Assembly: GCA_039704465.1 (NCBI GenBank)
Contig: JASFAU010000003.1
Span: forward strand, 558,001-622,000
Length of the DNA stretch: 64,000 bases
Origin: Plasmodiophora brassicae
Taxonomy: Eukaryota; Endomyxa; Phytomyxea; Plasmodiophorida; Plasmodiophoridae
Direction of reading: 5' to 3'
The notes beneath the pieces are model-generated. The model was given only the letters and a program-made list of their open reading frames with translations. It had not been told where the DNA came from and did not search any database. Position 1 is the first letter of the stretch. The number at the start of each line of letters is the position of its first letter. Shown here piece by piece: positions 1 through 64,000 of the stretch. A program made the position numbers and the translations under genes.

Positions 1-356
1 AAGCGTTTCAGGAATTGCTGTGTACCTTTTGCAAGTCATCAGGGACTCCACTGCCATCCGTCGTTGGTCATCAGTGAGGTTGGGCTTTCTTCACAGGTTC
101 TCGCTCAAAGACGCATCTGCGTGGCAACCACCGAGGTCAGTGTGTGCATCTGTTCCAGGGACAGGGAGAATCGCTTTACGGGGCTGGCTATCATGAAGAT
201 CATGATCATTGGCTCCGCTGTGAACTTGTTCGCCCATCGTAGCTACCAGCAGTCGCTCTTTGCAGCAAACGAGAAACAATTGGGCCCAGATTTTGGACGA
301 CGTAGAGCACCCACAAAATTTAGAATTGCGCTCCTGTATTGCTCTTCTCAACGTCT
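1..356. other. left flank, no recognisable gene
   Basis: Only short overlapping open frames with no family resemblance are seen. The stretch ends at the left inverted repeat of the large DNA transposon. It is therefore probably the target sequence of that insertion or part of an older repeat. Confidence 0.4.
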
Positions 357-384
357 TACAGTGATTACCGTAATTAGTCTGTAT
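357..384 (+). repeat. left terminal inverted repeat
   Basis: Twenty-eight bases are identical to the reverse complement of 9531-9558. The sequence starts TACAGTGATTACC. The flanking dinucleotide TA is shared by both ends. Confidence 0.85.
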
Positions 385-605
385 GCGCAATTAGTGTTAG
401 TTCATAATTAGTGTGATACACACTATTCAGGGTCAGGTGCTCTTGGCACACCTCAGTATATATAGTACAACATTGGTAAATACACGCGAAATGTACCATG
501 AAAATTCAAATTTCATTATGTAAGTACATTAAGGAACGACCTTCGTCGTCGATCATCCACTTCACGACCCTGATTCTTGACTGCTGGGTACACACAGGCA
601 GCATA

Positions 606-731
606 TCGGCTACAGCGGGGATACAATTTTGCGAAGGAGCTACAAATCGGCTACATCAGTGGACACATTGGTGATACATTCTTCCGCCTGCCCACGGACT
701 GCGCTGATGGGGATACAAATGTGCTACAAGC
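606..731. repeat. subterminal GCTACA/GATACA motif cluster (left)
   Basis: Five or more copies of GCTACA or GATACA occur in about 125 bp. They resemble the much denser array at 8638-9058 near the opposite end of the same element. In CACTA elements such subterminal repeats are bound by an element-encoded protein; that role is inferred here. Confidence 0.5.
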
Positions 732-772
732 CTTCAGCACCGCGCTTGGACGTACAACCAAACATCGTTTAC

Positions 773-3700
773 TTATCCACTCGTAGACCATGCAACGGAC
801 GACGCCACAATCGCATTGGCCCTCGGCAGCACACAGACAAAGCTGGCGCGCATGTTCGACCCACTGTGCGAGATCATCTCTGGAATTTTCGTGGGCACCA
901 AGACGACGTTCGCCGGAACCGACTGGTTGATCGGAAAGAACGGCGACAGTTCACGTCCGGACGCCAACCCATCCCCGGTAATATATCGTGGCAGCTTTAA
1001 CTCGACGCGCCGATTCCCAATTCGCAGTTTCTTGGGGACGTACATCCTCCACCAACTGTGCAAATGACCGGATTCAAATGCAGACACTTGGGTAACAGCA
1101 GTTTCTCCCAATTACCGTTGACAGATGAACACGTTGAACGGCGGGCCGCCAGGGAATTCGAACTGACCAATCGCTTCGATCTGGCCGGTGTAATGTTCAT
1201 CTCCTGATATCGTGTAGACCAGGTCATTCTGGCTCCTTGGAAACGTGCGATCCAGCTGCGTCGTCCTCCATAGCACATTGCCTAAAGCAAAGTAAGGACA
1301 ACTTTGCGCAAGGCGCTGATGCAGCGGGTTCGTACCATAATACGCCCGGTGATACACTTTGACTTTCGTGGGAAGCAACCGCCGACCGAAGTTGGTTAAA
1401 CACCACTCGTCAAACGCGTCGACGTCGCGGAACATGTCAACGTACTCGCGTACAGAGTGACCGACGTCGTGCGCAAACTGATGACATGCATCACGGTACT
1501 CGTCGAAGTATGGATGTGCATGGGCAGTGCACCATTCCTGACTGCCGTACATATGGCGGTGCAGCCAAGCCCGATCGTGTCTCGACAGTAGCAGGTCGCT
1601 GCCGGGTTGGTCCACAGTTAACGCCAACACGAGCCCGTTCTGACCCTGCTCGTCGACCTCTTCTGCATCTCCGAACGTAAACCGGTTTCCGGTATGCGTT
1701 GGGAAACAATCGGCATAGTCAGCCCTGACAAAGTGCTCGGTAAATAACTCAATGATGACAATAACCTGGTGCTGTTCTCTTACCGGTTCCTCGCTGTCGC
1801 CGACATCACCTGGAACGCTTGTACGATGTTACGTGCGAACCCGATCGTCGCGGATAACGCGCGTTTCATGTAGAGCATCCATCGCTCCACGTAGTAATTC
1901 CAGACAAATCCCTTGATTGGGCCGAATTGTTTAACGATATCAGGGATGTGCATTATGGAATGGGCCTGCGACCAGCCGTCAACACAATCAAAGCACTCGT
2001 GTGAAGCATTTCTTACTGATATGGTCATCATGGTCGCTGGCCCTAAATACTCCATCTCAGCGAGAGCGGCGCGAAATTCCAAAGCAATATTGTCAAGGGC
2101 AGACTTGGGAATTGCCTTTGACAAAAGGAGGTTTGCGCAGTGAAGAAAAGTAAAGAATGCCGACCAGAAACGCATCCGTGTCAGGCTATTCAAGAGAACG
2201 GAAGGATTGCAGAGAGAGAAGAAAACAGCGATACCAAAGTCGCCGATCCAGGGCATGGTATTGTGACCCTTCCAGCCAGACCTGTTGAAGCAATTCGAAG
2301 GCCGATCTCCGTTTCCTAAACTTTCCTTATCAAATACGGCGTCACTATACCATGACCTTACAGTTACCAGTAGGCCACTTGATAGAGTCCAGGACCTCGT
2401 GCAGTCGCTTCGACAGAGAGGTTCCACTTGCAGTGGCAGGATACCGTGTAGGGTCAACTGGAATGTGCCACGGCGGACAGTCGCTGCAAGTTCCATCGAG
2501 GCTTGAACAAGAATGGAAGACAGTCCGTCCGAAGTATTCCTCCAGCTAATTAAACATGTCAATTACCCCACTGATTCATCGCGCACACTGCATGCAACCT
2601 TACCGGGGGGATGTAGAAGTTTCGATGGCCTTTGAAGTTGATGATATCAAAAACGCGAGGCAGGAAGTTTAGCAGAAGACAGTGTAGCGTGCATAGTACG
2701 AACATGACCGTACTATTAAATCCGGATACCAGACCGGTACTATACGCATCAGTTCTAGATGCACTGGCAGGTTTCGATTTGAACCCTAACGTAGACGTTA
2801 ATATCTATGGTTCAGCTAAGTCGGTAATACTCACGATTAGGTATGTCGCGAATTGCGTCCCTTATGGACGCCCACCTTGCTGCCAAGGGTGCCTTCTTGA
2901 AGGTTCTCTCACACCTTCGTCGAACGGGGGGTGCCCATTCGGTAGACAACCCCAGACGTGCGGAAACAGTTTGCGGTCACTGCAGTAGATGCCCGCGACA
3001 TCACAGCGGTTGCACGCGTTGGACAGCCCTTGTGACGACAAGGATGCCACTTTTGCCAGTTCTACATAATCATGACCCTGACATATGTCAGAACACTGGC
3101 AGACGCGCTCGAGCAACGATGAGTACCTGGTGGACGTGGAGAAGACGCATCCACTTAAGGGACCCATCGGACGCGTCCCGGAAAGGTACCGCAAACTTGA
3201 AGCCAATGTTGTGCTCCACGACTTGTAACCTGAAGATTGAATTTAATTATATTATTGCAATCTGAACAGGGATAAAGCATATCAAACCGGCGAAAAAGAT
3301 GCTGGACCGCTTTCGGGGGCCGGCATGAGGCCAATGAGCATGACGAAGCCGCGGTTGCACCGTAGTTCCTGTCTCAATGCGAGATTTACGAGCAGCATCG
3401 GGATCAAGGACTCGTTCGTCCACTTCGTAACGCGCGCGCCATCTATGCCAACAGATGTTGCAATGGGAAAGACGTCTTCCCTATTGAAGAGTATCACACG
3501 GACGCGATAATAAGCAGGTGAAGTGGACTACCAATCGCATTCGCTCATGAAAGGAGCAAACGTTTCCTGAAAAACGGAAGCATCACTCCAATCGTTGAAC
3601 GTGTGGTATGGGTGCACCTGAGTCCGTCTATACTGCTGTAGCTGCTCATTCATGTTTTCCGCCAGGAATCTGCAGCCCCACTGCAATATGATCTGTCACA

Positions 3701-4619
3701 ATGGAAATGTCAAAAGAGCAATGGATCTCATCATTTGCGCGAACCTGCAACAACATTGGCAGATAATAACAGGAACTTGTACGATTTCGGCAGCACGGCG
3801 GCCGTACACGGTTCACGTTATGGGCAGGCCAAACATGGCCTTCATCACAATACCTATACTCGATAAACGGGCAAGTCAGGTCCAGTGCATCGAAGCGCGC
3901 TCGCAAATCACGCATGTCGGTGAATAGTGGCGGCTTACGCTCCAGAACGCGGGCCGAATTCCGGTATTCGTCCATCATGGAGTCGATGGTACAGCGGGCT
4001 TGATCATCCGGTGAGTCTGGTATAACACTCTTCAACTTCTCAAGCTGGAACAAACAATTCCTCAGGGTCCCATAGAAAGCAATGCAACCGTGCGTGTTAC
4101 CTCAGCGATAAATTCCCCAACGCACTGCAACTTTGCCTGCTTCGCCGTAGAATGAATAACTTGAGACATGCGAGTAAACGCGGCGTCGGACAGGGAGGAC
4201 TTGCACATCTCGTCGAGGACGAAGAAAGTCTGCTGCAGACCACTGCTAGGCTTAGCAGAGGGCCTGACAAACCCGGGAATGCGGGCTTTCAGCAGCGCCG
4301 CTAGTGCTTCGGAGCACTCGACTAGGCATTCATCAGCATCGGGCGGAAGGGCTTCCCCGACATCAAAATCGACATTGGATATGTTCGATTCAGCATCATA
4401 GGTAGCATGCATCTTGGCGACACCCGCTGATGCATGGTCGGAGTCATACGACGAATCGGAAACAGATGAATCGGAATCCTCGGGCGAATGATTGACGACA
4501 GGAGTGTCGACGATGGGCACTGGAGACGATGGACTAGTGCTGTCCGATGGTGGAATCGAACTGGCCGCATCCGTTCGTGCAGCCTTCCTGGCACGAAGAA
4601 CACGTGGGGTCAGAAGCAT
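773..4619 (-). CDS. Tnp2/DUF4218 (CACTA/En-Spm-type) transposase, about ten short introns
   Basis: DDE transposase expected to cut and paste the surrounding element. Exons read right to left. The N-terminus (4619-4101) is a Ser/Asp-rich tail. The Tnp2 core follows, with SVGIDGARVTKW (about 3440), a GLMPAPESG segment (about 3310) and VELAKVASLSSQG (about 3040). A DUF4218 block has HIPDIVKQFGPIKGF followed by ERWMLYMKR (about 1900), and the C-terminus has RAWLHRHMYG and ends at 773. GT-AG introns that restore the frame are at 4045-4100 (56 nt), 3681-3744 (64), 3481-3531 (51), 3078-3126 (49), 2786-2834 (49) and 2546-2603 (58), plus about 59 nt near 1790 and about 60 nt near 1100. The junctions near 3240-3290 and 2290-2350 I could not resolve; each may hide an intron or a frameshift. 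A decayed homologue lies at 18.8-39.4 kb. The ATG at 4619 is the first in frame; an upstream exon is possible. Confidence 0.78.
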
Positions 4620-4922
4620 GTCGGTGCAGCGAGGCGACACAGGTTGCGGCAAGTGACAAGTCCGAGGAAGCCGACAACTCTGGCGCGTACACCCAGCGGC
4701 GGACCGCAGGCGTAAACGTCGAGACCGTTATGTACAAATGTAATACGAAATAGAATCTGACGTGGGTACGTTAGGGTAAGCAGATACTTACTAGATAGAC
4801 GGCGTCGGGGCACGGGATGCAGTGTGATGCAGCTATTTTTGGCGTGAGTCACAGTCGAGACAGTATCCAGTCGGTCTGGCACCCAGTAGCGTCACGGTCG
4901 CAGTGACCTTGCCATCATCCGT

Positions 4923-5870
4923 TTATTGGCCGAACCTGCACGACACGCCGCCGTTACAGGCCTTGGACGAAAATCTTCCCGGGGTAAAGTTTGCGCCCCA
5001 TCGACGGATGAACTCATCCTCGTCGCCACCGCAATGTGCACCGAGACACGCCAGCACGGGCTTGACAGTCTGGCCATAGAAGACGCGGAACGCGTTGGAG
5101 AACTGGTTGGAAGGAACGTCGTTCGCTGCTTCCGCAACCTCGCGAATAATGTTCAACGTAGCTTTCGTCCCGGCGTAATCAGGACGCGATCGATCAGCGG
5201 CCAGCTGGAGACGCGCCGGGACGTCAAATTCGCCAAACACGCGTTGTGTCCGCCTAGAAGATGACGCGCTGCTGACGCGTCCACCTCCTGTTCGTGGCCT
5301 TGATGCATCCGTCTGGGTAGTTCCACTCCTGCTGCTGTTGTCGTCCCCGCCTACGCGACGTCGTTTTGCAGGGCGCGGATCCAGGACGGCGCTACGATTG
5401 GGCTCGTTGCGACCGTCAACTGGGACTTGTCGACCGGCAGGTACAACCACGCCGTCGACGACTTCGTCATCATCGGATCCGGACTCGTCAACGTCAGGAT
5501 CATCATCGTCATCCTCTGACAACGCAGGGACGAGACGAGCGCCTGCTGCCTCAAGGGTCGAGTGCTTGCGAGCGAGCAGGCTCAGAAGCCGGTCGATCGA
5601 GCGACTATAGCCGTCGTCACGGAACTTGGAGACCAAGCAGTCGACCTCCTGCTGGATATCCTCAGCTGCACGGCTCTTCAACATACCCGCGCAGAGATGG
5701 CGGCCGCTTAGACGGTCTCTGCTTCGCAGACAGCCCTGCTGGATCAAATCATCGACGAAGCGTCTTGCAAGGCTAACCAGGTCGTCGTCTACTTGGCGCG
5801 CATTCATATTGACGCACATCTGCAGGTTCTCCACGTAAATGGGACGCCATCGCGGTGCAAGTCGAATCAT
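4923..5870 (-). CDS. uncharacterised 315-residue acidic protein of the TIR element
   Basis: An intact 315-residue frame starts at an ATG at 5870 and lies between the recombinase and the Tnp2 gene on the same strand, 39 bases downstream of the recombinase stop. Residues about 40-115 look helical and include a C/H-containing stretch. A run of Asp/Glu/Ser follows (about 118-140), then a basic KRRRVGG patch that could be a nuclear localisation signal, then a conserved-looking C-terminal domain (about 225-315, with FRVFYGQTVKPVLAC). I recognise no family. Position and strand suggest an accessory DNA-binding or regulatory protein, comparable in place only to the second gene of CACTA elements; that is inference. 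Confidence 0.6.
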   Translation of the reverse strand: MIRLAPRWRPIYVENLQMCVNMNARQVDDDLVSLARRFVDDLIQQGCLRSRDRLSGRHLCAGMLKSRAAEDIQQEVDCLVSKFRDDGYSRSIDRLLSLLARKHSTLEAAGARLVPALSEDDDDDPDVDESGSDDDEVVDGVVVPAGRQVPVDGRNEPNRSAVLDPRPAKRRRVGGDDNSSRSGTTQTDASRPRTGGGRVSSASSSRRTQRVFGEFDVPARLQLAADRSRPDYAGTKATLNIIREVAEAANDVPSNQFSNAFRVFYGQTVKPVLACLGAHCGGDEDEFIRRWGANFTPGRFSSKACNGGVSCRFGQ

Positions 5871-5909
5871 GGCGTCGTCCCTAATGGAATGATATCAGTA
5901 AACTGAACC

Positions 5910-7316
5910 TCAATGCAGTGAGCTGGCATACGGTTGATTCTTCGCATGCTCAAGCAGAGCTGAGGAGTCCGCCTTGTACTGTGACGTTATCGCCATCGAG
6001 GAATGACGGAACGCGTGCTGGAGGTCGATGTCGGACGCTCCGCCCCAGGTCCCTAACAGGCCACCGGTCTTCCGCATCCAGTGAGTCCCCCACGGCCCAT
6101 CTCTTTCGGTCACTGCTTCAACAATCTTCCCAGCATTACGTAGAAACGTGCTCTTCGGGAACGGGCTATCAGGCTTCTTGGCGTGCGGAAAGAGGTATAC
6201 CGATCGGTTGGGTCCGGTTCTCGACAAACTGACCCACGCTAACAAGTGTCGCAGGAGACAGAACTCAGGAACGTCGTCGTCTCGGTGGATAAGAAGAACT
6301 ACTGGGTTGGTATCCCGCTTGCCCTTAATGGTTACCGCCAGTTGCTTGACGACGCCTTCATCAACAACTGTCAGCTGCTCGACGAAATCGCCGACTCTGC
6401 ACTTGACTGTTTCATCAGATCGAAGAAACAGACGAACCGAGAACAGAATCATCGTCCATAGACGAATGTCTTTGATCCTGCCTGTGCCCATCAGAACGTT
6501 CCTAAGGTCCATGAGTTCTTTTGGGGACACCATCGAGTCGCCGTGGGGGACGTATCCACGCAGGACGACCTTGCTCAACCGGGCGTAGGCGTCCATAACG
6601 TCCTGACTGAACCTCACGTTTCCGCACTGGTTCAACACAGGCCGTCCAGCATGATGGCGGCAGCCGCGGACTGAACCCCTCGTTTCGTACAGATCGACAC
6701 ATTGGTCGCATGGCTCGGCATAAGCAACGCCGTCCATGCCCGCGGCCTTGTGTGCGTTCGAAACGGCGGCGAGAAACTGGACAAGTGTTCCCGGATTCTT
6801 CCACTGCCCGTCGCATACGACAGCGTTACCGTCAACGTCGACAACTGAGGCGCCATTAACGTCAAGCAGTGCAGATCCTTCTTCGCCGGTCTTCCAGTCC
6901 ATGTAGCGTACAATCGTGCGGGCTAACATGGATGGGGCGTACTTGGGAATGCAGTCACCGAGCAGGATCAGCGACTTGTAGTCGCCGATCAGGGCACAGA
7001 AGTGCTTGAGACCACGATAGTGAACGTAGTAAGACGCTTCTGAATTCTCAGCAAGCACTCTGTTACCGAAGACCTTTCTTCGGTCTTCCTCGTTGACCTG
7101 CAGCTCGAGCTTCGCGATCTCTTCAGCAACGCGTCGCGCAACCACAGCTTCTTGAGCAGCAGTGAGCGTAAACGCTACAGTAAGACGCTCTGAGAAGCTG
7201 CTACGTTTCAAACGAGCGACGCGAAAGCATACCAGAAGCCAGGCGTGGGCGGTTGCGCCTCGGACGCTGAGCACGATGCCGAGCCATCTCCTCGAAATTG
7301 ACAGGGGTGTCCGCAT
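5910..7316 (-). CDS. tyrosine recombinase (Crypton-like)
   Basis: A 468-residue intact frame. The C-terminal half has the full catalytic set of the tyrosine recombinase/phage integrase fold: Arg299 in LFLRSDE, Lys331 or Lys333 in IKGKRD, His412 and Arg415 in GTHWMRKTG, His438 in AFRHSS, and nucleophile Tyr447 in ITSQYKAD. The His-to-Tyr spacing of nine residues is usual for the family. A central segment (about 195-225) has several Cys/His residues (EPCDQCVDLY, RGCRHHAG) that could bind zinc. Eukaryotic Cryptons encode such enzymes and normally move through circular DNA without terminal inverted repeats, so its place inside a TIR-bounded unit beside a DDE transposase is odd. The start at 7316 is an ATG. 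No introns are needed. Confidence 0.85.
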   Translation of the reverse strand: MRTPLSISRRWLGIVLSVRGATAHAWLLVCFRVARLKRSSFSERLTVAFTLTAAQEAVVARRVAEEIAKLELQVNEEDRRKVFGNRVLAENSEASYYVHYRGLKHFCALIGDYKSLILLGDCIPKYAPSMLARTIVRYMDWKTGEEGSALLDVNGASVVDVDGNAVVCDGQWKNPGTLVQFLAAVSNAHKAAGMDGVAYAEPCDQCVDLYETRGSVRGCRHHAGRPVLNQCGNVRFSQDVMDAYARLSKVVLRGYVPHGDSMVSPKELMDLRNVLMGTGRIKDIRLWTMILFSVRLFLRSDETVKCRVGDFVEQLTVVDEGVVKQLAVTIKGKRDTNPVVLLIHRDDDVPEFCLLRHLLAWVSLSRTGPNRSVYLFPHAKKPDSPFPKSTFLRNAGKIVEAVTERDGPWGTHWMRKTGGLLGTWGGASDIDLQHAFRHSSMAITSQYKADSSALLEHAKNQPYASSLH

Positions 7317-7543
7317 CGCAGTCCGTACGGGGGAGCCGTGGGCGCAAGTTCATGGGGATGCAGGGGGTTCCCATTGGTGATGCAGTGAGGATGCACAGGT
7401 GGATGCAGCTGTTTTTGCCGTAGAAGTTGGTTCTTAAAGAAGATTGTGGCTATTAATTATTGTTATTCCTGCTCAAATCGTGGAATACGGAAGCCTTGTG
7501 ACGAGAAGTCGTAGTGAGCGGCGTTTTGCAAGATTCAGTGGGG

Positions 7544-7597
7544 CCGGCTCGGGAGAGGGGACCGGCTCGGGAGAGGGGACCGGCTCGGGAGAGGGGT
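7544..7597. repeat. 18-bp tandem repeat, three copies
   Basis: Three adjacent copies of CCGGCTCGGGAGAGGGGA occur inside the TIR element, upstream of the recombinase gene. No function is evident. Confidence 0.9.
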
Positions 7598-8033
7598 GCT
7601 GCATGATGAAGGCTGCGCAAACCCCCACGCAGTGAACTCGACCCAGTCACAGTCCGATCCGGGCTGCTCATTCGTGACGTGCGCCCACAACCACTCGAAG
7701 TGATATTGGGCGGTGTAGGTCGAGATGGCGCGACGAAGACGAGCATCGTCGAGGTACAAGTACGTCGTCGACCCTCTTGTCAGGTATCTGACTGTTGCCA
7801 TTCGAACACAGACCTTCACGGGAAGCCCGTTCAGAGACTGAACGGTCAACGTCGCCCAGTCCTGGCCCTACTCGTGATCCGTTTTCGGGCAGGAGGAAAG
7901 AACCCTTGCCACAGGGGCCGATTGCGGAATACCTGTCACAGGAGAATGTCAGGGCAGCAATGACGCCCCAGCGCAACGCGCTGCGGAGCGAGATGAAAAC
8001 TCTGTGTGCCGCGTAGGTCAGGCATGGTTTGAT

Positions 8034-8546
8034 ATGACCTTATACAATCTGACGAAACCGTGGTTGTATAGCTATTACAGTGACGAGTATTTGCTGTCGA
8101 TGGGCGGACAGAAGAAGCCCACCACGATGAAAATTCACAACGATTTGAAGGACTGGCTGAGGCATCGCGATGATCTCAATGAAGAGGATGTCGACCAGTA
8201 CTCCTATAATCATACGAATCTTAGTAAGTGTGTATTTCCATGTAAACACCACTGTTTCTGAATGTGTCAACTGCTCGTAGTGATCAAAACTGAGATTGCG
8301 AGGCGCCGAGATGATCTGGGGATACGCCATCACCAAGAGGGATCTCAGGTGCGTCGGAAGAATCGAAAAGGCCCAATTGTGGCGCAGAATCCAGATTCAA
8401 AGAAATTCACGTTCATCGCGAACCTTTGGGACGAGCTGTGCGATGATGATGATGATGATGAGGATTACACCTGGGTGCACCCCGACCTCGTTAAGATGAC
8501 GGCTCGTCATATAAAGCGCGCCAAGCAAGAGCTGAGGAATCGGTAA
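8034..8546 (+). CDS. small two-exon gene with acidic C-terminal stretch, unknown
   Basis: Exon 1 (from ATG 8034 to 8223) and exon 2 (8281-8546) are joined by a 57-nt intron with a perfect GTAAGT donor and a CTCGTAG acceptor. The join keeps the frame and gives about 151 residues. The protein has an aromatic-rich start (MTLYNLTKPWLYSYYSDEY), a charged middle, a run of six aspartates (about residue 116) and a basic C-terminus (HIKRAKQELRNR). The frame is open upstream of 8034, so an extra 5' exon is possible. I recognise no family. It lies inside the TIR element on the opposite strand to the other genes. Confidence 0.55.
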
Positions 8547-8637
8547 TACAGTTTCAAGCTCCGGCGGTGTGCGATGCGTCGCAATGGATACGGGTTTCGT
8601 GCTTCGAATGCGCTACGAAATACGGTACTAGAAGGGC

Positions 8638-9058
8638 TACAGCTGGGCTACATTAATGTAGCCGGTCTGTTACCGAACGGCTACATTTACGCTACATTAA
8701 TGTAGCGTAACTGTAGCCTTCCGGCTACATCCAGACTACAAGTGTTGTAGCTAAAATGTGTCCAATCGGCTACATCTCAGATACATTGAATGTAGCGTGT
8801 ATGCGTCCGAAAGGCTACATTTGAGCTACATTAATGTAGCATGCACGTGCCCGGGGTGCTACATTTGAGCTACATTCATGTAGCATGTTTGTGGCCAAAA
8901 GGCTACAAACACGCTACATCGAATGTAGCACAAATGTAGCCAACACGCTACAAACGTGACACAGGCATGTAGCACCTCTGTTGTCGGGCGGCTACATGAA
9001 TGTAGCGCCGATGCACCATTGCAAAATACCAAAATAATGTAGCGCGCATGTAGCGAAT
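8638..9058. repeat. array of GCTACAT...ATGTAGC palindromes
   Basis: About twenty half-sites of GCTACA(T) or its complement (A)TGTAGC occur in 420 bp. Many are paired as short palindromes such as GCTACATTAATGTAGC (near 8648 and 8690). Spacing is irregular, so this is not a simple tandem repeat. It lies about 500 bp inside the right inverted repeat, mirroring 606-731 at the left, and is the expected position and form of subterminal binding sites for an element-encoded protein. Confidence 0.85.
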
Positions 9059-9273
9059 CTGCTGCCTGTGACAGGCGTGCTGCAGGCATTCGCATCATCA
9101 TCTTCAATCCTAACCTCCTCTTCGGCGCCGTCGCCTTGCTGCTGTTCCGGTTCTCGTGGCACTTGATCATGCGGCTGCCGATGCTGCTGATGCAGCTGCG
9201 ATCGAGCAAACGCGGCAGCAAGAGGTGACGCAGAGAAGACAGACAACGCTTGTGACGATGACGCTGGAGCCAT
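8992..9273 (-). CDS. possible low-complexity N-terminal exon, unknown
   Basis: A 93-residue frame starts MAPASSSQALSVFSASPL and continues with His/Gln-rich and acidic stretches (EEEVRIEDDD). The last part is simply the palindrome array read through. It could be a first exon reading toward the recombinase, or chance. Confidence 0.2.
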   Translation of the reverse strand: MAPASSSQALSVFSASPLAAAFARSQLHQQHRQPHDQVPREPEQQQGDGAEEEVRIEDDDANACSTPVTGSRFATCALHYFGILQWCIGATFM

Positions 9274-9530
9274 CCGCGTATCTCACGTGAACAAACAGAG
9301 TGCAATCATTTCCGGGTCCCTGCGGGCTCAGCGGCCAGCACGTGCGGCGTCCGTGGGGACTGGCTCGCACTGCGGCGCTGCGTATGCCTATACACACTAA
9401 TTACGTGTGCAAATAAATAGTGTGTATCACAGTATTCATGCCAGCACCTATATAGTGTTAATTCGCATTTAGTGTTATACACACTAATCAAGGGTTGAGC
9501 CTCTAAAATCGCTAACACCTAATTAGTCTG

Positions 9531-9558
9531 ATACAGACTAATTACGGTAATCACTGTA
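9531..9558 (-). repeat. right terminal inverted repeat
   Basis: Partner of 357-384, 28/28 identical in inverted orientation. The adjoining 120 bp repeats TAGTGT...ACACTA palindromic motifs also found inside the left end. Confidence 0.85.
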
Positions 9559-9755
9559 CAGAGCTTATGTTTCAAAACAGTTAATATCTAAGAATGACCT
9601 TAATCTTTCGATGTTTCACAAATGACGGTATTTTTGTGAAACAGAGGAAGTAACTAGTTACAAATAAGTCCACACGGCGGCCTATTATAACTCGTAACCT
9701 TGAAAATAGGACAGCCAAATAAGTGCCTTTTATTTTCCTGAGAGAATACACCCGC
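9559..9755. other. right flank of TIR element, nothing recognised
   Basis: AT-richer, non-coding sequence between the TIR element and the next LTR fragment. No feature found. Confidence 0.4.
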
Positions 9756-9889
9756 TGTCAGGAGACGACACGACGGACGGCGATTGTCTCCACAACACGG
9801 ATTAACCGTCTGCCGAAGCCGACGGTTGCCTTGGACGTTTATTCAAAACTGCGCGGCTGGGCGGCCGCCATCGCGGCCGTGTCATAACA
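9756..9889 (-). repeat. Ty3-A-family LTR (3' LTR of a truncated copy)
   Basis: A 134-bp sequence, TGTCAGGAG to CATAACA on plus, is the reverse complement of the Ty3-A LTR at 19651-19784, same length and clearly diverged (roughly 10% by eye). It joins directly to the chromodomain end of a pol gene, so it is the 3' LTR of a minus-strand copy. Confidence 0.85.
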
Positions 9890-10366
9890 GTACAGTCCCC
9901 TCTCATCGGGCCGGTCTGCGGGGTGGCTTGCGTCATTGCGGCCCCGGCTTGGTGGGGTACCGAGCTTGGAAGTTAGCCAACAATTCGTTCAGTCCACCTG
10001 TACCGTGGAGGTCCCGTGCGGGTTCGTGCGTTCAGAAGGCGGGTACCCCTCCCAGTCGATCAGGTATTCCAATCGGGAATGGCGATATCGAGAGTAGAGG
10101 GGAATATCATCATCCGCGAGGAGAATCGGTGGAGGAGGTTGAGTGCGACCAGGGATAAGGTTGGCGACGTAAGGCTCGAGTTGGGATACATGAAATACAT
10201 TAGAGTTATGAGTAAACACCATATACTGACAGCGAGTCAAAGTCTGTTCACCACCAAAATGGGTGCGCAGCCTCGTCACGAGGTTCCAAATATAGACCGG
10301 CAGGCAAACTTTGAAAGGCCTCTGGGACGGTCCCCAAAAAGTTTTCAACTTCACTCTGAGTTGCAA
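9890..10366 (-). pseudogene. Ty3/gypsy pol 3' end with chromodomain, truncated
   Basis: The minus-strand frame contains VWNL..RLRTHFGG and then a chromodomain-like RLEYLIDWEGYPPSERT, matching the 3' end of Ty3-A at 33.26-33.46 kb. Everything upstream of about 10370 (integrase, RT) is missing. Chromodomains on integrase C-termini mark chromoviral Ty3 elements and steer insertion to particular chromatin. Confidence 0.8.
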
Positions 10367-10377
10367 TAGTGGTCGTC

Positions 10378-10509
10378 ATGGACACGTCATCGTCGTCTTC
10401 CAGCGAGAGCGAGCTCGGCGTTCAGGCGATTGCGGCACCAGTAGGCCATGGCCAGCCCGACCAGTCCGAAGTCAGGCCGAAGGGGCGCTGCCCCAGTGAC
10501 CTACCGTAA
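10378..10509 (+). CDS. short open frame, possible first exon, unknown
   Basis: A 43-residue frame with an ATG at 10378 starts MDTSSSSSSESELGVQ. It begins immediately after the Ty3 truncation point. It is too short to place in a family and may be chance. Confidence 0.2.
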   Translation: MDTSSSSSSESELGVQAIAAPVGHGQPDQSEVRPKGRCPSDLP

Positions 10510-11310
10510 AATACGCTGGGAGCTGCGGTAATTCCGGTTTTCTGCTCAAATTTCGCCTTGCTGAGACAATCATGTGCATTGGCGGATGGAATATTGACGT
10601 TTCTCATAAACTACAAACCCCCTTGACAGAGTGAGATATCGGTTCCCATCTCGTTGTACGATATGGGAGAACGTCCCGCCGTGCGCATCCGCTAATTTGA
10701 ATTGAGCTTGCGTAGTCGACGTCGTCAAAACAAATGCGCCTTACGGCGGAACCTTTACCGGTACAACAATGACTCCGATCATACGAGCTGTACGGCAGGA
10801 ACCGACACCTCCACAGCTTCCGCTGTACGTCAGAAGTTGTGCATCGCCAGTAGAAGTAGCCGATTCCCAATTAGAGCATACGGGGCGCGTCAAGGTAGCT
10901 GAGAAAACCGGTGACACATTCTTGAAACTAGTACTTCTAAGGTTTTCCAGTTGTCAGTATTGCACGTGCCTCAAAACGGTGTAACCGGAATGCATATTTA
11001 AGCTGCATTCGTCGGCCCAACTCTCAGGCAGACCTAAACGTATAGGTGTGCGCAATGACGTCATTCAACGGATAAAACCTTCATTCCCGGGTGGACATAT
11101 GCCTAATGCCTGTCAGACAACACAATATTGTCACGTAGGAACTACGAGAAAGTCGCAGCCAGGGACCACATATATACTCTACTAATGCTGCAGTTCATGC
11201 GCCTTTGGCTACAGAGGAACCCGACCCGGCTGTCAACATACGGCATCTGCACGTACGGTTCACATGCGCGCAGAAGTCTCAAAAGTGCGTAACTGAGTGG
11301 TGGTTGGCCG
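10510..11310. other. no recognisable gene
   Basis: Short overlapping frames without family resemblance. No repeat or RNA gene seen. It ends at the hAT element. Confidence 0.4.
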
Positions 11311-14031
11311 TAGGGGTCGGCGCGGTTTGGTTTGGTTTGGTTTGGTTTTTTGAGGGCCGAACCGAACTAAACCAAACCAAACTATATGTAGGGGCTACAA
11401 ACCGGAACCAAACTACACCAGACCTCCGGAACCGAAACCAAACCAACAAACCGTGGAAACCGTGGTTTATGTGAGTCACGACAATGTGTGGCGTATAGAG
11501 GCTCCTACTCCAACTCCTTCAGAAGAAGGTCGATGACATCATCATTGTCGGCGAGGTCGCGTTGCTGATCGGCATCCAGCTTATCCATCCTCGCACGAAA
11601 CGCTGCGTTCAGGTCGTCAGGAACCGCAACCTTGAGCTTTCGGAAGAGGTCCAGCCACGACCGGCAACACATTTCTGCTTTGAACATCGGACTCGCCAGT
11701 GACTCGCGTCCATCGTAAGCGCGTCCGGCTGCGCTGTTGGCGCGCTCAGAAGGAATGAACGTTGCCGGAATGGCAAGATAGTCCATTGCCATGGCATACA
11801 ATCGCCTATACTTCTTCCGGTTGCTGTGCCACCAGCTGATGACGTCCGCTTGACGTGGCTGCATATTCTCATTCACTGTCGCTACGAATAACGACAGTTC
11901 CTTGTCAATCCCTTCCAACGAAGTTCTAAACATGGAATGTCAGTGACACCAAGAAGTACCGAAATTAATAGGCTACGTACGCTTCGGCACTATAGCCGCC
12001 ATCATTCCATAAGTCGTCATCCGTGTCAGCTTCAGCAGGCGGTTCCTCTTCAGCGTCAGATAGAGCGCTGTACGTCAGCAGGTCCAGTTTGACGATCAGA
12101 GTTTTTGTCTTGGTGAGTAAAGGCCCTTCAGTCTTCGCATTGCGGGGGTCGAGGAACATGGACACAAGCGCAGCGTCCGAATTCAGATGCGGCTCATACT
12201 TCCGATGGTAGTCGAGAATGCTCGGTATCGCGTCGCGCATCACGTTGTCGCGTTCACACGTTTCGAGGAACTGTCGGCAGTGAGAGATCATCTTTTCATT
12301 AGCCATTAGCCCGGACAGCCACAGACAGTGTTGGGTACGAGTCTCCGCCGAGAAAGGTGGTAAGCCTCGCTGGCAATTCTAGAAACGAAGTTACATGGTG
12401 CAAGTGCAGCCAATCGTCATCGGTCAGACGATAATCGGCAAGGTCCGCTTTGCACTGAGCATGCTTAGCAATCATATCGAGAGCAGGCTGCAGCGCAATG
12501 CACTGCTTGATCATGATATGTGTGGAGTTGAAGCGGGTGCGGCAATCTGTGCAAGGTGGTTCAAATTCCTTGTCGAGCAACCCCTTGCACACGGATCGGA
12601 ATACAGCACGCCTGACCTTACTGACGCGTACGGTCGACAGAAGGCCACGAAGGCGCGTCAAGGCGGGTTCGACAACATCGACGGCAGATTTGATGCCAAG
12701 CTGCAGGGTGTGCATCGCGCACCGGAGGAGATTTCTCGGTTCGACGATTCGATGGCCAGATGCTGTCATCGTCGACGACACATATTCTGCAGCAGCGATG
12801 GCATCTGAGCCGTTATCGTTGACAACCGCCAAAATCTTATCGTCGATCTGGAAATCCGAGAGTCGTTCACATATCGCGGTGCCAATCCGTTTCCCTGCAC
12901 CTTTCCCCGGATCGATGTAAGTAAAGTCGAGTAGGCAAGTCAGAAGAAGACCAACAGAAGTGTCTATCCAATGCAATGTAACAGGGTACAATCCCTGCAA
13001 TTTCGGATTCGACCAGCCATCGAAAGTCGTGCTGACCTTCGAAGGAACGGTAGCGAAGTACTCCATTAGCATGGAACGGAGGATGAAATATAGTTTGAGG
13101 ATCCCTCGTTTGATCGTGCGAGCGGATTTCGGTTCGAAACCGGGGCACAGCGTGCGAGAATACTCGCGGAAGGAGTCCTCTTCAGAGAGTGTATGAACGT
13201 CACCACGACGGACGACATACATGACGACAGCAGCATCGTTTATCGCCACACGATGCGACGGCAAGGTTGTCGAAGTGATCAGCGTCTGACGAGAAGTGGT
13301 CTTGACATGACCCTCGGTGATACCGTGCTTCTGCTTCAGATGTTTCAAAATCGTACCAGTGGACGAAGACATGGACCAAGTCAGTCCACAATGCTTGCAT
13401 TGGCGCCTCGTCCCATCATCCGATTCAAACCAATGGCATTGGTGCCATTTCTCCTGTGGAAACGAGCGACGGCGCTTCCGCGATTGAACGACGGTGCCGG
13501 ATTCGACAACTGCAGCGACGACGGTGGCGCTTTGGATTGCTTCGGAGCTGCCACGAGCAGCGGAAGAAACGGTCAGGGCGGTCTCAGAGCGAATGCTGGG
13601 GGGAACAAACTCGACCCGAGTCTCGGACGATGACGATGAATCGTGGACGCTGATGCTTTCTCCATCTAGGCGATGACCAGGCATGACAGAGTCGAGAACA
13701 GAGCCTCCTACACTTCGAAACTCTCCGAGCGCGATACAGAGAGGGCGTGCGGCGGTGCGGCTGAGGCTACGGCCTACGGGCTACCGTGCGTACAGCGCGC
13801 TCGCGGTTCGGGATTCCTGTATTACTAGCGCATCTGTCATATATACAGCCACCCAGTGCGAACCACGGTTCAAACCGGTTCCACCGGAACCAAACCGGTT
13901 TGAACCGGTTTGGGCTGACCTCGAACTAAACCAAACCAAACTAAACCAATTGGGTCTACCTGGAACCAAAACCGCGCAGTTTCGGTTTGGTTCACGGTTT
14001 CTGGTTCGAAACCAAACCGCGCCGACCCCTA
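11311..14031. mobile_element. hAT DNA transposon, 2.7 kb
   Basis: Terminal inverted repeats begin TAGGGGTCGGCGCGGTTTGG at 11311 and, inverted, end at 14031. Both ends continue into GGTTT-rich subterminal repeats (about 11328-11460 and 13860-14015). TGGCCG borders both sides (11305-11310 and 14032-14037); hAT elements usually duplicate 8 bp, so the rest may have diverged. A transposase gene fills the centre. Confidence 0.85.
11505..13684 (-). CDS. hAT transposase (BED finger, RNase H-like core, hATC domain)
   Basis: The protein starts at ATG 13684. A BED-type zinc finger lies at about residues 78-120 (WHQCHWF, RRQCKHCG, LKHLKQKHG). The core has FDGWSNPKLQG and AVVNDNGSDAIAAAEY (about 220-300), including catalytic acidic positions, and RCAMHTLQLGIK. 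The second part (12306-11981) has SMFLDPRNAK. The C-terminal hATC dimerisation domain has DVISWWHSNRKKYRRLY and IPATFIPSERANSAAG. A 55-nt GT-AG intron at 11926-11980 joins the last two parts in frame. Around 12300 the frame shifts by one (PTLSVA into SGLMANEKM); this is a mutation or an unrecognised signal, so the copy may be inactive. Confidence 0.85.
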
Positions 14032-14387
14032 TGGCCGGGGGCGGGAAGCACCAGATGGGCAGCGGTCGCCAGTTGCCGGTGGTCGGACATCGGAGGCCCC
14101 CATTTTCAGAGCAGCCCACTTTGCTGACGCCCTGGGCTACGGAATCAAAAAAGGTGAAATTTATGAGGGAGGGTGGGTGACACCTGAGTAACTTTGTGAA
14201 CCTTGTTAGTATTGATTGAGGATCTCGGAAGGATCTCGGGACGTCATTGCGGGTGAGTCACGTCTGCCGTGAATCACGACTGTCATGGACTGGTATGCAT
14301 GAGTCACGCGACAGTGTGGACGGTGAGAGTGTACCACCAGGAATAAAGGACATTCCCTAAAAGCATTCCTGCCGTGAACACTTCGAT
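14032..14387. other. no gene; repeated GAGTCACG motifs
   Basis: Contains several copies of (T)GAGTCACG or TGAATCACG (about 14245-14320) and an 11-bp duplication next to the truncated Ty3-C end at about 14385. Nothing else is recognised. Confidence 0.4.
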
Positions 14388-17269
14388 TTAACACTTCGAT
14401 TTAAGTATGTTGTCCAGGTTCCGGTGATCACTGTGGACCAGGGTCTGGTGCTGCGCGGAATCGAGGAACTGGCGCCACTTCTCAAACGACTGAACAATCG
14501 CTAACATCTCCTTATCGTGAATCTTGTAGTTGAGCTCCTCCTTCGTCAACTTACGAGAGTAGAACGCGAGTGGTCGCAGCTCATCGTCCGCGTCCCGCTG
14601 GGAGAGGACCATAGCAATAGCGAAGTCCGACGCGTCGGTCTCCACCTCGCAGGGCCGATCGGGGTGAAAGTGGGCCAGGACTGGGGCCGACGTAAAGGCG
14701 GCTTGTAAGGAGCGGAAGGCGTCCTGTTCCCGATCAGTCCAGCGGAAGGCGACGTCTTCACGAGTAAGATTGGTTAACGGTAGAGCAATCTCGCCGAAGT
14801 GAGGAATGAATTTGCGGTAGATTCGCGAAGCCCAGGAAGACGCGGACGCCGTTCGCGTCCTTGGGTGGTTCCCACGCCAATATGGTATCCACACGGGACT
14901 GATCGAGGCGAACTCCTGCAGCGGAGATGACGTAGCCCAGGAACTCGACTTCCCGAGCGTCGAAGGAGCACTTCGAAAGCTTCGCGCTCAGATTGGCCTG
15001 TCGTAGGCGGTCGAGGACGAGTTTAACGTGCCGTTCGTGCTCCTGTGCGTCGCGAGAGAACACGAGGATGTCGTCGAGATAGACGACAACGAATACGTCA
15101 ACATAATCCCGGAATAGATCGTTCATAAAGCCTTGAAATGCTGCCGGGCCGTTGGACAGCCCGAAAGGCATCACCAGGTACTCGAACAGGCCGTATGGCG
15201 TGCGGAACGCGGTTTTCCATTCGTCACCGTCACGGATACGGATCTGGTTGTAAGCGCCACGAAGGTCAATCTTCGTGAACACGCGCGCCGCGCTCAGTTG
15301 CGCCAGGATCTGGTCGATGAGGTATCGGGTAGCGGTTCTTCACGGTAGCCGCATTCAGGCCCCGATAGTCGACACAGAGGCGGAGAGAGCCATCCTTCTT
15401 TTTTGCGAAGAGGATCGGTGCCCCCGCTGACGACTTCGATGGACGAATGAACCCCGATTCCAAGTTTGCCTTCAGGTATTGTTTGAGTGCAACTTGTTCC
15501 CTCGGAGATAGCCCGTACAAGCGACCAAACGGGGGTTCCATGCCCGGTTTCAGGTCGATACAACAGTCGTATGGGCGATGAGCAGGTAAGGACGTGGCCC
15601 CGGTTTCGACGAAGACATCCGTAAACTCAGCGTACTTGTCTGGAAGATGGGGCGAGTCGTCTGGTTCTTCGAGCGGTGTCCACATCGTGTGGACCGCGTA
15701 ACACGCCGAACCGTCCTCCGCAGCCGCATCCAGGAATGCATCGATATCGAGCGCGCAAACGTCGATGCATGCGGGGTCTTGCGGCACGGCTGCAGCACCA
15801 ACGACTTCGTCGTCGACGGCGTCGGAATCCACCCCGGTCGCGGACGCAGGTTCGTCAAAAGGCGGCCAAGGTGTCCGGTCACAAGGTGAAGTGTCCAGCC
15901 AGGCCTCAAAGGCAGCGTCTCGCCTGGTTTCCCAGGCGCGCAGGAGGGCTGCCGAGGCGAGGATCTGAGTAGCCGCTTGCCGTTCGGAAAGTTGCTGGCG
16001 AGCATCGCGAAGCAGACCCCATAAGACGACACCGCGCCGAACCCATAACGCATCGGGATATGTAGTCGGGGTTGCGGCCTCGGTGGTAACGGTTGCCATG
16101 CTGCGCCGGCTAAGGGGTGGGCGGCGGCACCCACCACGCCATTCGGCTGGCCGGCGATGGCACGAATGACCGGATCGAACTGGAGATAGACTCGCGGCAG
16201 AAGTCGACGACTTGGCCACGTTTGCAGACGCGGGGCCCTCGGTCGCGGCTGGGTTGAAAGGCCCATCGCGGACGGTGGGTCGGCAACCGTTCAGGGGTGC
16301 GGACAAGGAAATCCAGGCGAAACAAGCGCCGAAACCGCATCCCAGTAGCGCGAGCCGAAAGATCCAGGCGACAAGGGCGCCGGAGCAGAGACAGACAAGG
16401 AGAGGCAGTAGCGCTATGCAAACCAGCCACAGGCCCACAAAACATACTCGAAGGCCAGATGTGACCCACGATTCAGCCGCCACAGAGGCTGGGGTGTGGG
16501 TCACGGCCGACAAGACGGGACCGCCATCAGTTCGCTGTTGACGCGGAGAGCAGGCATCGGAGCGCTGGTCCAAGGTGAACGCAGGAGGATCCGACGGGCG
16601 AGAAGCTCCATCAGCGACTCGGCTCTCGCCTACCGGAATCATGGGGTCGACCTTGTCTAGCGTCGATACTGTAAGAGGTGAGCGACGTGGCGGAGCCGGT
16701 GTCGATGTTGGGGTCGCCGAGTCACGGCGGGCAGCAGATCGCTGACGCCAGTCGATCACAGGATTATGGTGTTCGAGCCACGGCATCCCGAGAATGATGG
16801 GATGGTTGGGAGCGCGGATCACATTCAAAATCAAGTTGCTGTCCTGGAACTGACCGTCGACCCTCACAGCCATGGGTAGCGTCTTCTGCGACACCGGCGG
16901 TAGGGCCCTGCCATCAACCACTTTGACAGCAATCGCCTGCTGCTTCGCAACGCAGGGAATGTCGTTCGACCGAGCGAAGGACCAGTCGACGAACGAAGAC
17001 GTAGCGCCACAATCGATAAGGGCCTTAGTCGAGATGACACGTGATGCGATAAATAGCTGAATGGGGACAGTGACAGACGGGACGAATTGTACGCTGGAAT
17101 AAATAGAAGAGATAAAGAGGCAATCGGGTTCAAGAATGTCGTCATGTAGTGGGCGATCCGCGAACCCGGCTCGGATCACCCGCGAACATTTCCCTGCTGG
17201 GACCGGGGGCACTGGTTCGCCATGTGTCCCGGTTCGCGACAGCGAAAACAGCGGCCTTCGCGGCGACAA
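14388..17269 (-). pseudogene. Ty3-C pol: protease, membrane-like linker, reverse transcriptase, partial RNase H
   Basis: The gag and pol frames overlap by 94 bases. Retropepsin has [13 protein letters not shown] (Asp about 86) and ILGMPWLEHHNP. A linker of nearly 300 residues follows and contains a strongly hydrophobic segment (residues about 273-320, bases 16453-16310), unusual for Ty3 elements. RT has LRLCVDYRGLN, FTKIDLRGAYNQIRI and the catalytic VVYLDDILVFS. RNase H starts with VETDASDFAIAMVLSQR and stops after HSDHRNL. Two single-base frameshifts break RT: near 15325 (NRYPIP into HRPDPG) and near 14830 (LGFAN into LPQIH). It is a dead copy. Confidence 0.88.
16310..16453 (-). other. hydrophobic segment between Ty3-C protease and RT
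   Basis: About 48 residues, dominated by Leu, Val, Cys, Ala, Trp and Phe (start VCFVGLWLVCIALLPLLV), could form one or two membrane spans. The same segment recurs at 43650-43770, and a comparable one lies in Ty3-A near 22430. Confidence 0.6.
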
Positions 17270-18108
17270 CGGTCCCGCTCCTCGTCGGTCAGCGGCTGCA
17301 GCGCGCTTGTGGCCACGTTCAAAATCGCAGTCGACGGCACCGGGAACAGCGGCGCCAGATGGACCGCCTTATCCACCATGGCGGAGAAGCTGCGCAGCTG
17401 CCACTTGTACAGCTCCTCGGCCAGCGCAGGGGTCAGCGATGTGCGCAGCTTCTCGGCCAGCGAGGAGTCGCTTAGACGGCAGTCCGGGTCGCGGGCGACA
17501 GCGACAAAGTAGCGGCGACGAAACTCCACGAGATGCCCGGCAAACGGGCCCGTCTGGCGCAGGGCGTCAAATTCAGCCTTGGCGCGCGCGGCAGTGATCT
17601 CCGGAAAGTTCTCCAGGAGCATTGTCTTGAGGGCCTGCGGGGACGATGGCTTGATAGCCACGTACAGCTTCAGCGCCACGCCGTCCAGGCTCGACGCCAA
17701 CAGGCTCCTGGCCGCATTCGACAGCGGTGCCGTTGACGTCGGATCCGCGTCAGCGAAGCGGCAAAACTCGTCGAACCACGTCGTCGCAGACATTGGATCG
17801 ACCGAGTCATCGCCCGTGAACGTGTGCAGCCGGACTGGTGTCGAGTACGATATGGTCGACAAGGGAGTCGGCGGTCGATCAGGATCAATGGTTTCGGTCT
17901 TGGGGACGATGGACGGGCTGGCGGCGACCTGCGCCAAGATCTCAGCGCGCTGCTGCCGGAGCATGGCGTCGATGTCGGCGCGCTGTGCCTGGAGCGCCTC
18001 CGCTACGATCGCCGCGATCGTGCTGGTCAGCGCCGATACGGGTGTGTTCAATGGCTCCTCGTCGGGGTCCTGGTGATCGCGGTTGCGTTGGGTTCCACGA
18101 GTGTCCAT
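17176..18108 (-). CDS. Ty3-C Gag with CCHC zinc knuckle
   Basis: An intact 310-residue frame starts at ATG 18108. Capsid-like helical region with TWFDEFCRFADADP and FDALRQTGPFAGHLVEFRRR. The C-terminal nucleocapsid knuckle is CFRCREPGHMANQC, the canonical CX2CX4HX4C. It packages element RNA into virus-like particles. The pol frame begins upstream of the gag stop in another phase. Confidence 0.88.
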   Translation of the reverse strand: MDTRGTQRNRDHQDPDEEPLNTPVSALTSTIAAIVAEALQAQRADIDAMLRQQRAEILAQVAASPSIVPKTETIDPDRPPTPLSTISYSTPVRLHTFTGDDSVDPMSATTWFDEFCRFADADPTSTAPLSNAARSLLASSLDGVALKLYVAIKPSSPQALKTMLLENFPEITAARAKAEFDALRQTGPFAGHLVEFRRRYFVAVARDPDCRLSDSSLAEKLRTSLTPALAEELYKWQLRSFSAMVDKAVHLAPLFPVPSTAILNVATSALQPLTDEERDRCRREGRCFRCREPGHMANQCPRSQQGNVRG

Positions 18109-18126
18109 GGTGAAGGTCGGTCATAC

Positions 18127-18222
18127 TGTCACGACTATACGACGACGCGTTGACCGACTGCCGTCGGTCCCCGCTCGCACGGACTTTATTCCGGCGCCGA
18201 CCTGCTATGTCGACGCCTGACA
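18127..18222 (-). repeat. possible 5' LTR of Ty3-C
   Basis: The segment runs TGTCACGAC to GCCTGACA on plus, ends in the TG...CA pattern, and contains AATAAA on the minus strand. No partner LTR is present in the window, so the assignment is tentative. Confidence 0.4.
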
Positions 18223-18475
18223 TATGTGATGATACGTCAAGACTAAAATCGACTGGACCGTGGCATTGCACCGATCCGGAGCGTCGCCCACCACTACCTT
18301 TTATCTGTTCGTGTCATGGCTATAATAGGCAACTTCACCAAATTTCTTCGGTGTGTCCGTTTTCATCACGCTCACACTGCGGAACAGCCGGCCGGCGTTG
18401 ATCGGACCTCAGGTGCGAGAACAAATGACGTATTCATTAGAGTTCGTCATAATTACCGGATCATCCGGTAATTAT

Positions 18476-18671
18476 TGTCAAGGACCATGTCGTACCACCG
18501 GCACACGGTGACGCCGTGACTGTGCGCGACTGCGTAACGTCCACGGCAGAGGCTCCGCCACTGACGCCGTTGTCGGTAACGGCTTGGCAAGCCCCTGTTA
18601 CACAGCGTTACGTCGCCGCCGTCTCGCGCCGATGTCGGTCGGAATAAATCACTTCGTTATCGTCTTCATCA
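18476..18671 (+). repeat. copia LTR plus adjoining tRNA-Asn-half primer site
   Basis: A 196-bp LTR (TGTCAAGG to TTCATCA) is followed at 18672 by GATTAACAGTCGTACGCG, the same primer-binding sequence used by the other copia elements here. Only about 70 bp of interior remain before the decayed Tnp2 gene begins. The same LTR occurs at 19040-19234 and, in pieces, at 45286-45447 and 46215-46268. Confidence 0.8.
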
Positions 18672-18769
18672 GATTAACAGTCGTACGCGTTCTACGCGCT
18701 TAGAGGCGGCGAGCCCACCGGCGCCCCGCGCGCCGGTGCCATCCAGTGCCAGTCCCGCGTCACTGTCAG

Positions 18770-19650
18770 ACTTGGAATTTATTTGTTCGCAATTTCGCTG
18801 GCGCGACTGGAGTCGGTCATACCACCATCACTGTTCACGATCTCGGTATGTCTACCCGCGCGCAGCATCATTGTTTTCTCTAACCCTCAAACGATGTTTG
18901 ATCAGATGCATTCCTTAGTGCATCTACCCGACATAATTCTTCGTTGGGGTCCTTTGTACGGATTTATCTGGACGTTCCCCATGGAGCGTTGGATCTTCTT
19001 TATGAAGGAGAACCTGGAATCGACGATTTCCCAAACCATTGTCAAGGACCATGTCGTACCACCGGCACACGGTGACGCCGTGACTGTGTGCGACTGCGTA
19101 CCGTCCACGGCAGAGGCTCCGCCACAGACGCCGTTGTCGGTAACGGCTTGGCAAGCCCCTGTTACATAGCGTTACGTCGCCGCCGTCTCGCGCCGATGTC
19201 GGTCGGAATAAATCACTTCGTTATCGTCTTCACAACCATTAATATCGCTGGCAATCTCCAGATGACTTTGGGTGCTGTTTTCCTACGAGGTCATTATCAC
19301 CAGTTCTATTCGGTGGCAAAGGGCAACATGCTTCTCTTTGGCGAAAACTCTGGCAGCGTCGAAGACGCTATGCCTGCTACTCTGATGATGCTGCCCATTG
19401 AAGTTCGCGCACCGCTTTCGACATACGAACTGTCAGACGTCGAGCGGTGCTGGCTGCATGCCCATATTATAACCTCTGGGCACTGGACGTTTTTATCCTA
19501 TGACCATTCGTGGAGGTACCGGTATGTCTGGTGAAGGATTTCGAAGTCACGACCAACCGGCGGATTAGTACCTTCGCGATGATGCTGGACAACCTGGCGA
19601 ATTTTGATGAATTTTGTTCGCACTACAAGTCTGCATACGGGGGAGTTTGC
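18770..19650 (+). pseudogene. second Tnp2/DUF4218 transposase, 5'-truncated, part 1
   Basis: Homologous to the C-terminal third of the transposase at 773-4619. It has LVHLPDIILRWGPLYGFIWT and MERWIFFMKENLEST (DUF4218), then, after a solo LTR is removed, INIAGNLQMTLGAVFLRGHY, then CWLHAHI and LDNLANFDEFC. The reading frame is restored across the solo LTR. It starts abruptly at about 18770 after the copia LTR piece, and it is cut at 19650 by Ty3-A. Continuations lie at 33607-33696 and 38967-39445. Confidence 0.85.
19040..19234 (+). mobile_element. solo copia LTR
   Basis: A 195-bp LTR, TGTCAAGG to CTTCACA, is flanked by the exact 5-bp duplication ACCAT (19035-19039 and 19235-19239). Removing it with one duplicate restores the transposase frame. 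Such solos arise by LTR-LTR recombination. Confidence 0.92.
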
Positions 19651-19784
19651 TGTTATGGCACGGCCGCGACGGGGGTCGCGCAGCCGCGCAGTTTGAATAA
19701 ACGTCCACGGCAACCGACGGCTTCGGCAGTCGGTTAATTCCGTGTTGTGGAGACAATAGTCGTCCGTCGTGTCGTCTCCTGACA
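19651..19784 (+). repeat. Ty3-A 5' LTR
   Basis: 134 bp, TGTTATGGC to CTCCTGACA. Contains AATAAA. Identical by eye to 33473-33606. Confidence 0.95.
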
Positions 19785-19833
19785 TCTTAACCGACTTTAA
19801 CCGTTCGTCACCGTCTGTCGTCGCCTCGTCTGT

Positions 19834-19912
19834 CGCCGTCTGTCGTCACCGTCTGTCTGTCGCCGTCTGTCGTCACCGTCTGTCTGTCGCCGTCTGTCGT
19901 CACCGTCTGTCC
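19834..19912 (+). repeat. 27-bp tandem repeat in Ty3-A leader
   Basis: Nearly three copies of a 27-bp unit (CGCCGTCTGTCGTCACCGTC followed by TGTCTGT) lie between the 5' LTR and gag. Probably replication slippage in the untranslated leader. Confidence 0.85.
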
Positions 19913-19971
19913 TCGCATCGTCTCTCGTTCGGCCTGTCCGCCCCATTCGTTCTTCGATCGTGTACGTATCG

Positions 19972-21309
19972 ATGACGGTCACGCGCTCCGGCTCGACGGG
20001 CTCGACGGCTGACGAAGCCAAGTGCCCAACGACGCCTCCCTCTCCCATCGACCCAACGACCCTGGCCGATGTGGACGCCGCCGATCGCGCCCTCGCGGTG
20101 TCTTACGGGCCTTCCAGATCCAACAGGATGCGTTCTTCACGGAAATGCGGGCTCGCGCTGAGGAGCAGCTGAAGATCTTTACCACCGCGCTCGCCAGTCC
20201 ACACTCTACGCCGCCTACGCCCATGACCGATCCCTCGGCAACATCTGCTGAGCCGTCGTCACATCGCAACGATCCTGTTGTCACGACGACTAAGGTGTCG
20301 TTGAGCGAATTTTCCGGCAATTCCGACGACCTGCCGGCGAGCGACTGGCTGGCGCTATTCGCTAGCATTGCCCGTGTCGATCTCTCGTCGACCCAGCCCC
20401 TTTCAGCGGGCGCTCGCGCGCTCCTGGCTAGCTGCCTGAAGGGCGAAGCGCGTTTCGTTTTTCGTCAACTGGATGCGACCGCCTCCCCAGCAGCGTTCGC
20501 CGCGCTGCTCCGGTTTAATTTTCCAGAACCGGACGTCGAGACCCTACATAGAATCCCGGTTCGACGCTCTTCGTCAAACGGGACCGTTCGATGCTCATCT
20601 GCGTCGGTTCATGTACCTGTACAACGCCGTACAGTCGGCCTCGAAGGGTGAGTACATTCTCCCGTCAAAGCGCCTGGCGACGAAGTTCCGCAAGTCGCTC
20701 GTCCCAGAGCTTTCGACCGAGCTTTTCAAGCTCAATCCGCCGACATTCGACGCCATGGTCAAAGAGGCAGCGCGCCTGGCCCCCCTCTATGCCCCGGCAC
20801 AAGCGCTCCTCGCTACGGATGCCTCGCCGGGGTGACGTCCTTCAAGCTTCGAGACGTACTCGTTGAGAAGCTCGCTCCTAGCCCCTCGGTCTATGACAAG
20901 CAGCCTGTCGTCTGACTGCTGGTTGCCTGTATGTGACTATTGTCTGTCTGGTTTATTTCGGGCCGTCTGGCCTCACGCCCTCCACTGCGTCTCCGGAGTC
21001 CGTGACGGTCTCCGGAAGTCCGCGGTCTATTCTGGGACACACACGACTGGTCTGGCGGGACAGCTGACTGTGCTAGTCCGGAACGGATCGGCAATGTTGG
21101 CGGGCCGTGTCGGGACAGGGGTTATGACCGTGAACAACATCATAGGTGCTGCTATGCTGTACGTATGATACAGCCGGCCAGTCGGACCAAGCTAACGTCG
21201 GAGGAGCGCGAGCGCTGCAAACGGCAAGGATTGTGCATGTATTGCCGGCAGCCCGGACATATGGTCGCAACATGCCCACATCGTCCGCCGGGAAATGGTC
21301 AAGGGTGAC
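19972..21309 (+). pseudogene. Ty3-A Gag, frameshifted
   Basis: Starts at ATG 19972. The frame changes near 20100 and again near 20545, joining ALAV, FRAFQIQQDAFFTEMRAR and SRFDALRQTGPFDAHLRRF. It ends with a zinc knuckle [14 protein letters not shown] (21230-21271) and a stop at 21309. The capsid region resembles Ty3-C Gag (FDALRQTGPF). With two frameshifts it cannot give a full Gag as read, despite identical LTRs. Confidence 0.8.
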
Positions 21310-22219
21310 TGCTCCCGGGTTGGCAGCTCACCCTCTCTCGATACACGAATGTTCTTCGTCCTCGCAACCCGACACTGTCCTCGTCACTGCTCTTTGTTTC
21401 GCAACTGCTCATTCATCTCATCATTTACTCGTTCCCTTCCAATCCACGGGCGATCGCCCGTGGGCGACGACGGCCCTTTTGGACTGTGGAGCGACATCTT
21501 CCTTCGTCGACGCCGGTTTCGCCCGCCGCTATGGCCTGCCGCTCCGCTCCAAAGCACAACCGATTCCCGTCAAGGTTGTTGACGGCCGTCACCTGCCACC
21601 GATCACATTGGAGACGTCGCCATTGCCGTGTTCCGTCAACGGGGCCTTCCACGACACAATTGTCCTCAACGTTATTGACGCTCCGAGTCACCGTATAATT
21701 CTGGGGCTGCCCTGGCTCGAACAGCACAATCCGGATATCGACTGGCGTCGTCGCACCGTACGCGAACGTCTTACTCGGGGATCACCGCGTTTGTGGCTCG
21801 ATGCTCGGGCCGGTGGGAACCCCACCGGCTCTGCCGACACGGTTGGCTGCTCTGCTGCCACGGTCGCCCTTTCTGATGACACGGTCGCCTGCTCTCCTGA
21901 CACGGCCGTCTGCTCTCCTGACACGGCCGTCTGCTCTCCTGACACGGCCGCGTTATTATGCTGCGCCGACGGGTTGCCCGTCGAACCCGGACCGCTTCCG
22001 AACGCACCGCCTTCGGACATTGATCACTTCCTCGCCTCGTCGTCTCCCGTTACTGCCCAGCCGTTACCACCGGTGGGTGCTTCTCTGGTCGCCGTCGACG
22101 TTCCGGAACTAGTGCAGCCTGCGCCTGCTACTGACCAGCCATTAGTGCCGGTGGCTGCTTCTCTGGTCGACGGTCCGGAACTAGTGCCGCCTGTGTCTGC
22201 CGCTGGTCGACACCAGTGA
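21146..22219 (+). CDS. Ty3-A protease and repeat-rich linker
   Basis: Retropepsin with [15 protein letters not shown] (active Asp) and [16 protein letters not shown]. It is followed by a linker with 21-bp tandem repeats (about 21880-21955, encoding repeats of PDTAVCS) and proline-rich sequence. The frame stops at 22219. RT resumes in another phase at about 22590, and the intervening region (22400-22490) encodes a hydrophobic stretch LCALVGLVALLVLIA comparable to that of Ty3-C. Confidence 0.8.
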
Positions 22220-22586
22220 ATTCCGCCGCACCGCCTGCGCCGACGACCGCAGCTACCGCCAATGTTCCGCCACCGCTTCCGCCTCTTTCGTGCTTGGCAC
22301 CCATATCGGCGGCCCCCTCTTGTTCAGAACCTCCCTCGGTTTCGCCGGCACGCCGCCGCGCGGGTCGACGCGCCTCTTCGCCTGCTCAGGGCGCAGCATG
22401 CCACGCGGGTCACTCGCCTCCCAGCTGTGTGCGCTCGTTGGGCTGGTCGCCCTCCTGGTATTGATCGCCAAGAGCTCCGCCCCGAGACGTGCGCCTTCCA
22501 TGCTTCCGGATCCCTGCGTCATCGACAACGCCTTGCTGACTGCCGTGCCGTAGGCCTCCACGTCGTCGCCGGTTGGCACGGATCCG

Positions 22587-23572
22587 TTGACTACGGAGCC
22601 GCCACGCGAACCTGTGGAGCCGCTCTCCATCGCGTTTGTTTCCGCCGAACCGTTCTTAGACGACGTGCAAGACGGCGCAGACTGCTATGCCATCCACTAC
22701 ACATGGTCCCCGTCCGATTCCGCTGCCCACGCCGCGGAACTACCGCCGCAATCTCAGGAGTTTACTGACGTCTTCGATAACGCGGACTCAACGACTCTTC
22801 CTGATCACCGACCGTTCGACTGTCCGATTGACCTGAAACCCGGTGGCGACCCGCCGTATTGCCGTCTGTACGGGCTGTCACCCCGGGAACAAGAAGCCTT
22901 GAAGGAGTATCTCAAGATCAATCTGGAAGCTAATCTCATTCGTCCATCCCGTTCATCGGCGGGCTCCCCAATTCTGTTCGTCAAGAAGAAGGACGGTAGT
23001 CTTCGCCTGTGCGTAGACTACCGTGGTCTAAACTCTGTTACTATCAAGAACCGATATCCGGTTCCACTTATCGACCAGCTCTTGATCCAGCTGGGCTCCG
23101 GAACAAACTTCACGAAAATCGACCTCCGCAGCGCCTATAATCAAGTTCGGATCCGAGAAGGCGATGAGTGGAAGACGGCCTTCCGCACGCCGTACGGCTT
23201 GTTCGAGTACTTAGTCATGCCGTTTGGCTTAGCCAACGCGCCGGCCTCCTTCCAGTACTTCATGAACGAGACGTTCAAGGATTTCCTTGATGTATTTGTG
23301 GTAATCTACTTGGACGACATCCTGATCTACTCATCGACTCCCGAGGACCATGAACGCCATGTCCGTCTCGTCCTAGAGCGACTCCGCACTGCTCAACTCC
23401 ACGCTAAACTGGAGAAGTGCGTCTTCAATACGGTCGAAGTGGAATTCTTAGGTTTCTTGGTGTCCTCCTCCGGGATACGGGTTGACCCCTCCAGGATCGA
23501 TTGCATTCTCTCGTGGCAACAGCCGACCGACGTCCACGGGGTGCAGGTATTTCTCGGGGTCGCTAACTTCTA
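22587..23572 (+). pseudogene. Ty3-A reverse transcriptase (interrupted 5' part)
   Basis: Contains LRLCVDYRGLNSVTIKNRYP, FTKIDLRSAYNQVRI, MPFGLANAPASFQYFMN and the catalytic VVIYLDDILIYS. After VANFY the Tc1/IS630-like element is inserted; the sequence continues as RKFVPHFAELALPLTNLTRD at 25714-25774. Confidence 0.9.
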
Positions 23573-25711
23573 CCACCACGGGAAGATGAATTTGCATGAC
23601 GGGGACGAAATTTTTGCATGGCGGGGACATAATTTTTGCATGACGGGGAACAAATTGAAGGATGACGAGCACAAAAATAATGGATCGTGATGCATGTATT
23701 TTGTCTCTCTGGAACCGATTGCTGGAGCGTTAGGTGCGTGCGCGTGGCGGCGGCTCAGCGAACAGTGCCATGGGCGCCGCCGCCTCCCGGAGAACGCACC
23801 TGTGCGTCGTAGAACCGCTCGACGATGTCTTTAGTCAGTCGTGAACAACCAAACATATCACGAAGATGCTGACAACGGCTCGGTGTAAACTCCTCATAAA
23901 ACTGGGGCAGGTAACTGTTCAGTAAATCATCCACTTCCAAAGATCCCGTCGGACACATCCGCTCCTCGTCTCCATGGTGTGCACACTCGTACAACTTTTG
24001 GGTGAAGACAGGTCGCCGGTCCTTGCAATACGATAGGAATTCCCTCATGTGGTCGTACGTCTGACGGATATCGTCTGTTGTTATTTGCCGAACTTCTTCT
24101 ACTAGTGCTTGCTTGCTGCTTGCAATTGACCGCTCGTCCGAGGAACCGGCAATCCAATTGAGCCATATACGGATCTTAATAAGCGCGAACAGTTCTTCAC
24201 AGGGATCGAGAAAGGGCGAATATGGCGGAAGGAACTCAAGGACAAGGTGGCGAGCGACCTCGTCGCGTCCGAAAAAGGCCTCCACCGAGCGAGCATGGTG
24301 AAATCGAGCATTATCCAAAATGAACAGCCGTGGGCGACCATTCCTGGAAGTATTCACATACGATTTGACCAAGTTGTTGCAAAAAGCGAGGAACGCGTCA
24401 CCATCAATTGTCTTATCGAGAACTTCGTACCATACAACCCCAACTGCTGGGCTCACAGCAAGCAGAAGCGAAACGTGGCGTCCTCTGACCGATTCTTCAA
24501 CCAGAGACGGAATCCAACCGCGAACGGACCAGATTTTTCGGTTGGCAATCCGAGCCAGTGGCATCTCATCGTAGTAGATCGCGTCATAGAGCGGGTTCGG
24601 GCCGAACTTCCGGCGATATTCTTCCGACTCCAGACGGGCAATGTATCTGAACCGATTGTCGATTGTTTCTGGCGCATTGCGTTGTACGTGGAAGGTTTTG
24701 AAGTCACCAAGGCGGAACCCTGCCCTACGCCGCAAGTGTATACCAAGAGTCTTCCGGGACACGACGACATGGTAGGACAACTGGAGAAACGCGGCTGCAA
24801 GTGTCAGTGTCGCACCAGGGAGCAGAAACATGAATCGCGCTGCAGCATTCAACATCTCATCCGACAGCTTCCGCGGTCGGCCTCGAGCAGCACCGTCGCG
24901 GGCTTGCGATACCCCGTTCAAATGACGGGAGACCGTTGACTGAGCACAGCCGACCTCGCGTGCGATCTCCACCTGCGATCGCTTGCCGTCAAGAGCATGC
25001 ATAATACGATCTTCGTCTTCGTCGATGTGTGGCTTCCGCGGGAGAAGAGCCTTACGAAATCGCTCTGGAACAGATTCGACAGCGACTTCGTCGGCCGACA
25101 GTCGGGCCTGCCACTCGACCAATTCGTCAGCGAAGCGTCGTTTTCGGTCGGCGACTTGATGGATGCGGTCGATCGCCCTGTCAGCAACAGCCCGAACATG
25201 GTCAGCAGCGCTCTCCATTTGCTGCAATTGCTGGTATGCGCGCTGCCGAGCTTTTTCGCAGTCGATTTCACAGAGCCTAGGGTCCGACGCGATTGTAGGG
25301 TCCAAACGAGGAATCCGCTCCGGGTTCATCGCAGGACGACCGACTCGCCTACGAGCGGACGTCTGCGACGATTGCAACCCTCCTACCTACCGTGGGATAT
25401 GAAGTCAGAATACGGTACGGTAGGTCCGTCGGCGATACTGTACGGTATCCGCTTACCGTTATCGGTTGTATCCCTGCCATTGTTCTGGTGACGTCGTCCT
25501 GCAACGGTACGGTAGGTACACAGTTAGGCGGCCCGCTCGTCCGTCCCGAGCCGATCCATTTATTTTGGGCCACTCATCCACGCATTTCTTCCCCGCCATC
25601 CATTCGTTGTGTTCCCCGCCATCCTTCAATTTGTTCCCCGTCATGCAAAAATTATGTCCCCGCCATGCAAAAATTTCTTCCCCGTCATGCAAATTCATCT
25701 TCCCGTGGTGG
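23573..25711 (-). mobile_element. Tc1/IS630-like DNA transposon, 2139 bp, in Ty3-A
   Basis: Inverted repeats of about 85 bp start CCACCACGGGAAGATG at both ends. The target duplication is TA (23571-23572 and 25712-25713). The repeats contain iterated GCATGACGGGGA units. One minus-strand transposase gene fills the element. Removing it restores Asn-Phe-Tyr-Arg-Lys-Phe in the host RT. Confidence 0.95.
23755..25329 (-). CDS. Tc1/IS630-like DDE transposase
   Basis: Frame open from 25377; the first ATG is at 25329. It has a helix-turn-helix region (about residues 135-200, with EIAREVGCAQSTVSRHLNG) and a DDE core: first Asp in AIYYDEMPL, second Asp in RLFILDNARFHHA, Glu in PPYSPFLDPCEELFALIK. The second Asp and the Glu are separated by 38 residues as I count. 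The C-terminal tail (to 23755) is longer than in Tc1 and ends Gly-rich. A deleted relative lies at 46282-46802. The frame is intact, so it may be active. Confidence 0.88.
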   Translation of the reverse strand: MNPERIPRLDPTIASDPRLCEIDCEKARQRAYQQLQQMESAADHVRAVADRAIDRIHQVADRKRRFADELVEWQARLSADEVAVESVPERFRKALLPRKPHIDEDEDRIMHALDGKRSQVEIAREVGCAQSTVSRHLNGVSQARDGAARGRPRKLSDEMLNAAARFMFLLPGATLTLAAAFLQLSYHVVVSRKTLGIHLRRRAGFRLGDFKTFHVQRNAPETIDNRFRYIARLESEEYRRKFGPNPLYDAIYYDEMPLARIANRKIWSVRGWIPSLVEESVRGRHVSLLLAVSPAVGVVWYEVLDKTIDGDAFLAFCNNLVKSYVNTSRNGRPRLFILDNARFHHARSVEAFFGRDEVARHLVLEFLPPYSPFLDPCEELFALIKIRIWLNWIAGSSDERSIASSKQALVEEVRQITTDDIRQTYDHMREFLSYCKDRRPVFTQKLYECAHHGDEERMCPTGSLEVDDLLNSYLPQFYEEFTPSRCQHLRDMFGCSRLTKDIVERFYDAQVRSPGGGGAHGTVR

Positions 25712-25713
25712 TA

Positions 25714-25774
25714 TCGCAAGTTCGTTCCCCACTTCGCAGAACTGGCCTTACCGCTGACAAATCTCACGCGTGAT
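25714..25774 (+). pseudogene. Ty3-A RT/RNase H connection fragment
   Basis: Encodes (Y)RKFVPHFAELALPLTNLTRD between the Tc1-like element and the TRIM, matching the equivalent Ty3-C sequence YRKFIPHFGEIALPLTNLTR. Confidence 0.9.
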
Positions 25775-25785
25775 TGAAAAACGCG

Positions 25786-25856
25786 GGCGCCGCTGGGAAT
25801 CGAACCCAGGGCCAACGGTTGAACGTACCGCTGCTGTACCACTCAGCTACGGCGCC
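25786..25856 (-). other. tRNA-like sequence in TRIM 3' LTR
   Basis: 71 nt on minus, fold: acceptor GGCGCCG/CGGCGCC (7 bp), D stem GCTG/CAGC, anticodon stem GCGGT/ACCGT, T stem CTGGG/CCCAG with loop TTCGATT. A box TAGCTGAGTGG and B box GGTTCGATTCC fit the Pol III promoter consensus, and CGCGTTTTT follows. The anticodon would read GTT, but position 33 is C, not the invariant U, so a working tRNA is doubtful. Confidence 0.8.
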
Positions 25857-26033
25857 TGAAGTCCGACTGGCGTGAGGATTGGATGTATGTAATTCCTGAC
25901 ACGCCCCCTCAATCCGTAGCCAGGTGTGACGATGGTGTCTGTCCTGGGATCTACTACGGAAGAGGGCCCATTGGCGCCACGCATTTCTGTATGGCTATGT
26001 ATAGCGCATACGACTGTTAATCTGAAAAACGCG

Positions 26034-26104
26034 GGCGCCGCTGGGAATCGAACCCAGGGCCAACGGTTGAACGTACCGCTGCTGTACCACTCAGCTACGG
26101 CGCC
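26034..26104 (-). other. tRNA-like sequence in TRIM 5' LTR
   Basis: Identical second copy of the tRNA-like unit, in the upstream LTR relative to the element's sense strand. In this position a Pol III transcript could start in the 5' LTR, with a T5 stretch at the LTR end as terminator. Confidence 0.8.
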
Positions 26105-26149
26105 TGAAGTCCGACTGGCGTGAGGATTGGATGTATGTAATTCCTGACA

Positions 26150-26819
26150 GTGATAACGTGCCGTTTCGTTGGGACCAATCGGTAGAAGCCGCATTCACGG
26201 CGCTCAAGGTTGCTTTCACGTCAGCCCCTGTCCTTGCTCATTTCGACCCAGATCGCCCGTGCGAAGTGGAAACGGTTGCTTCCGATTTCGCGGTGGCAAT
26301 GGTATTGTCGCAGCGGGGGCCCGATGATGAACTTCACCCGTTGGCATTCTTCTCGCGCAAGCTCGCGCCTGCTGAGATCAATTTTCCTATCTACGACAAG
26401 GAACTTCTCGCGGTCGTCCAGACCTTCGAGAAGTGGCGTCAGTTCCTGGACTCATCGCGGCACCAGACCGTCATCCACAGCGATCATCGGAATCTGGAGT
26501 ACTTCACCAGCACTCACAAACTGAATCGTCGTCAAGTCCGATGGTCCCAACTGCGTAACGAATTTGATTTCGTTATCCAACACCGACCAGGCCGTCTTCA
26601 TGGCAAGGCGGACGCCCTGACTCGTCGCCCCGAATACGCGCCTTCTGATCAGGATGAGGTTGTGCTCCAGCAGTCACTCCTGCTCCTTCCACCGTCGCGG
26701 CTCGGGCCAGGACCTCTACAGGAGGTCCAGACCCACGTGACCGATACTCCAACCGACGCACTCCGATCGTATCCGCCGCAACCAAGCTTCCGACCCGTTT
26801 GTGTGCCGCACCCGTCAGC
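26150..26819 (+). pseudogene. Ty3-A RNase H and tether
   Basis: Continues DNVPFRWDQSVEAAFTALKV, VETVASDFAVAMVLSQR (the position of the first catalytic Asp of related elements reads Ala here: VASDF versus TDASDF in Ty3-C), LAPAEINFPIYDKELLAVV, HSDHRNLEYF and RQVRWSQLRNEFDF. It is cut at HPSA by Copia-1. Confidence 0.88.
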
Positions 26820-27003
26820 TGAGAAGGACAATAATGAAGTGGATGTATTACGTACGGCGTGTGCGGCGGACGTTACAGTGGCGACGTAGTCGCCGACGGT
26901 GTAACGGTTGCCAACGCCGGCGGGCACGGAGTCGCGGAGTGCGTGACGGCGTTCACGTGCTGCAGGCATGTGCTGCTGGTCGTAGTGGATACGTTGTTCG
27001 ACA
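26820..27003 (-). repeat. Copia-1 3' LTR
   Basis: 184 bp, TGAGAAGG to TTCGACA on plus. Identical partner at 31873-32056. Confidence 0.95.
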
Positions 27004-30000
27004 CGCCCCCTCCAGCAGCACACGGCCTGGGACTTGTGTCGATGATGCCGGCCAGGAGCAGGTTCGCATGATACGAGGTGCTGAGAGCGGGCTTCGTGAG
27101 GTAGTCTGCAGCCATCTCGGCGGACGGGCACTTGTGGACCACGATCAAACTGGCCTCGACGGCCTCCCGGGTGTAGTGAAACTGCACCTCGATGTCCTTC
27201 GTGCGATCATCCATCCGACGATAGCCAGACCAGGCCTTCGCGCCTTGATTGTCCTCGTATACGATCGTCGGACTGGAGCGTGCGAAGCCGATTTCGGTCA
27301 GGAATGACCGGATCCAGGCCAGCTGGCGGGTAACAGCACACAGCGACTTGATCTCTGCATGTGTGGACGATAAGCTAACTTTGACTGCGCCCAGGTCTTG
27401 GCGACGTGACTGCCAGTGCACGGGGCCGCCAGCCAGCAGGATGATGTGGCCGGAGCGCGACCGTCGCGTGTCAGGGTCGGATGCCCAATCAGCGTCGGCG
27501 TATGCGATCAGACGATCTTCGGGCTGGCGTTCGTATCGGATGCCGTGCGTCATGGTGCCGGCGAGGTACTTAAGAACGCGTTGCCCCGCACGCCAATGCT
27601 GGATGCCGGGATTCGAGGAGAATTGGGCCAGTACATTCGTTATGTACGCGATGTCGGGACGGCATCGATGGGCGAGCCATGTCAGGCAGCCAATAAGTTT
27701 GAGGTACGGCTTGGTCGCCATTTCGTCATGGTCGAGGTCGCTTTGTGGACTCATTGTCGTTGATAGGTGAACGCCAGGCTGGTGCGGCGTGTCGACCGGA
27801 TGACAATGCGACATGTTGAAGTCGCTCAACACCTTCTCGATGTACTCGGCTTGGTCAAGGGTGATGGCGCCGGTGCCAGGTTCGCGTCGGATGCGCATGC
27901 CAAGCAGGGTCGACGGTTCACCTTGATCGGTGATCTCGGCCATCGTGGAGAGCTTCTCGAGAACGGATTCCGCGAACGGGACGTCATTGTACGCCAGCAG
28001 ACCGTCGTCGGTGTGCACCGACATGATCATGAACTTTCCATCGCGATCGTACCGGAAGACGCAGGGGTCCGCGATGATCGATTCGAATCCGAGTGATAAC
28101 AGCATCTCCCGAAGCGTCTTGTACCAACGTTCGGCGCCTTGTTTCGTTCCATAAAGGGCCTTTTGCAGTTGACGAACTCGGTACGGGACGTGATGATCGG
28201 TGAAGCCATCCGGCTGACGAATGTAAACATCATGGAGCATGTCGGCGTTCAGGTATGCGGCCACCCAGTCGACCTGGCGAAGATGCAGGCCGTGCTGCGC
28301 CGCGAGCGCTAGGATAACGAGGAACGCAGTGGCACGGGCGGTCGGCGCGAACGTATCGTCGAAGTCGATGCCGGGGCGTTGTCGGAAGCCCTGAGCACAG
28401 AGTCGGGCGGTGAACTTGCGGATGCCACCGTTGCCACTGAGCGAGGACTTCACTCGGAACACCCACTTGGCGCCAACAGCGATCTTACTTTTCGGCAGGT
28501 CGATTAGCGGGCCGAACGTGTCCTTGGCGTCCAGTGTTGCCATCTGGGTGACGGCGGCGTCCCACCAGTGGCCAGCGAAAGGTGATGAGAGGGCATCGGC
28601 CATTGAGTTGGGTACGGGAATGTCGGTCGCTTTCAGCTTCGACAGGTCGGGTCGTGGTAGACGGGCTGGGTCGATCGGGGCGGATACCTTGGCTCGACAT
28701 GCCTTGGCAGCTGCGCCGCGACATGTCGGACGGTTGGACCTGATGGCCTGATCGATCAGACGGCGCTCCTCAACCTGCTGCCAATGCCGGATCAGTCGGC
28801 GGGAGCGACGAGGAGGGCGCTGTGTCGGGAACGTTAGGGTCGGATTCTGGAACCAGGCGTCGACCGTCGAGGACCACCGTGTCGACGAACGATTGGCCGC
28901 CTCCGGCGCCTTCCACCATTCACCAGGCGGTTGACGACGACGATTCGATCGGCGAGGGCGTGGCACGTCGATGACATTGTGGTCAACGATATCAGCAGCA
29001 TCGGAATTGTCGTGGACGTCGGGGTCGGCAGCTTCGTTGGGAGAGTCGTTGCTGGACGCCGAACCTTCGTAGTCGGGATCATCTTCAGCGTCATCATCAT
29101 CTTCGTCGGTGGATACGTCATCAGGAGACGGTGAGCGCGACGGTCGGACGATCTCGGAAGGCGATGACGCAGCGGCAGGTGACGGAGGCTCGGGAGGGGA
29201 TGCTGCGAGAGAGGATGCTGACGTCGATGGTAGAGGTGCCATGACGGCGTCGGAAGAGACGGGCGTCGGGACGATCGTGTCAACGTTCGGCGCAGAGCTC
29301 GACTCGGGACTGGACGGTGGCGCTGATGATGAACTAGCAGGGCTGGATCTTCCAAAGCCGAATGTGAACGAGGTCTCCAGGAACTCGGCAGTCGTGCTCT
29401 CGAACGTGTCTTCCCGGTCCACGTCGTAGAACCGCCAAGCCTTCATGCCGGGCGTGAAACCGATAAACACAGCGCGAACACGACGAGGCTCCAACTTGCT
29501 CGGCTTCTTCGTGGCTGGATGCGGTCGCATGGCATAGGCATCGCAACCGTAGACACGAAGGGCCGAGATGTTAGGTAGGGCGCGACGAGCAGCCTCGAAC
29601 GATGTGCGACGCCCGGGAAGGACTGATCTCGGGTGGATGTTGTACAGTATCGCAGAGTAGGACAGCGACCAGGGCCACGTGGAGTCAGGCATGCGAGAGT
29701 GGCACCGGATTGAGCTTTCGATACCGCAGAGCGTGTGGTTGACGCTTTCAGCGCGGCCGTTCTGCTCGGGCGTGTACGGGACAGATTTGCGGTGCAGGAT
29801 GCCGGACTCGTTGTAGAACAGGACGCACACGCCTTGAGTTGTACTCGCCGCCACCGTCGGTCTGGAACGTCCGGATACCACGTCCTTCCTGGTTGCGAAG
29901 ACGCGCGTCATAGTGCTTGATGACGTCGAGCGCCTCCGATTTGCGACGTAGCAGATAGACGGACAGGTACCGAGAGGAATCGTCCAGCATGGTCTGGTAG

Positions 30001-31829
30001 TACTCAAAGCCGCCGACACCGACGACAGGCCACCGTCCGGACAGATCGCTATGGACGAGATCGCCAACACGACGCGCGCGCGACGTACTGGGAGGGAATG
30101 ATGACCGTTTGCCCTTGGCGAGTAAACATGCAGCGCATGGACATCGATCTTGCGGCCTCGGGATTGGCCCGTCGAACTTCATGCCACGACAACGTTTGTG
30201 CAGGATGCGCAGGTTGCCGTAACCCAGGTGGCCGGTTCGAGCGTGCCAGACAGCTGGAGCTGCGGCGGTGACCTTAGCGACGCGGCATGAGACGCTGGAT
30301 GCGATCAAGGAGCAGACTCGGGCAGAGTGAAGTGTGCCGGGCGCGGAGGTTGGAGCGGATAATGGAATCCGGTACAGGTTATCGTGTCCTCGTTGACTGA
30401 CGGCCACTGGCTGACCGACGGGCGCCGTCCAGTTGGCCCCCGAGTAGATCTTCGCGGTATCGCCGTCGAACACGATCTTGTGACCTGATCTGGTGAGCTG
30501 GCCAACTGATACTAGCGCTTGGCCAAGTCGGGGAACGTGCAGCGAATCGATACTCGTCGCCTGGACATCCATGCCGAATGACGTCACGCCTCGACCGGAA
30601 GTGGTCGTACGCGACAGATCGGCTAGCTCAACTTCCGGTCCGGTGCCTTGGCGATAGCAGCTGAGATGTCGGCGCAGGGGCGTCATCGTCGTGGAACACG
30701 CTGAGTCCAGTAGGCCTACTGAGTTCGCGTACACGTCGATGGCGTGGCGTGCCGACAAAGCACGCATCGGCTCGGGCGCCGGATCGATCGGATGAGCGCC
30801 AGACGTTGGATACTCGTTGGACGTTGGTGAGGATGTATTGCTTTTCGCGTTGCTGTCGCGGTACCAGATGTGTCGTTGCAGCGTGCATTCGCCGTTAGTG
30901 TGCTTGGATCCGGGATGGAAGACGCAGGACTCGTTGCGTCGTGGTCCACGGGGACGCGTCGATGTGGCGCAACTGGAGCGGTTGGCCGTTTGGAACGCGT
31001 CGTGTCGGTCCCGCACGTCTTGGACCCTGATCTCCTCGCTTGTCAACGACCCGACGACCTCGGAGACACTGGGCAGCGTGTCCAGAGCACGATTGTGCAG
31101 GCCAGCGACGACGGCGTCGAGATCGGATGATGCGTTGGCCAAGATGAGGACGGCGACCAATGCGTCGGTGAGGGACAGCATCTCGGTCGGTACCGTCGAC
31201 CGGACGCGATGAGCCGCTGCTTGAACTCGGGCGGCGTACGTGGCGACCGACTCGCCGGGCATGTGCTGGACCGTGACGAGGTCGCGGACGGCGCGCACGA
31301 CCGATGCCAGCGACGACGGGCTGTACGCCTGGAACAGCACGCGCCAGCACTTGGCAGCCGAGCCTGCCTGAAACAAAGACAATGCGGACGCGATCTTGTG
31401 GTCCAGCATGTGGACGAGTAGAATCTCGCGCGCGGCTGCCTCGAGAGCTGGGTCGTGTGCCGTACCGGTTGTCGCAGTCGGCGAGCCATCTTCGTTGATC
31501 CCGATGACGTCCGCGTACCCACGATTGCGAAACCAGAGTGCAGCTGTCTGAACCCAGGACGTGAACGAGTCGGGAGTACCGTCGAACTTGGGCATGGGCA
31601 GTCGGCCTGCGTCGCTTCGGCTGTGCGCCTCGGCGATGATCGGCATGGCCGGGGTCGATGGACAGCTGGTCGGACGCGCCAGCTGCTGCTGCAGGACACG
31701 GAGACGGTCGATCTTCTCCTGCCTGGCGATCGTTGCCTCCGCTTCGGCAATTCGGGTGTCGATCTCCTCGAGCGACAGATGACGCAGCGGGTCGTCATCC
31801 GTGTTAGGCGTCGCCTGGCGCTCGGCCAT
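26873..31829 (-). pseudogene. Copia-1 gag-pol polyprotein, one frameshift
   Basis: ATG at 31829. Gag region with FTSWVQTAALWFRNRGY and AREILLVHMLD. A Cys/His knuckle CVFHPGSKHTNGEC differs from the usual CCHC. Protease GLLDSACSTTMT. Integrase zinc finger HARTGHLGYGNLRILH with CPCAACLLAK; DDE residues in HSDLSGRWPV, FQTDGGGEYNS and TPEQNGRAESVN. A one-base deletion near 29840 breaks the frame between the second Asp and the Glu; Copia-2 has the extra base. RT has WVFRVKSSL, QVDWVAAYLNA and catalytic SVHTDDGLL in place of YVDD. RNase H includes AYADADWASDPDTRRSRSG and ends at about 27000, reading slightly into the LTR. Confidence 0.9.
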
Positions 31830-31872
31830 GGCGAGTAGAGGCTCAGCGCCTGCGCCTATACGACTGTTAATC

Positions 31873-32056
31873 TGAGAAGGACAATAATGAAGTGGATGTA
31901 TTACGTACGGCGTGTGCGGCGGACGTTACAGTGGCGACGTAGTCGCCGACGGTGTAACGGTTGCCAACGCCGGCGGGCACGGAGTCGCGGAGTGCGTGAC
32001 GGCGTTCACGTGCTGCAGGCATGTGCTGCTGGTCGTAGTGGATACGTTGTTCGACA
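31873..32056 (-). repeat. Copia-1 5' LTR
   Basis: Same 184-bp sequence as 26820-27003. The interior primer site abuts it at 31872. Confidence 0.95.
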
Positions 32057-32061
32057 TCAGC

Positions 32062-33074
32062 GACTTCATCGTCCGAGCGGCCGCCACTTTAGCGTCCGAG
32101 ACGACGTTCTATACCGTGGACATTCTGTGGTTGTCTCTGGCGATGACTGCAAACTGGACATTCTTCGCTATTTCCACGATAATGGCACGGCGGGCCACCT
32201 CGGTATTCGAAAAACCGTGCAGTTAATTCGCCGCGAATTTTGGTGGCCGGGTTTAACCCCTTTCGTAACCCGCTACGTGCTCTCCTGCGATACGTGTCGT
32301 CGGACTAAGACGGCTCGGCACAATCCCTTCGGATTACTCATGCCACTCCCTCTGCCGACGACTCTGTGGCGGTCCATTTCCATGGACTTCGTGGTTAAGC
32401 TTCCCTGCTCGAACGGGTATGACTCCATCCTCGTCGTCGTTGACCGCCTCTCCAAGATGGCGCATTTTATTCCTTGCAACGAAACAATATCATCTGTCGA
32501 CCTTGCCGCCTTGTTTCTAGCAAATGTCTTCCGCTTACATGGCCTCCCTGACGATACCGTGTCGGACCGAGGGCCTCAGTTCATCGCTAAGTTCTGGAAG
32601 CAACTTCTCATACGTCTCGGCGTGCAACGCAACCTGTCTTCTTCGCGGCACCCAGAATCCGATGGCCAAACCGAGCGGGTGAACCAAGTCATGGAACAGT
32701 ATCTCCGTGCGTACGTCAACTACTTACAAGACGACTGGCATCCGCTCCTTGCCGTAGCCGAATTTTCGTACAACAATGCAGCGACAGGTATGTCACCGTT
32801 TTTCGCGAATTATGGCTACCATCCACGTGTGATGGACGTGCAACCTCGACCGTCTACCAGCGCCAATCCGACTGCCGACGAGCGAGCTGAGTCCTTGCAG
32901 AGGATTCGCAACTTCTTGACCCGCCAATTGACTCGAGCTTCTGTCGATTCCAAACGATTCGCCGACGCGAAGCGGCAAACGTCTCCGAAGTTTCAGGTGG
33001 GCGACTTAGTGATGTTACGTCGCGGCTCCCTGAAAACTCTGCGACCCTGCGCGAAGCTCGACTACCAATTTTAA
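32062..33074 (+). pseudogene. Ty3-A integrase
   Basis: Zinc-binding HHCC with YFHDNGTAGHLGIRKT and CDTCRRTK. Catalytic core Asp in SMDFVVKLP, Asp in SDRGPQFIAKF and Glu in HPESDGQTERVNQ. GPY-like C-terminal LVMLRRGSLK, then a stop at 33074. In-frame stops follow before the chromodomain. Confidence 0.9.
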
Positions 33075-33262
33075 GGGCCATTCCCTATCAGTCAACTCGT
33101 CAATCCGGTTGCCTTTCAACTCGACCTTCCTGCCGAGTTCCGTATCCACAATGTAACGTATCTCAACTCGAGCCTTACGTCGCCAACCCACTCAACCTCC
33201 TCCTCCACCGATTCTTCCCGCGGATGACGATGCTCCCCTCTTCATCGTTCACGATGTTCTCG

Positions 33263-33459
33263 ATTCTCGATATCGCCGTTCCCGATTGGAATATTTGATC
33301 GACTGGGAGGGGTACCCGCCTTCTGAACGCACGTGGGAACCCGCAGGAGAACTACACGGTACAGGTGGGCTCAACGAATTGTTGGCTAACTTCCACGCTC
33401 GGTACCCAACCAAGCCGGGGCCGAAGTGGCGAAAGCCACCCCGCAGGCCGGCCCGATGA
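33263..33459 (+). pseudogene. Ty3-A chromodomain
   Basis: RLEYLIDWEGYPPSERTWEP followed by GLNELLANFHARYP, a chromodomain fold with aromatic residues, directly before the 3' LTR. Separated from integrase by stops and a frame change, so the copy is inactive as read. Confidence 0.85.
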
Positions 33460-33472
33460 CAGGGGACTATAC

Positions 33473-33606
33473 TGTTATGGCACGGCCGCGACGGGGGTCG
33501 CGCAGCCGCGCAGTTTGAATAAACGTCCACGGCAACCGACGGCTTCGGCAGTCGGTTAATTCCGTGTTGTGGAGACAATAGTCGTCCGTCGTGTCGTCTC
33601 CTGACA
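33473..33606 (+). repeat. Ty3-A 3' LTR
   Basis: 134 bp, identical by eye to the 5' LTR at 19651-19784. Confidence 0.95.
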
Positions 33607-33696
33607 TCTGCCTTCCAACGAGTGTCTAAAGTAGTTCGGAACAAATATTGGTCATCGGTGGTTTTGTTAAACGCTGTTTCCCGTTGAGTAACCGTC
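33607..33696 (+). pseudogene. second Tnp2 transposase, part 2
   Basis: After Ty3-A the sequence LPTSV then KVVRNKYWSS aligns with LPTKVKVYHRAYYG of the intact transposase at about 1340. A 1-2 base indel and stops show decay. Ty3-B is inserted at 33697. Confidence 0.7.
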
Positions 33697-33872
33697 TGTG
33701 CCGGCTCCAAGCTATAAGACAAGAATAGCTGTGATCCGGCTAGGCCGCCCTAAGAATGACGGACATGCACGGAGTGCGCACGGAGTCCGCACGGCGTCCG
33801 TGGGAGCTGCAGGTCGGGGACACAGACGATTATACTACACGGCTGATATACCATCACCGTTGGGACGTCACA
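33697..33872 (+). repeat. Ty3-B 5' LTR
   Basis: 176 bp, TGTGCCGG to GGACGTCACA. Identical by eye to 38791-38966. Confidence 0.95.
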
Positions 33873-33920
33873 GAGATCTCTTGAACATCCTTTCGGGGAA
33901 GGTTTCAAAGAAGGACGCGA

Positions 33921-35465
33921 TGGTGGCCACCGCGCAGGAGATGCTGCTGGAAGATGACGTCGATGATCGACAACAAGGACAGAGCGTGCAAGGCTCAACG
34001 ATCGTCCTGCAGATGAACAAGGCGCCGACCTTGAAGAGCATGGACCGCAAGGCCGTCACGACGTTCATGGCCGAGCTGAAGACGTATCGGAATCACTTCC
34101 GGGACGATCCGAATGCCAAGGGCCAGATCCCACGGTCAGTGAGGAGTATGATCGACCCCGGTCTGCTCAGGGCGATCTGCAAGTGGGAACTCGGCACGGA
34201 CGCCGAGGGGGTGACGGAGAGCGACCTGATGGACTGGATGAAGAGGCATCTCGAGCAGGATCGCTCGACGGACGCGAACATCGACCGGGAGATGCGGAAG
34301 CTGGCGATGAAGCTGACCATCACCACACAGCCAGCGGGGGGTCGTGAACCTCGTGCAGCAGTACGAGGAATTGGTCGCGCGCAACGGGTGGCAGGACCTC
34401 TTCACGTCCCGCGAGGGACGGAAGAACCTGGTCAAGTACCTACTGGGTGCTGTGCGCCCATCCGGTTTACAAGCGCTCATGCGGACCCTCGTCATGAAGC
34501 GCCAGACCGATCTCCAGAAGGACCCTTTGGAATTCTATCGGGTGCTGAAGGAACGAGCTGCATCGTATGAGGAGACGATGTTGTACATGGAGCCGGGACG
34601 TGAGGATGGCAAGGGGAAGGGAAAGGTCAAACCCACCCCGAGGAAGCGAGGGGCGCAGACGGATGAGGGAGGCGATGGAGGCCGGGACACGAAACGACAC
34701 CGGAAGGACCTGCGATGTTTCAACTGTGACGAGGTTGGACATCCAGCGTTTCGTTGCCCGAAGAAGCCTACCAAGAAGCAGGTCGCAGACCTGCTGAAGG
34801 ATCGCCGCAAGGGGCCAACGGGAAGGGATGGACCCCGTAAGGCCAAATCTGATAAAGATGACGACTTGTCAGAGTACCCATGGCTTCCAGTGGTAGGAAG
34901 AGTGTCGGAGGGGGCGCAGAGGACAGGGGACCAAGTAGTCGTTCGTGTAAACGGACATGAGGAAGACTACGTTGGGGTTCTGGACAGTGGAGCGACATCG
35001 GTTGACGTTCTGATGCCATTGACCATAGCGCGCGAGCTAATGGAGCGGGACCCATTGTTAACAATGGAGAACCTCCAGAAGCCGGAAACGTTCTGTCTGG
35101 TAGACAGAGAAACGAAGCACACAGCCTACCATGTGATGATACTGGATCTGGGACTGACGACGACGGCAGGCGAACTGATCACTCGCCGGCGCCGATGCCT
35201 TGTATGGGACATTCCTGAAAAGGAAATAATCCTAGGGGAGAGGCTGTTGGACGACTTGGGTATCCACCCAAAGAAGGCCCTGGACGTACTCATTAAGAGC
35301 ACGCCGAAGAAGGGGAATGACGTCATGGATGAAGTGCACAATATGGCAAACGAGATGCCACCTCTCTGGGAAGGGGAGGAAGAGGAAACAGAGGATGTGA
35401 GGATCGGAACCGATTCCACAGACTCCCTGGAAAGGAGATGGACGGGATGGTCGAGCGCGCATTGA
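33921..35465 (+). pseudogene. Ty3-B Gag and protease, frameshifted
   Basis: Gag with MDRKAVTTFMAELKTYRNHF, then a frame change at a GGGGGG run near 34340 into QYEELVARNGWQDLF. Zinc knuckle CFNCDEVGHPAFRC (34718-34759). Protease VLDSGATSVDVLM (active Asp). The frame stops at 35465 after an acidic tail. The exact Gag start is uncertain; the first Met of the body after the LTR is near 33920. Confidence 0.8.
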
Positions 35466-36948
35466 GGAATGGCCTACCGCAAGCGATGGGGAAATCGCTT
35501 CGGAAACTCGTCAGAAGATATAGGGACGTTTGGCGTATGAGCATTGGACCTGATGGTCCAGCCAGGGTTACACCATTTGTCACGGAGCTGAAACCGGATG
35601 CGGAACCTTACAGGTGCCGAGCCAGAAAGTACAGTATGGAGGACAGTGCTTTCATGGAGGAATTCGTCGCCCAATTGAAGAAGTATGGCCTAGTCGTTGA
35701 AAACTACAACGCGAAGTGGGCTTCACCGGTGGTGGTGGTGACGAAGCCAGGGGCGGAAAGCGGTTCTGTGTTGATCTCAGAGCTGTTAATGCCAAATGTG
35801 TCGCCGTGGCGTGGCCTATGCCACATCAGGAGGAGGCGATACTCAGGAACCTGGCAGGCTCGAGGTTCTGGTTTAAGCTAGACGCGTTCAAAGGCTTCTG
35901 GATGATGCCGCTGGATGAAGCGTGTCAGGAGATCTTCTCCTTCATGACAGATAAGGGGGTGTATAAGCCAACGAGGTCGATGCAGGGGGGAATGAACTCC
36001 GCCCCTCAGTATCAAGGGAGGATGTTTGAGGTGTTCGGGGAACTTATGTTCCACAAACTAATCATATGGATCGATGATCTAATGGGGCATGCCCAAAGGG
36101 AGGATGATTGGTTCCGAACGTTGGAACGGACTCTGATGCTAGCCGAACGGCACAGCATCAAGTTCAACGTGGAGAAGTGTGAGCTCTTCACAACAGAGGT
36201 TCGGTTCTGTGGAAGGATATTCACGCCAGAAGGGGTAAGGCACGATCCTGCTAGGATTGAGGCTTTAATGGCGATACCACAGCCGAGGACGGCAAGGGAC
36301 TTGCAACAATTCCTTATGGCAACTCAGTGGATGAGTAGGTCCATCCCTGAGTACAACAGGAAGGTACACCTGTTACAGAGGATATACGAGGATGCAATGA
36401 AGGACCAACCTGGCAGGACGAAAGCCATTGCCAGGAGGGTGCGATTGTGCAAATATGGATGGTCACCCGAACATGCGCTGGCATTCGAGAAACTGAAGAT
36501 GGCAGTGGCGGACACGGTCCAACTAGCGTACCCGCGAAAGGACCGGATCCAATGCCTATTCTCAGATGCAAATGAGGTTAACAGCGCGGCGGTAGTCACA
36601 CAGATTCCGCCTGAGGACTTGGGTAAACCAGTGCATGGGCAGCGACATGAACCGCTGGGTTTCGTCGGACACAAGTTCGCGGGCCCAGAGCGGAACTGGT
36701 CCACGGTGGAGAAGGAAGGGTTCGCGATCAAGGATGGGATTGACAAACTGGACTATCTCGTTACAACCAACGAGCAGTTTCGTTTGTTTACCGATCATAG
36801 GAATCTCGTGAGGATATTCTCACCAACGGACGTGTCAAAGCCAAAGCCAACGGCGCAGAAACTGCAACGATGGGCACTGGACATACAGAGGGTCAACTAC
36901 GTCATTGAACACATTGCGGGGAGGACAATGTGTGGTCGGATCTTATGA
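35438..36948 (+). pseudogene. Ty3-B reverse transcriptase and RNase H, frameshifted
   Basis: RT starts with LRKLVRRYRDVWRMSIGP and ASPVVVVTKPG, changes frame at a GGGG run near 35750, and continues RFCVDLRAVNAKC, FWFKLDAFKGFWMMPL and the catalytic LIIWIDDLMGHAQ. RNase H has LFSDANEVNSAAVVTQ and LFTDHRNLVRIF. Stop at 36948, immediately after a GGGG run (36918-36921) where one extra G would keep the frame open into DNVWSDLMTRWG. Confidence 0.85.
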
Positions 36949-38592
36949 CGCGGTGGGGTGCACCGGACGGTGGGCCTGATGACCAGCACCTAGAGGTACG
37001 CACGATCAGGAGGATAACGCTTCAAATTGAGGACGGATATCGGGTACGGCCGTTACAAAGGAAGGAATTCCAATGGCCGACCGTGGACGAAATCCGTAAG
37101 GCTCAGAGGAAATGGCTCAGAGGAACGAAACGACCGAAGAATGGTGATGATCTCTTCGTCACAGGGAAGGGACAGGTGATCATACCAGACGAATGCAACG
37201 AGCTGAAGCTGCAGCTATGCGCTATTGCTCATGCGGGCGGAAACAGTGGGCATCTAGGACTGAAGGCCTCGTTGAGGAAGTTGGGGAGTTCTGCCATTGG
37301 GCACACTGCGATGAGGACATGAGGACGTTCTGCAACGCGTGTTTGAACTGTCTACCGACAAGGGGCGGGGTTAGGATTCCCAGGCCATTGGGAACAGCTG
37401 TTCATGGTGTTAGGCCGAATCAGGTGATTCACTTGGATTGGCTATACATGATGGCGGCTCAGAAGGGCGGAAGACATGATCTGCAATGGAACCTGATAAT
37501 CAGGGATGATCTGTCTGGCATGGTCAAGATTACTCCTGACCATACACCCAATGCGGAAACCACTGTAGAGGCACTGCTCGAATGGAGGGCTATCTTCGGA
37601 ACGTTTGAGTTGATGGTGTCAGACATGGCGTCTTGCTTTCTGGCAAACGTTGTGAAGGAACTGGCGCGTCGATGTGGATTTGCTCATCACCCGACTGTTG
37701 CCTATGGGCACTACAGTAATGGATCAATTGAGGTGATCAACAGGAACTACTTGCAACTAGTCAGAGCACTTCTGTCTGAATTGCAGTGGGACAAATACGA
37801 TTGGCCATGGTTGAACCACAACATTGAACACACGATCAAATCACAGGTCGCAGGCGCGTACCAACGGGAATGCGCCAGTGACAGTGATGATGGGACGTCA
37901 ACCAGACAACCCGCTGAAGCAAGTGTTCAAGAGGCCAGGGGATGAGAAGTATGGGGAAGCTACACTCTCAAAGGAGCATATTCAGGAGCTAGTCATGCAA
38001 TTGCAGACGTCGCTGAATGAAATGCACAAGGGAGCAGTGCAGCAATCGAAGAAAATCCGAGCCGTACACAGGAAGAGGAGCGACGCGTACCGACGAGCAA
38101 CTGCACCGAACTTTCAGATCGGTGACTATGTACTCATCGGATTGCCTGAACCGGGTAAGGTTCCGGGCAAGAAGCTCTTTATGAAGTGGCGGGGCCTATA
38201 TCAAATAACTGATAGCCACGAGAACTACACCTACGAGGTGAGGAATATGTTCAATGAGACGGACACTCGAACCGTTCACGGGGACCGCGTTCGCCTCTAT
38301 GAACATGGCAAAGTGAATGCCACTGAGGAACTGAAGACAGATGGATTATGACAATGAGCGTTTCGCCATTGAAGTCTTCAAGGACTGCAGGCACAGTCCG
38401 GAGACAGGGGAATTGGAATTGTTGATCGGATGGAAGGGTTTCTCTGAAGCGGAGGATTCATGGGAGCCAATCTGCAGGTTGGCGATGGATGTACCGAAGC
38501 TGGTGAAGGCACATGCCGCCAGGATGAGGAAGGAGAAACATCACCTTGCTGATGAGGTTAAGGAGTTACTTAAGGCGGAAGGAGTCCAGTAG
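36949..38592 (+). pseudogene. Ty3-B integrase and chromodomain, frameshifted
   Basis: HHCC zinc finger with AIAHAGGNSGHLGLKASL and CNACLNCLPTRGG. A frame change sits at GGGG near 37282 where the partial copy at 45717 has GGGGG. Core Asp near HLDWLYMMAAQKGGRH, Asp in MVSDMASCFLAN and Glu in YSNGSIEVINRNYLQ (Glu in place of the usual QTER context). Further frame changes lie near 37860 and 38341. Chromodomain ELLIGWKGFSEAEDSWEPIC ends at 38592. Confidence 0.82.
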
Positions 38593-38790
38593 GCTAGTCA
38601 TGCTTTTTTCCCGGATGCGCGCTGGGTTATTTTAATGCCGACGGCCATGTGACGACAGAAGCCAAAACTGTGTTCTACGAAGATTGAGACTTAATTATGT
38701 TAATTAGACTATATTAAGGAGAAGACATGATTAGGATACACCACCACTGAAGACACCTGCAAGGAGGAGCATTTCTTTGAAGGAGGGGAA

Positions 38791-38966
38791 TGTGCCGGCT
38801 CCAAGCTATAAGACAAGAATAGCTGTGATCCGGCTAGGCCGCCCTAAGAATGACGGACATGCACGGAGTGCGCACGGAGTCCGCACGGCGTCCGTGGGAG
38901 CTGCAGGTCGGGGACACAGACGATTATACTACACGGCTGATATACCATCACCGTTGGGACGTCACA
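38791..38966 (+). repeat. Ty3-B 3' LTR
   Basis: 176 bp, partner of 33697-33872. About 200 bp of non-coding sequence separates it from the chromodomain stop. Confidence 0.95.
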
Positions 38967-39445
38967 CGTCGCTGCATTGTAGGAAACTGCAAATTCCGTG
39001 ACGCAGTCACGGAATAGGTCGTACCCCAAGTCGTGCAGTTCCCGGTTTGTTGTCGACTTTGATGGCGACGGTCTGTATATGGGTTCCATATCAACATTCG
39101 TGCAATTCGACTTGAATTGGCAGTATCGTCGTGAACCAGAGCCGTCGTCGATCGTGTTGATTCGCGTTTCCCGCTGGCAGAAATTGCATGCGAGCGACGC
39201 GCCCTTCGGTTTCGTTCTACCGCGGTTCGTCCTGAACAAGGGTATGTGCTGCCATATATCGTTGACATCATCCACCTGAACATTGTTTTGTTAGATAAGG
39301 GATATCAGCCTGGGAACCAAGATTCCATGTGGCCACCGTGTTCGAAGTGGTGCCGAACAACGTGATGACTGTCACCTCCAAGGTCGCGTACGACAAGAAG
39401 ATCGAGGATGCGCACCTGGTTTTATCGTCGGGCGCGCGAACATGA
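38967..39445 (+). pseudogene. second Tnp2 transposase, part 3 (C-terminus)
   Basis: VDFDGDGLYMGSISTFVQFD aligns with ISGDEHYTGQIEAIGQFEF of the intact gene. A 67-nt GT-AG intron (GTATGT to ATATCAG, about 39241-39307) joins VLNK to AWEPRFHVATVFEVVPNNVM, matching the intact protein's C-terminus. Stop at 39445. Together with 18770-19650 and 33607-33696 this gives a single ancestral gene split by two retrotransposons. Confidence 0.82.
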
Positions 39446-39533
39446 CGGCCGCAACTCTGCAGTCTACAATACCACATCGGTCGAACGTGAACCAGTGACG
39501 TTGGCGCGCGCGGTCAGCACTGGTATTGCAGCT

Positions 39534-39864
39534 TGTAGACCGGACCGCCAGCTAGGCCACGAGATCAGCTGCTCCCGTGGCCTAGTTGGGCGGTCCGGTC
39601 TACAAAACATCTCACCGGGGAAGCTCAAGCCCCCCGACGATCGAGCGATGTCCGCCGCCTACCCGTGTAGACGACTCGCAGACCTGCTCTCGTGCCTGGC
39701 GCGTCCGTACTATCTACACATCCTCCCCAAAACTCTCCGTCCACGGCGGACTTCGAGGAGGCTCGAACTCCCGTCGGTGAGATGTTTTGTAGACCGGACC
39801 GCCAACTAGGCCACGAGCCACGAGAGCAGCTGCTCTCGTGGCCTAGTTGGCGGTCCGGTCTACA
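39534..39864. mobile_element. foldback element with hairpin ends (331 bp)
   Basis: Both ends are themselves near-perfect palindromes (39534-39604 and 39788-39864) of the form TGTAGACCGGACCGCC...GGCGGTCCGGTCTACA. They are followed inward by an inverted AAACATCTCACCG/CGGTGAGATGTTT. The 4-bp flank AGCT is duplicated (39530-39533 and 39865-39868). The interior is non-coding. A single-hairpin version is at 52341-52428. Confidence 0.85.
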
Positions 39865-39868
39865 AGCT

Positions 39869-40275
39869 CCGGCGTCGCAACGTGCTAGCGGTCGCAGATG
39901 GGTCAGCGTTGTAAACGGGAACGCGGACCTGTGCCGGTCTCTGTCACACAAACTAAACGACGTCTTCGAGCGCTGTATCCACGTTCAGTATTGCAACGCG
40001 CGGTCCAAACGCAGAGCCGCCAGCCGATGTCGTCGCTAAACTCCAACGCTTCCGTTCTAGTGGCGCGCGTCAAAAGCGGACCTATGAAAGGAACGACTGG
40101 TTCGCCTCGGTCGCTAGGCTTGCCTGACGTGAGGCACGGCATGTAAGTGTGACAATCGAATACGACTAACGATACATAAGCTTAGTGTGTACGGCGGCAC
40201 ATGCACGCCTTGCAGAGCGGGGCTCTATATTTAGCGTCTCGTGCCCGACCTCAAGATGCTGCTGTCCTGAGGAGA
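39869..40275. other. no recognisable gene
   Basis: Short overlapping frames only. Lies between the foldback element and the Copia-2 LTR. Confidence 0.4.
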
Positions 40276-40465
40276 TGTCGAACTCCATATCCAGCAGCAC
40301 ACTCGTGCAGCACACCGACGCTGCCACGCACTCCGCAAGTCTGGTGTCAGCGCCGCCCGCGATGATGTAACGTGCACCGCGTCTCACGTCTACGACGTTG
40401 CCCGTCACACCCAATATCTTCGCTCTATATCCATCAATATATCTCACTCTGATTTCGTCGTTTCA
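40276..40465 (+). repeat. Copia-2 5' LTR and primer site
   Basis: A 190-bp LTR starting TGTCGAAC like Copia-1 and ending GTCGTTTCA, followed directly at 40466 by GATTAACAGTCGTAACCGCG. No 3' LTR is present. Confidence 0.8.
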
Positions 40466-40514
40466 GATTAACAGTCGTAACCGCGCTCTGGGCGTCTCGC
40501 TCGCGTCCAACGTC

Positions 40515-41535
40515 ATGGCCGATCGCGGCCGAACGGCGGAGTCAGATGTCCAAGATCTCGACGCGCAGCTCGCTGAGGCCGAGCGACAGGAGAAGATCGC
40601 GCGCATCGCATTCCTGCGACAGCAAACCGCATCGTACTCCTGCATCGCCACGACGCCGACGACGCAGCCTCGCCCAACCATTGTGGACGGCGTAGTGCGT
40701 CCAGGTACAGATCGCGTGCCTCCGCCTCGGTTCGACGGCAAGCACGAATCGTTTGCCGCTTGGGCGCCCGCCGCCGCGTCTTGGTTTACCAACCGTGGAT
40801 TCGCGGGAATCGTCGGCATCGATCTGGACGGATCGCCGACTCCGAGTATCCCCGACAATGTGGACGCGGATCTGGAGGCAACTGCTCGGGAGATACTCTT
40901 GTTTCAGATGGTCGACAAGACCGTTCTGATCGGCTACAACTTGCTGTACGCCGGTACATCGGCGCAATGCTGGCGCGCGCTCTTCCGCATGCTGCGACCC
41001 TGCACGTTTTCGTCTGTCATTCGTGCTTCTAAAGATTTGTTCAGTGTTCGACAGCAAGCCGGTGAATCGGTCGCCTTGTACGCGGCTCGTCTGCAAGCCG
41101 CTGCCCAACGTTTCCGTACAACAGTCCCGAACGACATGCTTCACATGACGGATTCCTTCCTGGCTGTCCTGATGGCTGGCAACGCCTCGTCAGAATTAGA
41201 CACGGCCGCATCCAACCTGCACAGTCGTGGACTCGAACCGCGGCCTACCGTCACTGAGGTCGTGTCCACGCTCACATCAGAAGAGCAGCGCATTCAAGAG
41301 GCTCATGCTGACCGGGAGATATCGTTCGCAACGGCGAACCGTGCAAACGCCACCGCACACCCGATCAAGGCTCCCGAACGCGATGGACTGTGCGTCCTAC
41401 ATACGACCTTGAGGAAGCCGCACACGAATGGCAACTGTTTCCTACAGCGCTCGTTGTGGCGGACGACATCGAATACATCGTCGCAACCTGATCAGTACGT
41501 CCCGGTTCGCGCCATGTCTGCCCGTCACCAATGCC
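40515..41535 (+). pseudogene. Copia-2 Gag, truncated
   Basis: ATG 40515. Intact Gag with FAAWAPAAASWFTNRGF, AREILLFQMVDKT and YAARLQAAAQRFRTTVP, similar to Copia-1 Gag, and CVLHTTLRKPHTNGNC in the knuckle position. It stops matching at RAMSARHQ (about 41535). From there the DNA continues into an inverted copia pol fragment, so an open frame to 41882 is an accident of antisense reading. Confidence 0.82.
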
Positions 41536-41574
41536 TGTGCAGCGCACGGGCGTCCGCGTTCTGGGATGCAGGGT

Positions 41575-43642
41575 CAGGAGACGGTGATCGTGACGGTCGG
41601 ACGATCTCGGAAGGCAATGACGCGGCGGGAGGTGAAGGAGGCTCGGGAGGGGCTGTTGCGATAGAGGATGCTAACGTCGATGGTAGAGGTGCCATGATGG
41701 CGTCGGAAGAGATGGACGTCGGGACGATCGTGTCAACGTTCGACGCAGGGCTCGACTCGGGACTGGATGTTGGCGCTGATGATGAACTGGCCGAGATCGA
41801 TCTTCCAAAACCGAATGTGAATGAGTTCTCCAGGAATTCGGCAGTCGTGCTCTCGAACGTGTCTTCGCGGTCCACGTCGTAGAACCGCCACGCCTTCATG
41901 CCGGGCGTGAAACCGATGAACACAGCGCGAACACGACCCGGCTCCAACTTGCTCGGCTTCTTCGTGGCTGGATGTGGTCGCATGGCATAGGCATCGCAAC
42001 CATAGACACGAAGGGCCGAGACGTCAGGTCGGGCGCGGCGAGCTGCCTCGAACGATGTGCGACGTTCGGGAAGGACGGATCTCGGGTGGATGTTGTACAG
42101 GACGGCAGAGTAAGACAGCGACCAGGGCCACGTGAAGTCGGGCATGTGGGCGCGACACCGGATCGCTAGCTCGATGCAACAGAGCGTGTAGTTGACGCTT
42201 TCGGCGCGGCCGTTCTGCTCAGGTTGTATGGGACCGACTTGCGGTGCAGGATGCCGGACGTGTTGTAGAACAGGACGCATGCCTTCGAGTTGAACTCGCC
42301 GCCACCGTCGGTCTAGAAGTCCCCGATACCTCGCCCTTCCTGATTGCGAAGGCGCGCGTCGTAGTTCTTAATGACATCGAGGGCGTCCGATTTGCGGCGA
42401 AGCAGGTAGACCGTCAGGTAGCGCGTGGAGTCATCCAGCATCGTCTGGTAGTACTCGAAGCCGCCAATGCCGATAACGGGCCACCGGCCGGATAGGTCGC
42501 TGTGCACGAGATCGCCGACACGACGTGCCCGCGACTTACTCGGAGGAAATGAGGAACGCTTGCCTTTGACGAGGAGGCAGGCTTCGCATGGGCACCGGTC
42601 CGAACGCTTGGGAATGGAGCCATCGAACTTCATGCCACGACAGCGGTTCTGCAGGATCTGCAGACTGCAATAACCGAGATGGCCGATTCGTGCGTGCCAC
42701 AGATCGGGAGATGCAGCGGTGACCTTTGCGGCGCGACAGGCGATGTCGGATACGATCAGGGAACAGGCTCGTACAGTCGATTGCGTGATGTTGGTGGGTG
42801 GAGCTGATAGTGCGATCCGGTACAGGTTGTCTTCTTCACGGTTGCTGATCGCCACTGGCTGCCCGGTAGGTGCCGTCCAGCTGTCCTTCGAGTAGATCGT
42901 CGCGGCGGCGCCGTCGAACACGATCTTGTGTCCTGATCGGGTGATCTGGCCGATTGAAACGAGCGCTTGGCCAAGTCGTGGAACGTGCAGCGAGTCGATA
43001 CTCGTCGCCTGGGCATCCTTGCCGAATGACGTCATGCCTCGACCGGAAGTGCTCGTACGCGACAGGTCAGCTAGTTCGACTTCCGGTCCAGAGCCTCGTC
43101 GATAACAGCTGAGATGCCGCCGCAGGGGTGTTGTCGTTGTGGAACAGTCGGAATCCAGTAGGCCAACTAACGTCGTGTCTACGACGGGGTGACCGGCTGA
43201 CATTGCTCGAACAGAGGGGTATACGCGTCCGACGATGTCTTTGTATTCGTGTGACACAGATGACGCTGGGCGCGACACTTGCCGTTCGTGTGCTTCGGAT
43301 TGGCATCCGGGTGCAGCATGCACGGATCGTGGCGCTTGAATGATGTGGTGTGCGGGTCCGTCTGGTTCGTCGCGACTCGATTCGCCGTTTCGAAGGACTC
43401 TGCTCGCGGCCGCGCGCTTCACGAATACAAGACTCCTCGCTTGTTAATGAGGCCACGATGTCGGCCACTGTTGGACGTGTCTCCAGGCCACGGCTGTGCA
43501 GGCTGGCGGTGACGGCATCCTGTTCGGCGACGCATTGACCACGAGCAGGGTGGCGACGAACGCGTCGGTGATCACGAAGAGGTCGGGCGGGACTGTAGCA
43601 CGAACGCGATGAGCTGCGGCCTGCAGCCTAGCAGCGTAGTCT
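41575..43642 (-). pseudogene. inverted copia gag-pol fragment
   Basis: Read right to left: Gag end (ARLQAAAHRVRATVPPDL), protease GLLDSDCSTTTT, integrase HARIGHLGYCSLQILQ with CPCEACLLVK, HSDLSGRWPVIG, PEQNGRAESVNYTL, and up to IVRPSRSPSPD. It has frameshifts and an in-frame stop near 42313. RT and RNase H are absent. Head-to-head with Copia-2 Gag on plus. Confidence 0.82.
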
Positions 43643-45285
43643 AAGGCGAAACAAGCACCGAAACCGCCTGCCAGTATCGCGAGCCGAAAGATCCAGGCGA
43701 AAAGGGCGCCGGCACAGATACATAAAAGGAGACGCAGTAGCGCTATGCTGACCATCAAAAGGCCCACAAAACATGTCGAAGCCAAGATGTGGCCCACGAT
43801 TCAGCCGACACCGAGGCTGGAGTGCGGTTCACTGCCGAAACGACGGGACCCCCATCAGTGCGCTGTTGACCCGGCGAGCAGACAGCGGAGAGCTGGTCCC
43901 AGGTGAACGCAGGAGGGTCCGACGGGCAACAAGCTCCCTCAGCGACCCTTCTCTCGTCTACAGAAATCTTGGTGTCGACCTTGTCGAGTGTCGGTACGGT
44001 AAGAGGGGAGCTGCGTAGCGGATCCGGTGCCGATGTCGGAGTCGCCAAGTCACGGTGGGCGGCAGATCGCTGGCGCCAGTCGATCACCGGATCATGGTGT
44101 TCGAGCCACGGCATCCCGAGAATGATGGGATGGTTGGGGGCGCGAATCACGTTCCAAATCAAGTTGCTGTTCTGGAACAGACCATCGACCCTCGCAGTCA
44201 GAGGCAGCGTCTCCTGTGGCACAGGCGGTAGGGCCCTGCCATCAACCACCTTGACGGCAATCGCCTGCTGCTTCGCAACGCAGGGAATGTCGTGCGAGCG
44301 AGCGAAGGACCAGTCGACGAACGAAGATGTAGCGCCACAATCGATAAGGGCCTTAGTCAAGATGACACGTGACGCGATAAGAATCTGAATGGGGACAGTG
44401 ACGGACGGAACGAATCGTACGCTGGAACAGAGAGAAGAGACGAAGAGCCAATCAGGTTCAAGAATGTTGTGATGTACTGGGCGATCCGCGAACCCGGCTC
44501 GGATCACCCGAGGACATTTCCCGGCTGAGAGCGAGGGTACTTACTCGACATGTGTCCGGGTTCGCGACAGCGAAAACAGCGGCCTTCGTGGCGGCAACGG
44601 TCCCGCTCCTCGTCGGTCAGCGGCTGCAGAGCGCTTGCGGCCACGGTCAGAGTAGCCGTCGACGGCACCGGGAACAGCGACGCCAGATGGACCGCCTTAC
44701 CCACCATGCCGGAGAAGCTGCGGAGCTGCCACTTGTACAACTCCTCGGCCAGGGCAGGGGTCGGCGATGTGCGAAGATTCTCGGCCCAGCGAGGAGACGC
44801 TTAGACGGCAGTCCGGGTCGCGGGCGACAGCGACAAAGTAGCGGCGGCGGAACTCCACGAGATGCCCCGCGAACGGGCCCGTCTGGCGCAGGGCGTCGAA
44901 ATCGGCCTTGGCACTCGCGGCAGTGATCTCCGGAAAGTTCTCCAGAAGCGTGGCCATGAGGGCCTGCGGGGACAATGGCTTGATCGCCATGTACAGCTTC
45001 AGCGCCACGCCGTCCAGACTCGATGTCAACAGGTTCATGGCCGTATTCGACAACGGTGCAGTTGACGTCGGGTCAGCGTCGGCAAACCGGCAAAACTCCT
45101 CGAACCATGTCGTCGCAGACATCGAATCTACCGAGACATCGCCCGTGAACGAGGGCAGCCGGACGGGTGTTGTAAACGACGTTGTCGACAAGGGCGCCGG
45201 CGGTCGCGCAGGGTCGATAGACTCGGTCTTCGTCACGACTGGTTGGCGGGCGGCGACCTCCAATAAGATCTGCTCGCGCTGCTGC
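43643..45285 (-). pseudogene. Ty3-C-like gag and protease fragment (Ty3-D)
   Basis: Minus order: Gag (45263-44504, frameshift near 44790) with a zinc knuckle whose last Cys is replaced by Tyr (CFRCREPGHMSSKY), protease (44507-43755) [13 protein letters not shown] and ILGMPWLEHHDPVIDW, then the hydrophobic linker VGLLMVSIALLRLLLCICAG (about 43770-43650). It ends exactly where copia Gag sequence begins, joined in frame as GACFAL/DYAARLQ. Confidence 0.85.
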
Positions 45286-45447
45286 CGACATCGGCGCGAG
45301 ACGGCGGCGACGTAACGCTATGTAACAGGGGCTTGCCAAGCCGTTACCGACAACGGCGTCAGTGGCGGAGCCTCTGCCGTGGACGTTACGCAGTCGCGCA
45401 CAGTCACGGCGTCACCGTGTGCCGGTGGTACGAGATGGTCCTTGACA
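45286..45447 (-). repeat. copia LTR fragment (same family as 18476)
   Basis: Reverse complement of the first about 160 bp of the 196-bp LTR. Truncated at its 3' side by Ty3-D sequence. Confidence 0.85.
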
Positions 45448-46214
45448 GTACGCACGATCAGGAGGATTACGCTTCAAGTTGAGAACGGATATCGGGCAAA
45501 GGAAGGTATGCCGACCGTGGACGAAATCCGAAAGGCTCAGAGGAAATGGCTCAGAGGAACGAAACGACCGAAGAATGGTGATGATGATCTCTTCGTTACA
45601 GGGAAGGACAAGTGATCATACCAGACGAATGCAACGAGATGAAGCTGCAGCTATGCGCTATCGCTCATGCGGGCGGAAACAGTGGGCATCCAGGACTGAA
45701 GGCCTCGTTGAGGAAGTTGGGGGAGTTCTGCCATTGGGCACACTGCGAAGAGGACATGAGGAAGTTCTGCAACGCGTGTTTGAACTGTCTACCGACAAGG
45801 GGCGGGTTAGGATTCCCAGGCCACTGGGAACAGCTGTTCATGGTGTATGGCCGAATCAGGTGATTCAATTGGATTGGCTGTACAGATGGCGGCTCAGAAG
45901 GGCGGAAGACATGATCTGCAATGGAACCTGATAATCAGGGATGATCTGTCTGGCATGGTCAAGATTACTCCTGACCATACACCCAATGCGGAAACCACTC
46001 TAGAAGCATTGCTCGAATGGAGTGCTATCTTTGGAACGTTTGAGTTGATGGTGTCAGACATGGCGTCTTGCTTTATGGCAAACGTTGTGAAGGATCTTGC
46101 GCGTCGATTCGGATTTGCTCATCACCCGACTGTTGCCTATGGACATTACAGTAATGGATCAATAGAGGTGGTAAACAGGAACTACTTGCAGCTAGTCAGA
46201 GCGCTTCTGTCTGA
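45448..46214 (+). pseudogene. partial Ty3-B integrase copy
   Basis: Closely similar to 36997-37780 of Ty3-B, including AIAHAGGNSGHPGLKASL and ITPDHTPNAETTLEALLEW, with indels in several short G runs (for example GGGGG at 45717 versus GGGG in Ty3-B). Flanked on both sides by pieces of one copia LTR in opposite orientations. Confidence 0.85.
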
Positions 46215-46268
46215 CAGCGTTACATCGCCACCGTCTCGCGCCGACGTCGGTCGGAATAAACTCACTTC
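46215..46268 (+). repeat. copia LTR 3' fragment
   Basis: Matches the last part of the 196-bp LTR (AGCGTTACATCGCC to AATAAACTCACTTC). Confidence 0.7.
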
Positions 46269-46281
46269 TTTAGCGTCTCGT

Positions 46282-46802
46282 TCAAACTTGACCGTCCCAG
46301 AACTTCTCGACAGCTTCCTTCGTCAGATCCGAACAACCGAACACGTCGCGTAAACGTTGACAACCAGCTGGAGTAAACTCGTCATAGAACAGCGGTAAGT
46401 ACCTCGACGCCGAGAGAGTGGGTCGGCCGGCACGTGCGCGCTTCATCTCCGTGATACGCCGACTCATACAGCTTCTGCGTTCTATCCTTACAGTACGCGA
46501 TGAACTCCTCGTCGTTCAATTTTCCTGTTGGCGACCGCACGAACTTGATCATCTGCACACTGGAGTTGCTGAAGTTGTTGTAGTGCACGTTGGCAGCTTT
46601 TCTCTCGAGCGATTCTTCATTGCTCTTCAAGTCGTCGTTGATCGGCAGCGTGCCGGGTACCGGAAACCGCTTGGGTGAACCGTATGTCTGCGACTCGTGG
46701 ATCAGAAGCGATGGCCGGATCCAGTCGCGGGAGGCTTTCTAGGTTCTTCGCCGGACGACCACGCCCAGCTGCAAACGATGGATCCTTTAAGACGTCCACC
46801 AA
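46282..46802 (-). pseudogene. internally deleted Tc1/IS630-like transposase
   Basis: The N-terminal piece (GRPAKNLESLPRLDPAIASDP, 46802-46620) and C-terminal pieces (FIAYCKDRTQKLYESAYHGD; YLPLFYDEFTPAGCQRLRDV) match the ends of the transposase at 23755-25329. The whole DDE core is missing, and the pieces are in different frames. Confidence 0.85.
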
Positions 46803-46936
46803 TGTTCGTACTTACATGTGCGTTTACCTCTCGTGCTACATTGCCCCGCTGCAGCGTTCGATGCTGAGGTGGCCGCGTCGTCGCCGGCTAACGGCGGGTC
46901 CCCGTTATCCATTAATCTTTTACCGTTGACCCACGC

Positions 46937-47070
46937 TAGGCCTCGGCAACGTAAAGTAAATTTATTTTTTTCGTGATGTAAATTCAACGACGTAAAAGTA
47001 AAATATAGTAAACGTAAACGACTATGACGTAAGACGTAAAGATAAAGTAAAGCTAGTAAAAACGTAAATG
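46937..47070. repeat. GTAAAGTAAA/GTAAACG-rich repeat, left arm
   Basis: Irregular repeats of GTAAA and CGTAAA, inverted relative to 48098-48205. The two arms bracket decayed hAT coding sequence and may be subterminal ends of that element. Confidence 0.6.
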
Positions 47071-47249
47071 ACTTACAGCCTGCAGCCTGCACGTCGCACT
47101 TGCCAGTTGAAACTGTTCGCACGGAAACCCGGGAGTCAGGACAGCGAGCTCCTGTAATTTTGGCGTTGACGTCGTCGTTTGCTCATTCCCTCTTGAGTGT
47201 GTAGTTCGTGTATTGCGATGCCGGATGACGACATCGATGTGATTGAGGT

Positions 47250-47990
47250 TATGGAGGGAAGCGATGCCGATGGAGGGGGTGGAGAAATCGAAGTCACCTA
47301 CCATCAACATGGTGAGAGGATCATTCAACTTCTTGCAGACGCACTGCGAAAACTGCGTTCAGAACGACGAATCTCATCTGTTCTGCGATCTGAAGCAGCC
47401 CGCAGCCGCCATGGTTGCCAAATTGCAGTCGTATAGCTCCAAATTGGTGAGCGACCCTTCGCTTTTGGGCATGTATCTGGATCCTCGATTCCCGACGCCG
47501 GTCGACTCACTCGATGAGAAGTCGTCCATACGCAAGTACGCATCATCTTGTATATTCTCCCGATTGAAATTGTTTAAGTGAGACAATGCTGTTAGGATTC
47601 TCTCCGAGAGGTACGGTTTCACTGGTGTCCCGTCGACGTCCAGTACATATCTACAGCGTCCAACAGCCTGTGGAGCATGGTGAGCACTTCCGGGTGCGGT
47701 TCGATAGCCCAGAATGGGTTTGATGAGGTCGACGCATTCTGTTCGCAAGCTGGTGGGGATTTGCCTGACCTGGATCTGGTCACTTGGTGGTATGTTTGCA
47801 GGGACCTGTACTATCCACACCATACCCTTGGCAATGGTCGACATTCCTATCGTTATCCACACCTATGTTCGGCTCTTCCATGTCGACGCGTTAAAGGACG
47901 CGATCCGGTCTCAACCAAATTCCAGAAGACCGCTGGGCTGTTTCACGTGCAGTCCTGGAGTCAGATAGCACTGAAGGCACTTCCTTGGAA
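47250..47990 (+). pseudogene. decayed hAT-like transposase fragments
   Basis: KLQSYSSKLVSDPSLLGMYL followed by DPRFPTPVDSLDEKSS (47420-47540), then FDEVDAFCSQ and LPDLDLVTWWYVCRDLYYPH (about 47715-47825), the start of an hATC domain. A frameshift follows. Not close to the hAT at 11.3-14 kb. Confidence 0.65.
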
Positions 47991-48097
47991 GAAGACCTTG
48001 AAATCCTGGAGGGTAGCATTGCTTGACGTCATCCGATCTGACTAGTGCTAGAATGCTCTGACGCGGGACACATTCGATGGCCCTGCCACCTGATTTA

Positions 48098-48205
48098 CGT
48101 TATAAACTACTTTTACTTCGGTAAATTTACTTTTACTTTACGTTTACCACTGTTTTACTGTCCTAACGTAAGACGTAAACGTAAGTAAAGACCCTTTTAC
48201 GTTTA
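48098..48205. repeat. TTTAC-rich repeat, right arm
   Basis: TTTACTTTTAC and TTTACGTTTACC repeats, the inverted counterpart of 46937-47070. Confidence 0.6.
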
Positions 48206-48214
48206 CGCTTTTCC

Positions 48215-48350
48215 TACGGGCCACGCATTTCTTCCTGATGACGCAGACATTTTTCCGCATGATCCACTTGTTTCTTCCTGTTGATGCAAACATTTCTTCC
48301 TCGTTATCCAAATATTTCTTCGTTGTGATGCAAATATTTCTTTCCACCGT
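48215..48350. repeat. degenerate Tc1-like terminal repeat
   Basis: Repeated units such as GATGCAAACATTTCTTCC read on minus as GGAAGAAATGTTTGCATC, resembling the iterated units of the inverted repeat at 23573. Probably the end of a related, lost element. Confidence 0.5.
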
Positions 48351-48550
48351 AAGTGCATATTATATCTCGAAAATAGTTTGACGCACCCCCATTTACACCG
48401 ACAGGGAGATTTTGTCACCGCAAACGTGGAACATCATCAAAACCGGGCCAAAACCAACATACTTCGCGATTTTCAGACGGAGTACAGTGCGGTGCGGGAA
48501 ATCGAATAGGCCTTTGGGACCGCGTCGACGGACGGCCTGCTTTTGTCATC

Positions 48551-49095
48551 ATGCCATCGGAACCGTCGACAGTTTTGATCACGGGTGGTGGTACCGGTAT
48601 CTGCAGGGCGGTAGCCATTCGGTACATAAGGGAGGGGCACACTGTCATCATTGCCGGGCGCCGGCTCGACGCTCATCTGAAAGAAGCTCAGCGTCTGCAC
48701 CCGGAGCTGAACATCCTGCAAGGTGACGTTAGCACGGCGGAGGGACGGATTGCACTTGTGAATGCTGTCCTGAAGTCATTCTCGGACCTGAACGTTCTCG
48801 TCAATAACACCGGCATCCAGAGGTCATTCAACGTCCTGGACGGTATGAAAGACGATTGGGCGACAGTGGCTTCGGGAATCGGCATTATCGTGTCGGGGCC
48901 CATCCATCTCACACTTCTCCTGGTGCCACACTTGAAATCAGTACGAAATGTGTCGATAGTAAACGTTTCGAGTGGCCTATCGTTTGTTCCGAAGTCTGAC
49001 ACGCCGATCTACAGCGCCACCAAGGTGCTTCTGTTTAACGTTCATTTGGGCAGACAGGGTTGCACTCCTGGACCTGGTCGCTTCGTCACCAGCTG
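48551..49095 (+). pseudogene. short-chain dehydrogenase/reductase, 5' part (disrupted)
   Basis: NAD(P)-dependent oxidoreductase of the classical SDR family, DltE-like by pattern. ATG 48551. Cofactor loop TGGGTGI at the N-terminus, DVSTAEGR, the NNTG motif (usually NNAG), Ser in NVSSGLSF, and the catalytic YSATK. After ATK a 29-nt GT-AG stretch (49025-49053) must be skipped to reach GLHSWTWSLRHQL; either a very short intron or a small insertion. At RHQ the gene is cut by an LTR. The exact 5-bp duplication AGCTG (49091-49095 and 55300-55304) lets the frame resume at 55300. The substrate cannot be told. Confidence 0.88.
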
Positions 49096-49198
49096 TGTTA
49101 GGAGACGACACGACGCGACTTGACGCCAGACGAAGATTCTCCTGTTAGGAGACGACACAACGCGAATTGTCTCCAGAACACGGAATATCCGACTGTGG
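49096..49198 (-). repeat. left half of solo LTR inserted in the SDR gene
   Basis: Reverse complement of the 3' part of the LTR seen intact at 50165-50329, with an internal about 48-bp duplication of its end (TGTTAGGAGACGAC occurs twice). The other half is at 55195-55299. Confidence 0.82.
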
Positions 49199-49985
49199 TC
49201 GGAGGATGCGGGAATGACCACTTTTGCGCTGGGGACTCCCTTCCAGTATATATACATATATAATTGCACAGGTTAATGGATAGGACGGTTATATTAACCG
49301 CTGAAATGTCGTTCAATTACCCGGTCTCGACATACAAGACTGTCTTCATGATATAGGTCACATTTCTGTTCTGTTGACAGAGCCAGGCAACTAGGCATAT
49401 TGTATTTGCGAAACCGAAAGCAGGTAATGATCACGGGGCTCCAATTGGGCTGACTGCAAATAGCGCATTTCCATGTTCGAGCACGACCTCAGCCACGTTC
49501 TCGACCACATTGAAACACCTGCGATCGTAGCCGCAACGATGCCAACACGCCTCACGCAAAACGGAGAACATCTTTGCCCGCGCGTTCACGGTATCGTGCC
49601 AGGCCAAGATTCGTTTAGTGCAGCTGGAACCTCCCGGTGCCGAGTCAGTGTATGACCCGGCACCCAGAACTTGTCAACCGTTCCCGTCGCCGCCAAAACG
49701 GACATTTGGCGTCGACCAAAAGTGACGCCAAGTGTACGCGAACGTCACCGCAAACGTCCGCGCGCAATGTATGACAGCCCACTAAAAGGTACGTGGACAC
49801 TATCTTTAGCGACGGATCACGCCGCCTGTCCTGGAGGATGCAGAAATGGCCGATTGTTGCGCTCTAACATGAAACCCGTCGCTTGTAGGAGGTAGCCGTT
49901 ATGTAAACATGAACTCTGGCAAAGTAACGTATAGTAATCGAACGGGCCTGTATTGCATCAAATTGCGCAGTAATTACTAAACTCT

Positions 49986-51029
49986 TTACTTAGACGTTTC
50001 TCCTTCGCTCTCGATAGAAACGCGCTCGGTCACCAGGCGATCGCCCGATCCGGCCGCGTATTCCGTTTGGTACGCCTTCAGCTCCCAGAGAAGAAGCTGC
50101 CCAGACTCTGGGAAACTGACTGCATTTTTTGTCCACGTTCGGGTATTTCGATGGACAGGAATCGTGTAACGACTGGAACGCGTACGCGCGGCGCGCGGCA
50201 ACGTTACCGGTAGTGGTTTGGCAGGATGACAGAAATAAACCGTCCGCGGACGCCGACCTCAGTCGGCTATTCCGTGTTCTGGAGACAATCGTCGTCTGGC
50301 ATCATGTCGCGTCGTGTCGTCTCCTAACAAATCGGCAATTATATACGTAGCGTTGCTTCAGGGGCTGCATCGTGGTGCGAACGATGATGTTCCAGCTCCT
50401 AATTGACAGCGATGATACGGCCGTAGTGTGTTAAGCTGTCGTCCTTATCCTTCCATGGAGTAAACCCAACGGCGGGCGTGTATGCAGCATGAGGCCAGGT
50501 ATGACGTATTACCGCTGTTCTGCCGTCGTCAGAAACTGACAGGTCGATCTTGTCGATATGCGAGCCGCCGGAGATAGCGACACATAACACCACCCGCTCG
50601 GCTTGAGTGCCCGTGTCTTTGTACACCGTTGCATACACAGGTTGTCATAGACAACCGTGGCGGTCTTTACCCTCTTTGGACTTGAGCTTGAGTCCTCGTC
50701 CTCGGTTGTCGAACTAGACGTCGAACTTGCTTCCGAACTGCCTGGTGCCCCTGTTTCCGTGGTCGGCGTCCGCACTGGCGCACATACCATCAGAATGCTT
50801 GAAGTCTTAAAGAGTCAGGACTTGATACTTACACATCGCACCTTCTTTTAACATCTCCGTCTTGATCTCGGCGAAATGTCGCCGGAAGGTATGAGGGCTG
50901 AAACTCCGAACCCCAGGGTACGTATTCTGCACCTCGGCCGGGTTCGCATCTATGTAGGTTGATCGACCCCGTAGCGAGAAGCTCCTTGAGCTTGCGCTCT
51001 GCTGCACAATCCTTCGTCCAACGCGGCAT
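49986..51029 (-). CDS. uncharacterised gene divergent from Harbinger transposase
   Basis: Starts MPRWTKDCAAERKLKELLATG, a possible Myb/SANT-like helical start. It continues (after a frame change near 50960) IDANPAEVQNTYPGVRSFSP then HTFRRHFAEIKTEMLKEG. A 58-nt GTAAGT-CAG intron (about 50775-50832) leads into a Ser/Thr/Asp-rich linker with PKRVK, and then a C-terminal beta-rich domain (VVLCVAISGGSHIDKIDLSV; IRHTWPHAAYTP). A solo LTR at 50165-50329 separates a further segment GQLLLWELKAYQTEYAAG (50100-49986) that may be its last exon. Frame changes near 50640 and 50960 suggest decay. By position it could be the accessory DNA-binding protein of the Harbinger element; that is inference. Confidence 0.45.
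50165..50329 (+). mobile_element. solo LTR, 165 bp
   Basis: TGTAACGACTGG to CTCCTAACA, with exact duplication AATCG (50160-50164 and 50330-50334). Same family as the split LTR in the SDR gene; its 3' end resembles the Ty3-A LTR end (GGAGACAAT...GTCGTCTCCT). Confidence 0.92.
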
Positions 51030-51581
51030 AGAGATCTGAGAGGGAGTGTTCGCCAGTCTTATATCCGGCCCCCCTTTGGCTAGCCCGGACTTCGTCGGAA
51101 CAGAATTGCCTCTGTAGTTACATGGACACTTGCGGACATTTGACGGTGGACACTACAGAATCACGTGTCACTGCACTCCCATAATGCTCGAGTTCACTAG
51201 AGTAAACTGGCTGACTGAGAAGTCGACTATGCTTGAACAGGATACCATAATGTAGAGCTCTCCATCCTCTTTTAATTGGGATACCTGACAAACAGTAATA
51301 TAAATTTTTATATCAAGTGCTGCGGCTGTACACTTGGGTACACTCGCGATGCGCCGTGTTGTTTGTAAGCGTTTTTACCATTCTTGTATAATTGGATTTT
51401 AACTATCGGCACGTCATAATGTAGATCTAGACGTGAACAAGAAGGTGGTTTTAACATCTACACAAGACTCGAAATATAGGACGAGGACTTCATCCTCAAA
51501 AATGGTGCGTCACGTACTCTTGGCAAGTGTCCGTACATTTCACGGCGGTCACTGCATGGACACTGCGCACTTTTGGCGGCG

Positions 51582-52587
51582 ATGGCAACCGTTGACGAGT
51601 TCTGGAGGCTGGGTCATACCCTGACTCGGCACCATGACTCGGAAGGTAGAGCAACAGGGCACCGGCGGTTTCGGGCCATGTTCGGCGTCAGTGCAGACAC
51701 TTGCGTCGTTCTCTGCGCATTGCGTACTCCTCCTGGAACGAAGCCCGTCCATTTGCTGTGGGCGTTGCTGTTTCTCAATCGATATGAAACAGAGCACGTC
51801 AACAGCTTTATAACGGGTGCTGACGAGAAATTGTTCCGCAAAGTGACATGGATATTCGTCAAATTACTGACGGATCTTCCTGTTGTAAACACATTACAGT
51901 ATTGCGCTAGTGATCATTCTATCATATTAATCCTCTCGTTCAGATTCAATGGAATCAGCGCTTCTCCTGTGCCCCCAAAGCATAGCAGTTATCTGGTTTC
52001 ACTTGACGGGACCGACTGTCCCACTCCCATTCAGGAGCCGTCCCCATTCGACAAGAAATGGTACTCACATAAGCTGAACGGGCCTGGCATCCGGTACGAG
52101 ATCGGCCTCTGCATTCGCACTGGACAGATCGTGTGGGTTGCGGGCGGTGTTTCATGCGGTGAGTGGCAGGATTTGAAGCTGACACGCTCCTGCTACGTCG
52201 ATCATGTCCGACAAGGCGAAGTCACTGTAGACGATAAAGGCTATCGCCTATCGGGACGCAGTGTATTTCAAGTGGGCCGAAGAGGGAGACCAGATGGCTG
52301 CCAGAATAAAAATTCTTGGCCCGACACGAGACCGTCAACGTGTAGACCGGACCGCCCAACTAGGCCACGAGAGCAGCTGCTCTCGTGGCCCCCTGCTCTC
52401 GTGGCCTAGTTGGGCGGTCCGGTCTACAAACGCACGGGTCAAGACGTTCGCCGTTTTGCATGAGGCGGCATTTCGGCATCGTCGCGACTACCATCCGAGT
52501 TGCTTCCATGCGGTTGCGAACGTGGTCGAGGTCACGCTCGAAAACGGGGAGCCGCTATTCGCTGTCACTCCACTTCAAGCGACATGA
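51582..52587 (+). pseudogene. PIF/Harbinger (HARBI1-like) transposase, interrupted
   Basis: ATG 51582. N-terminal RRFRAMFGVSADTCVVL. DDE core with first Asp in LVSLDGTDCPTPIQEPSPF, KWYSHKLNGPGIRYEIGLCI, the second catalytic Asp in CGEWQDLKLTR, and VDDKGYRLSG. A GT-AG stretch of 59 nt near 51891-51949 gives the expected IQWNQRF on splicing but then needs a one-base shift in a CCCCC run, so intron or indel is open. At TRDRQR/ARHETVN an 88-bp hairpin element is inserted (52341-52428). The C-terminus continues VKTFAVLHEAAFRHRRDYH to TLENGEPLFAVTP and stops at 52587. Confidence 0.85.
52341..52428. mobile_element. 88-bp hairpin element in Harbinger transposase
   Basis: Near-perfect palindrome with TGTAGACCGGACCGCCC arms, same family as the ends of the foldback element at 39534-39864. 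Flanked by a 4-bp duplication AACG (52337-52340 and 52429-52432). Confidence 0.88.
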
Positions 52588-52758
52588 TTGTGATGCGCCC
52601 CATTGCTTTCTATTCCCAAATAATACGCATAATTAACTTTTCTGTCTCAATCACCACAACAGGAATGCAACCTACATGAGGCTGGCCTTGTGTGTGAGCT
52701 AGGGTCCTACACTGCCATTTCAGCACTTAACACAACCGTCCCGTGTTCAATTATATAT

Positions 52759-53468
52759 TTCCTCCGTACCACTTCTTTTGCAAATTTGCAAATTTTTTGG
52801 CGTGCGCTTCGAACTGCGTGGAGGCTGCATGTCGTTCCCCGAAGCGCCAGCACCTGAACATCGTGTCCAGGGGACCAACCGCAGACCCAATCTGACCAAC
52901 GACCAGAGACAGGAGGTGTACGAATATCTCTTACGGCACTGCGACGGAGAGTGGCGGCTAGACCACGGCCGCATGAGCGAGGCAGCCCGGGTTTTAGAAG
53001 TCTCAATCGCGGTGAGTCGTATCTGGGCTCGAGCGATGGAATCTCTCGATACCGGCTCGCGAATGGCCAACGTAAAGTCGACGAAGCGTGGCCATGCCGG
53101 ACGAGCCAAAAATGTGGCCGATCCTGATGTGCTGATGGCAATCCCGTACAGTCGTCGAAAGAGTATAAGGGCGCTTGCCGGCGCACTCGCCATGCCCGTC
53201 TCCACTGCGAGTCGTCGCGTTAAAGAAGGATGCATCGTGCATCACAGCGTTCGGCTCAAACCGCATCTGACGCCATTTCAAACAGCTGCGACAGCTCTAT
53301 TGTATACGTTTCCTCGATGCGATCACACTTTGCTCGGAACACCACACTTCAAACGCTTTGCGTATCGGTTGTCCGTTTGCATGCCAGATTGCGCAGAAGT
53401 GGGTGGCGGCAGCGCCGTAGCCGTTATTTTCGGGAGGCAAATTTGCAAAAGAAGTGGTACGGAGGAAG
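52759..53468 (+). mobile_element. 710-bp Tc1/mariner-type element, probably non-autonomous
   Basis: Inverted repeats of about 30 bp start (T/C)TTCCTCCGTACCACTTC and run to GCAAATTTGC at both ends, with TA on each side. It contains only the N-terminal part of a transposase. Confidence 0.88.
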
Positions 53469-53473
53469 TATAA
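52829..53473 (+). pseudogene. N-terminal part of a Tc1/mariner-like transposase
   Basis: ATG 52829. LTNDQRQEVYEYLLRHCDGE, SEAARVLEVSIAVSRIWARA and IRALAGALAMPVSTASRRVK form a two-helix-turn-helix DNA-binding region typical of plant/protist mariner-like transposases with this N-terminus. No catalytic DDE/D segment remains. The frame runs through the right inverted repeat. Confidence 0.75.
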
Positions 53474-54060
53474 TATACTGGTTGGTTTGGTTGGTTTTGG
53501 CTTTATTTGTTTTTCGCGCTTTTCACGCAGGCGCCTCGGTCTCGAGTCCGAGGATCGAAGGTTCAGCAGCAGAACGCCAACATCCCCCGGCATCACCTTT
53601 GTACTGGGTTCATCGCGCCTTGGACGATGTCGGAACGGGACGTGATTCGCCCGGACTTGTCGACTGCACTCTTGTCGGACCTCTTCGCCATACCGCCTAC
53701 GCCGGGGAGCCGACATACACTTGTTACGGGCCGTTCCTTTACCTCCCAGACGCTCAAGCGAGACCCCTAATGGCTCTGGCACTTTGGGCTGCCTGATCTT
53801 CACCCCTGCAACATTTACGGCTGTTGGTCACCGGGACTTTTTTGGGGGAGATCGTGCCTCGAACTGGGGACCTTGCGGTCCCACGACTGCCTGCTCGGCG
53901 GCGTTGATCATTGCGGCGAAGATCAAGCGGGCGAAGGTATGCGCCGGTGGGGTCGGCGTCCATTGTTTGCATTTACGGTAAGATTGGATAGGCACCCCTC
54001 TAGCCAAATCCGTCAAACTACCCATAGTTTCGTTACTCGTCAGGTCTATTTTACACAGAA
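53474..54060. other. no recognisable gene
   Basis: Short overlapping frames on both strands without family features. Interior of the Harbinger element. Confidence 0.4.
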
Positions 54061-54217
54061 GTTCGTAAGGTCTATTTGTTTATACCGAAGTTCGTAAAGG
54101 TCTATTTATTTACACCGAAGTTCGTAAAGGTCTATTTATTTACACCGAAGTTCGTAAAGGTCTATTTATTTACACCGAAGTTCGTAAAGGTCTATCCTTT
54201 TATACCGAAGTTCGTAA
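54061..54217 (+). repeat. 30-bp minisatellite, five copies
   Basis: Unit GTTCGTAAAGGTCTATTTAT plus TTACACCGAA. The copies at 54090, 54120 and 54150 are identical, and the outer ones are diverged. Confidence 0.95.
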
Positions 54218-55194
54218 GTTCGTACGAACTTTTTTGTATAGACCCGTATAATATACTGCAAGGGCGTTCCCAGTGCAAAATCGGCCATTCCCGCATCCTC
54301 CTGCGCCTATTGAACAGACTTGTTACACAACTTGTCCAGCTCGTTAAAGTCTACAATGTGATATAAAAATAAACAACAGTCGGTTAAAGCTGCATGAGGA
54401 ACGAGCTTGCAAATATGACGACGTTTCTCGAGATTTCCAAAGTGTACGCGCGTACTTTCGGTATTCCAAAGTAGTATTGTTGTATATGGCGTATCCTATA
54501 AGAAGCTCATGGCAAGCTGTTCGACATGAGACCCGGATGAAGCATTATCGATATCTCGTTCAGCCAGTTTCCAACGCCGAAGTTGGGGGACCACCGGGGT
54601 GCAGTGACATGTAGTGACAGTTGGGCACCGTGAATAGTACGGCGAACTGTACGTACGTGACTTTTCACACCAAAACGGTACCATTTCCGATCCGGAAGTT
54701 AGCAGGTAGCTGCTAGGAAGAATGGGGGCCTTGGACGATTGGTGGACAGGCACCGTCTCTCCAGTCCCGGCCCGTCAGCCTTGATGAATAACCGGCCGAC
54801 TCGCGATACGGTCCCTCAGACAACAATGCGAGTTTCGTTTCCGGTGCCGGGGATTTCGAGACCAGACGACGTGACCGAAGACGGTTCTCCAATTCCCGGA
54901 CTCGGTTCGGGTTCTGTGTGGGAAAATGGTTCCAGTCTCACTATGTGACTGGCTCCGGCGACCGCGAGATAACCGAATTCCTAACAATCACTACTGGAGA
55001 CAGCGGCGAGTAAATTTCGTGGAGTAAAGAACACCATCATTGTATTGGTATTGAAGGTCCGACTTACCATTATAAGTGTCATTCAGCGTAAGCTGTAGGA
55101 GTAGGTGCATGTCTATTAAATTACGTGCACTGCAATCGAGCTACAGATATCTATACGAACTCACAAAAGTAGGCTTTCCCGCATCCTGCATCCT
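54218..55194. other. no recognisable gene; right part of Harbinger element
   Basis: AT-richer at first, then mixed sequence with short frames only. Ends at the right inverted repeat of the Harbinger element. Confidence 0.4.
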
Positions 55195-55299
55195 CTCGGC
55201 GTCCGCGGACGGTTTATTGATGTCATCCTGCCAAACCACTACCGGTAACGTTGCCGTTACCAGTACGCGCAACGCGCGTGAGCGTTCCAGTCGTAACAA
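55195..55299 (-). repeat. right half of the split solo LTR
   Basis: Matches the 5' part of the LTR at 50165-50329 in reverse (GGCGTCCGCGGACGGTTTAT to CAGTCGTAACA). Followed by the target duplicate AGCTG at 55300-55304. Confidence 0.82.
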
Positions 55300-55483
55300 G
55301 CTGCGCCAAACGGACATCCGCGTCGTGGAGGTCATCCCGCCGCCGTGGACACAGACCGCCCCTGGGTTGCACAAGTTTGGCGCTAACGTGGACGTATTCG
55401 CTGATGCTGTTTGGGAACTATTGAAAGCCGGAGACCAGGAGGTCGGATACGGGTTTGCCGATCAGGCCGCCGTGATCAGCTGA
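55300..55483 (+). pseudogene. short-chain dehydrogenase/reductase, 3' part
   Basis: After the duplicate AGCTG the frame continues LRQTDIRVVEVIPPPWTQ, then VFADAVWELLKAGDQEVGYG, and stops at 55483. This is the SDR C-terminus with the usual IPP segment after the catalytic helix. It joins in frame to RHQ at 49090. Confidence 0.88.
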
Positions 55484-55738
55484 ATGGCGCCAAGCATTGA
55501 CGTCATATCATGTCGACCTGTCCCCTGCCGGCATGCTCGCATATTAGTACTGTTCCAAGGCACTAACTAGGCTTGCTTTGTGTGCGATGTTGGTGTCATT
55601 ATCACTGTGGCCACGTGCCATGTGCGTGCCGCGTGCGGGATGCAACCTGACGGGCAAGTGTGATGGCGCGGCTCAGTCGGCGAAGTGCGTCGCGGTCGTA
55701 GGTCGGTGGAGGACGCGGTTATGATCTGAGGGCACGCG

Positions 55739-58700
55739 ATGCCAGCCGGGTCTGTCGGCACGATGGCGGATCTGCGAAGTACCGCTCTGTCTCTCTTCAT
55801 TATAGCCCATGCAGTAGCCAACCTCGACGTGGCCGGGTGGTCACCCGGTTCGATTCCGGATCCAGCCCCGTCGCTGCTCGTGGCCGATGTTGACCGCCCG
55901 CTATCGCTGATCAATCTGTTTGGCCTGCTCGACCGAGCCGGTGCCGTAACCGTCATGCTGTCACGTCAGTTTCACTTGCAGGCCGGGGAACCGAACCCCA
56001 TACACGTTGTATTCAACATGTCCGTTCTGGACCAGCACGTAATATATTTGCCCGAGCCATCAACGAACGATATACTTATGCCATAGGCACTGGATCTTGG
56101 CATGGTCAGGTTTCGCTGGCGCCACTGCCTTATAGGTCGGATATCCTCAAAGTTCTGCCCCGGCAAACTGTCGATCTGGGACCACGCCCCGTAGCGTACA
56201 CCGAGACCCAGGTACCCATTGACGTGATGGAATTCACTACAGCCCCGCCACTGATACGCTGCGGTGCGCTATCCGTTTAGATTCGTAACCTAGACACGGA
56301 CCATGCACCGGTATTCGTCATCAACCATCTCCTTTCGTTGTACGTCGACGTCACTAATACTGGCGTCCGTCTGTTGCCTGATGCATATGCATGATTGCCC
56401 AGCACGTCCGTCTCATTCGATAACCCTTTCAACAATGTCGTCCTTCGCATTCGTCAGCATGCTATACGGGCGTCACTGGCCGCGACTGTCTATCGCGTTG
56501 CCGACCGTATCATTCAGCGCCTAGCGTCGCCGTCCTGGACCTGCGCTATATTGAAATCCGACACGAGCCTCAATCGGGCCCTGCGGGATGGGCCAGTGTA
56601 TGTCGTGTCTCGGCAAGCTATACCCGGGCTAGTTCGTCCCAACGTATACTGGCATCGAACCCTTTTCGACCAGGTTCGCTGCCCATGATCTGGATATATA
56701 TGCCCAACGTCTCTGACGATAACGTACCGTCAGGTCGCAGAGAACGATATCCCACGTAGCCGAGCGTTTCGCGAAGCCGTCTCCTTTGCCGTGTGTGCCA
56801 AGGCGCCGTCGTTTGTCGTCGACCCCGGCTGGACATCAGCAGGTTTGGTGCGCGAGCTTCGGCAGTACCGAGCGGAGCGGTGGTTATTGATCGATGCGGA
56901 TGCACCCAGGGTGCCCGATGTGCGGTGCCCCACTGCGTATTGCTATAGTGATGATGCGCCCGCTGACGATGCCCTGTTACATCGCCTGTTCCTTCTGTAC
57001 CGCGAGCAACGTCAGCCTGGTGTCGCTGTCGCCTGTATGCGTTCCAAGGTGGCAATTGGCGCTGACGATTTTGCCATGCTGGCGGACGTCTACCAAACGC
57101 ACGGCCGTCTGGAGGACGCCGAGTTGGCCTATCAGGATGGCCTAGCGTTGTTTCCGGGGCACTATGCCCTTCTCGTGAATTACGGTTCGTTTCTGAACAG
57201 TGTGCGCCCATCGGACGCGGGTGCTCTATTCGAACGGGCTGTTGCCGCTGTGCCTGACGGCCCGGAAGGTCTGTATAACCTGGGAATGTATCGCCATGGC
57301 ACGGGCGACTTGGAATCAAGTCATCGTCTGTTGCGCCGAGCCATCCAGCTGCGTGCTGAATTTCCCGAAGCGCTGGAAGGTCTAGCAATGGTCGAAAGGG
57401 ACCTGAACAATGAGCGGGCTGCCGTACAGGCGATCGAATCGGCACTGTTGCAACGTCGTGAACCATCGGCCGCATCCCACAACCTGTACGGCGTCATCCT
57501 GCAGCATTTCCAGCACCTGGATCAGGCCGGCGCCGCCTTCCAGCGTGCTGTTGATATTGATGGCGATTTTGTCGATGCGATCGTCAATCTGGGCTACCTT
57601 CACCTGACGCAGTACCGTTCGTCCATCGGCCATCGCGGTCTACGTCTGCCCGACGATCGGCTGGCCGTCGAAGAAGCCAAGTCCATGTTCGAGCATGGTA
57701 TCCTGGCGTCAGCGCGCACCGGCTCCTCACCCGGCTACGCCTATGCTAACCTGGGCGATCTGTACCAGGACCTGGGCTCGCTGTCCGACGCCATGGCGGC
57801 TTATGAGCATGCCCTGCAAGTCTTGCCAACCTTTGACGCCGTGTTCTGCAACCTTGTCCGAGCTCGGGTCCAGGCTTGCCAATGGGATACCCGGCAAGCC
57901 GACATGGAGCGATTGCAGAACGATATCCTGCCGGTGCAGGTCACGTCCCGCCACGGGCACATCTGCGTCCATCTGTTGCATGCCTTGTCATATGACAGCA
58001 TCGACGATGAGCTATTGTACGGCATGGGCAAACGCCTGGCCGACGACGCCGAGGCGCGTGCACCGGGCCCGCCACCCTCGTCATGGGCTACGTTTGCCAA
58101 AGGCGCTTATCGAATCGCCATGTTCGATAGTCGGCACGTGACGGTATCACGCCCAACTGTCGTCTTCATGTCGTCGGACCTCAGAGACCATCCGGTTGGA
58201 CGCCGCCTCCAGCACTTCTTCTCCTTCATTGACCGTCGACTGATTCGCGCTGTGGCCGTCTCGACGACGCCTGACGACGGCAGTGTTGAGCGCCAGCAGA
58301 TTATGGCCGATGTCGAGGTATTCCTCGACCTATCGTCTCAGTCGTCGTCGTCGTCCCTCGTCGCACGTCTTCGTCAGGAGCGGGCCAGCATCGCGATTGA
58401 CCTGAACGGGTATACAAGCGGGGCGCGATCCGATGTGTTCGCGGCGGGCCTCGCGCCGTGCCAGGCGCTCTTCCTCGGTTACGCTGAGACGCTGGGCAGT
58501 CGCTCGATGCCCTATCTGATCACGGATCGTATGGCGTCGCCCGTGGAGATCAGCGACCCGCCCTATATCCATGAGCGCCTGGTGTATCACCCAGGCGTGC
58601 ACGTGTTCAGCGCGTACACGAGAGAGTCGGGTACAGGCCCCGGTATGCGCCTTCCACGATCCGATCGGGTCCACCTCGGGTTGCCCGTCGATGGCATCGT

Positions 58701-59403
58701 CCTGTGCAGCTTCTCGCAGCTGTACAAAGTGACACCGACCATGTTCGCTGCTTGGATGTCCATCCTGCGACAGACGCGAGGCACGGTCCTCTGGCTGCAG
58801 GAGGCCATTGTCGTCGGCGCTGCTGACAATATCAGGAAGGAGGCGGAAGCCGCCGGCATGGCCCATCGCGTCATCATCACGCCGAGCCAGCCCGCCGAGA
58901 CACACCTGGCTGTCAAATCGCTGGCCGATCTGTTCCTCGACACGTTCCCGTACAATTCGCACAGCACGGCGGCAGACGCCCTGTGGAGCGGGGTCCCCAT
59001 TGTCACGCTCCAAGGGCCACGCCTCGTATCGCGTGTCGCCTCGGCGCTGCTGTCGTCGCTGGGCCTTGACGAGCTCATCACATACGATATCGACGAGTAT
59101 GTGCAGGTTGTCGTTGACATTTGCAAACGACCTGGCATTCTCGATCAGGTCAGGCGTAAACTCGCTCGAGGCGTCCGCCAGGCGAGCCGGGCGACGTTCT
59201 CCCCGTCGGCTTACATGGACGGGTTCCACCGCGTACTATTGGCCATGGCCGAGCACGCCGCCATCGTCACGAATGCGTCGACGCCCCGTCAGTACGCCGC
59301 GCCCATGCATATTTTCATTGGGCAGCAACGTGTCTACTGGGATGATGCAGAGTCGTTGGCGTCGCGGCAATGCCGTCGCGGTCAGGTTGTATCCGCGTTC
59401 TAG
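55739..59403 (+). CDS. O-GlcNAc transferase (GT41) with TPR domain and long N-terminal extension
   Basis: Transfers GlcNAc from UDP-GlcNAc to Ser/Thr of nucleocytoplasmic proteins. Five exons join in frame: 55739-56038, 56110-56211, 56281-56339, 56403-56673, 56734-59403 (introns 71, 69, 63 and 60 nt, all GT-AG; 1133 codons). The first about 330 residues match nothing I know. TPR-like repeats follow (NYGSFLNSVRPSDAGALFER; YNLGMYRHGTGDLESSHRLL; YANLGDLYQDLGSLSDAMAA). The catalytic half has SSDLRDHPVGR (His of the HPxxH region), IDLNGYTSGARSDVFAAGLA, CSFSQLYKVTP (the Lys that contacts UDP), LDTFPYNSHSTAADALWSGV and VSRVASALLSSLG, all hallmarks of OGT. The first two introns are less certain than the last two. 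Confidence 0.9.
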
Positions 59404-59582
59404 GTCGTGCTGCTGCTGCCGCTGCTGCTCTACGCCGTACAATGCAGTACAGCCGATTGTAAACTATCTCACCTTGCTGGATTCTGCATCCGAGTCATGC
59501 TGTCTATTGCCCGATCAGGTCACACGGTACCAAGATTCGATGGTGGTGCTGGAGTCGTGTTAATGAAGAGCGGTGCTCCGCC

Positions 59583-60173
59583 ATGCTGTTATCGGGTCGC
59601 CCATCATCGCGTTGGTGGAATCGATCTGTGATCGTTCTCCAGCGGTCCTCCCGCATTGCGCCTGTAGCGGCCCTGGGCGCCGGCCTCTTGGGCCTGGTCG
59701 GCTTCGTCGCCATCATCCACCATACGCGTCCACAGGCTGTACCAGGCGTGCGGTTGCCGACACTGTTTGAAGGCGCCCGGTTCCGAATGACCACCAGCCA
59801 ACCTCTGTCTGCCTCATATCTCCTACATCTGTCTAGTCCAGCCGGGGTGCCCGATCCGACCAACAATGGCATTCGGTGGTGGAACGCCTCGGCTACCGAC
59901 GAGGAGTCGGGGTCCACGGTTGCTCGGGGCATCGCCTTCCTCCGGCAGAACCGCCCCCTGTCATCAGTGCGGATGGAGCTGTGGCTCACCTGGTTGCCAG
60001 ATCGGGGACGCCTCTGGACAGCCACCCTCGATTCATATTTCGGGTGCGTTGCCGGCGACGAATGCAGGTTCATGTTCCGAGACGACCTCGGCAACCATGT
60101 CGTACTGATACGGGTGCCAACGGATGATGAGCGCCGTCGACCCGTATCAAGCCATCGCGAACGAACGAAATGA
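59583..60173 (+). CDS. small single-pass membrane protein, unknown
   Basis: An intact 196-residue frame from ATG 59583, 180 bases after the OGT stop. A basic N-terminus (about 1-24) is followed by one hydrophobic segment IAPVAALGAGLLGLVGFVAI (about 25-44), then a globular domain with VRMELWLTWLPDRGRLW and two cysteines (FGCVAGDECRF). It looks like a type II membrane protein with the C-terminal domain in the lumen or outside. I recognise no family. Confidence 0.7.
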   Translation: MLLSGRPSSRWWNRSVIVLQRSSRIAPVAALGAGLLGLVGFVAIIHHTRPQAVPGVRLPTLFEGARFRMTTSQPLSASYLLHLSSPAGVPDPTNNGIRWWNASATDEESGSTVARGIAFLRQNRPLSSVRMELWLTWLPDRGRLWTATLDSYFGCVAGDECRFMFRDDLGNHVVLIRVPTDDERRRPVSSHRERTK

Positions 60174-60282
60174 GTGAACACACACTCAGACACATACACA
60201 CACACGACAGCATCTGATGCACAATGCCAAATGTATTATTACGCCACTGATCTACAAAGAGGGAGACCGCTTAGGGCGGCAG

Positions 60283-62357
60283 TCATTCGTCGAGGTTGAT
60301 CTCGATATCGGCTGCAGCCGTGTGCGACGACGACATCTCCTCGAGGAACTGCTTCGGGGTCAGCGTCGACGTGGATCCCAGGATGAGTTCGACACCGGTG
60401 CTGGAGGCCGCCTCGTAGATCTGCCGCATCTCGCTGAACGTGCACCCGCCGGCAATGAAGATCATTTGACGCATCGCAGTCGGGACGCTGCCCGACGAAT
60501 CGCCATCGTCACCATCTCCCCGGTTTCGCCACTTGTTCGCTCTCGGGGCTGCCGATGGTTTTGTTCGTGCGGATCTGGCCGAGGCAGCAGAACGGCCAGT
60601 GTGCTCTGCCTCGGGCGGCTCCTTCAGGTACGGGTACGTCTGACGATCGAGCGTCCCGTTGACGATGCCGTCGATCAGGTCGGCGATCACCGGGATAAAC
60701 CTCATGAGCGACAGCTGAGTCGACTTGGCCAGAGCGGCGTTCTTCTTCAACGTCGCCGACGACAGCGTCGACGAATTCTTGCGGTTCGTCTGCAACGTGA
60801 TCCCCAGATGGAACAGGTTCTGGATAGCGTCCTGGTCCTTGTCGTTGAGTTTCGCGACAGTGAACAGTTTCTTCCGGGTCGACTCCTTGATGCCGTCCTG
60901 CGCGATGATGTAGATCATGATCAGGCGCAACTTGTCCTGCGGGGCGATCGACTGATCCTCGATGATCGACACAAGCGACGTCATCAAGTCCGTCTTGTTC
61001 GTCTTCTTGCCGTCCTCGTTGACACCGGTCACCATGTCCTGTTCAATTTCGCCTATCACCCAACCACGGCAAAGCGTCAGACTTCGCCCAAAGCGTGTAG
61101 ACGGCGCCGCCACCTAACCGAGCTTCTTCAGGCCTTGCTTGTCGAAGTGATCGAATGCGTTCTCCAGGATCGTCAAGTGCTTCGTGAACCGCTGTATCTC
61201 GGATTTGAACGATGTCGCACCTTTGGCGGCCTTGACGAGGTCCTTCAGCGAGGCATCCTCGGACAGGTTGGCGACCGCATTCTTGTTCTTGAAGTCGTTG
61301 AACTGCCCGTTGACAGTGGGCAGGGCTTCACCGATATGTTTGTGGCGCAGGTCCCGCCACAGGCTGTCGTCCTCGCTGAGGACAAACGACCCAGCATCAG
61401 CATTCTTCCCGTCGCTCTTCGTAGACGAGTCCTTAGAGATGGGCTTCGTCTTGCAGATCTCGCCGTCCACCGTCAGAATGTCGTTGATCATGGACTGGTA
61501 CGTGAACTCATGCATCAGCGGTGCAATGCAGTCGATGGCGCGATCAACGATGAGGAGCGTGCCCCGGTTTGGATTGAATTTCCACGAGGGCAGCGTTCGG
61601 ACGACGTTCTCCAGAGCCTTGTCGACCAGCTTGGCGATTTCGGCCGTGATCCCGTTGGACTGAACATATCTGATGTATGGATACTCGCCGAGCGTCACAC
61701 CTGGGTGGCGCGGTGGTCAGCGATTTGGTCCAGACGGACGATCGGCGCGAGCACGTGCACACATACAGAGCGACGACAGCTGTGCAGCGGTGCGACGCAA
61801 TTCCGATGACAGGGTGGAGGCGGCCACCGATTTGAAATAGAGCGACGGAATCGTTCTGGGCCTGCCGAAAGTGAATACACGAGATTCCACGGCCAGGAAA
61901 TCGATGTTGATCTCCTTGAACTGCTTGACACGGGCGACAAAGTTCGTAGCGCCTGGGTACCACTTATCGGGGGCAGGTCGCGACGCACATCGCTGCGCAT
62001 TCGCCTACCTTTCATTTGATTGAGTAGGTCCGTCGGTACCGGCGACGTCGTGTACAGGTGGACGAACCCGTACCGGGGACGTTTGCCGGCGAAATCGCCC
62101 AGCATGGTCTTCCAGTTCTCGGCTGTGGGTTCCAGGAAGTAGATGGCCGGCGTTGACGGCAGATACTCTCGATCGAAGTTGATATTGACGACGGCGCCGA
62201 CGCCGGCGTCGTTGATCGCGTGGACACGCAGGCACGACGACATGATCTTGGTCGTGTAGTCATCGCAGACGCAGACGAGGTAGTCGGTGGGACGCTCTCG
62301 GCTCTCCTTGATGACGGCGAGCAGCTTTGCGCCCAGGATGGCCTTCAGGTCCGTCAT
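60283..62357 (-). CDS. Sec1/Munc18 (SM) family protein, syntaxin-binding type
   Basis: Binds syntaxin-type SNAREs and templates SNARE assembly in vesicle fusion, probably at the plasma membrane. Four exons: 62357-62009, 61952-61767, 61700-61119, 61052-60283. Introns of 56, 66 and 66 nt are all GT-AG and phase 1, giving 628 residues, the usual SM length. Domain 1 starts MTDLKAILGAKLLAVIKESR and includes AIYFLEPTAENW. Then FLAVESRVFTFGRP, TLGEYPYIRYVQ, LLIVDRAIDCIAPLMHEFTY, SLWRDLRHKHIGEAL, EIEQDMVTGVNEDGKK and the C-terminal FIAGGCTFSEMRQIYEAAS with LGSTSTLTPKQFLEEM. These match Sec1/Munc18-1 better than Vps33, Vps45 or Sly1. Convergent with the membrane-protein gene, 110 bases apart. Confidence 0.95.
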
Positions 62358-62907
62358 TGGCGGGTGTGCGGGTCGCTGAGCGGCGTCGTCGCTGCCAGGC
62401 ACGCCACGCCCACCACTGCACCACCAGCAGACAGGCGCCCGCCCCTTTTTTTGCACCCGAGCGCCGCTGCCCAGTGGCACTGGCAGGCGGGGGCAGGGCC
62501 GCTCCGGATAGGTAATTGTGCCTGCTGCGGCACGACGTATTCATTCACTGGGGACCGCACACAGGACCAGGACAACGGGGCCGATGCCTTTCGTGCGCGG
62601 GGTGCCGCATCAGGCACGGCCGGCTGATGTCTGCTGACTGTCCACCACTAGGCCACGCGGCCGGACACGCTGACGGCGACATGCTCTATGTATCGAAAAA
62701 TGGCAACTGCCTCCCCCCCGCCCTTCCCGTGGGCACCTGCCTGCCTTCCTGGCCGCAGCACCACGCGACCCTGTCTCGATAGTGGACGCCACTGCCGCCT
62801 TGACAGCGCCCACTCAGGCCAGGTCCGTAACTGCGCGCAACTACCGTCGCCTGCTGCTGCCAGCGACTACCTGGTGGACCAGTCAGTGCATACAAGGCTG
62901 GCCCGTG
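62358..62907. promoter_or_regulatory. shared upstream region of the SM and AAR2 genes
   Basis: The two genes are divergent, so both promoters should lie here. No TATA box or other motif stands out. Part may be 5' coding sequence of AAR2 if an upstream exon exists (an ATG at 62688 opens a different frame). Confidence 0.4.
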
Positions 62908-64000
62908 ATGCCCACGGTCCTGTGTCTTGGTGTGCCGGCCAACGCGACGGTTGGCATCGATCTGGCCTGCTGGCAAGTTGGGCCCAAGTTCCAGGGTATA
63001 TGCCAGGTGCCGACCGGTCCGCATTACATCTATACGGGCGGCGATGGCGTTCATGGCATGCGCACGGGCCAGTTTGTCGTCTTGGAACCTGACGGTAGTG
63101 ACGTCTGGGTTGGGCGCTGGGACCCTGTCACTGAGCAGCTTGTCGTGCTGTCTGATGAAGACGAGTACAACCGGTACGCCGATGGTATGTGTGTGGTGAT
63201 GTGATTGATGCCTGCGGACGTCGGCATTGTCGTTAACCGAGTCCATCAGGCGTTCGCAGGCATGACTTCGATCTGGGCCTGGGCCCGTATCCGTTCGAAT
63301 CGTTTGACGACTGGAGGTCGCTGACTAACTTTATCTCGAACGATGTGCTCAAGAAGTTGTCTCCTGTGGGCAACGGCGTCATATCCGGGTCGCAGGCGCC
63401 TGGCGCTGAGTGCAACGTTGAAACAACCCGCATTTATTTCACCGACCTGGAGTCGTTCACTCCAAGAAGGCCCATGGCGCCACACGAGCTGACGCGGGCA
63501 TACCTGGATCGGTCCGATCAGCTCGAGGCCATCGCTGGCAACGACTGGGATGCCATCCTTGGTGAGCTGCAATACGCGTTTGTCCTGTTCGTCATTGGGC
63601 AATCGTTCGAAGGGTTCGAACAGTGGAAACGACTGCTCTCCCTGGTGTGCACCTGTCCGCGGGCAATGACCGATCATCGCCCATTCTATGGGAATTTTAT
63701 CAGTACGTTCATGCATGTGCGTGCCGACCCTATTGTCCTGGTGCCTAATTTCGCCTGGTCAGATGTCCTGTGCAGCCAGATGAAACAGGCGCCGGATGAT
63801 TTCTTTGCATGCGACCTGACGAGGCACAACTTCCTGACCCGCTGCCTGTCGGACCTGTTTGAGCTCGGCGAGGATACACCCCTGCGACCCGCCCTGCATC
63901 GGCTGCGGGCCTTGGTCAGCAGCAAATTCGGGTGGCATCTCACGGGTGCACCCGTGCTGAACGCACAAGGCACATTCAACAGCGACGATGAAGACGCGCC
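62908..64000 (+). CDS. AAR2: AAR2 splicing factor, C-terminus beyond the window
   Basis: AAR2 binds PRP8 and keeps BRR2 off during U5 snRNP maturation. The N-terminal domain has GVPANATVGIDLACWQVGPK then FQGICQVPTGPHYIY; a 65-nt GT-AG intron (63185-63249) follows. The second exon has LGPYPFESFDDWRSLTNFIS, ILGELQYAFVLFVIGQSFEG, FEQWKRLLSLVC and FACDLTRHNFLTRCLSDLFE, the typical AAR2 C-terminal domain. The first in-frame ATG is at 62908, but the frame is open to about 62674, so the start is unsure. The frame is open at the right edge. Confidence 0.93.

Follow-up and report, generated by a model that had tools for sequence, protein, structure and literature searches.

A Helenus-type TRIM with tRNA-like LTRs and a likely Copia helper in the rhizarian Plasmodiophora brassicae

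The genome of Plasmodiophora brassicae, a rhizarian and the clubroot parasite of cabbages, harbours a family of TRIMs whose LTRs each carry a tRNA-like unit. By its anatomy the element is of the Helenus type. The explanation we favour, with a probability of about 80%, is that this Helenus-type TRIM is transcribed by Pol III and mobilised by Copia proteins. It was found in a stretch of 64,000 nucleotides (hereafter the window; positions 558,001 to 622,000 of contig JASFAU010000003.1) from an assembly that totals 25.3 Mb in 21 contigs. In the published e3 assembly, 25 Mb of nuclear sequence is spread over 20 contigs, with one further contig for the mitochondrion (PMC6823432). A reading frame at 56689-59400 of the window is identical to a P. 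brassicae protein over residues 74-904 and differs in the first 73. This one protein assigns the window to the species, in agreement with the contig numbers. It is O-GlcNAc-transferase-like and nuclear; the label 'mitochondrion' that its record bears at the source is apparently a slip.

Anatomy of the element

The element is a 375-bp LTR-interior-LTR unit on the minus strand, at 25775-26149 of the window. Its direct repeats, 25775-25901 and 26023-26149, are 127 bp each and 100% identical. Since the tRNAs in both LTRs lie on the minus strand, the element reads on that strand, which makes 26023-26149 the 5′ LTR and 25775-25901 the 3′ LTR. Outside them stand the two copies of the target-site duplication GTGAT (25770..25774 and 26150..26154), as read from the sequence, with empty-site copies elsewhere in the genome. 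The interior (25902..26022, minus strand) is 121 bp long and holds no gene; in element sense it begins with GATTAACAGTCGTATGCGC and ends with GGATTGAGGGGGCG. At its start, adjoining the 5′ LTR, lies the primer binding site GATTAACAGTCGTA (26009..26022, minus strand), the antisense of the tRNA-Asn(GTT) anticodon arm, and at its end the purine tract GGATTGAGGGGGCG (25902..25915, minus strand) adjoins the 3′ LTR.

Two LTRs, a total of 375 bp (below the 1000-bp bound), a 121-bp interior and no protein are the features of a TRIM. The initial annotation had proposed this architecture, with two identical 127-bp LTRs and a GTGAT duplication; repeat comparison and flank reading confirm both, and LTRs, duplications, primer site and purine tract together support the class. 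Its account of a 121-bp interior running from a copia primer site to a purine tract also stands, with the addition that the primer site matches the tRNA-Asn anticodon arm.

A tRNA-like unit within each LTR

ARAGORN and Rfam (RF00005, cut-off 29 bits) both detect a single minus-strand tRNA in each LTR, at 26033..26104 in the 5′ LTR and 25785..25856 in the 3′ LTR. The Infernal-type check suggested in the initial annotation thus succeeds for both LTRs, at 57.6 bits. The tRNA described there is present in each LTR, and only its length of 71 nt needs correction: with the last base the unit measures 72 nt, corresponding to 71 model positions. Reading the sequence against the consensus places the A box at 26086-26097 and 25838-25849, and an exact B box, GGTTCGATTCC, at 26044-26054 and 25796-25806, in the 5′ and 3′ LTR respectively. 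T5 runs follow at 26025..26029 in the 5′ LTR and at 25777..25781 in the 3′ LTR (both minus strand), the latter the presumed transcript end. Both boxes and the T5 run had been reported, and all are there. The unit has four paired stems and the anticodon GTT, and position 33 is C. As a rule, U33 is otherwise invariant in tRNAs.

The anticodon and the paired stems are what one would expect if the element dispersed a functional tRNA-Asn gene, yet we regard this as very improbable. C33 replaces U33, as the initial annotation had already argued; the loop and body of the unit differ from those of native tRNA-Asn; the best alignment among 23 native predictions, a subset of the native genes, is to tRNA-Ala, not Asn; and in one LTR on contig C16, where the anticodon stem has changed, ARAGORN loses the anticodon. 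Searching the assembly with the 72-mer (up to E 10) returned no match beyond the ten LTRs of the family described below and no native tRNA gene close to the unit. As bare RNA the 72-mer folds with a z of -2.1, 4 of 200 shuffles being as good, and its minimum-energy fold is not a cloverleaf.

A tRNA-gene array or a single tRNA insertion does not fit the repeat itself, which is 127 bp long and not the size of a tRNA body; five native tandem tRNA pairs or triples (L084, L085, L086, L041, L037) repeat over 73-97 nt only. We also rejected a candidate second tRNA-like LTR at C1:1103489, where a B-box-like GGTTCGAGTCC lies ahead of a primer site. The 74 bases ahead of that site recur about 0.7-0.8 kb from the primer sites of another LTR family, mostly in opposite sense, which identifies the locus as an inverted piece of that family. 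For the annotation of P. brassicae, the LTR units mean that LTRs can be counted as tRNA genes.

Genomic copies and the empty site

Queried in turn with the whole unit, the LTR, its tRNA part and the interior, the assembly yielded at least ten LTRs and at least seven loci, both counts being lower bounds. Every LTR found (10 of 10) carries the tRNA unit, at 96-100% identity. Two full copies, in the window (C3) and on C15, are identical and have their own duplications, GTGAT and GCTGC; a solo LTR on C14 shows one difference and is flanked by GACAT. Exact 5-bp duplications therefore accompany all three insertions whose outer ends are both intact. On C16 there is a partial tandem of interior and LTR, with diverged and shortened LTRs, and the copies on C12, C2 and C1 are joined to Copia-type sequence. 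The C2 copy stops at interior base 11, where it is fused to a folded-back Copia fragment; no second ACCTT duplication was found at a Copia LTR end for this copy, so it was left out as helper evidence.

The insertion in the window also has an empty counterpart. Its joined flanks match seven uninterrupted genomic copies of the target repeat, six across the full 153 nt and one across 7-153; the remaining four of the 11 rows in that search are two partial matches and the two flanks of the window insertion itself. This is a real family, and some of its copies are young enough for identical LTRs. The initial annotation had named copies without the tRNA part, or a lack of further LTR-interior-LTR copies with duplications, as signs against its reading. 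The genome search for the LTR and full unit found the tRNA in all ten LTRs and a second full copy, flanked by GCTGC, on C15.

A neighbouring Copia family as likely helper

Less than 1 kb from the TRIM lies a Copia element (26820..32056, minus strand) with identical 184-bp LTRs at 26820-27003 and 31873-32056, a primer site at 31859-31872 (minus strand) and the duplication GCTGA. One of its frames (26876..30178, minus strand) contains RVT_2 (169.5 bits) and SH3_retrovirus; the other (29751..31925, minus strand) contains Pol_BBD and GAG-pre-integrase above the cut-off, and integrase core and copia gag below it. TRIM and Copia both have the half-tRNA-Asn primer site and 5-bp duplications, their purine tracts agree in the last nine bases, and GAGGGGGCG directly precedes the 3′ LTR in both. 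Against the antisense of the native tRNA-Asn(GTT) anticodon arm, the TRIM interior matches at 19 of its first 20 bases, and the Copia primer region matches native tRNA-Asn(GTT) antisense at 16 of 20.

The 14-mer of the primer site, allowing up to one mismatch, occurs at 101 genomic sites (53 forward, 48 reverse), compared with 4 for a reversed control. Thirty of these loci were extracted. At 15 of them ATGGCC follows downstream within 60 bases, 12 are members of a short LTR family that lacks the ATGGCC start, and the other three comprise the window element, a rearranged piece and a tRNA-Asn gene. This second short LTR family shares the primer site and has no tRNA in its LTR (ARAGORN), so the tRNA unit is not needed for using that site. 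It is seen at 18474-19232 of the window and at C2:1514725-1517696 (L068-L072), the latter an array of tandem units of about 740 bp with a GGGGGCG tract before the LTR.

Of the seven Helenus loci, four have an RVT_2 match no more than 5 kb away, where random placement gave a mean of 0.24 and reached four in 1 of 20,000 draws; two of the four (C12 and C2) are physically joined to Copia, so that this test is not independent of the composite described below. Six of the seven are within 30 kb, and the C1 copy is 187 kb from the nearest match. Distances to RVT_2 were used because clustering of primer sites would be partly circular, the 100-site list including the Helenus sites themselves.

That the TRIM borrows Copia proteins, as initially proposed, is supported by the common primer site, purine-tract end and 5-bp duplications and by one composite, and on these sequence features the neighbouring Copia family is the likely helper.

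Primer-site and Copia reverse transcriptase matches cluster at about one place on most of contigs C1-C20; these places may correspond to the candidate centromeres mentioned for this species (PMC6823432). Copia-type copies on C1 and C2 (L049 1-1181, L053 7416-7489, L052 4380-4748) hold inverted, folded-back pieces of the same family, which might reflect self-integration or abortive cDNA.

Other elements near the TRIM include a gypsy-type element (33697-38966) with identical 176-bp LTRs and RT and RNase H domains, whose flanks share just four bases, CGTC; it is unlike the TRIM in primer site, purine tract and duplication. Just beside the TRIM is a DNA transposon (23571-25713) with inverted ends of about 115 bp (93%), 22-bp repeats in its end and a DDE_3 transposase frame at 23758-25386.

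Helenus and Copia joined at the primer site

The composite on C12 reads, in order, TGCAT, a Copia LTR (291971-292154), primer site, Helenus interior, Helenus LTR, primer site, Copia body, a Copia LTR (297273-297456) and TGCAT. Its two Copia LTRs are identical, one duplication flanks the whole, and the 5,065 bp from the second primer site to the end agree with the window Copia at 99.7% identity. Both switches fall inside 15 bases common to Helenus and Copia at the primer site. On C1, a 94% identical Helenus LTR with its primer site runs into another primer-sharing family, which is 98.6% identical over 877 bp to the window copy at 40461-41334 and is followed by an inverted piece; no Helenus interior lies directly upstream of the switch. 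This other family is taken as Copia because RVT_2 matches occur 4.1 kb downstream of two of its C1 primer sites; its first frame in the window has no Pfam match. Of the five junctions between a Helenus LTR and a primer site (C3, C12, C15, C16, C1), three lead into Helenus interior and two do not.

Either joint reverse transcription with strand transfer or recombination with a one-LTR circle would explain the C12 order. Under the former, Helenus-type elements exist in Rhizaria and would be co-reverse-transcribed in a particle with an identified Copia helper, and the C12 composite and C1 hybrid would be products of strand transfer at the shared half-tRNA-Asn primer site; we hold this tentatively, at a little short of an even chance. 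Annealing at the primer site is a normal strand-transfer step. Alternatively, the composite could have formed after integration, by recombination between an integrated Copia and a one-LTR circle of Helenus across the 15 shared bases. A single crossover of interior plus LTR (248 bp) at the primer site yields the C12 order, and the partial tandem on C16 is what circles or unequal exchange can give; however, 15 bp is short for homologous recombination, and C1 shows a primer-site switch as well, out of a Helenus LTR into a different body, with no Helenus interior directly upstream. We give the circle, too, a little under half the weight of belief. If joint reverse transcription is the true course, a match to the helper's primer site would be the bond between a Pol III TRIM and a helper whose LTRs are unlike its own, and switches at that site would create new LTR-body combinations.

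Proposed transcription and life cycle

Transcription by Pol III would begin close to the tRNA unit in the 5′ LTR, sometimes pass the first T5 and end at the T5 of the 3′ LTR. The resulting RNA, about 330 nt long, would carry the tRNA unit twice, once at each end, as its repeat R; given such a start and a stop in T5, R would measure about 80-85 nt and U5 about 2 nt. This RNA would enter Copia particles, half of a tRNA-Asn would prime the first strand and the purine tract the second, and the Copia integrase would insert the product.

The idea that a T5 run is a weak terminator in P. brassicae, not long enough for Pol III to stop at, is not supported. After 23 distinct nuclear tRNA predictions, a subset of the genome's tRNA genes from which nine C21 loci taken as mitochondrial were left out, the first run of at least four T is T5 in 10, the commonest class, T4 in 7, T6 in 4, T7 in 1 and absent in 1, a doubtful 'Pyl' call. 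T5 is thus a normal tRNA-gene terminator in this host, at which Pol III should frequently halt while still in the 5′ LTR, so that a template would arise only by read-through. The ends of other LTR families here are also pyrimidine-rich before CA, and T5 therefore need not descend from a tRNA gene.

Some weight falls on the view that the tRNA unit is a passenger and that the same element, with the same helper, has its RNA made by Pol II as in ordinary TRIMs: Pol III would meet a T5 stop in the 5′ LTR too, and ARAGORN finds no tRNA in other LTR families that share this primer site, one of which accounts for 12 of the 30 fetched loci. We nevertheless consider a passenger unit unlikely, since both boxes are kept in 10 of 10 LTRs found, including the 94% identical one on C1 (most copies being too young to weigh much), and just 45 bp of LTR lie ahead of the tRNA unit. 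The boxes and this short upstream stretch fit Pol III transcription.

Comparison with known systems

TRIMs with tRNA-derived sequence in their LTRs were named Helenus by Kojima in 2024, with fungi, animals and plants as hosts (PMC10886601). The proposal in the initial annotation of a new tRNA version of Cassandra is therefore not supported, the kind having already been named. The P. brassicae element agrees with Helenus in being a TRIM below 1 kb with a primer site, a purine tract and a tRNA-like LTR sequence with boxes A and B (PMC10886601). Its 5-bp duplications are of the fungal and plant Helenus type, and fungal Helenus mostly use anticodon-loop primers with a presumed Copia helper, much like the anticodon-arm primer here; among them, tRNA-Asn-GTT was chosen as primer once (PMC10886601). 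The host is different, a rhizarian as opposed to fungi, animals and plants, and here the candidate helper lies in the same genome and has recombined with the element. The terms Rhizaria, Plasmodiophora and protist do not occur in the main text of PMC10886601, a 2026 meeting report mentions Helenus and, in its accessible part, names no new host, and limited lists of the open-access literature yielded no report of a tRNA-bearing TRIM in Plasmodiophora or another rhizarian.

Cassandra is likewise a TRIM with Pol III gene sequence in its LTRs, but this is 5S rRNA, not tRNA, its hosts are plants and its Pol III transcripts have been validated (PMC10886601). No 5S rRNA was found in the LTR here, the window's only Rfam matches being the two tRNAs. 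tRNA-derived SINEs are also short mobile elements with a tRNA-like internal promoter, but they are without LTRs or an LTR-type primer site and are moved by non-LTR elements. Neither Ty5 of yeast nor copia of Drosophila is known to have a tRNA unit in its LTR. Both are autonomous and live in other hosts. They resemble the system described here in belonging to the Copia superfamily and priming the first strand at a tRNA anticodon region (PMC10886601).

The kind of element, a tRNA-bearing TRIM, is thus already known; the host lineage and the likely Copia helper are new. P. brassicae adds the SAR supergroup to the fungi, animals and plants in which tRNA-bearing TRIMs had been described, implying either multiple origins or a wide spread. 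The element, its likely helper, the empty site and the recombinant junctions are found together in a single 25-Mb genome, where two questions left open by PMC10886601 become testable: the Pol III drive, called unproven in that work, and the tie between a TRIM and its helper without shared LTR sequence.
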